Positions 1-64,000 of a stretch of 64,000 bases of DNA are shown one piece after another. Numbering within the stretch: the first letter of the stretch is position 1; each line of letters opens with the position of its first letter. Below the pieces are notes generated by a model, which searched no databases, had not been told where the DNA came from, and saw only the letters and a program-made list of their open reading frames with translations. The DNA comes from Candidatus Latescibacterota bacterium (lineage in GTDB: Bacteria > JAAXHH01): assembly GCA_022822725.1 (NCBI GenBank), contig JAJEAN010000007.1, forward strand, positions 1,871,045 to 1,935,044, written 5' to 3'. The position numbers and the translations under genes were made by a program.

Positions 1-1
1 A

Positions 2-469
2 GACAAAGATATACTTAACGTACTTCTCGGCATGCGACCTGTCATTATTGATGCGCCTGATAACTGTAGTTTCTTCACATGTGATCAACCCGTTGCGTTT
101 TACAATCCATCTGCTACGTTTAACCAAGCTCGAGGTGCTGCAATTGAAGATCCAGGAACCGAAATTACCCTTCCTTTGTCTTCAAAGAACCTGCTTAAAC
201 TCGAATGGTCAGAATACGATCCAGACAGAATCATAGCATCACCTGAAGAAGTGGATGAATATAATCGAAGATCAGTTATCATGGCTTCATCGTACATTTT
301 TACACGGTCCGAATCAGTTACGAAAACCTGCAGGATAGTTAAAAGATATAGGCAGTTCTCGGCAGGAATGCAGCCTCCTCAGTTAGCCGATTTCGGCAGG
401 ACTTTCTTTACTCGACAGTTTTTCAGACCTGTGTTGACGCAATCCCAATATGAAACTTCCGATCAATAG
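2..469 (+). CDS. DUF4238-like protein, 3' part only (5' end outside window)
   Basis: The reading frame is open from base 2, ten codons before the first ATG at 32, so the gene starts upstream of the window and only about 155 C-terminal codons are present. The motif FFTCDQPVAFYNP followed by a PLSSKNLLKLEW segment resembles the C-terminal half of DUF4238 proteins (TSDNPV then PLSP-type motifs). The function of that family is not established. Local base composition is AT-richer than most of the window, in keeping with the accessory character of 1-1300. A sigma-70-like promoter and higBA follow. Assignment to the family rests on motif resemblance only. Confidence 0.6.
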   Translation, partial: DKDILNVLLGMRPVIIDAPDNCSFFTCDQPVAFYNPSATFNQARGAAIEDPGTEITLPLSSKNLLKLEWSEYDPDRIIASPEEVDEYNRRSVIMASSYIFTRSESVTKTCRIVKRYRQFSAGMQPPQLADFGRTFFTRQFFRPVLTQSQYETSDQ

Positions 470-558
470 TGAATTATGTATACCCAGGTATATTTTGGAT
501 TGATTAAGACTGTGCATGAATGTGTAGTAATCCTATACGAACCTCCATTCAATGACCT

Positions 559-660
559 TTATACCTCCTCCAGTGCCTGGTCCAGGTTGGCAACGATGTC
601 GTCTAGATATTCAAGTCCCACCGAAACGCGCACACCGAAGCCCTGATCCGCATCCACAGA
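559..660 (-). pseudogene. 3' remnant of a cystathionine gamma-synthase / Cys-Met PLP enzyme gene
   Basis: Read on the minus strand, this stretch encodes DADQGFGVRVSVGLEYLDD followed by IVANLDQALEEV and a TAA stop at 559-561. This is the hallmark C-terminus of MetB/MetC-type PLP enzymes (R-x-SVGxE-x-xxDLIxDLxQAL). There is no upstream coding sequence: the homology ends at about 660, immediately before the higBA promoter. Only about 33 codons remain, so the piece cannot be functional. The abrupt end suggests the toxin-antitoxin module replaced or invaded the rest of the gene. Confidence 0.7.
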
Positions 661-673
661 CTACCACTCAACA

Positions 674-709
674 TTAACGATTGACGTTAATAACACGTAA
701 CGTTATTAT
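674..709 (+). promoter_or_regulatory. higBA promoter with nested operator palindromes
   Basis: A near-ideal sigma-70 promoter: -35 TTGACG at 681-686, a 17-base spacer and -10 TATTAT at 704-709. Two inverted repeats overlap it. TTAACG-N5-CGTTAA spans 674-690 and covers the -35. TAATAAC-N7-GTTATTA spans 688-708 and covers spacer and -10. The palindrome TAACGTTA lies at 698-705. This is what is expected of an operator for autorepression by HigA. The expected transcription start (about 715-717) is only a few bases before the higB ATG at 719. Confidence 0.7.
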
Positions 710-718
710 AGCAATGGT

Positions 719-1000
719 ATGATCATTTCGTTCAAAGACCGGGAGACCGAGAGAGTTTTCCGACGTGAAATGTCTCGTAAGTTTTCCAGTACTCTGGCCC
801 GTGCCGCCTTGAAGAAACTAGTCATGCTCCATTCTGCCGAAACCTTGCAGGACTTGATCGCGTTGCCTGGTAACAGAACTGAGAAGCTTGCAGGAGACCG
901 TAAAGGCCAGTATAGCATACGTGTTAACGACCAATGGCGGTTGTGCTTTGTGTGGAAAAATGGTCATGCCACCGAAGTCGAACTTGTAGACTACCATTAG
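719..1000 (+). CDS. higB: HigB-type toxin (RelE/ParE superfamily mRNA interferase)
   Basis: 93 residues, the usual length for HigB. The N-terminus MIISFKDRETERVF, the central LAGDRKGQYSIRVNDQWRL and the C-terminal EVELVDYH match the plasmid-maintenance killer family. HigB toxins cleave mRNA at the ribosome. The toxin gene comes first, the usual order for this type, and is followed nine bases later by the antitoxin. There is no Shine-Dalgarno sequence upstream of the ATG. With the promoter -10 ending at 709 the transcript should be nearly leaderless. Regulation is probably by HigA binding the palindromes at 674-708. Confidence 0.92.
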   Translation: MIISFKDRETERVFRREMSRKFSSTLARAALKKLVMLHSAETLQDLIALPGNRTEKLAGDRKGQYSIRVNDQWRLCFVWKNGHATEVELVDYH

Positions 1001-1009
1001 GAGTTAGAT

Positions 1010-1315
1010 ATGCCTTCCGCCGTAATTCCCCCAATTCATCCCGGTGAGATCCTCAAGGAAGAGTTTCTCGAACCACTTGGCCTGAGCCAGTATCGTGTGG
1101 CCACAGACATTTCAGTTCCCCCGCGCCGTATAAACGAGATCGTTCACGGCAAACGCGCCATATCTGCCGACACGGCATTACGGCTGGCACGCTATTTCGG
1201 AACCACGGATCGTTTCTGGCTGAATCTGCAGACACACTATGACCTGGAGTTGCAGAGGGACCGATTAGGGAAACTCCTGGAGACAGAGGTACGTATCCTG
1301 GATCGATCGAACTAA
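1010..1315 (+). CDS. higA: HigA-type antitoxin, XRE-family DNA-binding protein
   Basis: 101 residues beginning PPIHPGEILKEEFLEPLGLSQYRVA, the classic HigA/VapI signature, with a helix-turn-helix at about residues 24-60 and the conserved TALRLARYFGTTDRFWLNLQ segment. It neutralises HigB and represses the operon. The ATG at 1010 is preceded by TAGGAG, which overlaps the higB stop codon, so translation of the two is probably coupled. The operator palindromes upstream of higB are the likely binding sites. Confidence 0.93.
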   Translation: MPSAVIPPIHPGEILKEEFLEPLGLSQYRVATDISVPPRRINEIVHGKRAISADTALRLARYFGTTDRFWLNLQTHYDLELQRDRLGKLLETEVRILDRSN

Positions 1316-1327
1316 AGCTGGAATACC

Positions 1328-2377
1328 ATGTCCCAGCCTCCCGCCTACCTTCCCACCCTGGTGTCCGAAGCCGGAATAAGTCTGAACTCCATCCGATGCG
1401 TAGAACCATTCGGCGACGGCGTAACCAACCGGACATCCCTCGTCGTTCTGCGGGACGACACGCGCTTCATCCTTCGTGAATACGAATGGCCCTATGCTTC
1501 AGGCGATGACCTCCGCAGGCTGGAAAAAGAGCTTTATCTGCACGACCTGCTTCTGAAGTACGGTGTGCCGGTACCTGCCATCGTCGCCAGGCACGATGAC
1601 GGCAGTACCCGTGCCGTGCTGATGGAGTTTAAACCGGGACAGCTGCTCGGAAACGTTGTGGATGACCTGCCTGAAACCCCGCGCGCCGAGGCCTGGTGGT
1701 CTGTCGGACTCGCTTTAAGGAAAGTGCATTCGATCCGGTTACCCGATAACTGCGCGGGCCTGATCGTCGGGGAACGCGTACGACCCTTCGAAGAAGGTTC
1801 CTGGGGCGACTTTCACTGCCACCAGGCTGTGCGGCATGCGAGAAACCTGCTGAAGCGGGATATGGGATTCAGTTTCGACCTGAAGTCCATGAAGCGCATG
1901 TTGAAGCGGGCGATACCGGTTCTGAATGCACGGCCCCTGGTCCTGTTGCACAACGATCCCCATCCCTGGAACGTGCTTGTAGACGAAGTAGATGGCCGTT
2001 GGACGTGTTCCGCCTGGCTCGACTGGGAGTACGCATGGGTTGGCGATCCGGCCTGGGACCTCGCCAGGCTGGATGTATTTCGGTTGAAGCCGATCGGTCC
2101 CACGCCGGCCGCTTTCTTTGAAGGATACGGCGAAGTTTCGAAAGATCCCGAACGGACGATTTACGAACTTTCCATCTACCTTTGGATGGCCAACCAGTAC
2201 CTGGACGGAGAGGTGGATGAGGAACGGATACTCACGCCCACCTACGAGGCGGCCATGCAGTACCTGGGCCGGGTCGACGAAGCGGTGGGAAGGATCGATG
2301 GAGCGCTTCGGGAACTGGGAATTACCGGTGCTGTTCGCGGTATAGCGGAAAAAGAAAACGGACCGCCGTTTGGTTAG
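1328..2377 (+). CDS. Phosphotransferase family protein (APH/choline kinase fold)
   Basis: 349 residues with a kinase-like APH fold. The N-lobe contains DTRFILREY and the C-lobe carries the Brenner motif HNDPHPWNV at residues 208-216 (catalytic Asp210), then LDWEYAWVGDP at 231-241 (Mg-binding Asp232). The fold phosphorylates a small-molecule hydroxyl group. The substrate cannot be told from sequence, and aminoglycoside resistance should not be assumed. It starts 12 bases after higA and may be read from the same transcript. The stop codon lies in the loop of the terminator at 2359-2390. Confidence 0.85.
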   Translation: MSQPPAYLPTLVSEAGISLNSIRCVEPFGDGVTNRTSLVVLRDDTRFILREYEWPYASGDDLRRLEKELYLHDLLLKYGVPVPAIVARHDDGSTRAVLMEFKPGQLLGNVVDDLPETPRAEAWWSVGLALRKVHSIRLPDNCAGLIVGERVRPFEEGSWGDFHCHQAVRHARNLLKRDMGFSFDLKSMKRMLKRAIPVLNARPLVLLHNDPHPWNVLVDEVDGRWTCSAWLDWEYAWVGDPAWDLARLDVFRLKPIGPTPAAFFEGYGEVSKDPERTIYELSIYLWMANQYLDGEVDEERILTPTYEAAMQYLGRVDEAVGRIDGALRELGITGAVRGIAEKENGPPFG

Positions 2378-2390
2378 GCGGCCCGCTTTT
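2359..2390 (+). terminator. Rho-independent terminator overlapping the phosphotransferase stop codon
   Basis: Stem CGGACCGCC (2359-2367) pairs with GGCGGCCCG (2377-2385) with one A-C mismatch, a nine-base loop and a following C-TTTT. The TAG stop (2375-2377) sits at the loop edge. Confidence 0.6.
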
Positions 2391-2436
2391 AGATTACCGT
2401 TCGGAACCCCAGATCCTGGTCGAATTCGTGTCCAAC

Positions 2437-3015
2437 TTACTGCCCCGAGATCATCGCCAGGATCTCTACCAGGCTATCGGTTGACGGCCGGTCGAAGGGG
2501 TCCGATCCCACGTACTTGAACCTGAGGATGCCTTCCTTGTCGATGATAAAGGCAGTGGGTACGACTTCCGTTCCCTTGTCGGTCTCTTTCTGGATCTTGA
2601 ACTTGGTCGGTATGGCCCGGTCCGGATCGGCGAGAACACGAAAGGAAAGATCCTCCCGCGTCACTTTCGACTTGGCGACGAAATCCTGTGTCTGTTCCAG
2701 GTCTTCAGGATTGATGAAGAGTAGTTCGGTGTCGAGTTCTGCGATGCGTTCGTAATCGGATTGCAACTGCCCCAGTTGCCGTAAGCAAAGGGGTCACCAG
2801 TATCCGATCCAGCCGCGGTCGACGACCACCAGCAGGTTCCTGCTGCCCTTGTAATCGGCGAAGTTGACGGTCTCGCCGTTCACGTCCTGCAGGCTGAACT
2901 CCGGTGCGGCCTCGCCCAGTCTCGGCGCCAGGTTCCGGGGTTGCGCGTCGGCGAACTCCGTCACCAGGCCGACCAGGGCCAGGGCGAAGCACCACCGCGC
3001 CAGTGCATGTATCAT
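2437..3015 (-). CDS. Candidate selenoprotein: exported redoxin (AhpC/TSA, Prx-like) with UxxC active site
   Basis: ATG at 3013-3015 follows a strong GGAGGA site. Residues 1-24 form a signal peptide (cut near FADA-QP). A redoxin domain follows, with APEFSLQDVNGETVNFADYKG and then GYW-TGA-PLC-LRQLGQLQ. The TGA (2794-2796, codon 74) stands where Prx-like enzymes have the peroxidatic or redox Cys of WCPxC. The frame continues intact for 118 codons to LAMISGQ, including the cis-Pro motif VVPTAFIIDKEG. A SECIS-like hairpin follows the TGA (2763-2779). Reading TGA as selenocysteine gives a complete 192-residue protein with U74-x-x-C77. Prx-like UxxC selenoproteins are known from marine bacteria. The alternative is a nonsense mutation of the Cys codon. 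A conventional gene caller would split it into two ORFs. Confidence 0.8.
2763..2796 (-). promoter_or_regulatory. Candidate bacterial SECIS element downstream of in-frame TGA
   Basis: On the mRNA, the UGA (2796-2794) is followed after 21 nucleotides by an apical GGG loop (2772-2770). A perfect 7-bp stem closes it: GCAACUG (2779-2773) with CAGUUGC (2769-2763). The short G-starting loop and the UGA-to-loop distance agree with the published bacterial SECIS model (a G among the first two loop bases, spacing in the high teens to thirties). A competing hairpin UUGC-UUACG-GCAA lies closer to the UGA. Confidence 0.65.
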
Positions 3016-3185
3016 GGTCTTCCTCCTCGTTACAGAAGTCGTCCTGCTCATTCCGGCTTCAGTGCAATTCGCTTGCGTTTTGGTCCCGTTAATATAACCT
3101 ACCCCGACACGAATGTTAACTTCAAAATAACTGTTGTCCGCAACGATTTCATGTGCCCATAACGATTTCAAGGAGCCACTTCCCT

Positions 3186-3977
3186 ATGAAGCCAGGCATC
3201 ACGCAACTCTGTCTCAGCCGCCAGGATCTCGAAGCGGACCTTTCGAAGGCCCGAAACCTGGGCTACGAAGCCATCGAACTGGTATTTTCCGATGAAGGAT
3301 CGCCGAATTTGGACGCCTCGACCTCGGAGATCGCGTCGGTCGGGGACGCCTGCCGGGACCACGGACTCGAGCTGTGTTCCATGATCGCCATCCGCCGGGA
3401 CGCCGGTTCCCTGTTGTCGCCCTCCGCGGAGGAGCGGGCGAAGCGGGTGGCCATTCTGCGCCGGGGCTTAGAAATCGCCGAGATCCTGGGTGTGGACGCC
3501 CTCCTCCTGCATCCCGGTGCGCTCGATCCCAAAAGCTCGTACGGCACGACCTGGGACAACTTCCGCGACGCGTTGCGCGACCTCGCGCCCGAAGCGGAAC
3601 GCCGCGGCACCCGGATCGGCATCGAAAACGTGTGGAACCAGTTCATGCTAAGCCCCCGGGAAGCGCGGCAACTCGTCGACGAGGTTGGTTCACCCGCTGT
3701 TGGTATCTACCTGGATACGGCCAACATGATCCTTTACGGCTATCCGGACATGTGGATCAGGGAGCTGGGCCGCCGGATCTTCAAGGTGCACGTGAAGGAT
3801 TTTCGGCGTGGGGAAGGCGCCTGGGTCCAGTTGATGGACGGCGACACGGACTGGCCGGCGGTCATGGCCGAGTTGCGCGCCATCGGTTTCGACGGCGCCC
3901 TGGTCAGCGAGGTCGGGGGAGACGACGACTCCATGAGGGAAACCGCCGAGCGCATCCGGCGGATCATCGCCCTGTAG
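3186..3977 (+). CDS. Sugar phosphate isomerase/epimerase (AP endonuclease 2 TIM barrel)
   Basis: 263 residues from the ATG at 3186, chosen because AAGGAGCC lies ten bases upstream and because MKPGITQLCLS aligns with the first barrel strand. The metal and catalytic residues of the xylose-isomerase-like TIM barrel are visible: LLLHPGALD (His), IGIENVWNQF (Glu), GIYLDTANM (Asp), KVHVKDF (His-x-Lys-Asp) and SEVGGDD (Glu). Such enzymes isomerise or epimerise sugars or cyclitols. The exact substrate is unknown. It is transcribed away from the redoxin gene, so their promoters share 3016-3185. Confidence 0.85.
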   Translation: MKPGITQLCLSRQDLEADLSKARNLGYEAIELVFSDEGSPNLDASTSEIASVGDACRDHGLELCSMIAIRRDAGSLLSPSAEERAKRVAILRRGLEIAEILGVDALLLHPGALDPKSSYGTTWDNFRDALRDLAPEAERRGTRIGIENVWNQFMLSPREARQLVDEVGSPAVGIYLDTANMILYGYPDMWIRELGRRIFKVHVKDFRRGEGAWVQLMDGDTDWPAVMAELRAIGFDGALVSEVGGDDDSMRETAERIRRIIAL

Positions 3978-4034
3978 GTTTTGTAGATTCATCGTTCAGG
4001 AAACCTGCGACACGCCATCGACGAGGTCCGCCGC

Positions 4035-4849
4035 ATGACCGTCACTAATGATAGTCCGGACGATGTGAAAGCAGAATCCAGCGCGGACTTCACAAAGCTG
4101 CCCAGGAAACAGTTCGGCGATGATCTGCGTCGCCCTGGCGATGTTCCTGGGCTCGCTGGGCCAGACGATCGTCGCGACGGCGTTGTACTCCATCGTGGCC
4201 GACATTGGCGGATTTGATCGCTACGCGTGGGTCGCCACCGCTTACATTCTGGGGGCGACGGCCGTTGCACCGATCGCCGGCGGACTCAGTGATCTGTATG
4301 GGCGTAAATCTTTGTTCATCGTCGGTCTGAGCGTCTTTATGGCCGGCTCCTGTCTTTCGGGCATCAGCGCGTCGATGAACGAACTCGTAGCTTTTCGCGC
4401 TCTGCAGGGCGTCGGTGGCGGCGTCACTATGACCTGCAGCCTCACCGCGCTGGCCGATCTGATTCCCCCGCAACGACGAGGCAGGTTTCAGGGCCTCATG
4501 GCAGGAGTGTTTGGCATCGCGTCGGTTTTCGGACCGGTTGCTGGCGGCGGTCATTTCCGACCGGACCGCCTTCGCTTTGCCGGAAGAATGGCTCAGCGCA
4601 TTGCGGGAGAGCCCCGGGAAACTGCTGGATCCGATGACCGCCGAGTCTCTGAGAGCAATGCTGGCACAAGCGGGGTCCGCGGACGCCGAGGCGGCGGACA
4701 GGCTATTCGACTCTCTGCAGTCCGCGCTGGCTGCGGCACTGTCCAATGTGTTTGCGGTGCTCCTCGTCGCTGCCGGATTGTCGTTCGGGCCCGCACTGCT
4801 GTTCCGGAAGTCGCCCAACGGGCCGTCGGCATCCCAAACGGGCGAATGA
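4035..4849 (+). pseudogene. Decayed MFS transporter (DHA2/EmrB type), frameshift plus internal deletion
   Basis: The ATG at 4035 opens MTVTNDSPDDVKAE...KLPRKQF. The frame is then lost at about 4113, where an extra G precedes GCGATGATCTGC. The next frame restores a typical DHA2 N-terminus (AMFLGSLGQTIVATAL, GGLSDLYGRKSLF, FRALQGVGGG) through about four membrane segments to FGPVAGG at about 4545. A second frame change there joins directly to a transporter C-terminus (ISDRTAFALPEEW... ALSNVFAVLLVAAGLSFGPALLF). Roughly half of a 14-TM protein is missing. Both lesions together make function very unlikely. Confidence 0.8.
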
Positions 4850-4850
4850 C

Positions 4851-4890
4851 GCATTCATATCGCCTCAAATCGACTCAAATCGACTCATAT
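4851..4890. repeat. Four 10-bp tandem units at the 3' end of the acyltransferase gene
   Basis: Four degenerate decamers (GCATTCATAT, CGCCTCAAAT, CGACTCAAAT, CGACTCATAT) run across the acyltransferase stop codon at 4885-4887. Confidence 0.7.
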
Positions 4891-6081
4891 CGCCGCCCGG
4901 GGATAGCGGCGGCCATTGAGTTGCTTGCCGATGAAAGTTGACCGTACGCCGTAGTGGTAAGCCAACAGCATCAGGCCGGTAGCCGCGGCAACGACCAGCG
5001 TAAGCTTGGCCAGGCCCGGCAACGGAAGGCTGTAGAGGGCTAGCGGCAGCAGCATGGTCACGGGCACCTGGGCAAGATAGAAAAAGTAGGACGCATCCGC
5101 CATGTAGCGCCAGCGCGGGCTTGGCCTGTTCATGTAGCGCAGGAACACGCCTACCAATCCGTAGACCATCATCCACATGGAGAGCGAAAGGAAGACAACC
5201 GCCCCCAGGTGATATTCCCCCGAGGACCCGGTGCACCCCATCGTGAGGTCAACCTCGCACCCTGTATCGACGAAGTAGCGGTGAACGAAAAAACAGGGGA
5301 CTGCGCCGGCGAGCATGAACCATGCCGGACCTGTGAACTTCTTCAGGACTTCTTTCCGGTAGAAGAGAAGCCAACCGAATCCGAACAGCAGACCATAGAG
5401 CGCCAGCAGGCGGGGGGCCGGGATGAGGTTGCCATGGTAATCAATCGTCCAGGACTGCATCTGGTAAAGCGCCATGCCCCCCATCAGGATCGCCGCTATC
5501 AGTCCTCCGCCGCGCAAGTGGCGCGCAAAAAGGTCCAGGATGCGTTTCCTGACCGCCGGGGGTATACGCCGGGCGAGCACCAGCGCGCCGCCCGCAGCCA
5601 GGCTCAGGATAAGCAGATAATAGAGGAACCAGAGGTGCATGAGGATGTAGTCGAGCATGCGGGGCGCGGAAGCCATATCGCTATAGTGAATCGCCGGCGG
5701 CACGGCGCTGAACGGGGTGGCCACCCATAGAATGAACGCCATCAAGGCTGCCACCACCGGCCAGGCGACGAGCAAAGTGACGCCCAGCCGGCTCCAACGG
5801 TGCCTGATAAACGCCGGGATTCCGCGCGTCTCGATCAGATAGGCCGAGAAGAACCCGGCTATCAGAAAGAAGACCGGCAACTGGAACACACGAATAAACA
5901 CGATGAACCAGTGGGCAAGGACGACGATCTCGGCGTCTTTATATGGCCAGGCGTCGATCATTGAGGGTTCGTAAGTCATCGATGCGTGGCGTACTATCCC
6001 AAGCATAATCATCACCACGCGCAACCGGTCCAGCGCATAATAACGCTCAACGACGGCCTCGGATCGACTAACGGGAACCAT
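4885..6081 (-). CDS. Acyltransferase 3 family membrane protein (OpgC-like)
   Basis: 398 residues with about ten hydrophobic segments. The N-terminal RYYALDRLRVVMIMLGIVRHAS carries the conserved Arg and His of acyltransferase-3 enzymes, followed by FQLPVFFLIAGFFSAYL, typical of the OpgC/MdoC branch. Such proteins move acyl or succinyl groups onto exported glycans or lipids from the cytoplasmic membrane. The start overlaps the 3' end of the P450 fusion gene by 14 bases on the same strand, so the two are very likely co-transcribed and may act on the same product. The substrate is not predictable. Confidence 0.88.
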   Translation of the reverse strand: MVPVSRSEAVVERYYALDRLRVVMIMLGIVRHASMTYEPSMIDAWPYKDAEIVVLAHWFIVFIRVFQLPVFFLIAGFFSAYLIETRGIPAFIRHRWSRLGVTLLVAWPVVAALMAFILWVATPFSAVPPAIHYSDMASAPRMLDYILMHLWFLYYLLILSLAAGGALVLARRIPPAVRKRILDLFARHLRGGGLIAAILMGGMALYQMQSWTIDYHGNLIPAPRLLALYGLLFGFGWLLFYRKEVLKKFTGPAWFMLAGAVPCFFVHRYFVDTGCEVDLTMGCTGSSGEYHLGAVVFLSLSMWMMVYGLVGVFLRYMNRPSPRWRYMADASYFFYLAQVPVTMLLPLALYSLPLPGLAKLTLVVAAATGLMLLAYHYGVRSTFIGKQLNGRRYPRAAI

Positions 6082-8086
6082 CTTGACTCTTCGGCGGGGC
6101 GACCCGGTGGTCCCGTCGGCGCAGGATGCGCATCTTCATGCCGACGGGTCGCATGGTAGGTAACGATCTCACCCGCAGCGCATGGTGCGTTTCGAAGGGC
6201 TCCAGCTCGGTGTCGCGCAGCACCGTCGCAACGGTGAGGGCCAGTTGCAGCGGTACGAGACCGCTTCCAAGACAGCGATGGCTACCCGCCCCGAAGGGGG
6301 CGTAGACGCCCCGATTCCGGCGGTGCTCTCCGCGTTCGGCCGTGAAGCGGTCGGCATCGAAACGTTCCGGGTCCGGAAAATACTCCTCCATTACGTGCCC
6401 CACTGCCGTGCCGACCATCACTTGAACGCCCGCGGGTACCTTGTGGCCCGCGAACTCGAAGGAGTTGGAGACCGTGCGCAGCACGGCAGGCGAAACCGGA
6501 TGGAGCCGCAACGTTTCCATGGCCGCCCGGCGCGAAACTTCAAGACCCTTTTGCCTCGGTTCCAGACCGCGCTCAAAGAAATCGTCCGCCTCTTCGGTCA
6601 TGCGTCGCATGAGTTCGGGGCTCTTTAGGACATGGTAGAGCATGAATGAGCAGGTGTATGACGTGGTGTCCAATCCGGTCAGGAACGGCGCAATCGCCGT
6701 CATGTTCAGGTTGGTTTCCGGAACAAGCTGCGAGTCGGCTTCGCGCAGTTCCAGCATAAGATCGAGGAAATCGGGTTTCGACTGGACCGGACACCGTTGC
6801 TTGTGTGCGAGTACTTTACCTGCCAGTTCCAGGGATCTTGCGCGGGCCCGGCGGAATCGAGGAATCTTCATGATGCCCGGAAACACCGTGGCGCCCAGGA
6901 GCAGACCCTTCAGCGTAGTATGGAGATCAGCCGTGTAGCCGCGAGGAGAGTACCCGACCATGATTCGGCCCATCTGCTCTGCGATGATGCCCTGGAACGC
7001 CTTCACTACATCTATCGGCTTTCCCACGGGCCACGTCGCGATCTCGCGGCGGGCTACGTCGATCACTTCCTCGAACCGTTCATTCGCGACCCTGGTGGCA
7101 TAACCCTTTGCCTGTACGCGCCGCGTGGTTACGTGGTCAATACCGTCCATGGTAAGGACCGAGCGCGACGAGCCCATCAAAAGATGCAGGTTGGCCATGG
7201 GCTCCAGCGATCTGAAGAATTCCGTGTCACGGGAAGCCAGCAATTCGTTTGCCTCCGGCCCCACCATACAGACGAACCGACGCCGAAGCCCGCGAATCCG
7301 AAAGATCGGCCCATATTCCTTGTAGTTCCGGGCGAGAAACGCCACCATGCCTTTGCTCATGGCTAAGGCATTCCCCAGAATCGGTATCCCGGGAACGACC
7401 GGGATCTCCTTCGGTAGAGCGGGTACTGGCTGCGATTGCTCGTTGGCGACCAGCCGTTCGATGGCCTGCCCCATCGTCCTGCCGATCAGGTCGATTCTCG
7501 AGAGCAGTTCGACGCGTTCCTGGACCTGCACCCGTTCATCCGGGGTAAGAAACGTGTTGAACGCGCCGCACCCGTTCGCCAGTGCGATCAGCGCGGAATC
7601 CCTCGGATCGGGCACGTCGTCGCTGAACAGGATGCGCATGATCCGCAGCCTGACTTCCTCGATCTGCTCGCCGTCCGCGACCGGATAGCGCCTGGAGCGC
7701 GATACCGAAGATACAAGTGCGAACACCCCGTGCTCTTCCGGCTCCAGGATGCCGCGCTCGATCAGCCGTGACAACGCGGCGTCACGAATCTCTCCTCCCT
7801 TTTCGGCGATACGATCCAGCCAGTATTCCGTGCTGTGTGGTTGGTCTTCGCTGATGATGTCCTGAAGGGAGGGACCGAGGATTTCATCACCTAACGGCGT
7901 GGAGTCGAGCAGGACCAGACGTTCGAGATCGGTGTCGATTCGATGCTCAAACGCGAGATCCATCAACACCGCGCCGGCGAGCGCCAGGTTGAGCGAACGG
8001 CGCGGCAGACCGGGCCCGAGTTCACCGCGCTGCTCGTCCAGAACCAGGATCAGGACTTCCTCGGCCAATCTCAGCATACGGTTCAC
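6068..8086 (-). CDS. GPP34 domain-cytochrome P450 fusion protein
   Basis: 672 residues. Residues 1 to about 215 resemble GPP34 (Golgi phosphoprotein 3) proteins: LAEEVLILVLDE at the N-terminus, then RRSLNLALAGAVLMDLA. From about 222 a full P450 begins at the Pro-rich hinge (IPVVPGIPILGNAL), with I-helix GLDTT (471-475), ExxR E524-R527 and heme loop FGAGSHRCLG with ligand Cys605. GPP34 binds phosphoinositide head groups in eukaryotes and occurs next to P450s in actinomycetes. Here the two are one polypeptide. No N-terminal membrane helix is seen, so GPP34 may supply membrane contact (inference). The acyltransferase gene overlaps its end. The redox partner is not in the window. Confidence 0.9.
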   Translation of the reverse strand: MNRMLRLAEEVLILVLDEQRGELGPGLPRRSLNLALAGAVLMDLAFEHRIDTDLERLVLLDSTPLGDEILGPSLQDIISEDQPHSTEYWLDRIAEKGGEIRDAALSRLIERGILEPEEHGVFALVSSVSRSRRYPVADGEQIEEVRLRIMRILFSDDVPDPRDSALIALANGCGAFNTFLTPDERVQVQERVELLSRIDLIGRTMGQAIERLVANEQSQPVPALPKEIPVVPGIPILGNALAMSKGMVAFLARNYKEYGPIFRIRGLRRRFVCMVGPEANELLASRDTEFFRSLEPMANLHLLMGSSRSVLTMDGIDHVTTRRVQAKGYATRVANERFEEVIDVARREIATWPVGKPIDVVKAFQGIIAEQMGRIMVGYSPRGYTADLHTTLKGLLLGATVFPGIMKIPRFRRARARSLELAGKVLAHKQRCPVQSKPDFLDLMLELREADSQLVPETNLNMTAIAPFLTGLDTTSYTCSFMLYHVLKSPELMRRMTEEADDFFERGLEPRQKGLEVSRRAAMETLRLHPVSPAVLRTVSNSFEFAGHKVPAGVQVMVGTAVGHVMEEYFPDPERFDADRFTAERGEHRRNRGVYAPFGAGSHRCLGSGLVPLQLALTVATVLRDTELEPFETHHALRVRSLPTMRPVGMKMRILRRRDHRVAPPKSQDGSR

Positions 8087-8274
8087 CTACGGATGTAGCG
8101 TGCGAGCCGAGACTCATCCTGTGCCCGTCAGGGTAAGGACTGCCTGGCGCCAGAGTTGAACTGATAGTTTGATTGCAAGCCTTCGCAAGCGCTTTTTTAC
8201 CTGGAGGGAAGGCGTTACGGGTACTTCATCCGCCCTGTTGCTACGTCAGGCGGTCATCAGGGGATAAACCGCCG

Positions 8275-9270
8275 TCAACGCCTCGCCCACACGGCTTCCG
8301 CGTATTTGATCACGCCGTTGACGTAGGAGTCGATGGGGTTGTAGCTGAAGATCGCCTTGCGTCGCGCGGCGTCGTTCGGACCGTACTTTCCCCGTTCGTT
8401 GAGGTACTTCGCCACGCTCATGATGGCGTCCGGCCAGGAATGCAGGTCTATATTGCCGTCCCCATCCCCGTCCGCGGCATGAGGCATGCTGGCGGGCATG
8501 AACTGGGGATATCCGATGGCGCCGGCCCACGAACCATGGAGCGAAAGCGGGTCGACACCGGTCGCCTTGCTCTGGCGGAGGAGGGCCACCAGGTTGCCGA
8601 CGCACCGGCGGCGTATCCTGGCGAAGCGTTCTTCCTGTCTTTTGGCTACCGCAGCCGAGGCAAGCGGATCGGCCTCACCTCCGGCCTTGATTCTGCGGAC
8701 CGCCTCCTGCTGCGCTTCCTCCAGGTACAGCAACTGGGCTACCAGGACGTTGAAAACGCGGTAATTGCCCGTAAATTCGCCGAGTCCGGATTCCCACATC
8801 AGGATGGACACGATATCCTTACGGGCCACGCCGTACTTTTGTTCCGCCCGGTCCAGCAGGTCTTTCTTTTCCTCGAGGAAGTCTACGCCTCGTTTCACCC
8901 GCTTCTCCGTTAGAAAAACGCGCGAGAAATCCTCGTGTGCCTTGTTCTGTATCTGAACGCTTCGGGGTGTCGCCACCTTGATCAACTGGGAATTGTAGAC
9001 TTCGCGGCTTTCGGGCCGGTCGAACAGTGCCAGGAACTCCGCCTCGGATACCGGCGACCCGCCGCCCTGCTTCGCTGCCAGCTGTTTGACCAGGTCCGGC
9101 AGATAGGACGCCGCGGGATGGGTACGCGGCAGATCGACGATCGTGGCTTTACGCAACTCCCAGGACTGAGGGATATCCGATGCCTCGGCGTGGTACGGCA
9201 GGGCCAGGAACAGCGAGACCATACCTGCAATTGCAACAGGCCGATTACACAATCTGAACGGTATTTTCAT
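8275..9270 (-). CDS. mltB: Lytic murein transglycosylase, MltB family
   Basis: 331 residues with a signal peptide (residues 1-30, ending YHAEA). The catalytic Glu lies in SILMWESGLGEFTGNYRVFN. The family's SWAGAIGYPQFMPAS and a calcium-loop-like DGDGDGNIDL follow, then the terminal WPDAIMSVAKYLNERG and FSYNPIDSYVNGV. It cleaves peptidoglycan glycan strands to 1,6-anhydro products in the periplasm. The anhydromuramic acid kinase at 49.7-50.9 kb would recycle those. No lipobox is seen, so it is probably soluble. A good promoter lies at 9321-9350. Confidence 0.92.
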   Translation of the reverse strand: MKIPFRLCNRPVAIAGMVSLFLALPYHAEASDIPQSWELRKATIVDLPRTHPAASYLPDLVKQLAAKQGGGSPVSEAEFLALFDRPESREVYNSQLIKVATPRSVQIQNKAHEDFSRVFLTEKRVKRGVDFLEEKKDLLDRAEQKYGVARKDIVSILMWESGLGEFTGNYRVFNVLVAQLLYLEEAQQEAVRRIKAGGEADPLASAAVAKRQEERFARIRRRCVGNLVALLRQSKATGVDPLSLHGSWAGAIGYPQFMPASMPHAADGDGDGNIDLHSWPDAIMSVAKYLNERGKYGPNDAARRKAIFSYNPIDSYVNGVIKYAEAVWARR

Positions 9271-9320
9271 CTGACCTTTCCTTGAGATAACACGTTGATT
9301 CTCTAATTCAAATCACTGGT

Positions 9321-9357
9321 TATTTACAGGAAAATGACCAGGCCTGTCAAGGTCATT
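9321..9357 (-). promoter_or_regulatory. Promoter of the mltB-type gene with flanking inverted repeat
   Basis: On the minus strand, -35 TTGACA (9345-9350), an 18-base spacer and -10 TAAATA (9321-9326). The inverted repeat AATGACC (9333-9339) / GGTCATT (9351-9357) brackets the -35 and could be an operator. Confidence 0.55.
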
Positions 9358-9457
9358 AAACCGCCTCAAGGAACTTTCCTTATACTGCATATTTCAATTG
9401 GCTATAAACACAAATACCGAGCTCGGGATCTCAAAACTTCTCGTCACGCACGCAATT

Positions 9458-11215
9458 TCAGAACGCAAGCTTCTTCAGCTCGTGTTTCTTTGTGAAGTAG
9501 ACCCCTTCCTCATCCATCGGACCCGGGTTCTGGAAGGCGCCCGGTTCTTCGTGGACCGTGGTCACGGCGCCGGTTACAGGGTCGAACCGGTAGAAGCAGC
9601 CGGTCGTGAATCCATATACGACTCCGTCTGGACCGGTCCGGATGCCGCCGTCCAGCGCCCGCCCGCCCGGCAGGGGTACCAGATGCACGAACCGCCGGTC
9701 ACCGGCATCGAAAACGAAGAGGCGGGATTCGGATCCCGTGTGGGCCGTTCCGCATAGCAGGCCGCCGTCGATCACGGCCAGGGCGTTTATCGCAGTAACC
9801 TCGACCGGAAGCCGGCCTTCCCACACCTTTTCCTCCGCCTCGTAATCCCAAAGAAACAGCGACGCCTGGTCTACGCGCGGCTGCGTTCCGGTGCCGCCGT
9901 CGATCGTCGTTCCGACGGCCAGCAGGCCAGGGGATTCCAGCCAGGCCAGCGACCAGCAACTGGCCTCCCCGGCGATGTCGCGGTAGGTCCCGAACCGCTC
10001 CGTGGCCGGATCGTACCAGGACAGCGGTCCGCCCCACATGCCGTAGTTCGGCACCGAGGCCGTCCACACCCGGCCGAGGGGTCCCGCGACCATGGCGCGC
10101 GGACGGTAGGAGATTTCGTCCATGCGGCCGAGGTCCCGGGGGTTGCTTTCCGGGTCTTTCCCGAACTGATAGGGCAGGTCGGGATCGTAGACGGACAGTA
10201 CGGCGCCGGGGTAGGAGCAGATATACATCCTGCCGTCCAGGTTGGCCATGGAGTAGGCTTCCCCGGTGGCGGTGGTGCAGACGCCCAGGTCGTCCATTGC
10301 CCGGGATCGGGGGTCGAAACGAAACAGGTGAAGGGGCAGGATGCTCGAACCGTAGATGTTGTCGTCGGGCCCGCGGTGCACTAGGAAGATCTCGCTGCCC
10401 GCGGACTCGTATTCGACGGGTATGGTTCGCGTCTTGCCGGTATCCGGATGGGTGAGGGCCAGTTCGTGAAACATCTGCGTGTCCCGGTCTGCGAAGTCCG
10501 CCGTGGATCCGTCGGACAGGGCCGGGGCAGGCGCCGGATCCGGCAGGCTTTCCACGGGATGCGCCTCGAAGCCATTCAGCCGGAAATCGCCCCCGGTCGA
10601 CCGGATGTAAAGTTGGCCGTCGGCCGCCCGAAAGAGCGACATCGAACCCCCATCCTCCGTAACCACTACGGGACCCACGGTCCTGCGCTCGCCCGATTCG
10701 GGATCGTAGACGACCACGTGCGGACGGGTCATCCGGATCTGGCAGGCGATCGTACCCCCGGAGCCGACGTAGGGATAGCAGTACATGTCGGTCTCGTCCA
10801 TCCGTCCGTGACGGGTGAACGCACCGGTTGCGGGATCGTAACTCGTCAGGCCGGCCGATCCATAGCACCCGATCCAGATCACGCCGTCGGCATCCTCATC
10901 CATGTTGCAGGGGAAGGTATCGCCGGGCAGGTTGATGGCGCCCAGGTCATCCAAATGTTCCGATGCGGCGTCGTAGCGGTAAAGGTGACCCGCGTAGGCC
11001 GCGCCGATATAGATCAGTCCGTCGCGGGTGCGTATGGCGGCCGTGGGGAAATTGGCGGTGGGGTCGAGCGACGTCGCCTGGGACGTATTGCCCGTGGCCG
11101 GGTCGATATTCACGACGGTGAATCCCGCCGCCTGCTGGCCCATCACGGCCACCAGGCAATCCCGGCCTGCCCCGTCCCGGGTGGGGAAGACCCGTACCCA
11201 GTTGACACTGCGCAC
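9458..11215 (-). CDS. Beta-propeller protein (NHL/WD-like blades)
   Basis: 585 residues of repeated blades with a GxVYxxxxxxxLYRYD-type pattern, for example GLIYIGAAYAGHLYRYDAAS, GVIWIGCYGSAGLTSYDPATG and GVVYGFTTGCFYRFDPVTG. Kelch/NHL-type folding is likely. No signal peptide or catalytic motif was recognised. The GTG start at 11215 gives MRSVNWVRVFPT, but in-frame codons further upstream still read like the domain (PSIQTLGIPVRSV), so the true start may be a rare codon near 11245. It lies 35 bases after the dehydrogenase gene on the same strand and belongs to the same catabolic run. Function unknown. Confidence 0.75.
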   Translation of the reverse strand: MRSVNWVRVFPTRDGAGRDCLVAVMGQQAAGFTVVNIDPATGNTSQATSLDPTANFPTAAIRTRDGLIYIGAAYAGHLYRYDAASEHLDDLGAINLPGDTFPCNMDEDADGVIWIGCYGSAGLTSYDPATGAFTRHGRMDETDMYCYPYVGSGGTIACQIRMTRPHVVVYDPESGERRTVGPVVVTEDGGSMSLFRAADGQLYIRSTGGDFRLNGFEAHPVESLPDPAPAPALSDGSTADFADRDTQMFHELALTHPDTGKTRTIPVEYESAGSEIFLVHRGPDDNIYGSSILPLHLFRFDPRSRAMDDLGVCTTATGEAYSMANLDGRMYICSYPGAVLSVYDPDLPYQFGKDPESNPRDLGRMDEISYRPRAMVAGPLGRVWTASVPNYGMWGGPLSWYDPATERFGTYRDIAGEASCWSLAWLESPGLLAVGTTIDGGTGTQPRVDQASLFLWDYEAEEKVWEGRLPVEVTAINALAVIDGGLLCGTAHTGSESRLFVFDAGDRRFVHLVPLPGGRALDGGIRTGPDGVVYGFTTGCFYRFDPVTGAVTTVHEEPGAFQNPGPMDEEGVYFTKKHELKKLAF

Positions 11216-11250
11216 AGGGATGCCGAGGGTCTGGATCGATGGGATGGCGT

Positions 11251-12285
11251 TTACCCTTTCTCCGAATCGTGTGAATGGCTCTGTGTCTCGTCTGAATGGC
11301 TCTGCGTCTCGCCTGAACGGCTCTGCGTCTCGCCTGTACGGTTCTGCGTCTTGCCTGAACGCCGCCGCGCCTCTTCCGCGAAAATGGTCACCGTTTCCTC
11401 CAGGGTGCGGTTGCGGTCCACGGTCTCCGGACGCTCGTGCCCGATGGGGCTTTCGGCTATAAGGCGAAAGATGTGTTCCGCGCCGTCGTGAAAACCGGGC
11501 GAAACCCCGGCCTGTTCGTAGGTCGCCGCGATCTCGCGCATCTCTCCGATCCAGCGAAAGGCCTTGGCGGACAGGCTATTGACGCCGTCCATCGCCTTGA
11601 GCCGCTGCGACTGGCTTTCTGTGAATTCGGTCAGGAGCTCCTCGCTCAGCCCCATGACTTCCGCCGCGGTCAGCGCCGCGGCATGGAGGGCGGAGGTCCC
11701 CTTGGTGACCGAGGCATAGCACATCTTGATCCCGGACGCCCGTCCCACTTCACCGCCCATCGGCCGGACGAGGATGCCGTGGCCGTCCAGTTGGGTGAGT
11801 ATTTCCTCGTAGGGCCCCGAGGCATAGAAGCGGGTCTTTTCGCGGTCGCCGGGAGGTCCGCCAATAATGCCGGCATCGATGAAACGGCCGCCGGCGCCGG
11901 TGATGATCTCGGCGATCTCCCTGGCCGTGGCAGGCGAAACCGCGTTGCAGTCGGCATAGGCAGACGAAACCGCGTTGCAGTCGGCATAGGCGGTCGCCGA
12001 GTCCGTCCGATTCATCGCGCCCGTCCTGCGCATTGCGCCCGCCACCTCTCTGGCGAGCGACACCGCCTGGTCCGGCACCAGGATGGCCAGGATCAGATCG
12101 GAGGCGCGCACCAACTCGTCCAGGTCCGGCACGTCCCGGATGCCCGCGGCCTCGGAAAGCGCGCGAGTCCTCTTGCTGCGCCCGGTCAGGCAGGTGGCCA
12201 CGTCGAAGCCGCCCGCCAGGAGGCATCGGCCCACGGAATGGCCCATATCTCCTGGGCTCAATATGGCGATTCGTTGTACTTTCAT
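11251..12285 (-). CDS. NAD(P)-dependent oxidoreductase, 6-phosphogluconate dehydrogenase-like with DUF1932-type C-terminus
   Basis: The start is placed at the ATG at 12283-12285 (MKVQRIAILSPGDMG), where the Rossmann strand begins. An upstream ATG at 12351 would add 22 residues and overlap the methyltransferase gene by four bases. IAILSPGDMGHSVG is the nucleotide-binding motif, and FIDAGIIGGPP with GIKMCYASVTKG is typical of beta-hydroxyacid dehydrogenases. Two oddities are visible. A perfect 30-bp duplication inside the Rossmann domain repeats AYADCNAVS. The C-terminus is also a 7-residue repeat (GETQSRS/DETQSHS). The substrate is unknown. Confidence 0.82.
   Translation of the reverse strand: MKVQRIAILSPGDMGHSVGRCLLAGGFDVATCLTGRSKRTRALSEAAGIRDVPDLDELVRASDLILAILVPDQAVSLAREVAGAMRRTGAMNRTDSATAYADCNAVSSAYADCNAVSPATAREIAEIITGAGGRFIDAGIIGGPPGDREKTRFYASGPYEEILTQLDGHGILVRPMGGEVGRASGIKMCYASVTKGTSALHAAALTAAEVMGLSEELLTEFTESQSQRLKAMDGVNSLSAKAFRWIGEMREIAATYEQAGVSPGFHDGAEHIFRLIAESPIGHERPETVDRNRTLEETVTIFAEEARRRSGKTQNRTGETQSRSGETQSHSDETQSHSHDSEKG
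11271..11361. repeat. 21-bp tandem repeat, about 4.3 copies, at 3' end of dehydrogenase gene
   Basis: Units begin at 11271, 11292, 11313 and 11334 (consensus CTGAACGGCTCTGCGTCTCGC) with a partial fifth copy. In frame they give heptapeptides ETQSRSG just before the stop codon at 11251-11253. Confidence 0.85.
11931..11990. repeat. 30-bp tandem duplication inside the dehydrogenase gene
   Basis: Two units (11931-11960, 11961-11990) differing at one or two bases and encoding AYADCNAVSx twice. The length is a multiple of three, so the frame is kept. Confidence 0.85.
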
Positions 12286-12347
12286 GCTCGTCTTTCTGTC
12301 GGCTGTCTGGTCCGGATCCTGCTGGGTCGCAGTCTCCCCGCCGGATG

Positions 12348-12962
12348 TCATGTCCTGTTTCTCCTGGCCACCATGCGCCGGATTACCCGGTGTCCTTCGT
12401 CCACGTCCTCCTCGTGCAGCACGGCGAAATCATCGTCGGGAAGCCGGCTCGCGGGTTCGCCCTCCTTGAAGCACCAGTCCGGGTTCTGCGAGGGCCGGTA
12501 GCGCAGGTGGTCCAGGGTGAAGCCCTGCCAGGCCAGCAAACCGCCTTCGGCGACCGCGGTCCAGGCGTAGTCGAATACGGCTTCCTCCCAGTACATCACA
12601 CAGATCACGAGCGCGAATTTCCGGTCGGCGGGTGGTCGCCAGGAAACCAGGTCCGCTTCCACACAGGTCAGGCGGGATTCTAGCCCTCGTTCAGCAGCCT
12701 CCCCACGCAGCCGGTCCAGGGCCACGTTTGATATGTCAACGGCCAACACGTCCCGGCCTGAAGCGGCCAGGGCGAGGGCCTGGTCCGACAGGCCGCAGGC
12801 GAGTTCCAGCACGGGACCGCCCGGAATTCCCAGGGCCTCCGCCCGGTCGTACAGCGGGCAATAACCCCTGGACGCCAGCCGCTTCGGTGCCAGATACCTT
12901 GCGTTCCACTTCAGCCGATCGGGATGATCTTCGAGTCGTTGCGTAGAGCGCTCCGTATTCAA
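12348..12962 (-). CDS. Class I SAM-dependent methyltransferase
   Basis: 204 residues. Motif I PVLELACGLSDQALALA (residues about 50-66), an acidic residue at the end of strand 2 in VLAVDISNVAL, and LTCVEADLVSW before motif II CVMYWEEAVFDYA. This is a TehB/UbiE-like Rossmann methyltransferase. The N-terminal WNARY signature is common among tellurite-resistance-like family members. The substrate is unknown. It sits between the desuccinylase-like gene and the dehydrogenase on the same strand. Confidence 0.85.
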   Translation of the reverse strand: MNTERSTQRLEDHPDRLKWNARYLAPKRLASRGYCPLYDRAEALGIPGGPVLELACGLSDQALALAASGRDVLAVDISNVALDRLRGEAAERGLESRLTCVEADLVSWRPPADRKFALVICVMYWEEAVFDYAWTAVAEGGLLAWQGFTLDHLRYRPSQNPDWCFKEGEPASRLPDDDFAVLHEEDVDEGHRVIRRMVARRNRT

Positions 12963-12977
12963 TGGTTTATTGTCTTG

Positions 12978-14012
12978 CTACCCGCGCTGGACTTCCTGCG
13001 CCACGACGAGAATGTGGTATCCCTGTTTCACCGGCTGGCGGAACGACTGGGAAAGCACGTAACCGTCCACGCCCGCGCGGACCGGCCAGGGCGGATCGTC
13101 CACGCGGTAGAAATCGTGCAGGTTGCCAACGACCTGTCCCGCCTCCACGTACTCGCCGCTGGCCATCAGGGGTTCGTAGTGTCCCGGAAAGGGCGCCGGC
13201 ACGTAACATGCCCGGTCCACAATGGCCGTCAATTTCTGCGTGCCGTCGGCGTGATGGGCGATGGGCTCGATGTTCCCTTCGAGTTGGCCGTGATGAATGG
13301 CCGCGGCCCGTATGCCGTGCCGCGCGTACTGCACGCCGTCCGGGTTGACCGCCTCACCCCAGCCCAGTTCCGTGCCGATGGTGATCTTCCCCAGCCGCTC
13401 CGCCTCGCTGACCATGAGTCCGGGCGTTTCGTTCTGGTACACCATGACGAAGGGCGTGCCGAACCAGCGGGCGGTGTCTTCGATGACCTTCGCCTGGGCC
13501 GGGTCATCAACCTCGTGGTAACTGGCACACAGCGCGAAATCAAGCTCGCCGCCGCCGGAGTGGATGTCTGTCACCACGTGCACGCGCGGCCAGAGGTATT
13601 CCCTGACGAATCGGGCGATCCGGTGGGTGATACCCGCGAGCGCGGGCGAGGTGCCGGCGCCGTCCACGAAGGCACGGTTGAAGTTGACGCCGTCGTCGGC
13701 GTCACTCGCCCGCCGGCCCACGTGGAAGGCCGCGGGGTTGAGCACGGGAATGAAGATCAGCCGGCCCCTGACCGCCTTCGGTTCGATCTCCTGAAGCAGG
13801 CCCTTGATCGCCACCGGTCCTTCGTATTCGTTGCCGTGATTCGCACCGGTGGCAAGAAGCCCTTCGCCATCGCGTACATCGAGACCGGCCATGACCGTCA
13901 GCGGGATGAGATGGTCTGCCCAGAGGGAATCGTGTTCGAGGGCGACCCAGTAGTCCCGGCGTCCGGGCGAGTCGAGATCAAGCCCTTCGGGCCGGACAAC
14001 TTCACGAGGCAT
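12978..14012 (-). CDS. Succinylglutamate desuccinylase/aspartoacylase family protein
   Basis: 344 residues from the ATG at 14010-14012 (MPREVVRPEG), with GAAAGGA eight bases upstream. An earlier in-frame start would run far into the UxaA gene. Zinc ligands are visible as GANHGNEYEG (His and Glu) and TDIHSGGG (His). PVLNPAAFHVGRR and the catalytic Glu region IGTELGWGE fit M14-type deacylases. They hydrolyse N-acyl amino acids or related amides in the cytoplasm. The start is 11 bases after the UxaA stop, so the pair is co-transcribed, pointing to a shared catabolic route. Confidence 0.87.
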   Translation of the reverse strand: MPREVVRPEGLDLDSPGRRDYWVALEHDSLWADHLIPLTVMAGLDVRDGEGLLATGANHGNEYEGPVAIKGLLQEIEPKAVRGRLIFIPVLNPAAFHVGRRASDADDGVNFNRAFVDGAGTSPALAGITHRIARFVREYLWPRVHVVTDIHSGGGELDFALCASYHEVDDPAQAKVIEDTARWFGTPFVMVYQNETPGLMVSEAERLGKITIGTELGWGEAVNPDGVQYARHGIRAAAIHHGQLEGNIEPIAHHADGTQKLTAIVDRACYVPAPFPGHYEPLMASGEYVEAGQVVGNLHDFYRVDDPPWPVRAGVDGYVLSQSFRQPVKQGYHILVVAQEVQRG

Positions 14013-14023
14013 GAAGATTCCTT

Positions 14024-16729
14024 TCACACCGAGACGCCCAGAAGGCCGCGCGTTATCTGGAAATCCGTGTTGCCGAGGACTGCGGCCCGGGGCGTGTGCA
14101 TCCTGGCGGCCGTCTTTCGAATCAGGTCCAGCACAGCTGCGCGCCATTCCTCCGGACCGCCGGACAGCATGAGATCCACGTCTTCGTGAAATGGTACGGG
14201 GAGGTCATCGGCTGCGACCTGCAGCACCGGGATCATGGGATGACCGGGCAATGGATGGCTGCCGACGCCGGCGACGACCTGCTCCACACCGGCCGCGCCC
14301 AGTCCGGTCACGGTCTCCACCCAGTGAGCCGTCTGCGTCTCCATGACGTGCAGCCCCGGTTCCGATACCGGCTCACCGTAGGTCAACGTCGGTTTCACGA
14401 CGCCGTCCGCCAGGTGTCGAATGAAAGACGGATGACTGAGCAACGCGGCATTGTCGGGCACTACGACCGTTCCGCCCCCATTTACGACAGCGTGTATCAA
14501 TCGCGACAGCGCTTCGGAAACTACCTCGGAAACCGGACCGGCCGTGGCCACCCCCAGCCTGAGTGTGGGCAAGCCGGCTTCGACCGCGTCCGGGCCCTCG
14601 CGGCCGTCCAGGGTCCCTTTGAACCACTTCTCAATGCGATCGATGACCTTCTCGATGCCGCCATCGAGCTGTACGCTGGCCCAGCCGAAGCTCTCTGGAT
14701 CCAGGCCGTGGTCGACAAGTTGCTGTCGGTAGAAATCATTGTGCGTGCGTTCGCAACCATGTTCCAGGAGCAGGGCGGCCGCCGTCATCGGGTGGGTCAG
14801 GTAGCCGGCCATGGTGCGCATGTACATCTCCTCCGAGACGCCGCCCGAGACGCCGCAGCCCTCGGTGTGTACCAGGGCGACGAAACGGGATATGCCGGCG
14901 CCATGCCCCACGCCTTTTTCACTCAACCGTTCCGCGGCCATCCGGGCGATCTGGCCGGAACACAGGCTGGTGGGAAGTATGAGGCCGATCCGGTCGGTGG
15001 CGCACGACCCCTTCGATTCGAACACGGGCAACCTGAAAACCGGCGGGGGCGCCGATTCTCCGTTCGGCCGGACCTCCAGCGGTCTGCCGGCCGGCGCGGG
15101 ACGGTCGCGCAGGTCTTGCAGCCGGCTCCCGTCGGTCTGCCGCCAGTCACGCCAGATCTGGGTCTGGCTATGGCCCGCCCGCTCGCCGCGAGTCAGTTCG
15201 CCCGATGCCGCGCGCAACGTCAGATCGAGCGTCTGCCGGCCCAGTTCTTTCATGGAAACGCCGTCCAGGTAGGCCCCGGCGTTCACGTCCATTTCTCCCG
15301 ACAGCATTTCGTACCGCTTCGTGGTCGTCACGAACTTGATCGTCGGCACGAAAGGGAAGTTGGTGATGGAGCCGTTCCCGGTGATGAAGAAGATGAGATT
15401 GCCGCCGGAGGCCACCTGGCCCGCGATGGCTTCCAGGTCGTTACCCGGACTGTCCATGAAATAAAAGCCCGGTTCCTTCATGGGGACCGCGTAGTCGATG
15501 GCATAGTCGAGACGTACGTCCGGGTGGCGCTTCCGGGCCGCGCCGATGGACTTGAGCACGATGTTGTAGATCCCCCGGAGCTTGTTTCCCCCGGAGGGAT
15601 TGGCGTCGACCGACTGGCCGTGCCACGCCGTGCGTTCCTGGAACCGCTCGATCATATGGAGGAAGGTGCGGGCCGTCCCGATGTCTCGCACGTTGTCCAG
15701 CACGTACGGCTCACCGCCGATGAGCTCGTCCGTCTCCGCAAGATTGGCCTTCCCGCCGAAGCGGATGATCTCCCGGGCCACGAGCGCGGCCAGGGGATTG
15801 CCCGATATGCCCGAAAAGGAATCCGAACCACCGCATTGAAGCACGATGTTGAGATGAGACGCGGAGGCCGGTTTCCGCGGAACCCGGTTGACCGTCTCGA
15901 ACCATCCGGTGACGATCCCTGCACAACGCGCCAGTTCCTCCTCGAACCCGCTCTTGAGCGTTTCGAACCGGTGCGGCACGTCGTTCAACGGATAGCGGTT
16001 GAGCCGCATGTAGTTTTCCAGCATCCTGTCTGTGACGATTTCAGTGCCGCGGTCCACCGCGAGCACCGCCCCTACGTTGGAATGGACCATGAAACCCGCC
16101 AGCGTCCGCAGCACCAGTTCCCGGTTGTTGGGATCCACGCCCGAGCCGCCCTCTGTATGCGCCACCGCCACCACGCCGTCGATGTTCGGGTACCGGCCCG
16201 CCTGGTCCTTCAGCAGCGATTCCAGGCGCCGCACGAAACCCGCCGTCTGCGACGTGATGCCCAGCAGGATGATATAATTCCGGGTCCCGACGCCCCGTGC
16301 CGCGCCGCGGTCGTATCCCTCGAAGGTCGGAGGACTGTCGCTGACCGGAACCTGCTCGCCCGGAGTGAAAGTGGATTCGTCCAACTTGTAGGGTACGACA
16401 CGGTCTTCGATATTCGGCTTTACCGGAAGCGCAAAATCGATTTTGCGGACACGCAAGGCGTCGAGGATGTCTGCGTTGCAGATATAGTCACCAGGAGCGA
16501 TATCCCGTGTCGCTCGGCCGAAGGGCAGGCCCCAGGACAGGGCTGACTCCCCGGCGGGTATGGGCAGGATGGCGAAACGATGCCCTTCCAGCACGGTGTG
16601 GGCGATGGAAAAAACCGCGCCGTCTTCGCCGACCACATGCGTACCGGCCTCGATCCTCCGGGACACGATGGCCACATTGTCGCCGGGTTCGGCCAGGCGC
16701 GCGATATCTTTCAGCCGGCAGGTAGACAC
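14024..16729 (-). CDS. Double-domain UxaA-family (altronate/galactarate dehydratase-like) protein
   Basis: 901 residues, nearly twice the usual 490-520. Residues 1 to about 110 form the SAF domain. Copy 1 of the dehydratase domain spans about 135-510 (GVGTRNYIILLG; HTEGGSG 191-197; CGGSDSFSG 299-307; FITGNGSITNFPFVPTIKF). Copy 2 spans about 575-901 (IGLILPTSLCSGQIA; HTEGCG 621-626; SHPLPGHPMIPVLQV). Copy 1 keeps the CGGSD motif but has Gly-Ser instead of the GCG Cys. Copy 2 keeps GCG but lacks CGGSD. Classical members dehydrate altronate or galactarate to 2-keto-3-deoxy acids. The substrate here is open. Confidence 0.88.
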   Translation of the reverse strand: MSTCRLKDIARLAEPGDNVAIVSRRIEAGTHVVGEDGAVFSIAHTVLEGHRFAILPIPAGESALSWGLPFGRATRDIAPGDYICNADILDALRVRKIDFALPVKPNIEDRVVPYKLDESTFTPGEQVPVSDSPPTFEGYDRGAARGVGTRNYIILLGITSQTAGFVRRLESLLKDQAGRYPNIDGVVAVAHTEGGSGVDPNNRELVLRTLAGFMVHSNVGAVLAVDRGTEIVTDRMLENYMRLNRYPLNDVPHRFETLKSGFEEELARCAGIVTGWFETVNRVPRKPASASHLNIVLQCGGSDSFSGISGNPLAALVAREIIRFGGKANLAETDELIGGEPYVLDNVRDIGTARTFLHMIERFQERTAWHGQSVDANPSGGNKLRGIYNIVLKSIGAARKRHPDVRLDYAIDYAVPMKEPGFYFMDSPGNDLEAIAGQVASGGNLIFFITGNGSITNFPFVPTIKFVTTTKRYEMLSGEMDVNAGAYLDGVSMKELGRQTLDLTLRAASGELTRGERAGHSQTQIWRDWRQTDGSRLQDLRDRPAPAGRPLEVRPNGESAPPPVFRLPVFESKGSCATDRIGLILPTSLCSGQIARMAAERLSEKGVGHGAGISRFVALVHTEGCGVSGGVSEEMYMRTMAGYLTHPMTAAALLLEHGCERTHNDFYRQQLVDHGLDPESFGWASVQLDGGIEKVIDRIEKWFKGTLDGREGPDAVEAGLPTLRLGVATAGPVSEVVSEALSRLIHAVVNGGGTVVVPDNAALLSHPSFIRHLADGVVKPTLTYGEPVSEPGLHVMETQTAHWVETVTGLGAAGVEQVVAGVGSHPLPGHPMIPVLQVAADDLPVPFHEDVDLMLSGGPEEWRAAVLDLIRKTAARMHTPRAAVLGNTDFQITRGLLGVSV

Positions 16730-16853
16730 GATGCCAGGGCCTTTCTCGAATCGAAATCGAATGTGGAATTCAGTCGCAGTTCACGGACTGGCAAGGTAAC
16801 ATTCGCCGCGATTCCGGTCAAAGGTAAATCGGAGGTCGCAGAGCGCGGGACGG

Positions 16854-16881
16854 TTGACTGCAGGAAGGTACGATGTACATT
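16854..16881 (+). promoter_or_regulatory. Possible promoter of the dimethylformamidase-like gene
   Basis: -35 TTGACT (16854-16859), 16-base spacer, -10 TACATT (16876-16881), within the 270-base divergent intergenic region. It would give a leader of about 110 bases. Confidence 0.35.
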
Positions 16882-16999
16882 GTCTTGCGGGTCTGGTCCG
16901 TCAGGCACGACCCGGCCATCACTACCACTTACGGTCTGCCGCGCCACCTGAAACCACGCTGGAACATCCGCCAGCCGAAGGTCCCATCGGAGGTCCAAG

Positions 17000-18592
17000 A
17001 TGCTTGTCGGATATGTCAGTGACGAACGGTACGTCGCCATTCCTGAAGTCCTGTTCGAGTTCGAGGCCGACGGAGCGTCCATCGAGGCCCGCTCACGGGC
17101 CACGGGGGCGGTCTACGCGGACGTATCGCCCGGCCAGGCGTACAGAGTCACGCTTGCAGGCAGGGACTTCGGATTCAAGAGCGTATACATGACACCGAGC
17201 GAGGGCCAGCCCTATCATTTCCGGCTGTTGCGGGACGGCCTGCTGGGGTACATGTGGCCCAAGTGGATCCGGTCGGGCGAGAAATCGGAATTCCGCGTCC
17301 ACGCCGTGGAGGCCTACCAGCTCGAGCTGTACCGTTATGGCTGGAAGAAGGAGTTCGTGCGGAACATCGGCTGGTACGACGAGCACGGCCCTCGCGCCAC
17401 CATGCAGATCACCCCCGACGGCGACTATACCCGGACCGGCGTGAAGTGGAACACCCAGGGTTACACCAATCCCAATCACAAGCAATACCTGGAAGCACCG
17501 GAACGATCCGGCCTGTACTACCTCCACGCCTCAACGGAGACCGGAGGGTTCTTTTCCTTCCCCTGGATCGTCGCCCCGGCCGCGCCGACGGCCGACGTAG
17601 CCGTGCTGGCCGCCAACATCAACTGGAACGCATACAACAACTTCGGAGGGCGGAGCAATTACATACACGCCGACGAGTTTCCCCCTGAACCCACGGTCAA
17701 CGCCCGGTACGACCTGAAGCGGTACACCGACACGTCGCACCGCACATACGGCGCCGACGACTATGCGCCGCTCTCCTTCGACCGGCCCGAACCCATCAAC
17801 CACATCCCCCTGGAAGTCGAAGCCACCGACATGATCCGGGGACGGGCGGCCTGTCACGTTGCGCCAGCCGAGTGGCGGTTCCTGGCGTGGATGGAGCGGG
17901 TGGGATTCGACTACGACCTCTACGCGGAGACACAGTTCCACGACGGCACGCTGCCCCTGGACAAATACCGGGTGCTGATCACCACCACCCATCCCGAATA
18001 CTGGTCAAGGGACATGTACTACCGGCTCAAGGCCTGGGTGTTCGAGTCCGGCGGCCGCCTCATGTACCTGGGCGGTAACGGCCTGAACTGCGAAGTGGTC
18101 TTTCCGAACGAATACGCCATGAAGGTGAAGAACGGCAATGTCCTGTCGCTGGACCAGCCGAGAGAGGGCATCGAAAGCCGCTTTCACCTCTACAACGAGT
18201 CCGAGGCGAACCTGCTCGGGGTTGCCTTCACGCGGACAGGGATCATGACCAGCGCGCCGTACCGTGTGATCGACGCGGGCCACTGGGTGTTTGATGGCAC
18301 CGGTGTCGCGGAGGGAGATATCTTCGGCGAGGCGAGCCTGCACGAACGGGTGCCCGGCGGCGCGTCCGGCCACGAGACCGACAAGATCACGCCCAGTTCG
18401 CCGGCAAACACCCACCTGCTTGCCAAGGGAACCAACGTGGACGACGGCGGGGCCGAAATGGTCGTGCATGAAACCGAAAGCGGCGGGATGGTGTTTTCTG
18501 TGGGATCGATCACCTACCCGTCATCGATCCTCGTGGACGACGTGGTGTCGAAGGTGACGTCCAACGTGCTGAAGCGATTTTTGCAGGATTGA
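17000..18592 (+). CDS. N,N-dimethylformamidase beta-subunit-like protein
   Basis: 530 residues. An N-terminal beta-sandwich region carries MLVGYVSDERYVAIPEVLFE. The body matches the large subunit of dimethylformamidase: GLYYLHAS, then AANINWNAYNNFGGRSNYIH, then WRFLAWMERVGFDYDLYAE and a flavodoxin-like LITTTHPEYWSRDMYYRLKAWV segment with GGRLMYLGGNG. Known DMFase is an iron amidohydrolase. Homologues in environmental genomes are broad and the amide substrate is unknown. It has a clear GGAGGT site before the ATG and is divergent from the UxaA operon, suggesting a common regulator. Confidence 0.85.
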   Translation: MLVGYVSDERYVAIPEVLFEFEADGASIEARSRATGAVYADVSPGQAYRVTLAGRDFGFKSVYMTPSEGQPYHFRLLRDGLLGYMWPKWIRSGEKSEFRVHAVEAYQLELYRYGWKKEFVRNIGWYDEHGPRATMQITPDGDYTRTGVKWNTQGYTNPNHKQYLEAPERSGLYYLHASTETGGFFSFPWIVAPAAPTADVAVLAANINWNAYNNFGGRSNYIHADEFPPEPTVNARYDLKRYTDTSHRTYGADDYAPLSFDRPEPINHIPLEVEATDMIRGRAACHVAPAEWRFLAWMERVGFDYDLYAETQFHDGTLPLDKYRVLITTTHPEYWSRDMYYRLKAWVFESGGRLMYLGGNGLNCEVVFPNEYAMKVKNGNVLSLDQPREGIESRFHLYNESEANLLGVAFTRTGIMTSAPYRVIDAGHWVFDGTGVAEGDIFGEASLHERVPGGASGHETDKITPSSPANTHLLAKGTNVDDGGAEMVVHETESGGMVFSVGSITYPSSILVDDVVSKVTSNVLKRFLQD

Positions 18593-18658
18593 CCGCACCG
18601 GGCTGCCGGGGCATGTCTGGAAGGTCTGGATGGCCTGTGGGCGGGTGTTTGTCCCCGC

Positions 18659-19609
18659 CTACAACTTCCGCTGATACACCCCAGTCACCCGGTGGTTCGT
18701 ACTCTTCTCGAGGATCAGGTCCGCCCGTTCGCGCGTAGGGATGATGTTCTCACGCAGGTTCACCAGGTTGATGTCCCGCCAGATTCCCCTGGCCGTCTCC
18801 ACGGCCTCTTCCGTGCTCAAATCCGCATAGTGGTGGAAGTAGGACTCCGGGTTCCGGAACGCGGTGTCCCGCAGCCGGAGGAAACGATCGACGTACCACT
18901 GCTCGAGGTCGTGTTCCTCCGCTTCCACGTAAATCGAGAAATCGATGAAGTCGGAGACGAAGACGCGGGGTGGCGCCTCGCCGGTCACGTGGTGGCCGGT
19001 CTGCAGGATGTTCAGCCCCTCCAGGATCATGATATCCGGCTGGGTAACCGTCTTCACGACACCCGGCACGATATCGTAGATCAGGTGCCGGTACACGGGC
19101 ACGGTTACCGAGGCGTGTCCGGACTTTACGTCGGCCATCAGTTGCACCAGGCGCCTGAGATCGTAGCTCTCCGGGAATCCCTTCCGATGCATAAGCCCCC
19201 GTACCTCCAGTACGCGGTTGGGGAACAGGAACCCGTCCGTGGTCACCAGGTCCACCCGGGGATGGTTTGGCCAGCGGCTGAGCAGGGCCTGCAGGATACG
19301 GGCCGTCGTGCTTTTTCCAACGGCCACGCTGCCGCCGATTCCGATGACATAGGGCACCTTGGCGGCCGGTTTTCCGAGAAAGGTGTCCATGACCTGGTAC
19401 AGGTGCTGGGCCGCGGCCACGTGGAGATTGATGAACCGCGACATGGGCAGGTACACCTCGGCGACCTCGTCTAGGGAGACCATTTCGTTGATGCCATGCA
19501 GTTCCTGCAGGTCTTCTTCAGACAGCGTCAGCGGCGTCGCGGCGCGCAGCTTCGACCACGCGTCGCGGGAGAGGTAATTGAAGGGGGAAGGGGTTGACGA
19601 TGGGGACAT
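18659..19609 (-). CDS. coaA: Type I pantothenate kinase
   Basis: 316 residues, matching the E. coli enzyme length, from the ATG at 19607-19609 ([18 protein letters not shown]). The P-loop [12 protein letters not shown] lies near residue 93. [12 protein letters not shown], the substrate loop [21 protein letters not shown] and ILEGLNIL are diagnostic. It phosphorylates pantothenate, the first step of CoA synthesis. It follows the enolase-superfamily gene by 17 bases on the same strand, so it appears to be the last gene of a three-gene operon. Confidence 0.95.
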
Positions 19610-19626
19610 GGGTGTCGTTCCGTCGA

Positions 19627-20742
19627 TCAAGATCCGTCGATCACGGCACGGTCGATCGTTTGGCGTTCGAGCAGTTCCGGTACGGGTTCCGCACCGGCCC
19701 CGGGACAATCCGGCAGGACCATCTGCGAAGGGCCCGAGAGTTCCAGCGGCGGCGCGCTCAGGTCCTGTTCGTAAAACCGCGTGCTCGGGAAGACATCCGA
19801 CGGGTACTGCATATTGGGCAACGTCGCCAGTGCCATGCAAAAAGACGCGCCGAGGGCCGACTCCAGCATGCCGCCCGTCCAGCAGGGGATCCCTTCCTCC
19901 TCGCAGACCCGGTTTACCTCGAGCGCCTGCGTGACACCGCCGACCCGTGCAGGCTTGATGTTGATCCAGCGGGCCGCGCCGATCCTGATCGCCTTGCGGG
20001 CCTTCGCTGGAGAAGTAATGCTCTCGTCCAGGCAGACCGGCGTCTCGATCTGACGCTGCAGTTCGGCGTGGTCGACCAGGTCGTCGCGCATCAGGGGTTG
20101 CTCGATCATGGCCAGGTTGTACCGGTCCAGTTTCCTGAACATGGGCAGGTCGTCCAGCGTGTATCCGCTGTTGCAGTCGATGTGGAAGACCGGGTCCGGA
20201 AAGGCCGAACGGACCGCGGAGACCATGTCGAGATCCCACCCCCGGCTGTACTTGAGCTTGATCCGCTTGAAGCCCGCTTTAACGGCCTGCTCGATGTTGC
20301 CCAGCAGCATGTCGATGCTGTCCTGCACGCCGAAATCGGCCCCGACGTCGATGACCGGGCCCTTGCCGCCGATCAGTTGCCAGAGCGGCTTGTCTTCGAG
20401 CCGGGCGCGCAGGTCCCACCAGGCCGCATCCAGTCCGCCTTTGGCGAAGAAGTTGCCGGCGACCCAGCCGCACGACTCGTGCAGTTCCTGGCCGCTGTCG
20501 ATGCGCTTTCCGATCAACAGGGGTGCGAGGACGTCCCGCGTCACCGCGAACACGCCCGCCGTGTACTCCGGGCTGTAGGTCGGCTTCGAGAGCGGGGTCG
20601 TCTCTCCCCAGCCCACGGCGTCGCCGGCACGCATCCTGACGAGGACGCTCTCGATGACGTCATCACTGCCGTAGGCCGTGCGCCACGGGTAGATCAGCGG
20701 CATGGCGACGTGGTAGAGCTCGACCGCGTCGATGACGGGCAT
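19627..20742 (-). CDS. menC: Enolase-superfamily enzyme, o-succinylbenzoate synthase / N-acylamino acid racemase type
   Basis: 371 residues. The MLE-subgroup barrel motifs are clear: KLKYSRGWD (K-x-K base), IDCNSGYT (Asp ligand), IEQP (Glu ligand), CLDESI (Asp/Glu), [10 protein letters not shown] (second Lys) and [13 protein letters not shown], the last being characteristic of OSBS/NSAR enzymes. No other menaquinone gene is nearby, so the in vivo role could be racemisation of N-acyl amino acids or another syn elimination rather than menaquinone synthesis. It is separated by six bases from the Tm-1-like gene upstream. The symbol is by family, not proven function. Confidence 0.8.
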
Positions 20743-20748
20743 GGCGCC

Positions 20749-21960
20749 CTACCCTCTCAAATCGGACAGCAACCGGCCGGTGACCGCTTCCGCGAAGGCC
20801 GGATCGTTGATGTTGCAGTCCATTTCCGTCACCGTCACGTCGGCGGACACGTTCGACTTGATGGCGTCGTAAAGCGCCTGGTCGGCCTCGGGCCACCAGA
20901 ACTCGTTCCCCGGGCTGTCGAGGATGGACACGCCTTTCAGGGGCAGGAAGATCGACACCGGCCCGTTCGAAGTGTTGGCCTTCTCCGCGATGATCTGGCC
21001 GAGACGGGCGTTCTCCTCCACGTCGGTCCGCATCAGCGTGATGTTCGGATTCCACTTGTGCAGCCTGCGGTCACGGTACTTCTCCGGCACCGTGTCCGGC
21101 GCCCAGAAGTTCACCATGTCCAGGCAGCCCGGCACGATCACCTGGGGAATGCCCGCCCTGCCGGCCGCGTCCATGCGTTCGGGGCCGGCGGTCAGCACGC
21201 CACCGGCCAGTTCGTCGGCCCATTCGGTGGTGGTGATGTCGAGCACGCCCTCGATCAGGCCCTCGTCGATCAGGCCCTCCATGGTCCGCCCGCCCGCGCC
21301 GGTGCAGTGGAAGACCAGCACCTCGTAACCCGCCTCCTCCATGATGGCCCGGGCCTGGTCCACGGCATCGGTGGTATTACCGAACATGCTGGCGGTAATG
21401 AGCGGCTTGTCTTCCGCCGCTTCCTGCACCTCGGTCTCCACCATGCCCGCGATGGCACCCGCGGCATTGGCGAAGATCCTGCGACTGATCCGGTTGATGC
21501 CGGCCACGTCCACGACGGAGGGTATCATCGACACGTCCTTGATCCCCACGTAATTGGTCGTGTCGCCCGCGGCCACGGTGGACACCATCACCTTGGGCAC
21601 GCTCACGGGCAACGCCCGCATGGCGCTCGTCCCCACGGCGGTGCCCGCCGAACCGCCCATGCTGATGATCCCGTCGAACACCCCGGCTTCATACAGGCCC
21701 CGCGCGATTTCCGCGACACCGGCCGCCATGGCGTCGATGGCCTCGCCGCGGTCGCCGCGCTTCTTCAACGCTTCGATCGACGTGCCGGCGGCTTCGGCGA
21801 CCTGATCCCGGGACACGTCCGCTTCAACGGCCGAATCACCGATCACACCCGTGTCGATGACCAGCGTCCCGTGTCCCCGCCGCTCGATTTCACTTTTGAC
21901 GAAGGCGAATTCCTCGCCCTTGGTATCCAGTGCGCCTACGATGGCTATGGTTTTCGACAT
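20749..21960 (-). CDS. Tm-1-like ATP-binding domain protein (UPF0261)
   Basis: 403 residues from the ATG at 21958-21960 (MSKTIAIVGALDTKGEE), with GAGAGGG seven bases upstream. The N-terminal motif ALDTKGEEFAFVKSEIERRG and the Gly-rich GGSAGTAVGTSAM loop are the ATP-binding signatures of the UPF0261/Tm-1 N-terminal family. VLVFHCTGAGGRTMEGLI and GCLDMVNFW mark the C-terminal half. The family includes the N-terminal domain of the tomato Tm-1 resistance protein. The bacterial function is not settled. It is the first gene of the operon with the MenC-like enzyme and coaA. Confidence 0.88.
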   Translation of the reverse strand: MSKTIAIVGALDTKGEEFAFVKSEIERRGHGTLVIDTGVIGDSAVEADVSRDQVAEAAGTSIEALKKRGDRGEAIDAMAAGVAEIARGLYEAGVFDGIISMGGSAGTAVGTSAMRALPVSVPKVMVSTVAAGDTTNYVGIKDVSMIPSVVDVAGINRISRRIFANAAGAIAGMVETEVQEAAEDKPLITASMFGNTTDAVDQARAIMEEAGYEVLVFHCTGAGGRTMEGLIDEGLIEGVLDITTTEWADELAGGVLTAGPERMDAAGRAGIPQVIVPGCLDMVNFWAPDTVPEKYRDRRLHKWNPNITLMRTDVEENARLGQIIAEKANTSNGPVSIFLPLKGVSILDSPGNEFWWPEADQALYDAIKSNVSADVTVTEMDCNINDPAFAEAVTGRLLSDLRG

Positions 21961-22313
21961 CAAAATCCCTCTCACGGCAGTTATTCAATGTGGTTATAAT
22001 CCCTCGAGATTCAACTTGTCAAGTTACAGGTATGCACAGCTAATGTACATATCTTTATACCGTGAGACCCAGGGTATGACGCTGCGATCACTTTGCTTCT
22101 TGACACCCCATTCCACATCCCATTAAGCTACAGGATTGCCACATTTCATCATTACTCAAAACCGGATGGAGTTTGTAGTCTAGCGCGGAGTGCAAGCGTT
22201 TAACTCTATCCCGGCCAAAATATGCTGATGCAGTGCAGTATCTCACACCTCGTCATCGGATTAATTCGTGGACCACTTCATAGACCGACCCTAGCGATCC
22301 GGAAGGAGTAACC
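21961..22313. other. 353-base divergent intergenic region
   Basis: It contains the Tm-1-like promoter near one end and, at the other, the leader copied in front of each of the two tandem secreted paralogs (AGACCGACC then a GGAAGGAG site). No coding potential was found between. Confidence 0.5.
21993..22022 (-). promoter_or_regulatory. Promoter of the Tm-1-like/menC-like/coaA operon
   Basis: Minus-strand -35 TTGACA (22017-22022), 18-base spacer, -10 TATAAC (21993-21998), followed by a leader of roughly 25 bases to the GAGAGGG site. Confidence 0.6.
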
Positions 22314-22919
22314 TTGTATCTTTTTGTCTTTATGGGGCCTGTTATGGTTATGGGGATGATCGGATCTGAAAATGCAATTGCCCAGGACGCGCCTGAACCT
22401 CCTACATTCGACCACGTAGGCACACTACCGCCTGACGAGGCCGTTTTATCTGCTATAGACCTGATGGGGATCGAAATCGAACGATTCCAGTTTGAAATTC
22501 CCATCAGTCGCGAACTTCGATTTAGATCCTACTTGTACAGGAATGGAAAAGAGCACATCAAGACAATTGGCAGGATGGGGTATACCGCATCCAGCGGCAA
22601 CAATGAACTGATTCTCATTAAATACAGACATCGAGCCAGTTGGCATCGATTTGCAGTTCATATGGGAGAGGATTTTGAGCTTGTACATAAATCAGGCATA
22701 GTAATCAGGAAGGATGATGACGCTCGATTACTTCACCAAACCGCAAAACATCCATTTGCCCTAGGAGAACTGAAAACAGGAAAGAGGATCCCTTTCTATA
22801 TATTCGCTGCGGATCCTGATCGTGTGACGGAATTTGGACCGGATGAATCCGAAGAAAGAATCAAGCAATACATCAAAGAAAACGAGTGGGTTGTTGTTCA
22901 TTATGTAGTATTGCGTTGA
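22314..22919 (+). CDS. Secreted hypothetical protein, tandem paralog 1
   Basis: 201 residues from the TTG at 22314, chosen because GGAAGGAG lies seven bases upstream; the ATG at 22332 is a weaker alternative. A signal peptide (VFMGPVMVMGMIGSENAIA-QD) is followed by HVGTLPPDEAV, MGIEIERFQFE, a basic/aromatic RFRSYLYRNGKEH strand and the C-terminal FAADPDRVTEFGPDESEERIKQYIKE. It is about half identical to the next gene. No known family was recognised. Base composition is clearly AT-richer than the neighbourhood, suggesting acquisition. Confidence 0.65.
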   Translation: MYLFVFMGPVMVMGMIGSENAIAQDAPEPPTFDHVGTLPPDEAVLSAIDLMGIEIERFQFEIPISRELRFRSYLYRNGKEHIKTIGRMGYTASSGNNELILIKYRHRASWHRFAVHMGEDFELVHKSGIVIRKDDDARLLHQTAKHPFALGELKTGKRIPFYIFAADPDRVTEFGPDESEERIKQYIKENEWVVVHYVVLR

Positions 22920-22996
22920 AAACTGCGAGGTTTTTGAGTTGGACTAAGCCGAGTCTCAACTCACAGACCGACCGTGACAATCCGGAGGAATCATCC

Positions 22997-23581
22997 GTGA
23001 ATTTCTGTTTGGTTTTAGCGATCATGGTGATGAGGCTGTTCGGCTTTGAAGATTCATTTGCACAGGACACATCGAAACCCAATACGATAGGCCATGTGGG
23101 TACTCTACCACCTGACGAGGTCATTTCAACGGTGACAGATCAGATGGGGATTGAAATCGAAAGATTCCAGTTTAAATCACCCAGAAACTTGGAACTTCGG
23201 TTTACGGGCTACACCTACAAGAATGGGAAAGAGCATCTGGATGCAGTTGGTGAAATGCAGTTTCCCGCGTCGAGCGATAAATATGAACTGATGCTCATTA
23301 AGCATAATTGGCATTATGCGGTTACATTTGGGGTCTATTCGGCATATGATGTTGAGAGTTTATATGGCTTTTCTGGTGATGGTGATGATGACTTACGTCA
23401 TACCGCAAAACACCCATTTGCCCTTACGGAACTGGCACGTGGGCATAAGATCCCATTCTATGTGTTTGCCGCGGATCCTGATCGTGTGACGGAATTCGGA
23501 CCTGACGAATCCGAAGATAGAATCAAACAATACACTAAGGAGAACAAGTGGGTCTGGGTTGGATACGTTGAGTTGAAGTGA
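22997..23581 (+). CDS. Secreted hypothetical protein, tandem paralog 2
   Basis: 194 residues from the GTG at 22997, eight bases after a CCGGAGGA site. A longer reading from 22886 would overlap paralog 1 and lacks a ribosome site. It shares signal peptide (SFAQD), HVGTLPPDEV, MGIEIERFQFK, the GYTYKNGKEHLD strand, HTAKHPFAL and FAADPDRVTEFGPDESEDRIKQY with the preceding gene. The leader AGACCGACC...TCCGGA is also shared, so the duplication includes regulatory sequence. The central part (residues 75-125) diverges most. Function unknown. Confidence 0.65.
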   Translation: MNFCLVLAIMVMRLFGFEDSFAQDTSKPNTIGHVGTLPPDEVISTVTDQMGIEIERFQFKSPRNLELRFTGYTYKNGKEHLDAVGEMQFPASSDKYELMLIKHNWHYAVTFGVYSAYDVESLYGFSGDGDDDLRHTAKHPFALTELARGHKIPFYVFAADPDRVTEFGPDESEDRIKQYTKENKWVWVGYVELK

Positions 23582-23726
23582 ACTCTACGATAGCCTACCA
23601 TCTCCGTCTCCATGCCCCATTACACACCACTGGTCAAGCACGTTTCACTCCCTACAAGTCACACCGCGTCCAATAGCACAGTCTGATACCTTGACGTCGG
23701 CCGCCCGATCTCCTATACTCCACCGG

Positions 23727-23951
23727 ATGCTGAAGAAAGTGCCTCCCTGCCCATCCTGCGGCGGACCGCTGTGTCATATCCGTGGTGCCCGGTACCGCTG
23801 CGATTCCTGCCGGGAAGACTACGGTTTATTCCAGAAACGCGCACCCTACGTCGGCACGCATTGCGTCCGGCTCCGCCTGCCGGCCCAGGTCAGACGGGCC
23901 GAGGAGGAGCAGTCGCCGGCCCAGGTCAGACGGGCCGAGGAGGAACCGTAG
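23727..23951 (+). CDS. Small zinc-ribbon protein with duplicated C-terminal tail
   Basis: About 74 residues from the ATG at 23727 (MLKKVPPCPSCGG). Two CxxC knuckles (CPSCGG and CDSCRE) around HIRGARYR form a zinc ribbon of the transcription-factor or primase type. The tail is a 12-residue tandem duplication (PAQVRRAEEEQS, then PAQVRRAEEEP). It ends 34 bases before the flippase-like gene on the same strand. Without the repeat it would be a roughly 50-residue microprotein. A role in nucleic-acid or protein binding is only an inference from the ribbon. Confidence 0.6.
   Translation: MLKKVPPCPSCGGPLCHIRGARYRCDSCREDYGLFQKRAPYVGTHCVRLRLPAQVRRAEEEQSPAQVRRAEEEP
23880..23951. repeat. 36-bp tandem duplication at 3' end of zinc-ribbon gene
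   Basis: Unit 1 at 23880-23915 and unit 2 at 23916-23951 share CCGGCCCAGGTCAGACGGGC and following bases. Only the last bases, containing the stop codon, differ. Confidence 0.85.
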
Positions 23952-23984
23952 CGGGAACCGGGCCAATCGCCACCCGCGTTCAAA

Positions 23985-25007
23985 ATGAATCTGCTCAAGA
24001 AGGTCTGGGGTTGGCTCAGATGGCTGATCGCTCTGGCCATCCTCGCCTACCTGTTCTATCTATACCGCGATCAATACGCCGATTTCATCCGCCGCGAAAT
24101 CGACTTTACCTTCCTGGGCATCGGTGTCGTGCTGGCCACGACGGCCACCATACTGGCCTTTTTCCGGTGGTACCTGCTGGCCAGGGGACAGAAGCTGGTG
24201 CTGAGGTTCCGCGAGGCCGTCCGCCTGGGTTTCGTCAGCAACCTGTTCAACTACCTGGCGCCTGGTACCGCGGGCGGCGACATCGTGCGGGCCGTGGGCA
24301 TCGCGCGGCGCCAGAAGTCGAGGCGGACCGTCGCAGCGGCCACGGTGCTGCTCGACCGGCTGATCGGCATGCTGGCGCTGTTGATCGTCGGATCGGCGGC
24401 CGCGCTGCTGAACCAGGACCTCTGGCATCACCGGGAGATCATGATCGCCGTCCTGGTCTTCTGGGGCGGTGCCTTGACCGGACTGATCTGCCTGGTGGTT
24501 TCCTTGCGTTTCCGTTTACTGAACTGGACCTTTTTTCAGCGGCTTACCCGCCTCAGGTTCGTCGGGCCGTTCTTCGCCGAACTGGCGGGCAGCCTGGCAC
24601 TCTACCAGACGCGGCGCAGCGCGTTGACCGAGGCCCTGCTCGTGGGTCTGGCGGGCCAGGTCTTCATGCTGTCAGCCTTCTATTGCTGCGCGATGGCGCT
24701 CCTGCCGGGACCGGCCGCGCCCGATTACCTGGCCCACCTGATGCTGATCCCCGCCGCCGAGATCATCGGTACCTTCGCGCCGGTGCCGGGCGGCGTCGGC
24801 GCGTTGGAAGGCGCGGTCATCTACATCTACCACCTCGTCAGCACGACCGCCGACGGTTCGGTCCCGGGTACGGTCGCCCAGGCCACGGGACTGGCCGCCG
24901 CCCTGACCTACCGGATCGTGCGGGTCACCGTCGCCGCGGTGGGCGCCGTGTATTACATGGTAACGGACAGAAGCTGGAAGGAAAGGCTGGGGATGGAGGA
25001 GGCCTGA
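23985..25007 (+). CDS. Lysylphosphatidylglycerol synthase TM-domain / flippase-like membrane protein (UPF0104)
   Basis: 340 residues with about eight membrane segments. The family pattern is present: AILAYLFYLYRD, then FFRWYLLARGQ, GFVSNLFNYLAPGTAGGDIVRA, the TVLLDRLIGMLALL helix and the re-entrant FAPVPGGVGALEGAV. This matches the N-terminal flippase domain of MprF and stand-alone YbhN/AglD-type proteins, which move or bind lipids in the cytoplasmic membrane. No catalytic transferase domain is attached. It follows the zinc-ribbon gene by 33 bases. The 3' end carries a repeat crossing the stop. Confidence 0.87.
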   Translation: MNLLKKVWGWLRWLIALAILAYLFYLYRDQYADFIRREIDFTFLGIGVVLATTATILAFFRWYLLARGQKLVLRFREAVRLGFVSNLFNYLAPGTAGGDIVRAVGIARRQKSRRTVAAATVLLDRLIGMLALLIVGSAAALLNQDLWHHREIMIAVLVFWGGALTGLICLVVSLRFRLLNWTFFQRLTRLRFVGPFFAELAGSLALYQTRRSALTEALLVGLAGQVFMLSAFYCCAMALLPGPAAPDYLAHLMLIPAAEIIGTFAPVPGGVGALEGAVIYIYHLVSTTADGSVPGTVAQATGLAAALTYRIVRVTVAAVGAVYYMVTDRSWKERLGMEEA

Positions 25008-25037
25008 CCGTACGGACGAGAAGACCTGACCGTACGG
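25003..25037. repeat. Short direct repeat across the flippase-like stop codon
   Basis: CCTGACCGTACGG occurs at 25003-25015 and again at 25025-25037 (period 22). The first copy contains the TGA stop at 25005-25007. Confidence 0.7.
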
Positions 25038-25151
25038 GCACGGAGAACGTGCCGGGTCTCCCCGGCGTATCCCCGCACCCGGTCAGGGCCGAACCCCGGG
25101 TACTCGATTCCCCGGTGTCCGGCGGTTTAAAGCAGGTTCAATGCAGGTTCT

Positions 25152-27962
25152 TCAAGAACAACCGCTCGTTGTTCCACACTCACGACACACGTAGCACGAA
25201 CCGTTGCGGGTCATCAGGCTGCCGCAGTCCGAGCAGGAGGGCGCGTCGGCCTGGGCTACATAGACCTCGTGCTCCTGGTTCTCCTGCGCGGTCATCGTCT
25301 GGTCCATGGCGTTCGAGTGCATGGTGGAATCCATGTCCTTGTCCGCCACGATCTCGGATTGGCTGTCCTCGGGAAGGAACTTCACCGCGAGCCAACGGAA
25401 GATGTAATCGGTGATGGACTTGGCCATGGGCACTTCTTTACTACCCGTCATGCCCGCCGGCTCGAACCGCATGTGGCTGAACTTTCGGATCAGGCTCTCC
25501 AGGGGCACGCCGTACTGCAGCGACACGGAGATGGCCGTGGCGAAGGCGTCCATCATGCCGGATACGGTGCTGCCTTCCTTGGACATCCTCAGGAAGATCT
25601 CGCCGGGCTGGCCGTCTTCGAAGAGACCGACGGTCAGGTAGCCCTCGTGGCCTGCGATGCTGAACTTGTGCGTGATCGCCTCGCGCTCGTCCGGCAACCG
25701 GCGGCGGATGGGCTGGACCTCGGCGGCTTCTTCATCCTCCGACGCCCTGGTACTGAGCGGCTGGGTGCGCTTCGATCCGTCGCGGTAGATGGCCAGGGCC
25801 TTGAGACCCAGTTCTCCGCCCTTCAAGTACACGTTCATCACATCTTCGACCGTGGCCTCATTGGGCAGGTTCACCGTCTTGGATATGGCGCCCGAGATGA
25901 AGGGCTGCGCCGCGGCCATCATCTTCACGTGGCCCATGTGGTGGATGGAACGGCTTCCGTTCTCGGTCCGGAACGCGCAGTCGAAGACCGGCAGGTGTTC
26001 CTGGAGCAGGTGGGGCGCGCCTTCGATGGTCCCGTGCTCGTCGATGTAATGGACGATCCGTTCGATCTGCGGCCTGGAGTAACCCAGCTTCTCCAGGGCG
26101 GAATACACGGTGCGGTTCACGATCTTCATCGTGCCGCCGCCCACCAGGCGCTTGTACTTGACCAGGGCGATGTCGGGCTCGATGCCCGTCGTGTCGCAGT
26201 CCATCATGAAGGCGATGGTCCCCGTTGGCGCGAGCACCGTGGCCTGGCTGTTCTTGTACCCGTGCGTCTTGCCATGGGAGAGGGCGTTGTCCCACGCCGT
26301 GCGCGCGGCGTCCAGCAGGTTCTTGTCCACCATCTCCGCCTGGATGTCGTCCACGGCGTCCCGGTGCTTCTGCATGACCCGCAGCATGGGCTCGCTGTTG
26401 AGGTCGTAGCCTTCGAAGGTGCCCAGGTGCTCGGCGAGTTCCGAAGACCGGTAGTATCCCTGGCCGGTCATCAGCGCCGTGATGGCGCCGGCAAAGGCGC
26501 GGCCCCCGTCGCTGTCGTAGGGCAGGCCCATGGCCATGAGCAGCGCGCCCAGGTTGGCGTAACCCAGGCCCAGCTGCCGGAAGGCCCGGGCGTTCTCCCC
26601 GATCTTCTCCGTGGGATAGCTCGCGTTGTCGACGATGATGTCCTGGGCCATGATCATGATGTTGACCGTGTGGATGAAACCCACGACGTCGAAGGTGCCT
26701 TCGTCGGTCAGGTACTTGAGCAGGTTGATCGAGGCCAGGTTGCACGCGCTGTTGTCCAGGTGCATGTACTCGGAACAGGGGTTGCTGGCGTTGATGCGGT
26801 CCGTGTTGGCGCAGGTGTGCCAGTCGTTGATGGTCGTATCGTACTGCATGCCCGGGTCGCCGCACTGCCACGCGGCTTCCGCGATCCAGGACATGACGTC
26901 TTTCGCCTTCAGGGTTTCCACCGGCTTCTTCGTGGTGATCGACTGCAGCGTCCATTCCCCGTCTTTTTCCACCGCGTCCAGGAAGTCCTCGGTCACGCGT
27001 ACGGAGTTGTTGGCGTTCTGGAACTGGATGGAACTCCACGCGTCGCCGTTCAGGGTCATGTCCCATCCGGCGTCGCCGAGGGCGTAGGCCTTGCGCTCCT
27101 CGTTGGCCTTGCACCAGATGAACTCCACCACGTCGGGATGGTCGATGTCCAGGACCACCATCTTGGCAGCCCGCCGGGTCTTGCCCCCCGATTTGATGGA
27201 CCCGGCCACCGAATCGGCCGCGCGCATGAAGGAGACCGGACCGGAGGCCTGGCCGCCCGAGGAAAGGATCTCCTTGGACGAGCGGATCCGGGACAGGTTC
27301 ACGCCGGCGCCCGAGCCGCCCTTGAAGATCATGCCCTCGACTTTGCACCACTCGAGAATGGATTCCATGGAGTCGTCGACCGACAGGATGAAGCACGCCG
27401 AGCACTGTGGCGTGTCCTCGACGCCCGCGTTGAACCATACCGGACTGTTGAACGTGGCCCGCTGGTGGAGAATGATCTGCTTCAATTCGTTCTGGAAGGC
27501 ATCGGCGTCCTCCTCCGAGGCGAAGTAACCCTGGGCGCGTCCCCAGCCCGCGATCGTGTCCGCCACGCGATCGATCATGTGCTTCACGCTGTTCTCGCGC
27601 TTCGGCGTGCCCAGCGGTCCGCGGAAGTACTTGGACACGACGACGTTGGTGGCCAGCTGTGACCAGTCGGCCGGGATCTCCACGTCTTTCTGCTCGAAGA
27701 CGACATCGCCCCCGTCTCCCGAGATGGAGGCCGTCCGCTTCTCCCATTCCACGCCGTCGTAGGGATCATGGCCGGGATTGCTGTATAGCCGTTCGACGGA
27801 AAGTCCGCCGGTTACGGCAGGCGCTTCGATGGGCGCGTCGGCCGTGGACGCGTCGACGGCGTTCGCGCCGTCATCGGACACGTCCGTGGTGGATTCCTCC
27901 GTTCCCTTCGTCACGAGACCGGGGTCATCCTTTATATTCAAACCGAGTCTTTCAGTAGCCAT
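25152..27962 (-). CDS. nrdJ: Adenosylcobalamin-dependent ribonucleotide reductase (class II)
   Basis: 936 residues. The first redox Cys lies in TPQCSACFILSVDDSMESI (residues 187-190), GGSGAGVNLSRIRS follows, and NPCSEYMHLDNSACNLASINLL carries the radical-site NxCxE motif. The C-terminus has a CxxC...CxxC ribbon (CSDCG, CRECG) and ends in a Cys-containing tail. This is the long vitamin-B12-dependent type with a TSCPD-like domain (about 770-870). It reduces ribonucleotides and needs no oxygen or partner subunit. A candidate NrdR box lies upstream, with nrdR immediately beyond it. Confidence 0.96.
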   Translation of the reverse strand: MATERLGLNIKDDPGLVTKGTEESTTDVSDDGANAVDASTADAPIEAPAVTGGLSVERLYSNPGHDPYDGVEWEKRTASISGDGGDVVFEQKDVEIPADWSQLATNVVVSKYFRGPLGTPKRENSVKHMIDRVADTIAGWGRAQGYFASEEDADAFQNELKQIILHQRATFNSPVWFNAGVEDTPQCSACFILSVDDSMESILEWCKVEGMIFKGGSGAGVNLSRIRSSKEILSSGGQASGPVSFMRAADSVAGSIKSGGKTRRAAKMVVLDIDHPDVVEFIWCKANEERKAYALGDAGWDMTLNGDAWSSIQFQNANNSVRVTEDFLDAVEKDGEWTLQSITTKKPVETLKAKDVMSWIAEAAWQCGDPGMQYDTTINDWHTCANTDRINASNPCSEYMHLDNSACNLASINLLKYLTDEGTFDVVGFIHTVNIMIMAQDIIVDNASYPTEKIGENARAFRQLGLGYANLGALLMAMGLPYDSDGGRAFAGAITALMTGQGYYRSSELAEHLGTFEGYDLNSEPMLRVMQKHRDAVDDIQAEMVDKNLLDAARTAWDNALSHGKTHGYKNSQATVLAPTGTIAFMMDCDTTGIEPDIALVKYKRLVGGGTMKIVNRTVYSALEKLGYSRPQIERIVHYIDEHGTIEGAPHLLQEHLPVFDCAFRTENGSRSIHHMGHVKMMAAAQPFISGAISKTVNLPNEATVEDVMNVYLKGGELGLKALAIYRDGSKRTQPLSTRASEDEEAAEVQPIRRRLPDEREAITHKFSIAGHEGYLTVGLFEDGQPGEIFLRMSKEGSTVSGMMDAFATAISVSLQYGVPLESLIRKFSHMRFEPAGMTGSKEVPMAKSITDYIFRWLAVKFLPEDSQSEIVADKDMDSTMHSNAMDQTMTAQENQEHEVYVAQADAPSCSDCGSLMTRNGSCYVCRECGTTSGCS

Positions 27963-28006
27963 ACACGCCCCCTCAAATCACTTGTCACAATTTGTAACGT
28001 CGAACC

Positions 28007-28022
28007 AATGTGTATATTGTGT
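28007..28022 (-). promoter_or_regulatory. Candidate NrdR box upstream of nrdJ
   Basis: The minus-strand ACACAATATACACATT matches the NrdR consensus (ACACWATATATWGTGT) at about 12 of 16 positions, perfectly over the first ten. It overlaps a TTGACA that could be the nrdJ -35. No convincing second box was seen at the usual spacing. Confidence 0.5.
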
Positions 28023-28025
28023 CAA

Positions 28026-28059
28026 CAAAAATACCTGGTCCTTAAAACGAAGACCAGGT
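28026..28059 (-). terminator. Rho-independent terminator of nrdR
   Basis: The minus-strand stem ACCTGGTC (28059-28052) pairs perfectly with GACCAGGT (28040-28033). It is followed by ATTTTTG. The terminator separates nrdR from nrdJ, implying independent transcription. Confidence 0.75.
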
Positions 28060-28074
28060 ACCCAATTACCTGAA

Positions 28075-28566
28075 TCAGCCCTGGTCGGGCTGGTCCTTGA
28101 CGACCGCAGCCAACTCCTGCTTCTCCAGCTGTTCGAGTTCTTCCGCGAACTCGCTCCTGTCCTTGAAATCCCGGTAGACCGAGGCGAAACGCACGTAGGC
28201 CACTTCATCGATCTTGCGCAGTTCCCGGATGATGAATTCGCCGATCCTGTCGGAGGGGATCTCGCGTTCGTTGAGGTTGCTCACGTAGTACACCACCCGG
28301 TCCACGAGTTCGTGCAACTGGTCCGCGGAAATCATCCGTTTCGTGCAGGCCAGCTTCAGACCGTGCATGATCTTTCCGCGGTCGAATACCTCCCGTCGGC
28401 CGTCGGATTTCACCACCATCAGTTCTTCTTCTTCGATGGCTTCGTAGGTCGTAAATCGCTTGGCGCAGGAAAGGCACTCGCGGCGTCGGCGGATGGTTCT
28501 TCCACTCTGGATGGTGCGGGAATCTACAACGTGGCTGTTCAACATGCCACACGCCGGACATCGCAT
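28075..28566 (-). CDS. nrdR: Transcriptional repressor NrdR
   Basis: 163 residues. The zinc ribbon has CPACG (residues 3-7) and CLSCAKRF (about 32-39), with RTIRRRRECLSC between. An ATP-cone domain follows (VVKSDGRREVFDRGKIMHGLKLAC) and the tail is acidic. NrdR senses ATP/dATP and represses ribonucleotide reductase genes. Its position just upstream of nrdJ and the NrdR box at 28007-28022 make nrdJ the expected target. Confidence 0.96.
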   Translation of the reverse strand: MRCPACGMLNSHVVDSRTIQSGRTIRRRRECLSCAKRFTTYEAIEEEELMVVKSDGRREVFDRGKIMHGLKLACTKRMISADQLHELVDRVVYYVSNLNEREIPSDRIGEFIIRELRKIDEVAYVRFASVYRDFKDRSEFAEELEQLEKQELAAVVKDQPDQG

Positions 28567-28760
28567 CGCGGCGGCCCTCCACCTGACCTAATTTGTTGAG
28601 ATTTATTGATTAAGAATCACAACTGGTAGTGGTGTTACAAGACGTAACAGACAAGATATTGTATTGATTGCGATGTGGCAAGTAACTTTTGAAACTTTTT
28701 TGTTTTATGCGCAGGTGACCGTCGTGACTACGTAAAAGATGATTATCGAGACCAAATAAA

Positions 28761-28793
28761 AACGCCCCTCGGCAGGTGATGCGGAGGGGCGTT
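28761..28793 (-). terminator. Rho-independent terminator of the outer-membrane protein gene
   Basis: A perfect 10-bp stem AACGCCCCTC (28761-28770) / GAGGGGCGTT (28784-28793), 13-base loop. On the minus strand it is followed by TTTATTT. It lies about 60 bases after the stop of the barrel protein. The rest of 28567-28852 holds no gene that I can see. Confidence 0.85.
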
Positions 28794-28852
28794 TACCAAC
28801 AACGGTTTTACAATGTCTTAAGCCGTAATGGCCGTAATCTCAGTTCATGAAT

Positions 28853-29428
28853 CTAGAGACTAAACACGATAGATGCGGTGATCGGCATCCATTTTGTGGC
28901 CTCGCCTTCCGTCGCTGCGTGACTGTATCGCGCATCAACAGCGATGCCGATAGACGGATTTATGGGAATATGAACACCGCCACCTACGGTAAAGCTGAAA
29001 ACTGTTTCCGTATCACTGATACTGATAGTTTCGCCAAGGAGGGAGCCAGAAACCTTCCCCTCCCCTCGCGTCAACCCTATACCTCCCTGCCCATACACAC
29101 TTATGGGGGTAGTAGAGGAACGTAGCATTACTCCGAGATTCGCACCGGCGAGTTTTACATCTGCACTCACACCCTGGGGTAACTCGCTATCGTCCGGGCT
29201 ATACTTGCTATAGTGACCTTCTAGTACAGCATGCAAGTTCCGATAAACTGGCACTGACACTCCGCCGCGAATCGCCGGCCCATTATTTATACCCTCGGCG
29301 TCTATGGGAATACCAAGTCCGCCTCCTACTATAAACGACGGCGAAATCTCCTGGGCATGAATGGTGTCATGGGTAGAAATCGACACCAGTACAAACCCGG
29401 CCAGCAAGGTTATCGCTAACCGTCTCAT
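28853..29428 (-). CDS. Small outer-membrane beta-barrel protein
   Basis: 191 residues with a signal peptide (MRRLAITLLAGFVLVSISTHDTIHA). The mature part alternates polar and hydrophobic residues, with Gly-rich turns: SFIVGGGLGIPID, AIRGGVSVPVYRNLHAVLEGHYSKYS, ISVYGQGGIGLTRGEG and FTVGGGVHIPINPSIGIAVDARY. It ends in hydrophobic-aromatic ASIVFSL, the usual C-terminal barrel signal. This looks like an OmpA/OmpW-type eight-stranded barrel. It has its own strong terminator and appears to be monocistronic. Confidence 0.78.
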   Translation of the reverse strand: MRRLAITLLAGFVLVSISTHDTIHAQEISPSFIVGGGLGIPIDAEGINNGPAIRGGVSVPVYRNLHAVLEGHYSKYSPDDSELPQGVSADVKLAGANLGVMLRSSTTPISVYGQGGIGLTRGEGKVSGSLLGETISISDTETVFSFTVGGGVHIPINPSIGIAVDARYSHAATEGEATKWMPITASIVFSL

Positions 29429-29598
29429 AAGGCTGCTCCTGGGTTGAAGAGGATAATGAAAGGTGTGGTGAGTGGGTTTTTACCAATTCATGAATTATCT
29501 ATCCTGAACTAACCAATAAATGTCAACGGTATTTCCCGGGAAACCAAGCCAGGCATCTTGAAACCGATGCAGGCAAAACGCCCGTGTTTTTCTCGAGG

Positions 29599-32043
29599 CT
29601 ACTCGGTCCGCAGGGAATCGATGGGGTTCGCGGTGGCTGCCCGGACGGCCTGGTAGCTCACCGTCAGCAGGGCGATCGCCATGGCGAGCAGGCCGGCCGC
29701 GAGGAAAGTGGTCCAGCCCAGGTCGACGCGGTAGGCGAAGTTGTCCAGCCAGCTGGCCATTACAAAGTAGGCGGCGGGCCAGGCGAAGAGGTTGGCCACG
29801 ATCACGAGGCGGACGAACTCGTTGGACAGGAGGCGGAACAGGTTTGGGATCGTCGCGCCCAGGACCTTGCGGACGCCGATCTCCTTCGTGCGCCGTTCCG
29901 CGGTGAAGGAGGACAGGCCGACGAGACCCAGGCAGGCGATGAGGACAGCCAGCGCGGCGAAGCTGACGAACACCCTGCCGAACCGTTGCTCGGCGTCATA
30001 GAGGCGGGCGAAGTTGTCCTCCACGAAAAAGGACTCGAAGGCGAAAGCCGGGTTTACTTCGCGCCATACATCCTCGAGCATTTCAAGACCCTCGGACAGA
30101 TGGCCCGGTGCGATCTTGACGACGATATGCCCGCCCTGTTCGTCGGGGAACAGGACCAGTGGACCGATGGGCTGATGCATGGACGTGTAGTGAAAGTCCT
30201 TCATCACGCCGACGATCCTGCGCAGTTCCGTTTCCTCCTCGTCGAATCCCTGGCGCAATTCGCGCACCCAGTGCACTTCCTTGCCCAGCGCATCTTCCGG
30301 AGAGCCGAATCCCAGCCGCGTCACGGCCGCCTCATTCAACACGACCCCGCCGCCCGTCGTCCCCCAGCCCCAGTCGCTTTGAAACGCCGGGTCGAAATAC
30401 CTTCCCGTGATCAGCTCTATGCCAAGCGTCTCCAGGAAATCCTCGTCCGTCCAGGCCGCGTTCAGATCGATCTTCTCGTACGCGGCATCTCCCAGCCGCT
30501 GCAACGTGATCGGTATCACGGCGTACTTGTGACCGGGAAGGATGTAGGTGGCGGTCGCGCTGGTCACGTGGGGACTTGCCGCCACGCGCTGCTTGTATGT
30601 CCTGGCCGTCTCCTGGACCGGATCGAAGGTCAGGGGTACCGCGACGACCTGGTCGGTGTTCAGGCCCATGTTCCTGGCCTGGATGAAACTCAACTGGCTG
30701 TAGACCACCCCGGTGCAGATGATCAGCGCGATGGAGATCACGAACTGGCCGACCACCAGGACCCTGCGCAGTCCCGCGGTGCCCGAACCCGCGGCGAGCG
30801 TTCCCTTGAGCGTTTCGATCGGCGCGAGGCCGGACAGGTAGAGCGCGGGGTAGCTGCCGGATGCAAAGCCGACTACGCCGCCGATGGCCACGACGGCCGC
30901 GAGGGCAAACCCCACGGTTCCCGCGTCCAGCGACATGGTCTTGCCCGTAAGCAGGTTGAACCAGGGCAGGCTCACCCACGCGAGGATCAGGGCAAGGCAC
31001 ACGGCCATTCCGCTCATGATCAGCGACTCGAGCAGGAACTGCCGTATCATCTGGGTACGGGCCGCGCCGAACACTTTTCGCAGGCCGATCTCCCTGGCCC
31101 GGCCGGCGGACCGCGCGGTCGCCAGGTTCATGAAGTTGATGCAGGCGATGACGATGATGAACACCGCGATGGCGGAGAAGAGATAGATGTACCGAATATC
31201 GCTGTTGGGCGTCAGCTCCCGTTCCAGCCGCGAATGCAGATGGATGTCCGTCACCGGTTGCAGCCTGAAGGTCAAGGATGCTTCGTCGCTCGTGTATCGG
31301 CTCCCCAGGTGTTTCTGCACGAAGGCGGGCAGCTTGGCTTCCAGTTCGGCCGGATCGCTGCCCTCCCGGAGCACGATGTAGCTGTACGCCGTCCGCCAGC
31401 CCCATTCATCGACCTTCTTTTCGGAGTAGGCTTCCTGGATCCTGAACGACGCGAGGATATCGAATCCCAGGTGAGTATTGGCGGGCAGGTCCGGCATGAT
31501 CCCCGTCACCTCGAGGTGGAAGGTCCCTTCGGCGTCCAGGATCTTGCCCATGGGGTTTTCATCGCCGAAGTACTTCCTGGCGATGGATTCGGACAGCACG
31601 ATCTTGTCGTTCCCGGTCAGCGCCGTCTCCGGGTTGCCGGTGAGCAGGGGGACGTTGAAGATGTCGAAGACGGTCGTATCGGCCAGGTAGAAGTTCCGTT
31701 CGTAGAACCCCTTGTCGCCGTACTTCACCATCCAGGCGTTACCGGGCGGGACGAGCCGGACCATGTCCTCGATCTCGGGGAAGTCCTCGCGCATGTACCA
31801 TACCGTGGGGACCAGGACTTCCGCGAGGCGGACGACGTCCCCGCCCTGCCGCTCTTCCGTGGTGATGCGGTAAATGCGGTCGGCGCGGTCGAAGTACCGG
31901 TCGTAGCTCAACTCGTCGCGGATAAAGAGCAGTATGAGGAGACAGCACGCGATCCCGAGCGCCAGGCTCATCACGTTGATGAGCGAATAGCCCTTCTGGC
32001 GGTTCAGATGGCGGATGGCTATGGTGAAGTAGTTTCGGAGCAT
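29599..32043 (-). CDS. ABC transporter permease, MacB/FtsX family (two permease units)
   Basis: 814 residues. It starts MLRNYFTIAIRHLNRQKGYSLINVMSLALGIA, followed by a periplasmic MacB_PCD domain (about 55-270). FtsX unit 1 has VIACINFMNLATARSAGRAREIGLRKVFGA. Unit 2 is C-terminal (VLIACLGLVGLSSFTAERRTKEIGVRKVLGA), separated by a second periplasmic domain. This duplicated architecture is common in Bacteroidota-like permeases that export lipoproteins, peptides or drugs by mechanotransmission. The ATPase partner is not adjacent. Confidence 0.92.
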   Translation of the reverse strand: MLRNYFTIAIRHLNRQKGYSLINVMSLALGIACCLLILLFIRDELSYDRYFDRADRIYRITTEERQGGDVVRLAEVLVPTVWYMREDFPEIEDMVRLVPPGNAWMVKYGDKGFYERNFYLADTTVFDIFNVPLLTGNPETALTGNDKIVLSESIARKYFGDENPMGKILDAEGTFHLEVTGIMPDLPANTHLGFDILASFRIQEAYSEKKVDEWGWRTAYSYIVLREGSDPAELEAKLPAFVQKHLGSRYTSDEASLTFRLQPVTDIHLHSRLERELTPNSDIRYIYLFSAIAVFIIVIACINFMNLATARSAGRAREIGLRKVFGAARTQMIRQFLLESLIMSGMAVCLALILAWVSLPWFNLLTGKTMSLDAGTVGFALAAVVAIGGVVGFASGSYPALYLSGLAPIETLKGTLAAGSGTAGLRRVLVVGQFVISIALIICTGVVYSQLSFIQARNMGLNTDQVVAVPLTFDPVQETARTYKQRVAASPHVTSATATYILPGHKYAVIPITLQRLGDAAYEKIDLNAAWTDEDFLETLGIELITGRYFDPAFQSDWGWGTTGGGVVLNEAAVTRLGFGSPEDALGKEVHWVRELRQGFDEEETELRRIVGVMKDFHYTSMHQPIGPLVLFPDEQGGHIVVKIAPGHLSEGLEMLEDVWREVNPAFAFESFFVEDNFARLYDAEQRFGRVFVSFAALAVLIACLGLVGLSSFTAERRTKEIGVRKVLGATIPNLFRLLSNEFVRLVIVANLFAWPAAYFVMASWLDNFAYRVDLGWTTFLAAGLLAMAIALLTVSYQAVRAATANPIDSLRTE

Positions 32044-32270
32044 GGGAAGTCAAGGTCCGGTTTTGAGCGCAGGGAGACCGTCGCGAGCAATGTCTCGCAT
32101 TACCCTTTATTCCCCTTTTGGGATGCATCTAAACCTAATTCCCTTAACCCCGGTGGGGATCCTGCTGTATTATAATGATGAAACCTTAATACTTCACGTT
32201 TCTTTGCCCGGCGCGGATATAAAATCGCACCAGGGCGCACGCATCTTCGCACCCCGGCGGACGCTAACCC

Positions 32271-33602
32271 ATGACCGATCTCTTTTCCGAACAGGCCGAA
32301 CAGCAACTCCGCCGTGAAGCGCCATTGGCGGCCCGCATGCGGCCGGATTCGCTCGAAGGATTTCTGGGGCAGCGCAGCCTGGTCGGGGAGGGACGCCTGC
32401 TGAACGAGTCTATCGAACGCGACGCGCCCTTCTCGATGATCCTGTGGGGGCCGCCGGGCTCGGGCAAGACGACCCTCGCATTCATCATCGCCCGTTCCAC
32501 GGACTCGCATTTCGTCGCGTTGAGCGCAGTGAGCGCAGGCGTGAAGGACCTCCACAAGGCCACCTCAGAGGCCCGCGACCGGCTCGGCATGCACGGCAAG
32601 CGGACCATCCTGTTCATCGACGAGATCCATCGTTTCAACAAACTGCAGCAGGACGCCGTGCTGCCGACCGTGGAGAACGGCACGCTGACCCTCATCGGCG
32701 CGACCACGGAGAATCCGTCTTTCGAGGTCAACAACGCCCTGCTGTCCCGCTGCCGGGTGCTGCGTTTGGAGCCGCTGGCGGAAGAGGACCTGGCGAGCAT
32801 AGTCCGAAGCGCGCTGGAGGACGACGAGCGGGGCCTGGGAGGACTGGAGGTCGAGATGGACGACGAGGCGGTGGCGCACCTGGCTTCCGTGGCGGGCGGC
32901 GACGCCAGGATGGCGCTGAATACCCTCGAAGTGGCGGCCATGACGACGCCGCGCGGCGATGGGCGAATCCGGTTGACCGTGAAGGAGATCGACGAGGCGC
33001 TGCAGCACCGGTCTCCGCAGTACGACAAGGGCGGGGACTGGCACTTCGACGCCATTTCGGCTCTGCACAAGAGCGTGCGCGACTCCGATCCGGACGGCGC
33101 CCTGTACTGGCTGGCCCGGATGCTCATCGCCGGCGACGATCCGCTCTACATCGCCCGACGGATCATCCGCATGTCCGTGGAGGACATCGGCCTGGCCGAC
33201 CCCTTCGCCCTGACCCTGTCCACTTCGGCTCAGCAGGCCGTCCATTTCGTGGGCCAGCCGGAAGGCGACCTGATGCTCGCCCACGCGGTGGTGTACCTGG
33301 CCACCACCCCGAAGAGCAACGCGGTCTACGCGGCCTTTTCAAAGGCGCGGCAGGACGCGGAGCGGACGAGCGACGAGCCCGTGCCCATGCACCTGCGTAA
33401 CGCGCCGACCCGCCTGATGAAGGAAATGGGCCACGGCAAGGGATACAAGTACGCCCACGACTACGACGGGGCGTCCGTGGACCAGGAGCATCTGCCCGAA
33501 TCCATCAAGGGGCACCGATATTACGAACCCACCGACCGGGGCCGCGAAGAGAAAATCCGCGCGTGGATGGAGAAAATGCGGAAATACAGGGAGACGGAGT
33601 GA
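32271..33602 (+). CDS. rarA: Replication-associated recombination protein A (MgsA/RarA AAA ATPase)
   Basis: 443 residues. The N-terminal LAARMRPDSLEGFLGQRSLVG and Walker A GPPGSGKTT (residues 60-68), Walker B FIDEIHRFNKLQQDA and sensor-1 LIGATTENPSFEVN are textbook RarA. The C-terminal tetramerisation part contains RMSVEDIGLADP and GYKYAHDYDGASVDQEHLPE. It acts at stalled replication forks and is related to clamp-loader ATPases. The stop codon starts a 16-bp tandem repeat. Confidence 0.96.
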   Translation: MTDLFSEQAEQQLRREAPLAARMRPDSLEGFLGQRSLVGEGRLLNESIERDAPFSMILWGPPGSGKTTLAFIIARSTDSHFVALSAVSAGVKDLHKATSEARDRLGMHGKRTILFIDEIHRFNKLQQDAVLPTVENGTLTLIGATTENPSFEVNNALLSRCRVLRLEPLAEEDLASIVRSALEDDERGLGGLEVEMDDEAVAHLASVAGGDARMALNTLEVAAMTTPRGDGRIRLTVKEIDEALQHRSPQYDKGGDWHFDAISALHKSVRDSDPDGALYWLARMLIAGDDPLYIARRIIRMSVEDIGLADPFALTLSTSAQQAVHFVGQPEGDLMLAHAVVYLATTPKSNAVYAAFSKARQDAERTSDEPVPMHLRNAPTRLMKEMGHGKGYKYAHDYDGASVDQEHLPESIKGHRYYEPTDRGREEKIRAWMEKMRKYRETE

Positions 33603-33632
33603 TCGGCTCTTCGCGCGATCGGCTCTTCGCGC
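33601..33632. repeat. 16-bp tandem duplication starting in the rarA stop codon
   Basis: GATCGGCTCTTCGCGC occurs twice without a gap (33601-33616, 33617-33632). The first two bases belong to the TGA stop. Confidence 0.85.
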
Positions 33633-33716
33633 AGCCGGATCGACCGGCTGCGACGTACGCGGACCGGGCACCGTGCTCGCGCCGAGTATCACGGACTGCG
33701 CCCAGTGCCTGCCGGG

Positions 33717-34292
33717 TTACCTGATCGCCTTGCGGTAGCAGTAGTCGAAGAGCAGTTCCCACTCGCGCTGCTGGATGCCGCGGCAGAGGTCGCCGGCCGG
33801 GACGCCGCCCACGTTGGCCCCCTCGCACAGATCGATGAACGCGAAAGGATCCCAGGAAGACTGGGTCATGAGGTAAGCCGCCTCGTCGGGCAGGTTGTCC
33901 GTACCGGAGGCGATGGTCGCCGCCTCGTCCCTCAGTTCGGGATAGATCTCATGGTCGCCGACGCGGCCGAACCAGTACTTCCCGTTGGGATAGTCCGGTT
34001 CGCGACGGTGCATGATGCCGTGCCAGTAGTCGCCCGTGGGCGTGGTGATCTGCTGGCTGAGGGTATGCGAGGTGACCAGGAAATCGTGGTACAGCCACAG
34101 GCCGGACCGGCATCCCTCGGCCATCATCCGGTCGGTGATGCTGTTCGGGGCGAAAGCCTCGTCCAGGTCCAGGGCTTCCAGGCCGGCCTTCGCCGCAGTA
34201 TTTTCCTCACCCGGGTCAAGCGGCATGACGCGGGGCGTCTTGAGCAGTGCCGCAACAGCGGATCCGTAGGCGGCAGGGTCGAAGGATGTCAT
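33717..34292 (-). CDS. Conserved hypothetical protein
   Basis: 191 residues from the ATG at 34290-34292, with AAAGGA upstream. No signal peptide or membrane segment. The striking segment is LYHDFLVTSHTLSQQI, then TGDYWHGIMHRREPDYPNGKYWFGRV and GDHEIYPEL. It has several His, Asp, Glu and Trp residues that could be a metal or substrate site. The C-terminus WDPFAFIDLCEGANVGG, then QQREWELLFDYCYRKAI, also looks conserved. I do not recognise a characterised family. It follows larE by 26 bases in the reverse orientation order and may be co-transcribed. Confidence 0.75.
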   Translation of the reverse strand: MTSFDPAAYGSAVAALLKTPRVMPLDPGEENTAAKAGLEALDLDEAFAPNSITDRMMAEGCRSGLWLYHDFLVTSHTLSQQITTPTGDYWHGIMHRREPDYPNGKYWFGRVGDHEIYPELRDEAATIASGTDNLPDEAAYLMTQSSWDPFAFIDLCEGANVGGVPAGDLCRGIQQREWELLFDYCYRKAIR

Positions 34293-34318
34293 GGTCGGTC
34301 CTTTCGTGGTTCAGGCGG

Positions 34319-35167
34319 CTACAGGACTTCCGCGGTCGTGGCCTTCCGCTTCTTAAGCACCTCGTTCATACTCCCGGTGCGGTATCCTTCCAAATCCAGC
34401 GTGACGTAGTCGTAGCCGATTTCCTTGAGATACGCGGCGATCTCGTCGTGGTGTTCAACGACCTTCGCCAGGTCGGCGGGCTCCGTCTCGATACGGGCCA
34501 TGTTCTTGTGGTGACGCACCCGGAACTGCCGGAGACCCAGGCCACGGATGAACGATTCCGCGCGGCCGACCTGTTCCAGGGCTTCGACGGTGATGGGATC
34601 GCCATAGGGAAAGCGCGACGACAGGCAGGCCAGGGACGGTTTGTCCGCCGTGGGCAGACCGAGCTTCTCCGACAGCGCGCGGACGTCGGCCTTGGTGAAC
34701 CGGGCGTCCTTCAGCGGGCTGCGCACGCCGTGTTCCCGGATCGCCAGCATGCCCGGGCGGAAGTCGCTTATGTCGTCCAGGATACTGCCTTCGCAGATGA
34801 AGGCGGCGCCTTCTTCTCGGGCGATCTTCTTCAGGCGGTTGTAGAGTTCATCCCGGCAGAAATAGCACCTTCGCGGGTTGTTCTGCATGTACTCCGCGTT
34901 GTGAATTTCCTCCGTGTCCACGTAGCGGTGGCGGGCGCCCATCCATTCGGCCAGTTCGGCGGCCTGGTTCTTCTCTTCCTCCGGCAGCGATTCGGAAACT
35001 CCGGTCGCACCCAGGGCGCGGTCCGCCAGCACGTCGGTAGCCACTTTCAGCAGCAGCGTGCTGTCCACGCCGGCGGAGTAGGCCACCAGGACGCTGCCCA
35101 TGGCGCGCAGGTCATCGCGCAGCGACCGGTACTTTTCGTCCAGTGTCGATGCCTGGTTTCGGCTCAC
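34319..35167 (-). CDS. larE: ATP-dependent sacrificial sulfur transferase LarE
   Basis: About 282 residues from the GTG at 35165-35167, chosen because GGGAG lies seven bases upstream; the ATG at 35197 would add ten residues. The PP-loop AYSAGVDST lies near residues 29-37. NPRRCYFCRDELYNRL and ACLSSRFPYG fit LarE. LarE adenylates and sulfurates a pyridinium dinucleotide using its own Cys to build the nickel-pincer cofactor of lactate racemase. No larA, larB or larC is in the window, so either they lie elsewhere or this is a LarE-like sulfurtransferase with another target. Confidence 0.88.
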   Translation of the reverse strand: MSRNQASTLDEKYRSLRDDLRAMGSVLVAYSAGVDSTLLLKVATDVLADRALGATGVSESLPEEEKNQAAELAEWMGARHRYVDTEEIHNAEYMQNNPRRCYFCRDELYNRLKKIAREEGAAFICEGSILDDISDFRPGMLAIREHGVRSPLKDARFTKADVRALSEKLGLPTADKPSLACLSSRFPYGDPITVEALEQVGRAESFIRGLGLRQFRVRHHKNMARIETEPADLAKVVEHHDEIAAYLKEIGYDYVTLDLEGYRTGSMNEVLKKRKATTAEVL

Positions 35168-35448
35168 GTTCTGCTCCCTGATATAACCCGGTTTCATGGA
35201 AGACGGGCACCGGTATCGATCCCGGCGGAAACGCCTTCACGGCGCTCACCACGGCGCGCACCGGCATGGGAACACCCACCATGATTTCGCTTGACAGAAG
35301 GGGGGTTCCGCCGCAATTTAACACGTCTGTTTCTGGTAGATTAAAGATAGGGCGGACGGGGATACGAGACAACGGTTTTTTGCGGTAAATCGCCGTGAGC
35401 GAAGGGGCCGCGAGGTCCTTGCAGGCACGTGAAGGAGCATGATCGGGC

Positions 35449-36504
35449 ATGAACCTGGAAGAACGGACGCAATCCCTCGCATCGGCGGGAAACGGATCGG
35501 AAAGCGGCTCGGAGAACGGATCGAGGGCGCCGACCCGGCTGTACAGCGGCATCCAGCCTACCGGCGATATCCACATCGGGAACTACCTGGGCGCCGTGGC
35601 CAACTGGGTCAAGCTCATCCCGGAATACGACTGCATCTACTGCGTCGTGGACTACCACGCCATCACGATCGAATACGACCCGGATACCATGCGGGACGCC
35701 GTGCTGGACACGGCCACCATGGGCATCGCCTGCGGCCTCGACCCGGACCGCTGCACCTTCTTCGTGCAGTCTCACGTGTCCGAAACCATGGAGCTGGCCT
35801 GGATCTTCAGCACCGTGACCGCGCTGGGTGCCCTGGAACGGATGACCCAGTTCAAGGACAAGGCCGCCCAGCACAAGCAGAACATCAACGCGGGCCTGTT
35901 CACCTACCCCGTGCTCCAGGCGGCGGACATCCTGGGCGTCAAGGCCGATGGCGTGCCCGTGGGCGACGACCAGTCCCAGCACCTCGAGCTGACGCGCGAG
36001 ATCGCCCGGCGGTTCAACCACCTGTACGGGCCGGTGTTCCCCGAGGCCAGGACGCTTTACAGCCCCGCGCCGCGCATCCTCGGCCTGGACGGCCAGTCCA
36101 AGATGAGCAAGAGCCAGGGGAACTACATCGCGATGAAGGACCGGAGCGATACGGTCAGGAAGAAGCTGAGCACCGCCTACACCGATCCGAACCGGCTTCG
36201 CAGATCGGACCCCGGCAACCCGGACGTCTGCAACATCTTCACGCTGCACAAGTCCTTTTCCAGTCCCGGCGAAGTGGCGACCATCGATACGGAATGCCGG
36301 AGCGCGGGGATCGGCTGCGTCGACTGCAAGAAGAAACTGGGCGACAACATGGAAACGGCGATGGCGCCCATCCAGGACAAGTACGAAGACCTGACCGGCC
36401 GACCCGGCGACGTGCGGGACGCCCTCGCCTCGGGCGCCGATCGCGTACGGACGCTGACGTCGGACACCATGTCGGAAGTCCGGGACAGCCTGGGTCTGAG
36501 GTAG
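35449..36504 (+). CDS. trpS: Tryptophan-tRNA ligase
   Basis: 351 residues. The class I HIGH motif appears as GDIHIGNYLGA and the second signature as KMSKS. GIQPTGDIHIG, DQSQHLELTREIARRFN and the KLSTAYTDPN helix are characteristic. The first 25 residues (SESGSENGS) are a low-complexity extension not normally present. A later start is possible but no better ribosome site was seen. It charges tRNA-Trp. The gene stands alone, with larE divergent upstream. Confidence 0.96.
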   Translation: MNLEERTQSLASAGNGSESGSENGSRAPTRLYSGIQPTGDIHIGNYLGAVANWVKLIPEYDCIYCVVDYHAITIEYDPDTMRDAVLDTATMGIACGLDPDRCTFFVQSHVSETMELAWIFSTVTALGALERMTQFKDKAAQHKQNINAGLFTYPVLQAADILGVKADGVPVGDDQSQHLELTREIARRFNHLYGPVFPEARTLYSPAPRILGLDGQSKMSKSQGNYIAMKDRSDTVRKKLSTAYTDPNRLRRSDPGNPDVCNIFTLHKSFSSPGEVATIDTECRSAGIGCVDCKKKLGDNMETAMAPIQDKYEDLTGRPGDVRDALASGADRVRTLTSDTMSEVRDSLGLR

Positions 36505-36519
36505 TCCGACGGAAGCCAG

Positions 36520-36540
36520 GGTTCCACACCGAATGGAACC
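36520..36540. terminator. Inverted repeat after trpS, possible weak terminator
   Basis: GGTTCCA (36520-36526) and TGGAACC (36534-36540) form a 7-bp perfect stem with a seven-base loop. No T-tract follows, so termination here is uncertain. Confidence 0.35.
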
Positions 36541-36604
36541 TCCTGACCTTCATCGCGTTCATTACAACGTGATGGTACATCCTCCCCGCCCATAAGAATC
36601 ATGC

Positions 36605-37744
36605 ATGGATATTTACTCGAAAGAATACGCCCACCAATCCCGGCTCCTGGGACGGACCGTAACCTTTCGCCGCAATACGGCCAAGTACCTGCTGATCGCC
36701 TTCGTAGCAGCGGGGCTGTTCCATAGCCTCTCCCTGATGGTACTTCTGGCCACCGGCCTGCTCGAAGACCGGAACATGATCGAACTCACGCTCGCGCCAT
36801 ACGAGCGCCTGGAGCAGCTCGAACGAGACTACATGGAAATGCAGAATCCGCCGACCCTGGTCGACGTGCCGGAAGAAGCCCGCGTGGAGGAACCGCCGGA
36901 CGACCCCGACGCCGACGTGGCGGACAAGAATGCCCTCGCGAGCGACCTGCTGGAGGACACGGAACTGCCCGAGGGGGCGGCCTATTCGGAGGGCGACCTT
37001 GAGATCAGGACGATGGAGGATAACGAGGAAGAGGAAGACCAGCAGCACGACCCCTTTGCCGGCGGCGTACCGCTCACCCCCCGGGCGGGCGGCATCGAGG
37101 ACTTCAAGGAACTGACAGACCCGCCGATGTGGACCTCGGACATGATCATCCGGCCCGAATACCGGGGCAGGGGCGGGCGGGAAGGCCGCGGCGAAGGCGG
37201 GATGGAAGGAGAGGTCATTGCTTCTGCGCCCCGGCCGACCGGACCGGAGGCCCCGGTCTTCATCCCCCAGGACGACCTGAACGAGCTGGCCCAGGAATCC
37301 CGTCAACCCGCGTACGAACGGCACCGGCGTTTCGGTTTCGGATTCGGCAGTACCGGGCCGCGCGTGCCCAGGACGGATAACCGCCACACCTCGGTCAGGG
37401 ATTACGGCGATTTTTCGCTCAGCACCTACGCCTGGGATTACGCGCCGTACCTGTACATCCTTCGCGAAAGGGTGAGGCGGCGTTGGTTCGCCCCGGAGGC
37501 CTTCAACCTAGGCCTGGTGAGCGGTCGGGTCATCATACGATTCAAGATCATGCCCGACGGCGCCCTGCGCGACCTCGAAGTCCTGTCCTACCGGGACGAC
37601 GACATCCCCTACCAGTCCCTCGTGGCTTCGAGCCGCAACGCCATCGAGTCGGCCAGCCCCTTCCCGCCGCTTCCCGCCGATTTCCTCCATCCATTCCTGG
37701 AAATCACCGGCACCTTCTACTACCAGATCATGCGTGCGAGGTAA
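36605..37744 (+). CDS. TonB-like energy transducer family protein
   Basis: 379 residues. A single membrane helix (about 28-50, YLLIAFVAAGLFHSLSLMVLLATG) is followed by a long acidic linker (EEPPDDPDADVADKN, ITRKEEEEDQQ-like) and a C-terminal TonB_C-like domain: YLYILRERVRRRWFAPEAF, VIIRFKIMPDGALRDLEVLSYRDD, ESASPFPPLPADFL. The linker is acidic and Gly-rich rather than Pro-Lys rich, unlike classical TonB, and no ExbB/ExbD is adjacent. It may span the periplasm. The ion-channel gene begins three bases after its stop. Confidence 0.78.
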   Translation: MDIYSKEYAHQSRLLGRTVTFRRNTAKYLLIAFVAAGLFHSLSLMVLLATGLLEDRNMIELTLAPYERLEQLERDYMEMQNPPTLVDVPEEARVEEPPDDPDADVADKNALASDLLEDTELPEGAAYSEGDLEIRTMEDNEEEEDQQHDPFAGGVPLTPRAGGIEDFKELTDPPMWTSDMIIRPEYRGRGGREGRGEGGMEGEVIASAPRPTGPEAPVFIPQDDLNELAQESRQPAYERHRRFGFGFGSTGPRVPRTDNRHTSVRDYGDFSLSTYAWDYAPYLYILRERVRRRWFAPEAFNLGLVSGRVIIRFKIMPDGALRDLEVLSYRDDDIPYQSLVASSRNAIESASPFPPLPADFLHPFLEITGTFYYQIMRAR

Positions 37745-37747
37745 CCG

Positions 37748-38656
37748 TTGCAGGCGCAAATCGGGAAACTGGTCGATTCGAAGGCGTTTCAACACACTGT
37801 ACTCGGGGTGATTGTGGCGGCCGCCATCCTGGTGGGGCTGGAAACCTCGAGGGATCTGGCCGCCAGGTACGGCGTCTGGATGCACCGGCTCGACCAGCTG
37901 GTCCTGCTGTTCTTCATCGTGGAAGCCGTGCTGAAGATGGCGCGGCACGGCCGTCACTGGTACCGGTATTTCGGCGACCGCTGGAACGTGTTCGATTTCC
38001 TCATCGTGGTGGCCTGCCTGCTGCCCGCGGGGGGACAGTACGCGGCGGTGCTGCGCCTGGCCCGGGTGCTCCGGGCGCTGCGGCTGGTGACCGCGGTACC
38101 GAAACTGCAGCTGCTGGTCAACTCGCTGCTCAAGTCGTTCACGTCGCTGGGATATGTCGGCCTGCTGCTGGCCGTGCTGTTCTACGTCTACGCGGTGCTG
38201 GGCGTCTATCTCTTCCGCGGCAACGACCCGGTGCACTTCCAGGACCTGTCGACCGCGCTGCTGACCCTGTTCCGGGTCGTGACCCTGGAGGATTGGACCG
38301 ACGTGATGTATATCCAGATGTACGGCAGCGACGCCTACCCGAATTACGCCGGCTTCGCCCAGGCCCATCTGCGCGAAGCCTCCCGGGCCATGCCCTTCTT
38401 CGGCGCGATCTTCTTCGTGAGTTTCGTCATGCTCGGTACCATGATCATGCTGAACCTATTCATCGGGGTGATCATCAATTCCATGTCAGAGGCCCAGGCC
38501 GACCGGGATGCCGAAGAACGGCGAAGACACCTGGAACGGGACGGCCGGATCAGCGTGGGGGATGAAATCGGGTTGGTCGAGGAAGAGATCAGGAAGCTGT
38601 CGAGGCGGCTTAAATCCCTGCGCGCCCGGGCGGATGCGGACAGCGGCGATGCTTGA
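37748..38656 (+). CDS. Voltage-gated ion channel, NaChBac/Nav-type subunit
   Basis: 302 residues with six membrane segments. S4 carries four Arg at every third position (R103, R106, R109, R112 in LRLARVLRALRLV). The pore loop TLEDWTD (residues 179-185) is the selectivity filter of bacterial sodium channels. S6 is MLGTMIMLNLFIGVIINSM, and a charged coiled-coil neck and tail follow (RDAEERRRHLERD, EEEIRKLSRRLKSLRA), as in Nav homotetramers. The TTG start at 37748 is likely because it lies three bases after the TonB-like stop, implying coupling. The conducted ion is inferred from the filter. Confidence 0.88.
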   Translation: MQAQIGKLVDSKAFQHTVLGVIVAAAILVGLETSRDLAARYGVWMHRLDQLVLLFFIVEAVLKMARHGRHWYRYFGDRWNVFDFLIVVACLLPAGGQYAAVLRLARVLRALRLVTAVPKLQLLVNSLLKSFTSLGYVGLLLAVLFYVYAVLGVYLFRGNDPVHFQDLSTALLTLFRVVTLEDWTDVMYIQMYGSDAYPNYAGFAQAHLREASRAMPFFGAIFFVSFVMLGTMIMLNLFIGVIINSMSEAQADRDAEERRRHLERDGRISVGDEIGLVEEEIRKLSRRLKSLRARADADSGDA

Positions 38657-38667
38657 CGCGGGCCGGG

Positions 38668-38732
38668 ACCGGTGACGAGGGACGGAGACGGCTGACGATG
38701 ACCGGCGACCGGTGACGCGGGACGGAGACCGG
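38668..38732. repeat. Degenerate GACGGAGAC/GACCGGTGACG repeats after the channel gene
   Basis: GGGACCGGTGACGAGGGACGGAGAC is followed by a near-copy CGACCGGTGACGCGGGACGGAGAC about 35 bases later, between the channel stop (38656) and the cupin stop (38759). Confidence 0.6.
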
Positions 38733-38758
38733 TGCCCCCTGCCGGTGATGCTCGGTAT

Positions 38759-39109
38759 TCAGATCTGCTCGCCGCCTTCAGGTCCGTAGAAGATGACCCA
38801 CGTCTTCATCGATTTTCCGAAATCGACAAAGCGATGCTCGACCCCTGCGGGCACGAAGAGGAAATCCCCGGCCTCGAATGGCACGACCTCGCCGCCCATT
38901 TCAAACTTCCCCCGCCCCTCGACGATCACGTAGCACTCGTCACGGCTGTGGGGCGTCTGGTCGTCCACGCCCCGGGGCATGTACAGCTCGATCTGCAACT
39001 CGCCGCGTTCCAGGGCAACGTGAAACCGGTTCCCGTTCGGGGCAGGGATTTTCGCGGCGACTTCCGCGGGGGTTATGCGTTTGCATGTGTGTCTTTGCAT
39101 GTTTCCCAT
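38759..39109 (-). CDS. Cupin domain protein
   Basis: 116 residues, a single small cupin barrel. Cupin motif 1 is TPHSRDECYVIVEGRGKFEMGG (His and Glu ligands; the first His is spaced as PHSRDE). Motif 2 is FVPAGVEHRFVDFG. Such proteins bind a metal and may act as dioxygenases, isomerases or sensors. The N-terminus MGNMQRHTCKRITPAEVAAK contains two possible ATGs. It is convergent with the channel gene. No pathway is suggested by neighbours. Confidence 0.85.
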   Translation of the reverse strand: MGNMQRHTCKRITPAEVAAKIPAPNGNRFHVALERGELQIELYMPRGVDDQTPHSRDECYVIVEGRGKFEMGGEVVPFEAGDFLFVPAGVEHRFVDFGKSMKTWVIFYGPEGGEQI

Positions 39110-39410
39110 CCACGTGGATCAGATAAATCGCCGAGTTGGCATCGGCACGCATAAAGTGAACTTGCGTCAGGACGTCACATAACACGATCTACCAAGATAC
39201 CGAAGTGACCTGCTCATCGCCACGGATTAGAATCAGGAAATATGTAATATGGACCGTAATAAGGTCCGTAATATGGGCCGCCGTTGACACCCACCGAACA
39301 CCCCATTAACTTGATCCAGAGAAATACAAGACGGTCTATCTTCGCCTTACGATACCGGTCGGACCGGCTCCTGAAACTTTGAAATACGATATAGCAACCT
39401 GGAGGTCCTG
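39110..39410. other. 301-base region upstream of hicBA
   Basis: Nothing coding was recognised. It holds three 12-bp direct repeats and a possible promoter for hicBA, and is AT-richer than the flanking genes. Confidence 0.45.
39245..39289 (+). promoter_or_regulatory. Three 12-bp direct repeats and a TTGACA upstream of hicBA
   Basis: TAATATGGACCG, TAATAAGGTCCG and TAATATGGGCCG are contiguous at 39245-39280. GGACC/GGTCC within them form an inverted repeat. A -35 TTGACA follows at 39284-39289, with only a poor -10 (TAACTT) 17 bases on. This is a possible HicB operator, by analogy with other TA modules. Confidence 0.4.
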
Positions 39411-39632
39411 ATGACAAGAGTGTGGACGGCAATTATAGAACGAGAAGGCGATGGATATGTCGCTTTGTGTCCCGAATTGGATATCGCCAGTCAGGGTTCT
39501 AGTGTGGCCGAAGCCCGTGACAACCTGAAAGAAGCCCTGGGGTTGTTCTGTGAAACCGCTTCGGGTGACGAGCTGGAACGCCGTCTCCATGCCGAAATAT
39601 ATGTAACGCAAGTTGAGGTACCCGTTGGCTAA
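39411..39632 (+). CDS. hicB: HicB-family antitoxin
   Basis: 73 residues with the partial RNase-H-like HicB fold: TAIIEREGDGYVALCPELDIASQGSSVAEARDNLKEAL is the family signature. No DNA-binding domain is fused, as in short HicB proteins. GGAGGT lies upstream of the ATG. It overlaps the toxin gene by eight bases, and antitoxin-first order is common among hic loci. It is expected to bind and block HicA. Confidence 0.9.
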   Translation: MTRVWTAIIEREGDGYVALCPELDIASQGSSVAEARDNLKEALGLFCETASGDELERRLHAEIYVTQVEVPVG

Positions 39633-39846
39633 ACTCCGTGTGCTATCCGGCCGAGAAGTCTGCGGTATCCTGTCGGAGAACGGGTTTGTCGAGGTTAGGA
39701 GAAGGGGTAGTCACATACTGATGCAGAAGGATGACCAAAGCGGCAGAACCGTCACGGTTCCAGTACCAGATCACAAAGAGTTGTATACGGGAACGCTTAG
39801 ATCGATCATTCGCCAATCCGGCCTGCCTCGGACGTACTTTGAGTAA
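39625..39846 (+). CDS. hicA: HicA-family toxin (dsRBD-like mRNA interferase)
   Basis: 73 residues from the TTG at 39625 (LAKLRVLSGREVC), with GAGGT six bases upstream; the earlier TTG at 39613 lacks a site. The HicA signature is complete: LSGREVCGILSENGFVEVRRRGSHILMQK with the catalytic His, then VPDHKELYTGTLRSIIRQSGL. It cleaves mRNA. Overlap with hicB indicates translational coupling. Confidence 0.92.
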   Translation: MAKLRVLSGREVCGILSENGFVEVRRRGSHILMQKDDQSGRTVTVPVPDHKELYTGTLRSIIRQSGLPRTYFE

Positions 39847-39922
39847 TAGGGTTTAGACATTTCGACGCTTGCCTTTACCTTCCGATTCGCGTAACACCCT
39901 CATCCAACACCTCAGGAACCCC

Positions 39923-40897
39923 ATGCCCACCCACCCCACGCTGGCCGACATCCTAAAAGCTCGCCGCTTCCTTGACGAACACCTGTCTCCAACGCCCATG
40001 TACCGGTCCGCGGCATTCAGCGAGACGTTGGGGTTGGAACTCCACGTAAAGTACGAGAATTTCCAGCCGATCCGTTCCTTCAAGGTGAGGGGTGGTCTCT
40101 ACTCCATGTCCCTGCTCGACGAGACGCAGCGTGCCAGTGGGGTCACCACGGCGTCCACCGGCAACCACGGCCAGGGCATCGCCTACGGTGGAGGTTTGAT
40201 GGGGGTTCCCGTCACGGTGGTCGTACCCCATGGAACACCGACGGTGAAGAGCGATGCCATACGCCGCCTCGGCGCCGAACTGGTCGTCCACGGGGAGACG
40301 ATCGCCGACGGATTCGCACGGGCGAGGGAAATCGCCGTAGATGCGGGCAAAGTATATATCGAGGACGGCGAGGACTTCGGCCTCATGGCGGGCGCGGGCA
40401 CCATCGGCCTGGAGATCATGGAGGACCTGCCGGACGTGGACGCCGTGGTGCTGCCTGTGGGCGGCGGAAACCTGATCGCCGGTGTGGGCACGGCCATCAA
40501 AGCCACCCATCCTGACGTCCGACTCATCGGCGTCCAGGCGTCCAACGCGCCCTCGGTGTACCGCTCCTGGCAGGAAGGCCGGACCGTGACCACGGAAACC
40601 TGCGATACCTTTGCTGGTGGTCTGGCGACGACCTATCCGGGCGGCCTGGCTTTCGATGTACTGAAAGACCTGGTCGATGAGATGCACCTCGTCACCGAGG
40701 AAGAGATGAAACAGGCGATCCCCGTTGTACTCGAACACACCGGGTTCATCGCGGAAGGCGCGGCCGCGGCGGTATTCGCCCTTTGCATGCGCGAGGCGGC
40801 GGCGTGGCGGGGCCAGTGTGTCGCCGCGCTGTTCAGCGGAGGCAATCTCGGGATGGACGACGTGCACGAGATGGTCCAATCCCTCCCCATTTCCTGA
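39923..40897 (+). CDS. Threonine dehydratase-like PLP-dependent enzyme
   Basis: 324 residues from the ATG at 39923 (MPTHPTLADILKARRFL). The fold-type II PLP lysine lies in QPIRSFKVRGG. TASTGNHGQGIAYGG is the substrate loop, PVGGGNLIAGVG binds the phosphate, and LFSGGNLGMD is the C-terminal motif. It has no ACT regulatory domain, so it resembles catabolic threonine/serine dehydratases or serine racemase. It is followed 41 bases later by the ThDP enzyme on the same strand. 2-ketobutyrate production followed by ThDP chemistry is possible but unproven. Confidence 0.87.
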   Translation: MPTHPTLADILKARRFLDEHLSPTPMYRSAAFSETLGLELHVKYENFQPIRSFKVRGGLYSMSLLDETQRASGVTTASTGNHGQGIAYGGGLMGVPVTVVVPHGTPTVKSDAIRRLGAELVVHGETIADGFARAREIAVDAGKVYIEDGEDFGLMAGAGTIGLEIMEDLPDVDAVVLPVGGGNLIAGVGTAIKATHPDVRLIGVQASNAPSVYRSWQEGRTVTTETCDTFAGGLATTYPGGLAFDVLKDLVDEMHLVTEEEMKQAIPVVLEHTGFIAEGAAAAVFALCMREAAAWRGQCVAALFSGGNLGMDDVHEMVQSLPIS

Positions 40898-40938
40898 ATG
40901 AACAAACCCCAATCGGAACAAAGGGAAACGAGGACGAC

Positions 40939-42573
40939 ATGAACGTTGCGCAGGCGGTTGCTCATGTATTAAAGAAGGAAGGCGTCGAGTACCTTTTCGC
41001 GTACCCGGTCAATCCGCTGATCGAAACCGCCGCGGAGCTGGACATCCGCACGGTGATCGTCCGCCAGGAGCGGATCGGCCTTCACATGGCGGACGCGATG
41101 AGCCGTCTGACTTCCGGCCGCAAGATCGGGGTGTTCTGCATGCAGAGCGGTCCGGGCACGGAGAACGCCTACGGCGGCGTTGCCCAGGCCTTCGGGGAAT
41201 CGGTGCCCATCGTGGTGCTGCCCATGGGGTACCGGAGGAAGGTCGCCCAGTTGTCGCCCAATTTCCACGCCTACCTCAACTTCCAGCACATCACCAAGTC
41301 CTGCGAATACCTGGTGCTTCCCGAAACGGTAGGGGAGGTCATGCGCCGGGCCTTCACCCAGGTGAGGAACGGACGGCCCGGACCGGCACTGGTGGAGTTC
41401 CCGACCGACATACTGGGCGAGGAATTGCCCGAGCCCCTGGACTACCGGCCGACCCCTTCCGTGCGCGTCGGACCGGATCCGGACGCGGTGCGCGACGCCG
41501 CCGAGGCCCTGGTCGCGGCGGAAAGGCCGGTCATCTACGCGGGACAAGGCGTGCATTACGCCCGGGCCTGGCCCGAACTCAAGCAACTGGCCGAGCTGCT
41601 GGAAGCCCCGGTGACCACCAGCCTGGACGGCAAGAGCGCCTTCCCGGAAAACCACCCTCTCTCCCTGGGGAACGGGGGCCGGTCGATGCCGGAGCCCGTG
41701 CACGTCTTCGTTCAGAACGCCGACGTGATCTTCGGCATCGGGTGCAGCTTCACGCGGACGAACTTCGGCCTGACGATGCCCGAGGGAAAGACCTACATCC
41801 ACGCCACGCTGGACCCCGCCGACATCAACAAGGACGTGGAATCGGCCTACCCCATCGTGGGCGACGCCGCGCTTACCCTCCGCGCCCTCATCGACGAGGT
41901 GTCGGACCGGCTCAAGAACAAGCCGCGCGGCCGGTACGAAGGGATCGTGTCCGAAATCCAGACCATAAGGCAGCGCTGGATGAACGCATGGATGCCGAAA
42001 CTAAAGGACGCGTCCACGCCTTTTTCTCCGTACCGTGTGATCAGCGACATGATCGAGACGGTCGACGTCGGCCGGACGATCATCACGCATGACGCGGGCA
42101 GTCCACGCGACCAGCTCACACCCTTCTGGCCCTCGACCACGCCACTGAGCTACATCGGCTGGGGCAAGACCACCCAGCTCGGTTACGGACTCGGGTTGGC
42201 CATGGGCGCGAAACTGGCCCACCCGGACAGGCTCTGCATCAACGTGTGGGGCGACGCGGCCATCGGGTTCACGGGCATGGACTTCGAGACGGCCGTGCGC
42301 GAACGCATCCCCATCCTCTCCGTGCTGTTCAACAACCACTCCATGGCCATCGAGATTCCCGTCATGCCCACGTCGCAGGCGAAGTACGGGGCGACCGATA
42401 TTTCGGGGAATTATGCGTTGATGGCGGAGGCCTTCGGCGGCTACGGGGAGCGGGTCGAGTCTCCCGACGAGATCATCCCGGCGCTGAAGCGGGGGATCAG
42501 GAAGACGGAGGAAGGGGTGCCGGCGCTGCTGGAGTTCATGACCAGCAAGGAAATCGACTTCTCATTCTTCTAG
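40939..42573 (+). CDS. Thiamine diphosphate-dependent enzyme, acetolactate synthase-like
   Basis: 544 residues from the ATG at 40939 (MNVAQAVAHVLKKEGVEYLFAYP), with GAGGACG upstream. The ThDP-activating Glu lies in VIVRQERIGLHMADA. The central domain contains RPVIYAGQGVHYARA. The C-terminal ThDP/Mg motif appears as WGDAAIGFTGMDFETAVRE...LFNNHS (GD to NN). It belongs to the decarboxylase/ALS superfamily. The exact 2-keto acid substrate cannot be assigned. The preceding threonine-dehydratase-like gene suggests joint amino-acid catabolism. Confidence 0.87.
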   Translation: MNVAQAVAHVLKKEGVEYLFAYPVNPLIETAAELDIRTVIVRQERIGLHMADAMSRLTSGRKIGVFCMQSGPGTENAYGGVAQAFGESVPIVVLPMGYRRKVAQLSPNFHAYLNFQHITKSCEYLVLPETVGEVMRRAFTQVRNGRPGPALVEFPTDILGEELPEPLDYRPTPSVRVGPDPDAVRDAAEALVAAERPVIYAGQGVHYARAWPELKQLAELLEAPVTTSLDGKSAFPENHPLSLGNGGRSMPEPVHVFVQNADVIFGIGCSFTRTNFGLTMPEGKTYIHATLDPADINKDVESAYPIVGDAALTLRALIDEVSDRLKNKPRGRYEGIVSEIQTIRQRWMNAWMPKLKDASTPFSPYRVISDMIETVDVGRTIITHDAGSPRDQLTPFWPSTTPLSYIGWGKTTQLGYGLGLAMGAKLAHPDRLCINVWGDAAIGFTGMDFETAVRERIPILSVLFNNHSMAIEIPVMPTSQAKYGATDISGNYALMAEAFGGYGERVESPDEIIPALKRGIRKTEEGVPALLEFMTSKEIDFSFF

Positions 42574-42650
42574 TGCCTGGCGGCGCGTACTGCGTTCTGG
42601 TCCTCAGATTTGCGACGCGCGTCCCACCCATTCGAATAACGATGCGTACG

Positions 42651-43796
42651 TCATTCGTCCCGCGTTTCCGGATCGTTCCGCGTCGACTTCCCTTCGAATC
42701 GATCCGGCAGGAACGGGGCCATGGCCTGGGGAACGGCGCCGTGCTCCAGGTGGTGCGCGATGAGCCGGCCGGTTATGGGGGCGAGGAGAATGCCGTTGCG
42801 GAAGTGGCCCGTGGCGAGAACGAGGCGTTCCAGGCCTGCCGGGCCGAGTATGGGTTTGCCGTCCTTCGACATGGGACGCAGCCCGGCCCAGGATTCCACG
42901 ACCGGCGCTTCCGCCAGTCCGGGCGCCATGCGCAACCCTTCCCTGATCACATCGGACACGCCGCCCGCGGTCACGCTGGCGTCGAACCCGGTCTTCTCCA
43001 CGGTGGCGCCCATCAGCACGCGACCGTCCCGGCGGGGTACGAGGTACTGTTCCAGACCGTAGATGACCCGGCCCAGGGGCGGGACGCCGCGCCCGTCGAC
43101 GCAGACCATCTGGCCCCGCACGGGCTGGACCGGCGGAGGCGATCCCGGGATCCACTTCAGAAGGCCCGACCAGGCGCCGGCCGCGACCACCACGCGCTCC
43201 GCCCCGATGCGTTCGCCGGGGACGACGACACCGGCCGCCCTGTTCCTCCGTACGATCAGGTCGACGACCGGGTCCCCGATGCGGAATGCCCCTCCTCGGG
43301 ACCTGACGGCGGCGACCAGGGCCTGGACCAGCCGCCGGTTCTCCACCTGGTGCATCCTTTCAAAAAGCAGGCCGCACCGTGTTTCGGGCGACAGCATGGG
43401 CTCGAGCGCGCGTACCTCCTCGCCGGAGAGCCGTTCGACCGGAAGGCCCAGGTCCACCTGGTGGCGGTAACGCTCGTCCAGCTCTTCGGATTCAGCATCG
43501 TCGAAGGCGACCTGCAGCCCTGCTTCGGTCCGGTACTCGACGTCGATGCCGGTCTCCTCGAGCAGCCGGGAGGACCAGTCCGCGAACAGGTCGAGGCTCG
43601 AAATGCACAGGTCGAGATAGGCCCGGTGGACGGGAAGGGCGCCCTGCGGCGCAAGCACGCCGGCAGCGGCCCAGGAAGCTTCCTTGCCCGGATCTCCCTG
43701 ATCAACGAGGGTTACGCGCGTTCCGCGGCACAGTAGTTCATAGGCGATGGACAGGCCGATCACGCCGGCGCCCACGATTATAACGTCTGTTTTCAT
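42651..43796 (-). CDS. thiO: FAD-dependent glycine oxidase-like protein (ThiO family)
   Basis: 381 residues. The FAD dinucleotide motif is VIIVGAGVIGLSIAYELLCRG. EASWAAAGVLAPQ is characteristic of ThiO/DAAO-like glycine oxidases. The C-terminal ATGHFRNGILLAPITG completes the FAD site. ThiO makes dehydroglycine for the thiazole of thiamine. No other thi gene is close, although a ThDP-requiring enzyme gene lies next to it convergently. Alternative amine or sarcosine oxidation is possible. Confidence 0.86.
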   Translation of the reverse strand: MKTDVIIVGAGVIGLSIAYELLCRGTRVTLVDQGDPGKEASWAAAGVLAPQGALPVHRAYLDLCISSLDLFADWSSRLLEETGIDVEYRTEAGLQVAFDDAESEELDERYRHQVDLGLPVERLSGEEVRALEPMLSPETRCGLLFERMHQVENRRLVQALVAAVRSRGGAFRIGDPVVDLIVRRNRAAGVVVPGERIGAERVVVAAGAWSGLLKWIPGSPPPVQPVRGQMVCVDGRGVPPLGRVIYGLEQYLVPRRDGRVLMGATVEKTGFDASVTAGGVSDVIREGLRMAPGLAEAPVVESWAGLRPMSKDGKPILGPAGLERLVLATGHFRNGILLAPITGRLIAHHLEHGAVPQAMAPFLPDRFEGKSTRNDPETRDE

Positions 43797-43972
43797 GGTT
43801 CCGGTTCCGGCTACTACACCTTCGCTACTTTATGTTGATTTATCAATCAATATTGACCATATCTCTGTGTCTGCGTAATGCCGTCCGCAGCCTGACCAGG
43901 TACACTGCCTACCGCGTCGGAAAACTTTACCTGTTTTTCTACTCAACGCGCCGCACCGCGAAAGTCTCGCCG

Positions 43973-45055
43973 CTATCCTATCTCGCCCGGAGCCACGGCC
44001 CGGTGTTCCGCCATGGACAGATAACCGGCGTTGACCAGCTGAAGCGTCTTGAGGTTGTCACGCCCGTTGGTCTCGGGGAGGCGGTCCTGTTCGATGGCGG
44101 CCATCAGTTCACCCATCGGTCCGATGAAGGAATCGGGAATCCATCGCTCTTCGAACCGGTGATCGACGGTCTTGCCGGCGTCGATCTTCCGGCTGCACCA
44201 GGCCAGCGTGTCCGGCCGGCCGTGGGGATAGTCGTAAAGCAGGCCGAAGGTCCCGGCGGCGTACCCTTCCGTACCGTCGATACGCAGCGTCGCGAAGCGC
44301 TCCTCCGTCCAGTTGTTGTGATTGACGGACACCAGGGCGCGGAAGGTGTCCGAATACTCGAATACTGTGATGGTCCTTGTTTCTCCGGTCGCCACATGCC
44401 CGGGACAGGACGCGCCGGACGACCAGATCCGCGCGGGGTCTCCGAACAGCGAACGCATGCTGTCGAAGTAATGTATGCTGTGGAACATCAGGTCGAGCCC
44501 TTCGGCCTCGAGGACCCAGGGCCACGCGTTCCAATCGGTCAGGATGCTTACGTCGATCACGGCCGAAGCGGGTTCTCCCAGCAACCCGCGGTTCAGCAGC
44601 GTCCTGGATGCCCTCACCGCCTGGTCCCACCGCATCTGCTGGTTCACGGCCAGTTTCACGCCGCGCTCCTCCGCCATCTCGACGATCTCAACGGCTTCGG
44701 CGTATACATTTGAAAGCGGTTTCTGGCATAGCAGATGTTTGCCGGCCGCTGTCACCTGCCGGACGAGCTCTTTCTGGTGCCAGGGCGGGACGGCGATATC
44801 CACGATTTCCACGGCGGGGTCGTCGAGCAGTGATTCCACGGTAGGAAACACCCTGGGCACCTCGAAATCCTGAGCGGTCCGGTTCGCCCGGTCGACATCC
44901 TTGTCCGTCAGGCCGATCACGTTGAGCCCCGCCTTGCGGTAGGCGGGGAGGTGCGCGGCGTTTACGATCCCGCCCGCCCCGATGATGCCGATGCCATAGT
45001 CCAGTTTCGTGCCCAGTACGGGGCGGTATGCCAGATCCAGGTCCATCTCATGCAC
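43973..45055 (-). CDS. Gfo/Idh/MocA family oxidoreductase
   Basis: 360 residues. The N-terminal Rossmann motif is YGIGIIGAGGIVNAAHLPAY, and the family EKP-like motif appears as LLCQKPLSN. The C-terminal alpha/beta domain contains MFHSIHYFDSMRSLFGD with the conserved His and a GTEGYAAGTFG strand. These enzymes oxidise or reduce sugars, inositols and derivatives with NAD(P). It is a single gene here with its own AGGAGG site. The substrate is unknown. Confidence 0.88.
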   Translation of the reverse strand: MHEMDLDLAYRPVLGTKLDYGIGIIGAGGIVNAAHLPAYRKAGLNVIGLTDKDVDRANRTAQDFEVPRVFPTVESLLDDPAVEIVDIAVPPWHQKELVRQVTAAGKHLLCQKPLSNVYAEAVEIVEMAEERGVKLAVNQQMRWDQAVRASRTLLNRGLLGEPASAVIDVSILTDWNAWPWVLEAEGLDLMFHSIHYFDSMRSLFGDPARIWSSGASCPGHVATGETRTITVFEYSDTFRALVSVNHNNWTEERFATLRIDGTEGYAAGTFGLLYDYPHGRPDTLAWCSRKIDAGKTVDHRFEERWIPDSFIGPMGELMAAIEQDRLPETNGRDNLKTLQLVNAGYLSMAEHRAVAPGEIG

Positions 45056-45196
45056 CTCCTCGCTTTATACTCAGTCTTTGTACCGGTAATCCTCCGACCA
45101 AAACGAAGTTATAATACCGCCGCGCGGGCTGACCCGACAGGAAAAACGCTTCAAATCATCTGGCCCTGAAGCGACTGTCGGTATATCATTCACAAC

Positions 45197-45243
45197 CACG
45201 GATACGGGAACTTCACGGATACGGGAACTTCACGGATACGGAA
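45197..45243. repeat. 17-bp tandem repeat upstream of the membrane metallopeptidase gene
   Basis: CACGGATACGGGAACTT units at 45197-45213 and 45214-45230, plus a partial third to 45243 (2.8 copies). They lie 54 bases before the ATG, in the probable leader or promoter. The rest of 45056-45296 shows nothing coding. Confidence 0.85.
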
Positions 45244-45296
45244 CACATTGTAATGCCTGAACATCGCGTCGCATTTTCACCACCAGTGGCCATTTC

Positions 45297-47702
45297 ATGA
45301 GCCCGGACATGCACTCCATATCGAGCGTCCTGCTTCGCAAGCCATACCTGGCCGCGACCGCGGTCCTTACGGCAGCCGCGGCGGTGATGACGCAGATGCC
45401 CCTCGTGGATGACCTCGGTTTCGAATTCGCGTTCCTGACCGCTGCCATCGCCACCTTCGCCACGGGCGTGATGACCGTCCATCTCGTGAACGGCTGGCGA
45501 GGGGTCGGGCCACAAGGGGACGGAACGCGAGGGGACGGCACGCAAGGAGACGGCCAGCAAGGGGACGGCACGCGCATCACCCGCCATTCGGCGCTGCTCG
45601 TACTGCTCTTCGGGCTTTCCCTATCGACGCTCCTGCTGCCGCTGGCCGTGATGTTCGTCAAGAGCTGGATCAGCGGTTTCTGCAACGTTCCCGAAGGGCT
45701 CGCGTTCTACCTGCTGCTTCCCGGCATCAGCGTCCTGTGGGCCACCGCCGTCGCCTTGCTTTGCGCGCTCGCAACGGAACGAAGACGGCGCGCCACGCTC
45801 CTTTTTCTCGGCGTCATGTTCGTCTCCCTGGGCATCAGCGTCTTTCGTCTGGCCACCCAGCCGCCTGTTTTCGCCTACAACCCGATCATCGGGTATTTCC
45901 CCGGGCCGATCTACGACGAAGTGGTGGTCATTACGACGACGCTGCTCACGGCGCGGGCGGTCGTGCTCGTCAGCGTCCTCGCGATGGTCGCCGGCCTGTG
46001 TGCCTGTTTCGATCCATCGGCCAGGAAGATCCGTCCCTCGCTGTTCCTGAGATTCCGCGGCGGAAGACCGGACGGTGGCACGGCCATGCGGGTGGTGTGC
46101 CTGGTTTCGGTGGCGGTGCTGGCGGCGGCCTACGTCTACCGGGCGCCCCTGGGCGTTGTGATCGACCGGGCGCATATCCAGCAGACCCTGGGGGGCCACC
46201 GGCAGACGGCCCACTTCGACATCTACTATGACAGGAGCACCATATCGGCCTGGAACATCGATCTGATCGCACGGGATCACGAATACCAGCTCGACCGGGT
46301 CATCACCTACCTGGACGTGCCGGCCCCGTCGACCCGCATCGCGTCGTACATCTATGGCAACGCGGACCAGAAGAAGCGGCTCATGGGCGCCCGGTATACG
46401 TCCATCGAGCGCCCCGGGGCGGATGAAATGCACCTCAACAACGCGTCGTTTCCCCATCCCGTGCTGAGACATGAACTGGTGCACGTCATGTCCGCCGCTT
46501 TCGGGAACAGGTTGTTCGGAGGCAGCTACTGGATCGGGTTCCACGAAGGCCTGGCCGAGGCGGTGGACTGGCAGGACGCCCCCATGAACCCGCACGAGTG
46601 GAGCCGGGCCATGCGCGAACTCGGGCTTGCGCCGCGCCTTGAGAACCTGCTGAGCATGACGGGATTCTGGTCGGCCGCGTCCTCGCGCAGTTACACGCTA
46701 TGCGGATCCTTCGTCCGCTTCCTGATCGATCGCTATGGACTGGCCGCCTTCAAGCAGGCCTTTCCCGACGGCGCCGTCGAGGCGTCCTACGGCCGGACGC
46801 CGGCGGAACTGATCGCCGAGTGGGAGACCTTCGTGGACGGCATTCAGTTGCGTGAAGATCAGCTCCGCATCGCCCGAGCGCGGTTCATTCGTCCCGCCAT
46901 CTTCAGGCGGCACTGTCCTCACGAGGTGGCCGCGCTGAACGATCGGGCCTGGCAGGCCTACAACGCGCAACGCTATTGGGATGCCGTGCGCGATTTCGAC
47001 CGCGTGCTCGAACTGGAGCCCGAGAACCCATCGGCCCTGAGAGGCCTGCTGTACGGGATCTACCGGCAGGGGGACTACGAAAGGATCGAGGCCGTCGTCC
47101 GGCGGATAGAACGGCCGGACCAGACGGTCGGGCTGCTGGCGGACGCCCATTTGTTCCGCGGAGATACGGCGTGGAAGACCGGGAGGTTTGACGATGCCAG
47201 GCGCAGTTGGGAAGCGGTCGTGGACCTGCAGGCGTCGGAAGCCATGTCGCGTGCCGCGTCCGTCCGGCTGGAGGTGCTGGACCGGGTGCCGATCCGGGAT
47301 ACGATCATGACCTACCTGACCGCACATACCGGCCACTGGAGGTTGGTCCTGTCGGTCCGGGATGCGGGCGATCTCGCGCCCGACTACGGGACGGGCCATT
47401 ACCTGCTGGCCCGCTGGCTGTTCCGCTCGGGATCCTACGAACAGGCGCTGACGTACCTGGCGAAAGCGGATTCGATCGGACTTCCGGACGAGGTCGTTCG
47501 GCAGGAGAGCCTGCGCCTGGAAGCCATGTCCCATTTTTACCTGGAGCGCTACGATCAGTCGGCCGAAGCCTTCGGGCGCATGGCGGCGCTGGCCGGTTCA
47601 GACGGTGTGGCCAGGACGGCGGAAGCCTGGATAGACCGTTGCCAGTGGTTTCGGCAGTACGGATCGGACGGTCCCGACCGACAGGCGCTCAGGGCGCGGT
47701 AG
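45297..47702 (+). CDS. Membrane-anchored HExxH metallopeptidase-like protein with TPR C-terminus
   Basis: 801 residues. About seven hydrophobic segments occur before residue 285. A soluble part follows with HFDIYYDRSTIS, then the gluzincin-like site RHELVHVMSAAFG (H392-E-x-x-H396) and downstream GFHEGLAEAVDW, whose Glu could be the third ligand. From about 525 there are TPR-like helices (LNDRAWQAYNAQRYWDAVRDFDRVLELEPENPSAL and LLARWLFRSGSYEQALTYLAKA). A Gly-Asp repeat (GDGTR/GDGTQ) lies in a loop at 71-93. This looks like a peptidase-MA-type protein in the cytoplasmic membrane. The substrate is unknown. Confidence 0.78.
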   Translation: MSPDMHSISSVLLRKPYLAATAVLTAAAAVMTQMPLVDDLGFEFAFLTAAIATFATGVMTVHLVNGWRGVGPQGDGTRGDGTQGDGQQGDGTRITRHSALLVLLFGLSLSTLLLPLAVMFVKSWISGFCNVPEGLAFYLLLPGISVLWATAVALLCALATERRRRATLLFLGVMFVSLGISVFRLATQPPVFAYNPIIGYFPGPIYDEVVVITTTLLTARAVVLVSVLAMVAGLCACFDPSARKIRPSLFLRFRGGRPDGGTAMRVVCLVSVAVLAAAYVYRAPLGVVIDRAHIQQTLGGHRQTAHFDIYYDRSTISAWNIDLIARDHEYQLDRVITYLDVPAPSTRIASYIYGNADQKKRLMGARYTSIERPGADEMHLNNASFPHPVLRHELVHVMSAAFGNRLFGGSYWIGFHEGLAEAVDWQDAPMNPHEWSRAMRELGLAPRLENLLSMTGFWSAASSRSYTLCGSFVRFLIDRYGLAAFKQAFPDGAVEASYGRTPAELIAEWETFVDGIQLREDQLRIARARFIRPAIFRRHCPHEVAALNDRAWQAYNAQRYWDAVRDFDRVLELEPENPSALRGLLYGIYRQGDYERIEAVVRRIERPDQTVGLLADAHLFRGDTAWKTGRFDDARRSWEAVVDLQASEAMSRAASVRLEVLDRVPIRDTIMTYLTAHTGHWRLVLSVRDAGDLAPDYGTGHYLLARWLFRSGSYEQALTYLAKADSIGLPDEVVRQESLRLEAMSHFYLERYDQSAEAFGRMAALAGSDGVARTAEAWIDRCQWFRQYGSDGPDRQALRAR
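45507..45572. repeat. 15-bp tandem repeat encoding GDGTx pentapeptides
   Basis: About four units of GGGGACGGCACGCRA-type sequence inside the metallopeptidase gene, coding GDGTR, GDGTQ, GDGQQ and GDGTR in a predicted loop between membrane segments. Confidence 0.75.
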
Positions 47703-47737
47703 GACGGTCCCGACCGACAGGCGCTCAGGGTGCGGCG
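47666..47737. repeat. 36-bp tandem duplication across the metallopeptidase stop codon
   Basis: GGACGGTCCCGACCGACAGG and following bases occur at 47666-47701 and again at 47702-47737. The TAG stop is at 47700-47702. Confidence 0.9.
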
Positions 47738-47742
47738 CCCGC

Positions 47743-48279
47743 CTACCACCCCGATATGGACTGGTTCAGGATCTCGTCGGCCATTTTCTCGATGGCGGCC
47801 TCAAGTGCCGGCTCGCGGTCGGTATCCGTACCGGTATCGATGGCGTAGTCGGCGAAAGTACGGAGCTGCAATTCCTCCCAGATCACTTCTTTCTTGTCCA
47901 CGGTTTCAAAACGGACGTCCACGACGATCGATAGGCGGACTTCCCGGGCCTGCGTTCCCTCGGAGAATGCCACGGACTCATCATGCAAACCGGTGATCAC
48001 GCCGATGATCGCCGCGTCCGCCTGCCGCAGATCCACGATCCTGAATTCGCCGTTGGTGAGGAACTTTTCGATTACGCTGTCCGTCAGCGTCTCTTGAATG
48101 CCGGGTTCCACGGTGATGTTGTCAAACAGCGGAATGACGATGTTTCGTACGTCCCCGGCGCGCGATCCCTGCGATGTGGAATAGTAGCACGCCGTAACCG
48201 CCATGCAGGCGGAAAGCAACAAGATCAGGAAGACGGCGGGTATTCGGCGGGGTTTCTGGATTTTCATGTCCTTCTCCAC
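47743..48279 (-). CDS. lptE: LPS-assembly lipoprotein LptE-like
   Basis: 178 residues with a lipoprotein signal (FLILLLSACMAVTAC; acylated Cys most likely that of TAC-YYS). NIVIPLFDNITVEPGIQETLTDSVIEKFLTNGEFRIVD is the LptE pattern (IPxFxNxTxEPGLExxLT). LptE plugs the LptD barrel in the outer membrane during LPS insertion. Its presence supports a diderm cell. It lies between the metallopeptidase (convergent) and the SpoIID gene (same strand, 47 bases apart). The family is variable, hence moderate confidence. Confidence 0.82.
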   Translation of the reverse strand: MEKDMKIQKPRRIPAVFLILLLSACMAVTACYYSTSQGSRAGDVRNIVIPLFDNITVEPGIQETLTDSVIEKFLTNGEFRIVDLRQADAAIIGVITGLHDESVAFSEGTQAREVRLSIVVDVRFETVDKKEVIWEELQLRTFADYAIDTGTDTDREPALEAAIEKMADEILNQSISGW

Positions 48280-48326
48280 ACGTTCGTTGTGCGATCAGTG
48301 GTCCGCGCGGCGCAATGTTCGCACAA

Positions 48327-49691
48327 TCAGTCGTACACGCGGTCCAGTTCGATGCCGCGGTAGTAGTGCTTCAGGATCCTGTCGTACTTGTACCCCTGTC
48401 TGGCCATGCCGATGGCGCCCATCTGGCACATGCCGATACCATGGCCGTATCCACCGCCTTCCGCCACGACGGTGTTTTGTCGGAACTTCAAGTCGAACTT
48501 CGTGCTGCGGAGCATCGGCTGGCCCTGTACCGGCCGGCGCAATGCGGTACGTATCTGCCCGCTACGCAGCATCGTCGACCCGTGATTCGATTTAATCTCG
48601 AGCAACTGGACACGCCCGGTCGGGGACCGTTCCTTTATATCGATATCGCGAAGGGAAAACTCCCCTCTCTTGCGCGGGTCCAGTCCGGGCAACCTTGTGG
48701 CCAGGATGTTCTCCAGCGTGTTCTTGTTCCATTCCACGCGCCATGTATATACTGGCGAATGGCTGCAGAAGTCACCGGTCCCGCGTTCCCGATCCCGCAC
48801 GGAGCGAAGGTACGGTATGGGCTCGCCTCCCCAGGCGTCTACGATGGACTCGGTCTCGCCTGCGCAGGTCGAGGAGTACTGGGCGGCGATCGGCTTGCCT
48901 TCGTAGGTAGCGATCACCCCCCGGGTTTCCGCGATCGCCCGGTCGGCTACGGACCATTCCGCGCTGTAACCGTGGTATACCTGGTCAGCGACGGTTCCAT
49001 AAAGATCGAATCCCAGGGCTTTGCGTCTGCCCAGGTTCGTCACGGTGTAGGTCCGGGCGGCGATGGCCTGGGCTTTGAGCGCCTCGATGCCGTCTTCAGC
49101 AAGCTTGCCGATTTCCGGGGGGACGACCCCGCGCAGGTAATTCTCCACGTCGAGGATGTTCACGACCGTCAGCTTACCGTCCTTGTTCAGAACCTCCATC
49201 GATCCGCGGTACTCACGATCCGAGACCTTGATGCGTCCTTCCCGTGTGGTCGGGCTCACCTGGATCGGACCGGTATACAGTCCCTGGGCCGCGCCGCCCG
49301 GGGCGGACACGTCGATCCACGCGCCTTTCGCCTGCATTCTCCAGGTCTGTCCGGGAGACGACGTGCCGATCACTTCGCCGCTGGACTGGTCCACGACCTT
49401 TGTACTTGCAGTTCCGGTCAGGCTTACCGTGTCCCTGTTCACGAGCAATCCGACGCGGATCGCAGGGTTTTGGCCAGGCTTGAACGCCCCCGTTGTCGGC
49501 GCAGTGTCGGAAGGGGCCGGCCGCGCGGAACGATCCGATGGCTGCGGCCTGCCGGCGCATCCCAGGATCACCAGCATTAAAACCAGGGCTGGCCACCACG
49601 CGGACCGTGTGCGGGTCGGCGCTTGGCCGGGGATGGTGCCGGCCGGGACTCGGTTTTCGGTGTTCCGTCTGCTTTTCGTGCTGAAGCACAT
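48327..49691 (-). CDS. SpoIID/LytB domain lipoprotein
   Basis: 454 residues. The N-terminus has a hydrophobic stretch ending VLMLVILGCAGRPQ, a lipobox (ILGC). The SpoIID domain is evident from NILDVENYLRGVVPPEIG, ALKAQAIAARTYTVTN and YSSTCAGETESIVDAWGGEPIPYL. It ends GGGYGHGIGMCQMGAIGMARQG, the standard C-terminal motif. SpoIID proteins cleave denuded glycan strands; non-sporulating diderms often carry lipoprotein versions. It is 42 bases after anmK on the same strand, so cell-wall turnover is a likely shared theme. Confidence 0.88.
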   Translation of the reverse strand: MCFSTKSRRNTENRVPAGTIPGQAPTRTRSAWWPALVLMLVILGCAGRPQPSDRSARPAPSDTAPTTGAFKPGQNPAIRVGLLVNRDTVSLTGTASTKVVDQSSGEVIGTSSPGQTWRMQAKGAWIDVSAPGGAAQGLYTGPIQVSPTTREGRIKVSDREYRGSMEVLNKDGKLTVVNILDVENYLRGVVPPEIGKLAEDGIEALKAQAIAARTYTVTNLGRRKALGFDLYGTVADQVYHGYSAEWSVADRAIAETRGVIATYEGKPIAAQYSSTCAGETESIVDAWGGEPIPYLRSVRDRERGTGDFCSHSPVYTWRVEWNKNTLENILATRLPGLDPRKRGEFSLRDIDIKERSPTGRVQLLEIKSNHGSTMLRSGQIRTALRRPVQGQPMLRSTKFDLKFRQNTVVAEGGGYGHGIGMCQMGAIGMARQGYKYDRILKHYYRGIELDRVYD

Positions 49692-49733
49692 TGGTGACTT
49701 CCATCTTCGTACTGTATCACCCTCGGCACTGCA

Positions 49734-50921
49734 TCAACCGGGCAGGCATATCTTGCCCAGCACCGCGGGCCGGTCCGCGCCCGTCGCTCCCGGAAGACTG
49801 CCCGGCCGGCCCCGGACCGTCCGGTCGGCGAGTACCGCGAAGGCCACGGCTTCCTTGGCGTCCGAAGACAGGCCATGATCATCCGAAGTGGATACCTCGA
49901 CAGGCGCCATCACCCGGGCGAGCCGTTCGAGCAGGAATCCGTTTCCGGCGCCGCCGCCACTCACGATCAATTCGTCCAGGCGCGCGACGGCGGGAAGGAC
50001 GAACCGTCGGCACGCGTCCTCGATGGAACGAACGGTGATTTCCGTGGCGGTCGCAAGCAGATCCTCGCTGCGAAGCCCGGTCTTCCGCCCCGCGCGGACC
50101 AGGTCCATCGCGCAGCGGTCTCCGAACAGTTCCCGGCCCGTGGACTTGGGAGGCGGCCGTTCGAAATAGGGCATGGCCAGCACGTCCACTACCAGTTCTT
50201 CAGCGGGCCTGCCGCGCCTGGCGCCGGCACCGTCCGCATCCATGTCGCGTCCCAGTTCCGCCCTCGCAACGGCATCGATGAGCATATTGGCCGGACCCGT
50301 ATCGAAAGCCATCACGTCATCGGGTTTCGGGTCCGCGGGCAGCACGGTGATATTCGCGATGCCCCCCAGGTTCAGGAGTGCCCGGACCTTTTCGGGATGC
50401 CTGAAGAGCAGGTAGTCCACATAGGGCACAAGCGGAGCGCCCTGTCCGCCGCGGGCCACGTCCGCAGTCCGGAAGTCGCCGACTGTCACCACGCCGGTCC
50501 GCTGCGCGATCACCGAAGGATCGCCGATCTGCAGCGTCGCCCCGGTTTCCACGCCGTATCTCCCTTCCCGTTCGGGGAGATGACAGACGGTCTGGCCGTG
50601 GGACCCTATCAGATCGATCTCTTCCATGGACAGTCCGGCGGCATCCGCAACGATGAAAGCCGACCTGGCAAAAAGCTCCCCCAGCTCGAAATGCAGCCGG
50701 CTCAACTCGTCGATCCTGCCGGTCTTCGGATCGGAGACCTCCATCAATCGATGGCGCAGCCCGGATGGAAAGGCCACCGTATCGAAGCCCAGCACGTCCA
50801 GGGAAAGCCCGTCGTTCTTTTCACCCAGCAGTATCACGGCCGCGTCGATCCCATCGGCGGACGTGCCCGACATCAGGCCGATGATCCGGCGGTCCTGCGT
50901 GGTCTGGAATCCCGATAACAC
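49734..50921 (-). CDS. anmK: Anhydro-N-acetylmuramic acid kinase
   Basis: About 395 residues from the GTG at 50919-50921 (GTG TTA TCG), chosen because it gives the usual length and a GAGG lies about ten bases upstream; the frame stays open to 51068. RRIIGLMSGTSADGIDAAVI is the nucleotide-binding start. LIGSHGQTVCHLP, LNLGGIANITVLP and FDTGPANMLIDA are diagnostic. ELIVSGGGAGNGFLLERL follows. It phosphorylates and hydrolyses 1,6-anhydro-MurNAc from lytic transglycosylases such as the MltB homologue at 8.3-9.3 kb. Confidence 0.93.
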   Translation of the reverse strand: MLSGFQTTQDRRIIGLMSGTSADGIDAAVILLGEKNDGLSLDVLGFDTVAFPSGLRHRLMEVSDPKTGRIDELSRLHFELGELFARSAFIVADAAGLSMEEIDLIGSHGQTVCHLPEREGRYGVETGATLQIGDPSVIAQRTGVVTVGDFRTADVARGGQGAPLVPYVDYLLFRHPEKVRALLNLGGIANITVLPADPKPDDVMAFDTGPANMLIDAVARAELGRDMDADGAGARRGRPAEELVVDVLAMPYFERPPPKSTGRELFGDRCAMDLVRAGRKTGLRSEDLLATATEITVRSIEDACRRFVLPAVARLDELIVSGGGAGNGFLLERLARVMAPVEVSTSDDHGLSSDAKEAVAFAVLADRTVRGRPGSLPGATGADRPAVLGKICLPG

Positions 50922-51309
50922 GACAGTGCTGCCTCGCGCGGCTGGTTTCGAAACTTGCCACCAGGTTACCCGGGTCGCCGAATTTGCTGCTGAAATATGA
51001 CCCGCCGCCATCCGGTTGTCAAGACGGTTGGCACGGCCCCAGGCACTCGCCGGACCCTGGCAGGGCATTCGAAAATCGTTGCGTAAACGCGCCTTGATTC
51101 TATTATATCAATAAACGGTAAATCCCTGGGGATGATGTGGTCCGCCTGGATGCGCGGCCGACTGGTCCGCCTGGTCTTTGCCAGCGCGGCTGATACGCCT
51201 GGCTGCACGGCCGACTGGTCCAGCCGACTGGTTCGCCCGGCCTTGACCGACACGGCTGGCCCGTCTGGACCGGGACCTTCCCTATTCACCAAGTAAAGCG
51301 AGGATAATC

Positions 51310-52350
51310 ATGAGAACATCGACCTGGATCCGGTGGGTCGTTTCTTTGGCCGTTGGCGTTTCGATTGCGCTGTTGAACAGCTCCGCCACGGCCCAGAACC
51401 ACGCACCGAATCCGTACACCACCGTAGAAGGGATATGGGGCAAACTGGGCGGCGACAGGACCTGGGGCTCCACGAGCGCGGTCTTCCCGGCCCAGGACGG
51501 CAGCGGGAACATCTGGGTGGCGGAAAGATGCGGCCAGAACTCCTGCGTCGGCAAAGAAGACGTGCCACCGATTCTCCTATTCGACAGCGACGGCAACCTG
51601 CTTAAGAGCTTCGGCGCGGGCATGTTCGTCTGGCCCCACGGCATCTTCGTGGACTCGGAGAACAACGTCTGGGTGACGGACGCACGGGGCGGCGTAGGCA
51701 TCGGTCACCAGATCCACAAGTTCAGCGAGGATGGGGAGTTGCTGATGAGCCTGGGCATCGCCGGCGTAGCGGGCGAAGGGGACGGCATCTTCAACCAGCC
51801 CTCCGACGTCCTGGTGGCGCCTGACGGCAGCATTTTCGTGGCCGACGGTCACGGTTCCCGTGGAAACAACCGCATCGTCAAGCTGGCGCCGAACGGATCG
51901 TTCATCAAGGCCTGGGGAGAAACGGGACAGGCGGCCGGCCAGTTCCGGGATCCCCATGCGCTGGCCATGGATTCCCAGGGTCGGCTGTATGTCGGCGACC
52001 GGGGCAACGCCAGGCTTCAGATCTTCGACCAGGAAGGCGAATACATCGCCACCTGGACCCAGTTCGGCCGGCCGAGCGGCCTTTTCATCGATGCCAATGA
52101 CGTGCTCTACAGCGCCGACTCGGAGTCGAATGCGACCTGGGGCGCCAATCCCGGCTGGAAACGGGGCATCCGCATCGGAAGCATCCGGGACGGCGGCTTC
52201 GTGTCGGCCTTCATCCCCGATCCCGTGGTGGACGCCGATAACGCCGGGACGACCGGCGCGGAAGGCGTTGCCGTGGATGCCATGGGCAACGTATACGGCG
52301 CAGAGGTCGGGCCCCGCATGTTGCGGAAGTACATCATCACCGGGGAGTAA
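51310..52350 (+). CDS. Secreted NHL-repeat / SMP-30-like propeller protein
   Basis: 346 residues with a signal peptide (VVSLAVGVSIALLNSSATA-Q). Six NHL-type blades with DSDGNLLKSFG, VDSENNVWVTDARG, APDGSIFVADGH, DSQGRLYVGDRGNARLQIFD and ANDVLYSADSES. It resembles peptidyl-alpha-hydroxyglycine alpha-amidating lyase-like and gluconolactonase-like propellers found widely in environmental genomes. No unambiguous catalytic triad was assigned. It is ended by a strong bidirectional terminator. Confidence 0.83.
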   Translation: MRTSTWIRWVVSLAVGVSIALLNSSATAQNHAPNPYTTVEGIWGKLGGDRTWGSTSAVFPAQDGSGNIWVAERCGQNSCVGKEDVPPILLFDSDGNLLKSFGAGMFVWPHGIFVDSENNVWVTDARGGVGIGHQIHKFSEDGELLMSLGIAGVAGEGDGIFNQPSDVLVAPDGSIFVADGHGSRGNNRIVKLAPNGSFIKAWGETGQAAGQFRDPHALAMDSQGRLYVGDRGNARLQIFDQEGEYIATWTQFGRPSGLFIDANDVLYSADSESNATWGANPGWKRGIRIGSIRDGGFVSAFIPDPVVDADNAGTTGAEGVAVDAMGNVYGAEVGPRMLRKYIITGE

Positions 52351-52384
52351 AAGAACCCGGCTCGCATGGTTCTGCCTGTAAAAC

Positions 52385-52430
52385 GAATAGCCGGCCGTGG
52401 CGCAATTCACGGCCGGCTATTCTTATTTTC
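52385..52430. terminator. Strong bidirectional terminator
   Basis: A perfect 15-bp stem (52385-52399 with 52408-52422; GAATAGCCGGCCGTG) and eight-base loop, followed by TTATTTT on the plus strand and preceded by AAAAC (GTTTT on the minus strand). It can stop the NHL gene and the convergent Rieske gene. Confidence 0.9.
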
Positions 52431-52551
52431 GCAAAGCTTCTTCATACCGATACTATGTGCGGTACCGCGGGATCGCTGTACCGCGGCACCGCGGCACCGC
52501 TGCATCGCGGCCTGGCGGGGCATCGCGGCTCACTCGAAATGCGAGAACGCG

Positions 52552-52625
52552 CTATTCCTCTTCGTACAGCGCCTCGCCCCGGCTCAGCCTACTCTTCTTC
52601 GTACAGCGCCTCGCCGCGGCTCAGC
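52552..52625. repeat. 37-bp tandem duplication across the Rieske-gene stop codon
   Basis: Two 37-bp units (52552-52588, 52589-52625), each containing the reverse complement of the last 12 codons plus TAG. The real stop is at 52589-52591. The downstream copy is out of frame (37 is not a multiple of three). Confidence 0.9.
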
Positions 52626-54367
52626 CTCAGCGCGATCTGCGCGGTCTGGTTCAGGGCCCGTTGCGTCGGCGCGTGGGCGGCGAGATACCGGGCCGTGGCG
52701 ATCAGCACGTGGCCGGCCGCGTCGCTTCCCTGCATTCCCTTCAGTTCCTCGTACTGCCGGATGCCGGCCTCCAGCATCTGGAAGCTGTGGAACTCGGCGT
52801 CCTCCCGCAGCAGCGAGATCGCCAGCGTGCGGAACAGCCGGTCCTCGGGATGCCCGTCGGCCAGGTAGCGGTAGACCAGCCTGGCGGCCGGTTCCACCTG
52901 CTGCTGCGTATCCAGTTCGGTCAGGAACGCGTCGAGTATCTCGTCGGTCTCGCCGTCCAGATCGGCCGTGGCCCTATCACCCGGCAACCGTGCGGGCGGT
53001 ACGTTGAGGAAACGGTCCAGGTACACGGCCATGGCCCCGTGGAATACGCCGCGGACCAGTTCCGGCGAACCCGTTCGCTTCAGGGCCTGGTGCAGGGCGT
53101 TCGCGTAGGTGAAGGTGTGCAGCACCGTGATCCAGTCGCCGAACTCGTTCTGCGTGTGGAACCTGGCGATGCGCAGCGCCGCGGCATAGGTGACCGCCTG
53201 GCTGAGCTGCAGCGGCGTCATGCCGTCGCGAAGCCGGGCCAGCATGACGTCCACCGTGGCCTGGGGATCGTCCCCGAGGATCACTTCGGCCAGTTCGCCG
53301 GGGCCGTCCCAGACGTAACCGTTGGACGTCGATGCCAGCGCATCGGGCAGTGCGGCATTTGCCTCTCTGAGGATGGCGGCCAGATCGACGGGATGGCGCC
53401 AGGCGTTACGCTCCTCGCTGCGCGCCGCCGCACACAACTGGCCGACCAGGCTGGGCAGCACTTCAGCGGCGTGCTCCCAGCCGATGTGGTCCAGCAGTTC
53501 CGTGGACTTGTTGATGAAATCCGCGACGTGGCCGCCGTCCAGGAACACATGGTCCGTGGCCGCGCTCATCATCATGTCCACCAATAGCGCGGGTTCGCCG
53601 TCCATGGACACGGCCGTGAGCAGGCACCGCGTGGCGCCTTCCGAGTCGCGCACCTCCACGAAGCGGCGGAACCAGCGCTTCAACTGCTCGAACGACAGGT
53701 TCTCCGTATCCAGGGGTTGCAGATCGAACCTTGGCGGCTGTCCATTGCTGTCCCGGGCGACGTGCGTCAGTCCCTGGTAAAGCGGGAGGATCTGCTCGTC
53801 CCTGGGCAGATAGCCGCACAGGTTCGTCATCGCGGTGAGGATGGTCAGGCCGGGGCCCCATCCGGACGAGCGGTACCGCACGCCGTACCGGCCGCCGGTC
53901 TCGGCGATATCCTTGTAGGACACCCCCGATTTCAGCAGGGCGATCACGGCCTTGGCGTTGACCAGCGAGATGTTCTGCTCCAGGCCTTCCCGCAGGCGGT
54001 TGCGCCAGTACTCCGCGTCGCCCGACTGGTCCCGCGAACCCGAAACCCATACGTCGCCGTTCCGGGTCTCGACCGCGTAAATCGGCACGTCGTCCGCGAA
54101 GAGATCGAAGGTGCAGCCGCTCTCCAGGTCGAAGTCCGCGTGGTGCCAGTGGCAGGTCAGGATGCCGTCCTTGATTGTGCCGCGGTGCAGCGGAAAGCCC
54201 ATGTGGGGACAGCGGTTGTCCACGGCGTGCACCTGTCCGTCACCATGGTGGAACACGGCGATCGGGCCGTCGTTGCCGTTGACGACGATGCTCCCCTTCT
54301 CCTTCAGTTCGTCCACCGACGCGACCCGGATCGGGTCGCGCAAGACCGCATTCGAGGTACTTTTCAT
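52589..54367 (-). CDS. Rieske 2Fe-2S domain fused to a large helical domain
   Basis: 592 residues. The Rieske domain (about 12-112) has ligands C53-P-H55 (CPHMGFPLHRG) and C72-x-x-H75 (CHWHHADFDLESG). The remaining about 460 residues are mainly helical, with histidines in HVFLDGGHVADF, DHIGWEHAAEVL, RIARFHTQNEFGDWITVLHTFTYANAL and VFHGAMAVYLDRFL. I do not recognise the classical ring-hydroxylase alpha-subunit iron site (2-His-1-Asp), so this is not a standard Rieske oxygenase. A TTGACA-N16-TATATT promoter lies upstream and a SufR-like regulator is divergent, suggesting Fe-S-responsive control. Confidence 0.85.
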   Translation of the reverse strand: MKSTSNAVLRDPIRVASVDELKEKGSIVVNGNDGPIAVFHHGDGQVHAVDNRCPHMGFPLHRGTIKDGILTCHWHHADFDLESGCTFDLFADDVPIYAVETRNGDVWVSGSRDQSGDAEYWRNRLREGLEQNISLVNAKAVIALLKSGVSYKDIAETGGRYGVRYRSSGWGPGLTILTAMTNLCGYLPRDEQILPLYQGLTHVARDSNGQPPRFDLQPLDTENLSFEQLKRWFRRFVEVRDSEGATRCLLTAVSMDGEPALLVDMMMSAATDHVFLDGGHVADFINKSTELLDHIGWEHAAEVLPSLVGQLCAAARSEERNAWRHPVDLAAILREANAALPDALASTSNGYVWDGPGELAEVILGDDPQATVDVMLARLRDGMTPLQLSQAVTYAAALRIARFHTQNEFGDWITVLHTFTYANALHQALKRTGSPELVRGVFHGAMAVYLDRFLNVPPARLPGDRATADLDGETDEILDAFLTELDTQQQVEPAARLVYRYLADGHPEDRLFRTLAISLLREDAEFHSFQMLEAGIRQYEELKGMQGSDAAGHVLIATARYLAAHAPTQRALNQTAQIALRLSRGEALYEEE

Positions 54368-54435
54368 GATGAGTCTCCTTCAGCGTGCGGCTCCATGATG
54401 TACATGGTATGAATTGAAAATAAGGATTTACATCC

Positions 54436-54463
54436 AATATAAGAACACAAACCTATTTGTCAA
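54436..54463 (-). promoter_or_regulatory. Promoter of the Rieske fusion gene
   Basis: Minus-strand -35 TTGACA (54458-54463), 16-base spacer, -10 TATATT (54436-54441), in a very AT-rich tract. The palindrome at 54470-54481 lies just upstream of the -35. Confidence 0.55.
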
Positions 54464-54589
54464 TATTATAATTTATAAATTGTATTTAATATTTATTGTT
54501 CCTTATTTTGAATAGCGATGTACAATACAGTTAGACTGCACTGTCATCGTGACCGGATATTGGAAACAGGATCGCGGAACACGAGCAGT

Positions 54590-54681
54590 GGGCACAGCAT
54601 CCGCACAGCAGGCACAGTAGGCACAGCATCCGCACAGCAGGCCAGCATCCACACAGCAGGCACAGCATCACAGCAGGTTCG
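54590..54681. repeat. Degenerate CACAGCAGG/CACAGCATC repeats before the SufR-like gene
   Basis: At least seven GCACAGCA-core units with irregular 9-12 base spacing between 54590 and 54681, ending about 15 bases before the ATG at 54697. Confidence 0.75.
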
Positions 54682-54696
54682 ATATCGGAGCAGACC

Positions 54697-55323
54697 ATGC
54701 CTCACCGGGAAGGCACTACCCGCCGTCAGATTCTGGAGTTGCTCAAGCGCCGAGGCGACATGACGGCCGGTCAACTTGCAGATGAAATCGGGATCACCTC
54801 CATGGGCGTTCGCCAGCACCTGAGCAGCCTGGAACGCGATGACCTGGTCGAGACACGCATCGTGCGGCAGAACCGGGGCCGACCGGCACACTATTTCGGC
54901 CTGACGCAGGAGGCAGAGCACCTGTTCCCGGTCCGGTATGGACAACTCGCTGTCGATCTGCTCGGACAGATCGCCGAAGTCGACGGTCCGGAAAAGGTCG
55001 ACCGTTTCCTCGCTTCGCGCACGGATAGCCTCGAGAAGGACTACAACGGTGAGATGGCCGGGTTGCCGCTGGCCGAACGGGTGCGCGTTCTCGCTGAAAT
55101 CAGGGACCGTGAAGGATACATGGCCGAGTCCCGTACTGACGGCGATGAATACGTCCTGGTGGAGCACCACTGCCCGATCTACGAAATCGCCCGCCGCTTT
55201 CCCCGGGTCTGCCAACTCGAACAGGAATTGTTCGAACGCACGCTGGATGCCGGGGTGCGAAGGGACGAACACAAGATAGTGGGTGACGACCGGTGCCGGT
55301 ATCTGGTACGGAAGCGGGACTGA
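54697..55323 (+). CDS. SufR-like iron-sulfur transcriptional regulator
   Basis: 208 residues. A winged helix-turn-helix (residues 6-66, TTRRQILELLKRRGDMTAGQLADEIGITSMGVRQHL) is followed by a ligand domain with Cys159 (HHCPIYEIARRFPRVC), Cys172 and Cys200 (GDDRCRYLV). That Cys spacing is the SufR pattern that binds a 4Fe-4S cluster. SufR represses Fe-S assembly genes. No suf operon is visible here. The divergent Rieske gene is the natural target candidate. The name is by family resemblance. Confidence 0.83.
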   Translation: MPHREGTTRRQILELLKRRGDMTAGQLADEIGITSMGVRQHLSSLERDDLVETRIVRQNRGRPAHYFGLTQEAEHLFPVRYGQLAVDLLGQIAEVDGPEKVDRFLASRTDSLEKDYNGEMAGLPLAERVRVLAEIRDREGYMAESRTDGDEYVLVEHHCPIYEIARRFPRVCQLEQELFERTLDAGVRRDEHKIVGDDRCRYLVRKRD

Positions 55324-55404
55324 CCGCCGTATTCCGGTAAGACTGTCGGCCGGGCTGCCTGTCGGCTCCCGGCTTTTGTCCTTTCCCAGCTGGAGACGTT
55401 TCCA

Positions 55405-56430
55405 GTGAGCAAACCACGCATCTGGTACCTGCCAACGCCATCTCACACCGCCGGCGTCTTCAAGGATGAGACCTACCGGCGATTGCTGGCCGGCTTCGAC
55501 GTGGTGGAGAACGAAACGGACCGCGCGTTGACCGCCGCCGAGGTGGAGGAGCGGATATCAGGCTTCGACGGCCTGGTCACCGGCTGGGGGGTCATGCCGA
55601 TCAGCGGAGAGGCCTTGAGGCGGGCGGACAACCTGAAGATCGTCGTCCATTCCGCGGGTTCGGTCAAGTACCTGTTTACCCCGGAGATGGTTGCAAGCCA
55701 CCTGGTGCCGAGGGGAATCCGCGTCGTCAGCGCGCGGGGCGCCATCGCCCTGAACGTGGCGGAACACGCGGTCGGCGCGCTGATCATGATGAGCCGCAGG
55801 TGGGTCCACGACGCGCTCAACATCCGGCAGCGGGGCATGTGGCGGGATCCGGACAAGAACTGGTCGAACCAGTTCCTGCGCGGGGCCGTGGTGGGTATCG
55901 TCAGCGCCAGCATGGTGGGGCGGGAGGTGATCCGGCTGCTCCAGCCCTTCAACGTCCGCATTCTCGTCTACGATCCCTACCTGGGCGATTGGGACGCCGG
56001 CCGCATGAACGTGGAACGCGTGGAGCTGAACACGCTTTTCGAACAATCGGACCTGGTGACCGTCCATGCGCCGTCCATCCCGGAGACGGACCGCATGATC
56101 GGCGCGGAGCAGCTGCGGCTGTTGCGTGACGACGGCGTACTGGTCAACACCTCGCGGGGATCCGTCCTGGACCACGACGCGCTGTTCGACGAAGCGAAGA
56201 CCGGCAGGATCCAGATCCAGCTGGACGTGACCACGCCCGAGCCCCTGCCGCCCGACCACCGGCTGCGCGCGCTCCCCAACGTGGTCATCACGCCCCACAG
56301 TTCGGGAAGCGGCGCTTACGGCCACCTCGAGATCGGCGAGATCACGCTGGCCGCGCTCGAGCACTTTTTCGCTGGAAAGGAACCGGTACCGGGCGAGGTG
56401 GACCTGGCAAATTGGGCGCAGATCGCGTAG
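55405..56430 (+). CDS. D-isomer-specific 2-hydroxyacid dehydrogenase
   Basis: 341 residues. The NAD domain has GIVSASMVGREVIRLLQPF (a modified GxGxxG in which SASM replaces the middle Gly residues), LVYDPY, VHAPSIPETDRMIG, NTSRGSVLDHDAL and the catalytic His in VITPHSSGSGAYG. The conserved Arg is in VNTSRGS, and the Glu in LDVTTPEPLP. Substrate unknown. It begins 81 bases after the SufR-like gene. The imperfect GxGxxG is unusual but the spacing fits the fold. Confidence 0.86.
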   Translation: MSKPRIWYLPTPSHTAGVFKDETYRRLLAGFDVVENETDRALTAAEVEERISGFDGLVTGWGVMPISGEALRRADNLKIVVHSAGSVKYLFTPEMVASHLVPRGIRVVSARGAIALNVAEHAVGALIMMSRRWVHDALNIRQRGMWRDPDKNWSNQFLRGAVVGIVSASMVGREVIRLLQPFNVRILVYDPYLGDWDAGRMNVERVELNTLFEQSDLVTVHAPSIPETDRMIGAEQLRLLRDDGVLVNTSRGSVLDHDALFDEAKTGRIQIQLDVTTPEPLPPDHRLRALPNVVITPHSSGSGAYGHLEIGEITLAALEHFFAGKEPVPGEVDLANWAQIA

Positions 56431-56444
56431 GGTGGGGGCTTAGA

Positions 56445-56500
56445 CCCGCCGCCGCGTCGCCTGCACCTCAGTCCTGCACCCGCCGCCGCGCCGCCTGCAC
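56445..56500. repeat. 34-bp tandem duplication across the folD stop codon
   Basis: CCCGCCGCCGCGTCGCCTGC at 56445 and CCCGCCGCCGCGCCGCCTGC at 56479 (period 34). The folD stop (minus-strand TGA) is at 56468-56470. Confidence 0.8.
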
Positions 56501-57340
56501 CGTATTCTCCATCAACATGGCCACGGTCATGGGACCGACGCCCCCGATGCGGGGTGTGATCCATCCGGCGACCTCGGCCACGTCGTCCTCCACGTCGCTG
56601 AGGAGCTTCTTGCCCTTCCGGGTGATGCCCGCGGCCACGACGGCCGCGCCGGGTTTTACCGTTTCCTTTGTGATCAAGCCCGGTGATCCCGCGGCCGCGA
56701 TGATGATATCGGCTTCAAGCAGATGGGCGGCCATATCGGGCACGGCCGAATGCAGCACCGTGACCGCCGCGTTGCAGTTGGGCCGCTTCAGCGACAGCAG
56801 CAGGGCCAGCGGCCGGCCGATGGTCAGTCCGCGGCCGACGATCGCCACGTTCTTTCCTTCGATGGGCACGCCGTAATGGACCAGCAGGGCGAGAATCCCG
56901 TTGGGCGTACAGGGCAGGGGACCCGGCTTGCCGATCACCAGCCGGCCCAGGTTGATGGGATTGAGCCCGTCCGCGTCCTTGTCGGGCGCCACCGACAGCA
57001 GCGCTTCGTCCTCGTCGAGACCATCCGGCAGCGGGATCTGCACGAGGATGGCGTCGACTTCGGGGTCTTCGTTCATCTGGCCGATGGTCTGCAGCAGTTC
57101 ATCCTGTGACGTGGAAGCGGGCAGGTGCGTATGGATGCTCCGGATGCCGATCTCCTCGCACGCCCGGTGCTTCATGGAGATGTAGGTGGCGCTGGGGCCG
57201 TCGTCGCCGACGAGGATCGTGGCCAGGCCCGGCGTCACGCCGAGCTCGCGCATCTTGGCCGTTTCTTTAGCGAGCCTCGCCTGCATCTCGTCGGCCAGCT
57301 TGCGGCCGCTCATGATGACCGGGCCTTCATTGGAACTCAT
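56468..57340 (-). CDS. folD: Bifunctional methylene-tetrahydrofolate dehydrogenase/cyclohydrolase
   Basis: 290 residues. GPSATYISMKHRACEEIGI carries the catalytic Lys, ILVQIPLPDGLDEDEAL and DKDADGLNPINLG the folate-site motifs, and VAIVGRGLTIGRPLALLL the NADP loop. AAGITRKGKKLLSDVED and TPRIGGVGPMTVAML complete the family pattern. It interconverts one-carbon folate forms in the cytoplasm. Its start lies 37 bases after the HpaB-like gene on the same strand. GRGLTIG deviates slightly from the usual GRSxxVG. Confidence 0.95.
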   Translation of the reverse strand: MSSNEGPVIMSGRKLADEMQARLAKETAKMRELGVTPGLATILVGDDGPSATYISMKHRACEEIGIRSIHTHLPASTSQDELLQTIGQMNEDPEVDAILVQIPLPDGLDEDEALLSVAPDKDADGLNPINLGRLVIGKPGPLPCTPNGILALLVHYGVPIEGKNVAIVGRGLTIGRPLALLLSLKRPNCNAAVTVLHSAVPDMAAHLLEADIIIAAAGSPGLITKETVKPGAAVVAAGITRKGKKLLSDVEDDVAEVAGWITPRIGGVGPMTVAMLMENTVQAARRRVQD

Positions 57341-57377
57341 ATCGTTCCCCTGGATTTCTGTGGCTGGGTCGATCGAC

Positions 57378-58817
57378 CTATTCGATCCCCGCGGCCTTCT
57401 TCGCGACGTCCATGCAGCGCAACAGGTCGTAACCCCGGAAGATGGTGATCTTCTGCGCCTCGAGCGAGCCCTCGGCGTGGATGGCCAGCAGTTCGTGGTA
57501 TCCGCCGAAATCGGACGCCGTAAGGTCGCGGATGAGGTTGATGGCCTTCATGCGGTCCATGGTCGGCACGCCTTTGCGGCCACCCAGGTAGCGCTCCAGG
57601 TCGCCGCGCGTCTCCTCGTTGTGCCAGTCCGCTTCCGACGGGCCTGTAACGAGCAGGGCCCCGGCGATGTCCTGCACGTCCCGCACGGCCTCGTGGTAGT
57701 TGTTGGCGAAGTGGTACTTGGCGATGTTGGTCGTGAGCGTGTCCGGCACGGCGATGCCGTCCACCACCTTGCAGTCCATGGCGGCCGCGCGGGTCAGGGC
57801 GCGGACCGTCTCCGTGTACGTGATGAGCCGCGTGGCCTTGTCGCGGATGTGGCTGGCCTTCTCCACCCCGTTGTACACGGCGATCAGCGAGGCCGCGCCG
57901 ATGAAGAGGTCGAGTAGCGGCGGCTTGTAGGACACGGCCGTGAACCGGTGGAACTCCACGAAGGTGTTCGCCAGCACCCCGGCGAAGTCCCACTCGCCGG
58001 CCAGGAAGACGCGCTCGTTCGGCACGAATACGTCGTCGAACACGGTCAGGGTTTCGACCAGGTGATGCTTCGAGCTGACCGGGTGGTGATAGGTGCTTTC
58101 GCCCGAGAACCCGAAGGGACTGGCGATGAGCCGGACGCCCGGCGTGTTGACGGGCACGGAGAATGCCACGGCATAGTCTTTGTCTTCCTCGGAAATCGCC
58201 CGCGTGGGCAGCACGATCACGTCGTCGACGAAGGCGGTGCCCGTGGTATGGGCTTTCGCGCCCCGGACCACGATGCCGTCGGGCCGGCGCTCGACGATGC
58301 GCACGTAGTAGTCGGGATGGGTCTGCTGGGACGGCAGGCGGCTGCGATCTCCCTTGGCGTCCGTCTGCGCCACGGCCAGGCTCAAGTCGCGGTCGCGGCA
58401 TTGGGCGTGGTAGTTCTTCACGCGGTCCAGGTATCCGGTGCCGTACTTCTCGTCGATCTGCCGCGCGACGAGCCGCATGGAAAACAGCGCGTCCGTGCCG
58501 ATCTCCTTGATGAGCAGGACCACGCCGCTGCCCTCGCGGGTGCTCGTCTCGATCATCTCCCGGCGCCTGAGCAGATCTTCCGTGTTGGCGGGCGGGATGA
58601 AGTAGCGGCTGACGCGTTCGCCCGTCTCGGGACACTGGGCGGTGAACAGGTCGCGGTGTTCCTCGTCCTCGGCCAGGTGGTAATCCAGCGCCGTGTGCTC
58701 GGCGCCTGCGCGCAGTTCCGGGTGTTCCATGAGATCGGGCACCCGCTCGCCGCGAAAGTAGATGGTCCTGCCGTCCCGCAAGCCTTCCAGGTATTGTTCC
58801 GCCGTTCTGAGACCCAT
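57378..58817 (-). CDS. HpaB-family flavin-dependent enzyme (4-hydroxyphenylacetate 3-monooxygenase / 4-hydroxybutyryl-CoA dehydratase fold)
   Basis: 479 residues with the acyl-CoA-dehydrogenase-like HpaB fold. MGLRTAEQYLEGLRDGRTIYFRGERVPDL and NYHAQCRDRDLSLAVAQTDAKGDRS are the N-terminal and flavin-site signatures. GIVVRGAKAHTTGTAFVDDVIVLP and VEFHRFTAVSYKPPLLDLFIGAA follow. The superfamily contains aromatic hydroxylases using FADH2 and a dehydratase with an Fe-S cluster. The dehydratase cysteines are not clearly conserved, so a monooxygenase role is favoured. No flavin reductase is nearby. Confidence 0.86.
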   Translation of the reverse strand: MGLRTAEQYLEGLRDGRTIYFRGERVPDLMEHPELRAGAEHTALDYHLAEDEEHRDLFTAQCPETGERVSRYFIPPANTEDLLRRREMIETSTREGSGVVLLIKEIGTDALFSMRLVARQIDEKYGTGYLDRVKNYHAQCRDRDLSLAVAQTDAKGDRSRLPSQQTHPDYYVRIVERRPDGIVVRGAKAHTTGTAFVDDVIVLPTRAISEEDKDYAVAFSVPVNTPGVRLIASPFGFSGESTYHHPVSSKHHLVETLTVFDDVFVPNERVFLAGEWDFAGVLANTFVEFHRFTAVSYKPPLLDLFIGAASLIAVYNGVEKASHIRDKATRLITYTETVRALTRAAAMDCKVVDGIAVPDTLTTNIAKYHFANNYHEAVRDVQDIAGALLVTGPSEADWHNEETRGDLERYLGGRKGVPTMDRMKAINLIRDLTASDFGGYHELLAIHAEGSLEAQKITIFRGYDLLRCMDVAKKAAGIE

Positions 58818-58860
58818 GATGCGCTCCGAAATAGACTGTCTTCTTTATACTACGTGAAGG

Positions 58861-59244
58861 TCACAGACTGATATTCAATTCAGTCGTGACACCGTTTGCC
58901 TCGGCGGTGATCACGCACCGGACATGGGGCACGATCCCTCTGATATGCGTAGTATCGCCGCTTGTCGTCACCGTGACATATCCCTCTCTGCTGATGTAAG
59001 GCGCGTCGCATGAATGCGACCATTTTACCGGTATCCCCTGAAGCAGGATCCCGTGCTCGTCGCGGACGAAAACCTGAACGGTTGCTTCCGTGCGTCCGTC
59101 GACAACGTTCAACTTCGTGATCGATAAGGACACGCTGCCGGCAACAGGAGTTTGCGTACGCAGAACGGGCTCATTACATGCTGCAGCCAACAAGCCGGCG
59201 ACCACCAGGACGCTGGCAACCGCCAGGACGAAGGTGGGCTTCAT
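58861..59244 (-). CDS. Lipoprotein with Ig-like (invasin/Big-type) domain
   Basis: 127 residues. The signal and lipobox are VASVLVVAGLLAAAC (Cys23). The mature part has an Ig-like strand pattern: VNVVDGRTEATVQVFVRDEHGILLQGIPVKW, then VTVTTSGDTTHIRGIVPHVRCVITAEANGVTTELNISL. Big_1/invasin-type adhesins use the G-x-P-VxW strand. Two Cys residues (SCD, VRC) could form a disulphide. Function is inferred only as cell-surface. It lies between the HpaB-like and SDR genes. Confidence 0.75.
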   Translation of the reverse strand: MKPTFVLAVASVLVVAGLLAAACNEPVLRTQTPVAGSVSLSITKLNVVDGRTEATVQVFVRDEHGILLQGIPVKWSHSCDAPYISREGYVTVTTSGDTTHIRGIVPHVRCVITAEANGVTTELNISL

Positions 59245-59277
59245 GCTTGCCTTTCACGGGTTGCTGATCCCAAACCG

Positions 59278-60027
59278 CTAGACCGCCGTCCATCCCCCGT
59301 CTACCGTCAACACGGCGCCCGTCGTCCAGGCGGCCTCGTCGGAGGCAAGGTGCAGGATGGCGCGTGCTATCTCGTCAGGCGTGCCGAACCGGCCCATAGG
59401 ATGGCGCTTCTTCAACCGATCGTACATGCTCGCGTGGTCCCGCACCGACTTGTTCATGGGGGTGTGTACCCAGGCAGGAGCCACGGAATTCACCCGTATG
59501 CCTCGGTCGGCGTACTCGACGGCCAGGACGCGCGTCAACTGGTCGAGGCCCGCCTTGGACGCGCCATAGGCTGCCGCCCCCTTCATGCCCGTTTGCCCGA
59601 GGACGGAGCTGACATTGACGATACTCCCGGAGCCCTGTGAAATCATCCCGGGCAGGACCGCCCGGATGAGACGGAACGCGCCCGACAGATTGGTCCCGAT
59701 CGTCTCGTCCCATAGTTCGTCGCTGATCTCATCGGCTCTCGTCAACGTCGACGTGCCCGCGTTGTTCACCAGCACACCGATCTGGCCGAAGGCAGCCTCC
59801 GTTTCTTCGACCATGCGCTGACAGTCCGCGGTAATGGCTACGTCTCCGGTGACGGCCAACGCCCGTCCGCCGGCAGCCTTTATTTCTCCCGCCACTTCAT
59901 TGAGTGGCGCTTCGCGGCGGCCCGTGATACCGACCGCGGCGCCTTCCTCGGCAAAAAGCCTCGCCGTGGCGGCTCCGATGCCCGTTCCACCGCCCGTGAT
60001 GAGCGCGGTCTTATCCTTCAATCTCAC
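59278..60027 (-). CDS. Short-chain dehydrogenase/reductase (classical SDR)
   Basis: 249 residues. TGGGTGIG (11-18) binds NAD(P), NNAG (88-91) stabilises the fold, and the catalytic Ser140/141, Tyr154 and Lys158 (YGASKAG) are all present. The C-terminal ILHLASDEAAWTTGAVLTVDGGW is typical of FabG-like SDRs. It oxidises or reduces an unknown alcohol. The start overlaps the PhyH stop in a four-base ATGA, so translation is coupled to that dioxygenase. Confidence 0.9.
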   Translation of the reverse strand: MRLKDKTALITGGGTGIGAATARLFAEEGAAVGITGRREAPLNEVAGEIKAAGGRALAVTGDVAITADCQRMVEETEAAFGQIGVLVNNAGTSTLTRADEISDELWDETIGTNLSGAFRLIRAVLPGMISQGSGSIVNVSSVLGQTGMKGAAAYGASKAGLDQLTRVLAVEYADRGIRVNSVAPAWVHTPMNKSVRDHASMYDRLKKRHPMGRFGTPDEIARAILHLASDEAAWTTGAVLTVDGGWTAV

Positions 60028-60869
60028 TGCCGACTCTCCTCGAGTACGTTTGCGGCCTGCTCACCATTGTTCTGCTCATCTTCTAAAAGCTCACCGCCGG
60101 TCAGCGCCCCTTTACCGAAGATGACGGGGAAGGTCTCGCCCGTCTTGACCGCCCGCGTGGACGCGTCCATGTACGCGATGCTGATCGCTCGCCGAGGGTT
60201 GCCCGTGGGATTCCGCGCAGACCGGTGCAGGAGCAGGTTGTTCAGGAGGATGGCCTCGCCCGCCTTCGCCTCGAGGTGGATGGTGTCTTCCTCCCGCGCA
60301 TACCTGGCCTGGTCGGCCTCCGTCGGGAAGTGCATCTCGTTGATCACACCGTGCTTGTGACTGCCCACCACCACCTGCATGCAGCCGTTCTCGACCGTCG
60401 CCGCATCGAGGGCGGTCCAGACGGTCGTCTCCGGGTTCGAATCCAGCCCCCACCCGATGCCCACGTCCTGGTGCCAGGGGAGATGGGTGCCGTGCTCGGC
60501 CGGTTTGTTCATGAACATGGCCCGGAAGATGGAGACGTTCGGACCGATTAGGGCCTCCGTGACCTCCAGGAAAAACGGGTGTTGCATGTATCCAAGATAC
60601 AGCGGGTCCAGCTGCAGATCGTCGATGCGCCGGTATGCGAGCGTTTCCTCGCTTTCCTCGTAGGTCTTCGTCGGCAGTTCGCCGTACTCGCCTGTGTCCG
60701 TATCGCGCTGCATGGGCATGCCCTCGTAGCGGACCTTGCCCAGCATGATATCGTCGATGCGGTCGCACATCGCCCGCAGATGTTCGTCGGAAGCCACCCG
60801 GCCCAGGCGCAGATAGCCTTCCTCGGCAAACCGGGCCAGTTCGCTCATGCCGAATTGCTGAATGGACAT
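60024..60869 (-). CDS. Phytanoyl-CoA dioxygenase (PhyH) family protein
   Basis: 281 residues from the ATG at 60867-60869 (MSIQQFGMSE), six bases after AGGAGT. The Fe(II)/2-oxoglutarate site is visible as HLPWHQDVGIG (H-x-D) with a distal His in NNLLLHRSARNPTGNPRRA and the 2-OG-binding Arg just after it. These enzymes hydroxylate small molecules. The following SDR overlaps it, so hydroxylation then oxidation of one substrate is plausible. The substrate is unknown. A glutamine amidotransferase gene follows downstream on the same strand group (60938-61630, upstream in transcription). Confidence 0.87.
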   Translation of the reverse strand: MSIQQFGMSELARFAEEGYLRLGRVASDEHLRAMCDRIDDIMLGKVRYEGMPMQRDTDTGEYGELPTKTYEESEETLAYRRIDDLQLDPLYLGYMQHPFFLEVTEALIGPNVSIFRAMFMNKPAEHGTHLPWHQDVGIGWGLDSNPETTVWTALDAATVENGCMQVVVGSHKHGVINEMHFPTEADQARYAREEDTIHLEAKAGEAILLNNLLLHRSARNPTGNPRRAISIAYMDASTRAVKTGETFPVIFGKGALTGGELLEDEQNNGEQAANVLEESRQ

Positions 60870-60894
60870 TGACTCCTCCTGGTGCAACGCTTCG

Positions 60895-60947
60895 AAGCAC
60901 GGCCGCGCGTACCGCTAAAGCACGGCTGCGTGTAGAGTTAAAGCACC
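60895..60947. repeat. 22-23 bp repeats ending in the amidotransferase stop codon
   Basis: AAGCACGGCYGCGYGTA... units start near 60895 and 60917, with the third AAAGCACC running into the TAA stop (60938-60940). Confidence 0.6.
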
Positions 60948-61630
60948 CCGGCCACGCGAAAGAAGTTCTCCAGGATCTTCCGGCCGTGGGGGTAGACGTC
61001 GATATAGTATTCCGGGTGAAACTGCGTGCCGTACAGGGGCCGTTCCCGGTGCCTGATCGCCTGGATCCGGCAGTTTTCGTTCGAAGCGATGAGGTCGAAG
61101 CCCGGCGGCACGGTCTTCATCTCCGCATAATGGGACTGCCGGACGACCACCGGGTCGGGCAGCTCGTCGAACAGCGGATCGGACTGCACCGGATTCACCG
61201 GGTAGAATCCCTCTTCGCAAAAGTAGCCAAGTGCGTCGGGATTCGGATCAAGCACATCGGGTTCGCCGGGCCGAAGCGGCCGCATCATCTCGTCTTCGAG
61301 TTTCGTCAGGTTGCGGAAACCGTTATTGAACATGAACCCCATGAGCTGGTGGCTGGCGCACAGTCCCATGGTGGGCACGTCCGCCATCGCGTTCAGCGTG
61401 TCTTCGAAACCGTAGAATGTCTCCGGTCTGAAGTGCTGAAAGAAGGTCCCGGCGCCGCTGAGCAGCATGGCCCGGGGCTTGAGCGGTGCGACGATCTCCG
61501 GCGTCATCTGCTCCTGGTGCAGCACCAGGCACGGCTGCCCGGATACCTCTTCGAGCCGTCTCTTCAGCCAGAAGTCGCGGCCGTCCTTGTTGTAGGATTC
61601 GAGTGTCCCGATGCGGATCCAGACGATCAA
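60938..61630 (-). CDS. Class I glutamine amidotransferase-like protein
   Basis: 230 residues with a GATase-1 fold. The nucleophile Cys91 is in GLCASHQLMGF (altered from GICLGHQ). His205 and Glu207 in GTQFHPEY complete the triad. The N-terminal strand MIVWIRIGTLESY and oxyanion LLSGAGTFFQH are recognisable, with SGA-GT instead of the usual SGGP. It may hydrolyse gamma-glutamyl amides or donate ammonia to an unknown synthase. It lies first in transcription order before the PhyH and SDR genes. Confidence 0.82.
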   Translation of the reverse strand: MIVWIRIGTLESYNKDGRDFWLKRRLEEVSGQPCLVLHQEQMTPEIVAPLKPRAMLLSGAGTFFQHFRPETFYGFEDTLNAMADVPTMGLCASHQLMGFMFNNGFRNLTKLEDEMMRPLRPGEPDVLDPNPDALGYFCEEGFYPVNPVQSDPLFDELPDPVVVRQSHYAEMKTVPPGFDLIASNENCRIQAIRHRERPLYGTQFHPEYYIDVYPHGRKILENFFRVAGVL

Positions 61631-61766
61631 ACGCAGCCAGCCTTCCTATGTGCGCAGACCCGGAATCAAGCGAGCTGGAGAGGCGCGGTCAGGGTCTTCG
61701 CAATCTGAATATCACGATAAGGAAACAAGGGGAAATATCAAGGAATATTACCTTCCGGGCTTCCAT

Positions 61767-61804
61767 GGTCATTTCACGGTCATTTCACGGTCATTTCACG
61801 GTCA
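61767..61804. repeat. 11-bp tandem repeat upstream of the glycosylasparaginase gene
   Basis: GGTCATTTCAC occurs three times at 61767-61799, with a partial fourth GGTCA, about 105 bases before the ATG. The surrounding 61631-61910 has no gene. Confidence 0.85.
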
Positions 61805-61910
61805 GGCCGCTCGATAATAACACTTTGCATTTTATTTCCTCCTCGTTACAATGCACTGGAAAACACCATTCCAACCCTCTAAGCAAGCACCATAAAGCAA
61901 GGACTATGCA

Positions 61911-62843
61911 ATGATCGTCATGGCTACGAACAACGGCGACGTGGGCATCCGGCAGGCGGTGGCCGCGCTCAAGGAAGGCAAGACCGCGGTGGACGCCATC
62001 GAGATCGGCATCCGGGAGGTCGAGGTGCACCGGCCGGACCGCAGCGTCGGCCTCCACGGCTATCCCAACATCCTGGGCTATCCCCAGCTGGACGCCCTCA
62101 TCATGGACGGCCGGACGCGCGACGTGGGCGCGGTGGGCGCGGTGACGGGCTACGATCACCCGATCTCGATCGCCCGCTGCGTCATGGAGAAGCTGATCCA
62201 CGTCTTTCTCGTGGGGGACGGCGCGGAACGGTTCGCCAGCGAAATGGGCTTCGAGAAGAGCACCTACGTGGACCCCGAGATGCCCGAGATCTACGCGAAG
62301 CACGTGCGCGAGCAGCTCGGGATCGACGACCCGGAAGAACTCCAGCATACCAACGAGCTCTGGAAACTGAGCCATCTGGCCGTGGATCCGCAGAAGGCCG
62401 GCGGCACGACCAACTTCATCGCGCAGGACGGCAAGGGCGACATCTGCGTGGGCGTCAGCACGAGCGGCTGGGGGTGGAAGTACCCGGGCCGCCTGGGGGA
62501 TTCCCCGGTCATCAGCGCGGGTGGTTTCGCCGACAACCGCTACGGCGCCGCGGCCTGTACGGGTACCGGCGAGCTGGCCATACGGACCGGCGCAGCCCGG
62601 AACGTGGTGACCTACATGAAGATGGGCATGTCCCTGGAAGAGGCCACGGCGGAAGGACTGCGGGACATGAACGAGCTCGATTCACAGCGCGTGGGCGGCG
62701 TGCAGATCATCTCCCTGGACGCCAGCGGCGCCCACATGGCGGGGACCACAAGCGACCGGAAGGGCAGCCACGTCTACATGACGGCCGACATGGACGAGCC
62801 CGAGTTCGTCGAAGGTATCTCGGTGCCGTACGAGAGTAGCTAG
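61911..62843 (+). CDS. N4-(beta-N-acetylglucosaminyl)-L-asparaginase family protein (Ntn hydrolase)
   Basis: 310 residues. AVAALKEGKTAVDAIEIGIREVE and VGLHGYPNILGYPQLDALIMDGRTRDVGAVGAV match the alpha part of glycosylasparaginase. The autocleavage site is probably AGG-TTNFIA with Thr166 as nucleophile, in place of the usual HDTIG. VSTSGWGWKYPGRLGDSPV and ACTGTGE supply the substrate and oxyanion residues. These enzymes are made as precursors that self-cleave. Start at the ATG at 61911; the frame is clean. A second PhyH gene follows in the next base or two. Confidence 0.88.
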   Translation: MIVMATNNGDVGIRQAVAALKEGKTAVDAIEIGIREVEVHRPDRSVGLHGYPNILGYPQLDALIMDGRTRDVGAVGAVTGYDHPISIARCVMEKLIHVFLVGDGAERFASEMGFEKSTYVDPEMPEIYAKHVREQLGIDDPEELQHTNELWKLSHLAVDPQKAGGTTNFIAQDGKGDICVGVSTSGWGWKYPGRLGDSPVISAGGFADNRYGAAACTGTGELAIRTGAARNVVTYMKMGMSLEEATAEGLRDMNELDSQRVGGVQIISLDASGAHMAGTTSDRKGSHVYMTADMDEPEFVEGISVPYESS

Positions 62844-62844
62844 G

Positions 62845-63579
62845 ATGAAGCTGGAGGACGCCAAAGCCCATCTCGACGAACACGGTTACGTCGTGCTCAA
62901 GGAGGCGTTGACCCCGGTACAGGCCAATGCGCTGCGCGACCGTTCGGCCGAGTTGATCGCCGAAGAGAAGGCCGGCAGCGGGGAACACGTCTACTTCGAC
63001 GGGCAGGCGCAACGGGTGTGGAACCTGGTCAACAAGGGCCGAATCTACGAGGAGATGATCCAACTGCCCCAGGTACTTGCGCTCCATGAGCACCTGCTGG
63101 GCGACGACTGCATTCTGAGCAGTTTTACCGTAAATCTCATCGGCCCTGGCGCACCGGCCGGCGGTCTGCACGTCGATTTCCCGCTCGGGCGTTTCCCGCA
63201 GCCCACACCTCCCTTCGCCTTCTGCTCCAACACGATTTTCGTGCTCGACGACTTCACGCCCGAGAACGGGGCCACGCGCCTCGTGCCGGGCAGCTACAGG
63301 CGCGGGACCCCGCCCGATCCGGAAACAGCATACGACGACGTCATCCAGCTCGATGCCCGCAAAGGCGATATCGTCATCATCCACGGCGCGACCTGGCACA
63401 GCAGTGGCGCCAACCGCACCAGTCAGGAGCGGATGATCCTGCTGGGGTTCTTCTGCCGCTCTTTCATGAAACCGCAGCAGGACCAGTACAGGTTGGCGAG
63501 CCCCGAGGTCGTCGAACGGGCGACGCCCACCCTGAAGCGACTGCTGGGATTCGAATCGCAATCGGGCCTGCGTGCGTGA
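62845..63579 (+). CDS. Phytanoyl-CoA dioxygenase (PhyH) family protein
   Basis: 244 residues from the ATG at 62845, one base after the glycosylasparaginase stop, so coupled. The metal site reads GLHVDFPLGR (H-x-D), distal His in HGATWHSSGANRTSQER with the following Arg for 2-oxoglutarate. The N-terminal KAHLDEHGYVVLKEALTPVQANAL is typical. It is not a close copy of the PhyH protein at 60 kb, so the two probably act on different substrates. Confidence 0.87.
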   Translation: MKLEDAKAHLDEHGYVVLKEALTPVQANALRDRSAELIAEEKAGSGEHVYFDGQAQRVWNLVNKGRIYEEMIQLPQVLALHEHLLGDDCILSSFTVNLIGPGAPAGGLHVDFPLGRFPQPTPPFAFCSNTIFVLDDFTPENGATRLVPGSYRRGTPPDPETAYDDVIQLDARKGDIVIIHGATWHSSGANRTSQERMILLGFFCRSFMKPQQDQYRLASPEVVERATPTLKRLLGFESQSGLRA

Positions 63580-63679
63580 GCTGGCGTGCGGGGGTAAGCT
63601 ATCACGCAGTCATCAGCCAGCATGCGGCTATAAACCCATCGACTCGTTCATGCGGACCTGAGCGATAGAAAGGATCGAA

Positions 63680-64000
63680 ATGTCTGACTCGCCATCACCT
63701 GACATCGTCCCCAAGACTTACACCTGTTACCGCGCCTGCGGTCCCATCGCCATCGACGGAAAGCTCAGCGACCCGTCCTGGATCCGAGCGCCCCGCACCG
63801 ACCTCTTCGTCGACATCGAAGGCGACCTCAAGCCCATCCCCCGGTTCGGCACGCGTGCCATGATGCTGTGGGACGACGAGTACTTCTACGTGGCGGCGGA
63901 CATGGAGGAGCCGGATGTGTGGGGCACGCTGACCAAGCGGGATTCGATCATCTGCCACGACAACGACTTCGAGGTGTTCATCGATCCCGACGGGGACACC
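63680..64000 (+). CDS. Carbohydrate-binding family 9-like protein, 5' part (continues beyond window)
   Basis: 107 codons from the ATG at 63680 to the window end, no stop. IAIDGKLSDPSWIRAPRTDLFVDIEGDLKPIPRFGTRAMMLWDDEYFYVAADMEEPDVWGTL and HDNDFEVFIDPDGD are a clear CBM9_1-type (YbgP-like) domain: the D-G-x-x-D-P-x-W start and the DxFEVFIDPDGD end are diagnostic. Such proteins bind or process glycans, often outside the cytoplasm; no signal peptide is visible here. AAAGGA lies upstream. Confidence 0.88.
   Translation, partial: MSDSPSPDIVPKTYTCYRACGPIAIDGKLSDPSWIRAPRTDLFVDIEGDLKPIPRFGTRAMMLWDDEYFYVAADMEEPDVWGTLTKRDSIICHDNDFEVFIDPDGDT

Follow-up and report, generated by a model that had tools for sequence, protein, structure and literature searches.

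Introduction

The closest described relatives of the gene reported here are the Prx-like thiol:disulfide oxidoreductase selenoproteins (PF00578, UxxC), known as "Prx-like" from the Sargasso Sea and as "Prx-like 1" from GOS (PMC1088965, PMC2398784, PMC13188914). They combine the fold of peroxiredoxins with an active site of the thioredoxin type (PMC1088965). The gene lies in the window, the 64,000 nucleotide stretch of Candidatus Latescibacterota DNA that was analysed, and its product is of this already known kind, the Prx-like UxxC selenoproteins. Both have in common the PF00578 fold, a UxxC motif together with peroxiredoxin homology, an in-frame UGA with a bSECIS element and a predicted redox function. 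In contrast to the described proteins, those with the motif GYWUPLC have a signal-peptide-like start, no Cys form of them was found and they are only approximately 30-35% identical to the next UxxC relatives (Dehalococcoidia, Tissierellales, Poribacteria). Judged from their sequences, they constitute a divergent new subfamily in Latescibacterota, with selenocysteine (Sec) in every member seen.

Three further groups are related. The TxxU peroxiredoxin selenoprotein and the BCP/PrxQ peroxiredoxins share the fold and the Pfam family, but in the protein described here Sec takes the place of the Thr, three residues nearer to the N-terminus, and the catalytic Arg is absent. Exported CxxC thiol:disulfide oxidoreductases of the ResA/TlpA type resemble it in their exported look, a CxxC-equivalent motif, the cis-Pro position and sequence similarity to ResA; here, however, Sec replaces the first Cys, the best structural matches are peroxiredoxins and the ResA model scores below its cut-off. 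The top NCBIfam match is the SelL-related redox protein NF040769, with 62.7 bits against a curated cut-off of 120, and the protein is thus not a member of that family. An earlier report of Sec machinery together with a target gene for Latescibacterota was not found in the open-access literature searched; here, a complete machinery and a well-supported target gene are documented.

Results and Discussion

The redoxin frame is interrupted by a single TGA

The gene is encoded on the minus strand (2437-3015), starts with ATG at 3013-3015, ends with TAA at 2437-2439 and codes for 192 residues if the TGA at 2794-2796, the only in-frame stop ahead of the TAA, is read as residue 74. The surrounding translation is RGWIGYW-U-PLCLRQL. 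When the TGA is read through, the Pfam model AhpC-TSA matches residues 34-166 with 86.8 bits (gathering score 26), and the Redoxin profile (71.2 bits) likewise spans the TGA. The frame, the coordinates and the motif are exactly as originally predicted from the DNA alone. The predicted identity of the TGA as the first position of the active-site motif also agrees with the alignment, in which it falls on the redox Cys of the homologues with homology on both sides, the hallmark of a selenoprotein gene.

The strong ribosome binding site that had been claimed is present as GAGGAGGA (3021-3028, minus strand), with the core GGAGG 6 nt before the ATG. Residues 1-25 (2941-3015, minus strand; MIHALARWCFALALVGLVTEFADA-Q) resemble a signal peptide with an AxA-Q site. 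This resemblance, which had been predicted as well, is by eye only, and the protein may accordingly be exported. Upstream, a sigma-70-like promoter (TTAACA-17-TATATT, 3091-3119, minus strand) is present as a consensus match only (one found, 0.2 expected), and a weak terminator-like hairpin with a T-run follows the gene at 2356-2371 on the same strand (one found, 0.9 expected). Domain matches identify the neighbours, both on the plus strand, as an APH-type phosphotransferase (1328-2377) and a xylose-isomerase-like TIM barrel (3153-3977); redox genes were not found among the neighbours. The opposite orientation of the genes on both sides, together with the promoter-like and the weak terminator-like sites, suggests that the gene is probably transcribed alone.

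The TGA is conserved in all orthologues

Altogether, 14 orthologues were identified. The genomes covered by the two orthologue searches overlap, and 14 is therefore the count of distinct orthologues. Eleven come from further genomes of the genus (90-93% identity) and three (L044, L045 and L046) are 45-50% identical at the protein level, one from another genus of the family and two from other families of the order. The genomes are labelled Candidatus Latescibacterota, some of the MAGs Gemmatimonadetes or Zixiibacteriota. The Sec codon is TGA in 14 of 14, and Cys or Ser in none. The search of the phylum did not yield a Cys form either, and in a scan of named genomes the peptide RGW[IV]GYWC, back-translated with Cys codons only, was found in no confirmed relative; the orthologues in that scan came via a second peptide and all carry TGA. 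Relatives were not found in viral contigs, and among the plasmid records listed there were only distant homologues with about 31% identity or less. Prx-like UxxC selenoproteins had been associated with marine bacteria in the original prediction, which holds in part: one orthologue MAG is labelled "Offshore_80m" and another groundwater, so that the group is not exclusively marine.

One nucleotide separates the Cys codons from TGA, and the TGA sits at the Cys position of a CxxC family, as would be expected for a pseudogene or for an assembly or sequencing error that turned TGC or TGT into TGA. Conservation of the TGA across four genera already refutes this reading, and purifying selection after the TGA equals that before it: within the genus, dN/dS is 0.11 for residues 26-73 and 0.10 after residue 85. 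Decay or error is thus extremely improbable, in line with the original argument against random decay, and a Cys codon at 2794-2796, which would have contradicted the prediction, occurs in none of the related genomes. Constraint on the 118 residues that follow the TGA equals that on the preceding ones, and any reading other than a functional full-length product would be uneconomical.

The genome encodes a complete selenocysteine machinery

The assembly that contains the window (3.8 Mb, nine contigs, 97.8% complete) was searched with profiles, and selA (487 bits, cut-off 268), selB (322 bits, cut-off 242) and selD (263 bits, cut-off 125) were found. The selB reading frame codes for 726 residues with EF-Tu GTPase, SelB beta-barrel and winged-helix domains. 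Located just 3′ of selB and in the same orientation is a tRNA-Sec with the anticodon TCA (UCA), which scores 70.6 bits against a cut-off of 47. Absence of these four genes would have spoken against the predicted selenoprotein; all four are present.

SelD is encoded as an 805 amino acid fusion, in which a Cys-type SelD is joined to a domain that resembles pyridine-nucleotide disulfide oxidoreductases (L064:1639-4056, minus strand; G000:C9, about 294138-296555). Its SelD active site has the Cys form, GCGAK. Ndh-SelD fusions of such type have been described in marine metagenomes (PMC2398784). Among the matches listed for two fragmented relatives (G009, 87% complete; G015, 85% complete in 1170 contigs), there was no selB above the cut-off and no clear tRNA-Sec, the sole match to the tRNA-Sec model in G009 being weak (47.5 bits). 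In a third relative (G012), selB is located at a contig edge and tRNA-Sec was not found above the cut-off.

Some lineages read TGA as Trp, and the codon before the TGA is TGG, so TGA could be a general sense codon in this organism or be subject to non-specific read-through at this site. Against this, an internal TGA occurs in just one of the genome's 13 AhpC-TSA matches, namely the Sec redoxin, and the large frames of selA, selB and formate dehydrogenase alpha (FdhA) contain no in-frame TGA. Several orthologues (L039-L041) even use TGA as their own terminal stop. Since the site is aligned with Cys in the homologues and the genome has a dedicated tRNA-Sec and SelB, there is hardly any chance that TGA has a general sense meaning here. 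The recoding machinery in the genome and an arrangement that is conserved across the genus show that the original finding was right: the gene almost certainly encodes a selenoprotein, presumably an exported one, in which Sec would be inserted at codon 74 via SelB, Sec-tRNA and a hairpin.

A near-invariant bSECIS hairpin follows the UGA

Published criteria for bSECIS elements are a loop of 3-9 nt, a stem of 4-16 bp, a G in the first two loop positions, a spacing of 16-37 nt and an MFE of −7.5 or lower (PMC13188914). The region 2760-2800 of the minus strand, where such an element had been anticipated, contains a hairpin that agrees with every one of them: GCAACUG-GGG-CAGUUGC (2763-2779, minus strand; triloop 2770-2772) has 7 bp, an energy of −8.8 kcal/mol and a 3 nt loop with G first, which starts 21 nt after the UGA. 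The hairpin comprises nucleotides 18-34 if the U of the UGA is taken as nucleotide 1.

The 11 genus members are identical in codons 75-85, the stretch that includes the hairpin, and dS is 0 over these codons vs. 0.28 and 0.39 outside. Within the genus, 77 of the 150 degenerate codons with invariant amino acid vary synonymously in the whole gene; that none of the eleven hairpin codons is among them has a chance of 0.0002 (hypergeometric). In more distant orthologues the hairpin of L044 has a C-G closing pair for G-C, a two-sided change, and that of L046 has the loop GCU, in which G is still first. The column-shuffle control for covariation is weak (62/500), with only one covarying pair, because the stem hardly varies. 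The 50 nt fold starting at the UGA is unexceptional compared to shuffled sequences (z −1.06). MFE folds that include the UGA favour a rival CCCC/GGGG pairing (−12.3 kcal/mol), in the window sequence as well as in the genus, and the conserved hairpin emerges once the first 11 nt are omitted. A ribosome positioned at the UGA would be expected to open the rival pairing. SelB, carrying Sec-tRNA(UCA) and docked on the hairpin, would make the ribosome incorporate Sec at codon 74.

A thioredoxin-type active site in a peroxiredoxin-like fold

The AlphaFold model, in which Sec was modelled as Cys, has a peroxiredoxin-like fold (pLDDT 80.9); residues 3-26 are of low confidence and the N-terminal segment is unfolded. 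The nearest PDB structures are peroxiredoxins of the BCP/PrxQ and other types. The Cys77 codon (2785-2787, minus strand), for the putative resolving residue of the UxxC motif, corresponds to an invariant alignment column. The downstream cis-Pro that had been predicted proved to be Pro153 (2557-2559, minus strand); it occupies the site of the cis-Pro in thioredoxin-type redoxins, and Arg is found there in true peroxiredoxins. In this column, all but one of the UxxC/CxxC homologues with data have Pro and nearly all TxxC/TxxU homologues have Arg; the exceptions listed are L047_m2 (UxxC, Met), L101 (TxxC, Pro) and L057 (SxxC, Pro). True peroxiredoxins are recognized by PxxxTxxC and the catalytic Arg, in place of which this protein has UxxC and Pro; the thioredoxin-like UxxC, not TxxU, is characteristic of Prx-like UxxC selenoproteins. 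The Thr and Arg of peroxiredoxins are thus missing and the thioredoxin pair of UxxC and Pro is present, and the protein, thioredoxin-like in its active site and peroxiredoxin-like in its fold, is Prx-like and not a peroxiredoxin. Alignment with UxxC and CxxC homologues, with Sec in the Cys column, therefore bears out the prediction and refines it.

The protein is most likely an extracytoplasmic thiol:disulfide oxidoreductase, as judged from these motifs. In the mature protein Sec74 would immediately precede the first active-site helix, Cys77 would lie one turn further along and Pro153 would take the cis-Pro position. The geometry of UxxC and Pro suggests that an extracytoplasmic substrate, either a disulfide or a peroxide, is attacked by the Sec74 selenolate, that Cys77 might resolve the intermediate as an Se-S bond and that a partner protein might then reduce this bond. 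Selenolates are reactive toward peroxides, the closest fold is that of BCP/PrxQ peroxiredoxins and Cys77 is aligned with the peroxidatic Cys of TPxC peroxiredoxins, all of which would suit an enzyme that acts mainly on peroxide. Sec itself, however, replaces the catalytic Thr and occupies the nucleophile position of thioredoxins, and Pro replaces the catalytic Arg, which makes a main role as peroxidase rather unlikely. The use of Sec in an extracytoplasmic oxidoreductase, as originally proposed, is supported by the machinery, the conserved TGA and the hairpin; Sec insertion, export and activity are inferred from the sequence.

It is possible, though less likely than not, that this is a Sec-obligate exported Prx-like subfamily characteristic of Latescibacterota, in which Sec has not been swapped for Cys across the order. 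If true, the lack of such an exchange over the depth of the order points to dependence on selenium chemistry in a reaction outside the cytoplasm. The question of why Sec is retained can be addressed cleanly in a natural example like this one, a family that has Sec only and a hairpin that hardly varies. Since gene callers split such genes, the proteomes of this candidate phylum are likely to be mis-annotated at redox active sites.

Further selenocysteine candidates in relatives

Three Poribacteria sequences (L078, L079 and L081; matches at 5001-5477) contain redoxin-like proteins with TYUPVC in the Sec74 alignment column. They are apparently longer, multi-domain proteins and might be a separate Sec family. 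A UxxS variant of the Prx-like family, RGFGUPYS, is encoded at L061:1501-2007 (minus strand; G050:C17), without Cys at the usual resolving position. Prx-like paralogues with an in-frame TGA were found in related genera, with the motifs SWUPFC (L131:1501-1908, plus strand; G013:C26) and SWUGFC (L136:1501-1950, plus strand; G015:C600). One relative within the genus of the window organism has a second candidate for a selenoprotein, a peroxiredoxin that looks exported and has the TxxU motif FTPGU (L137:1501-1965, minus strand; G011:C217).
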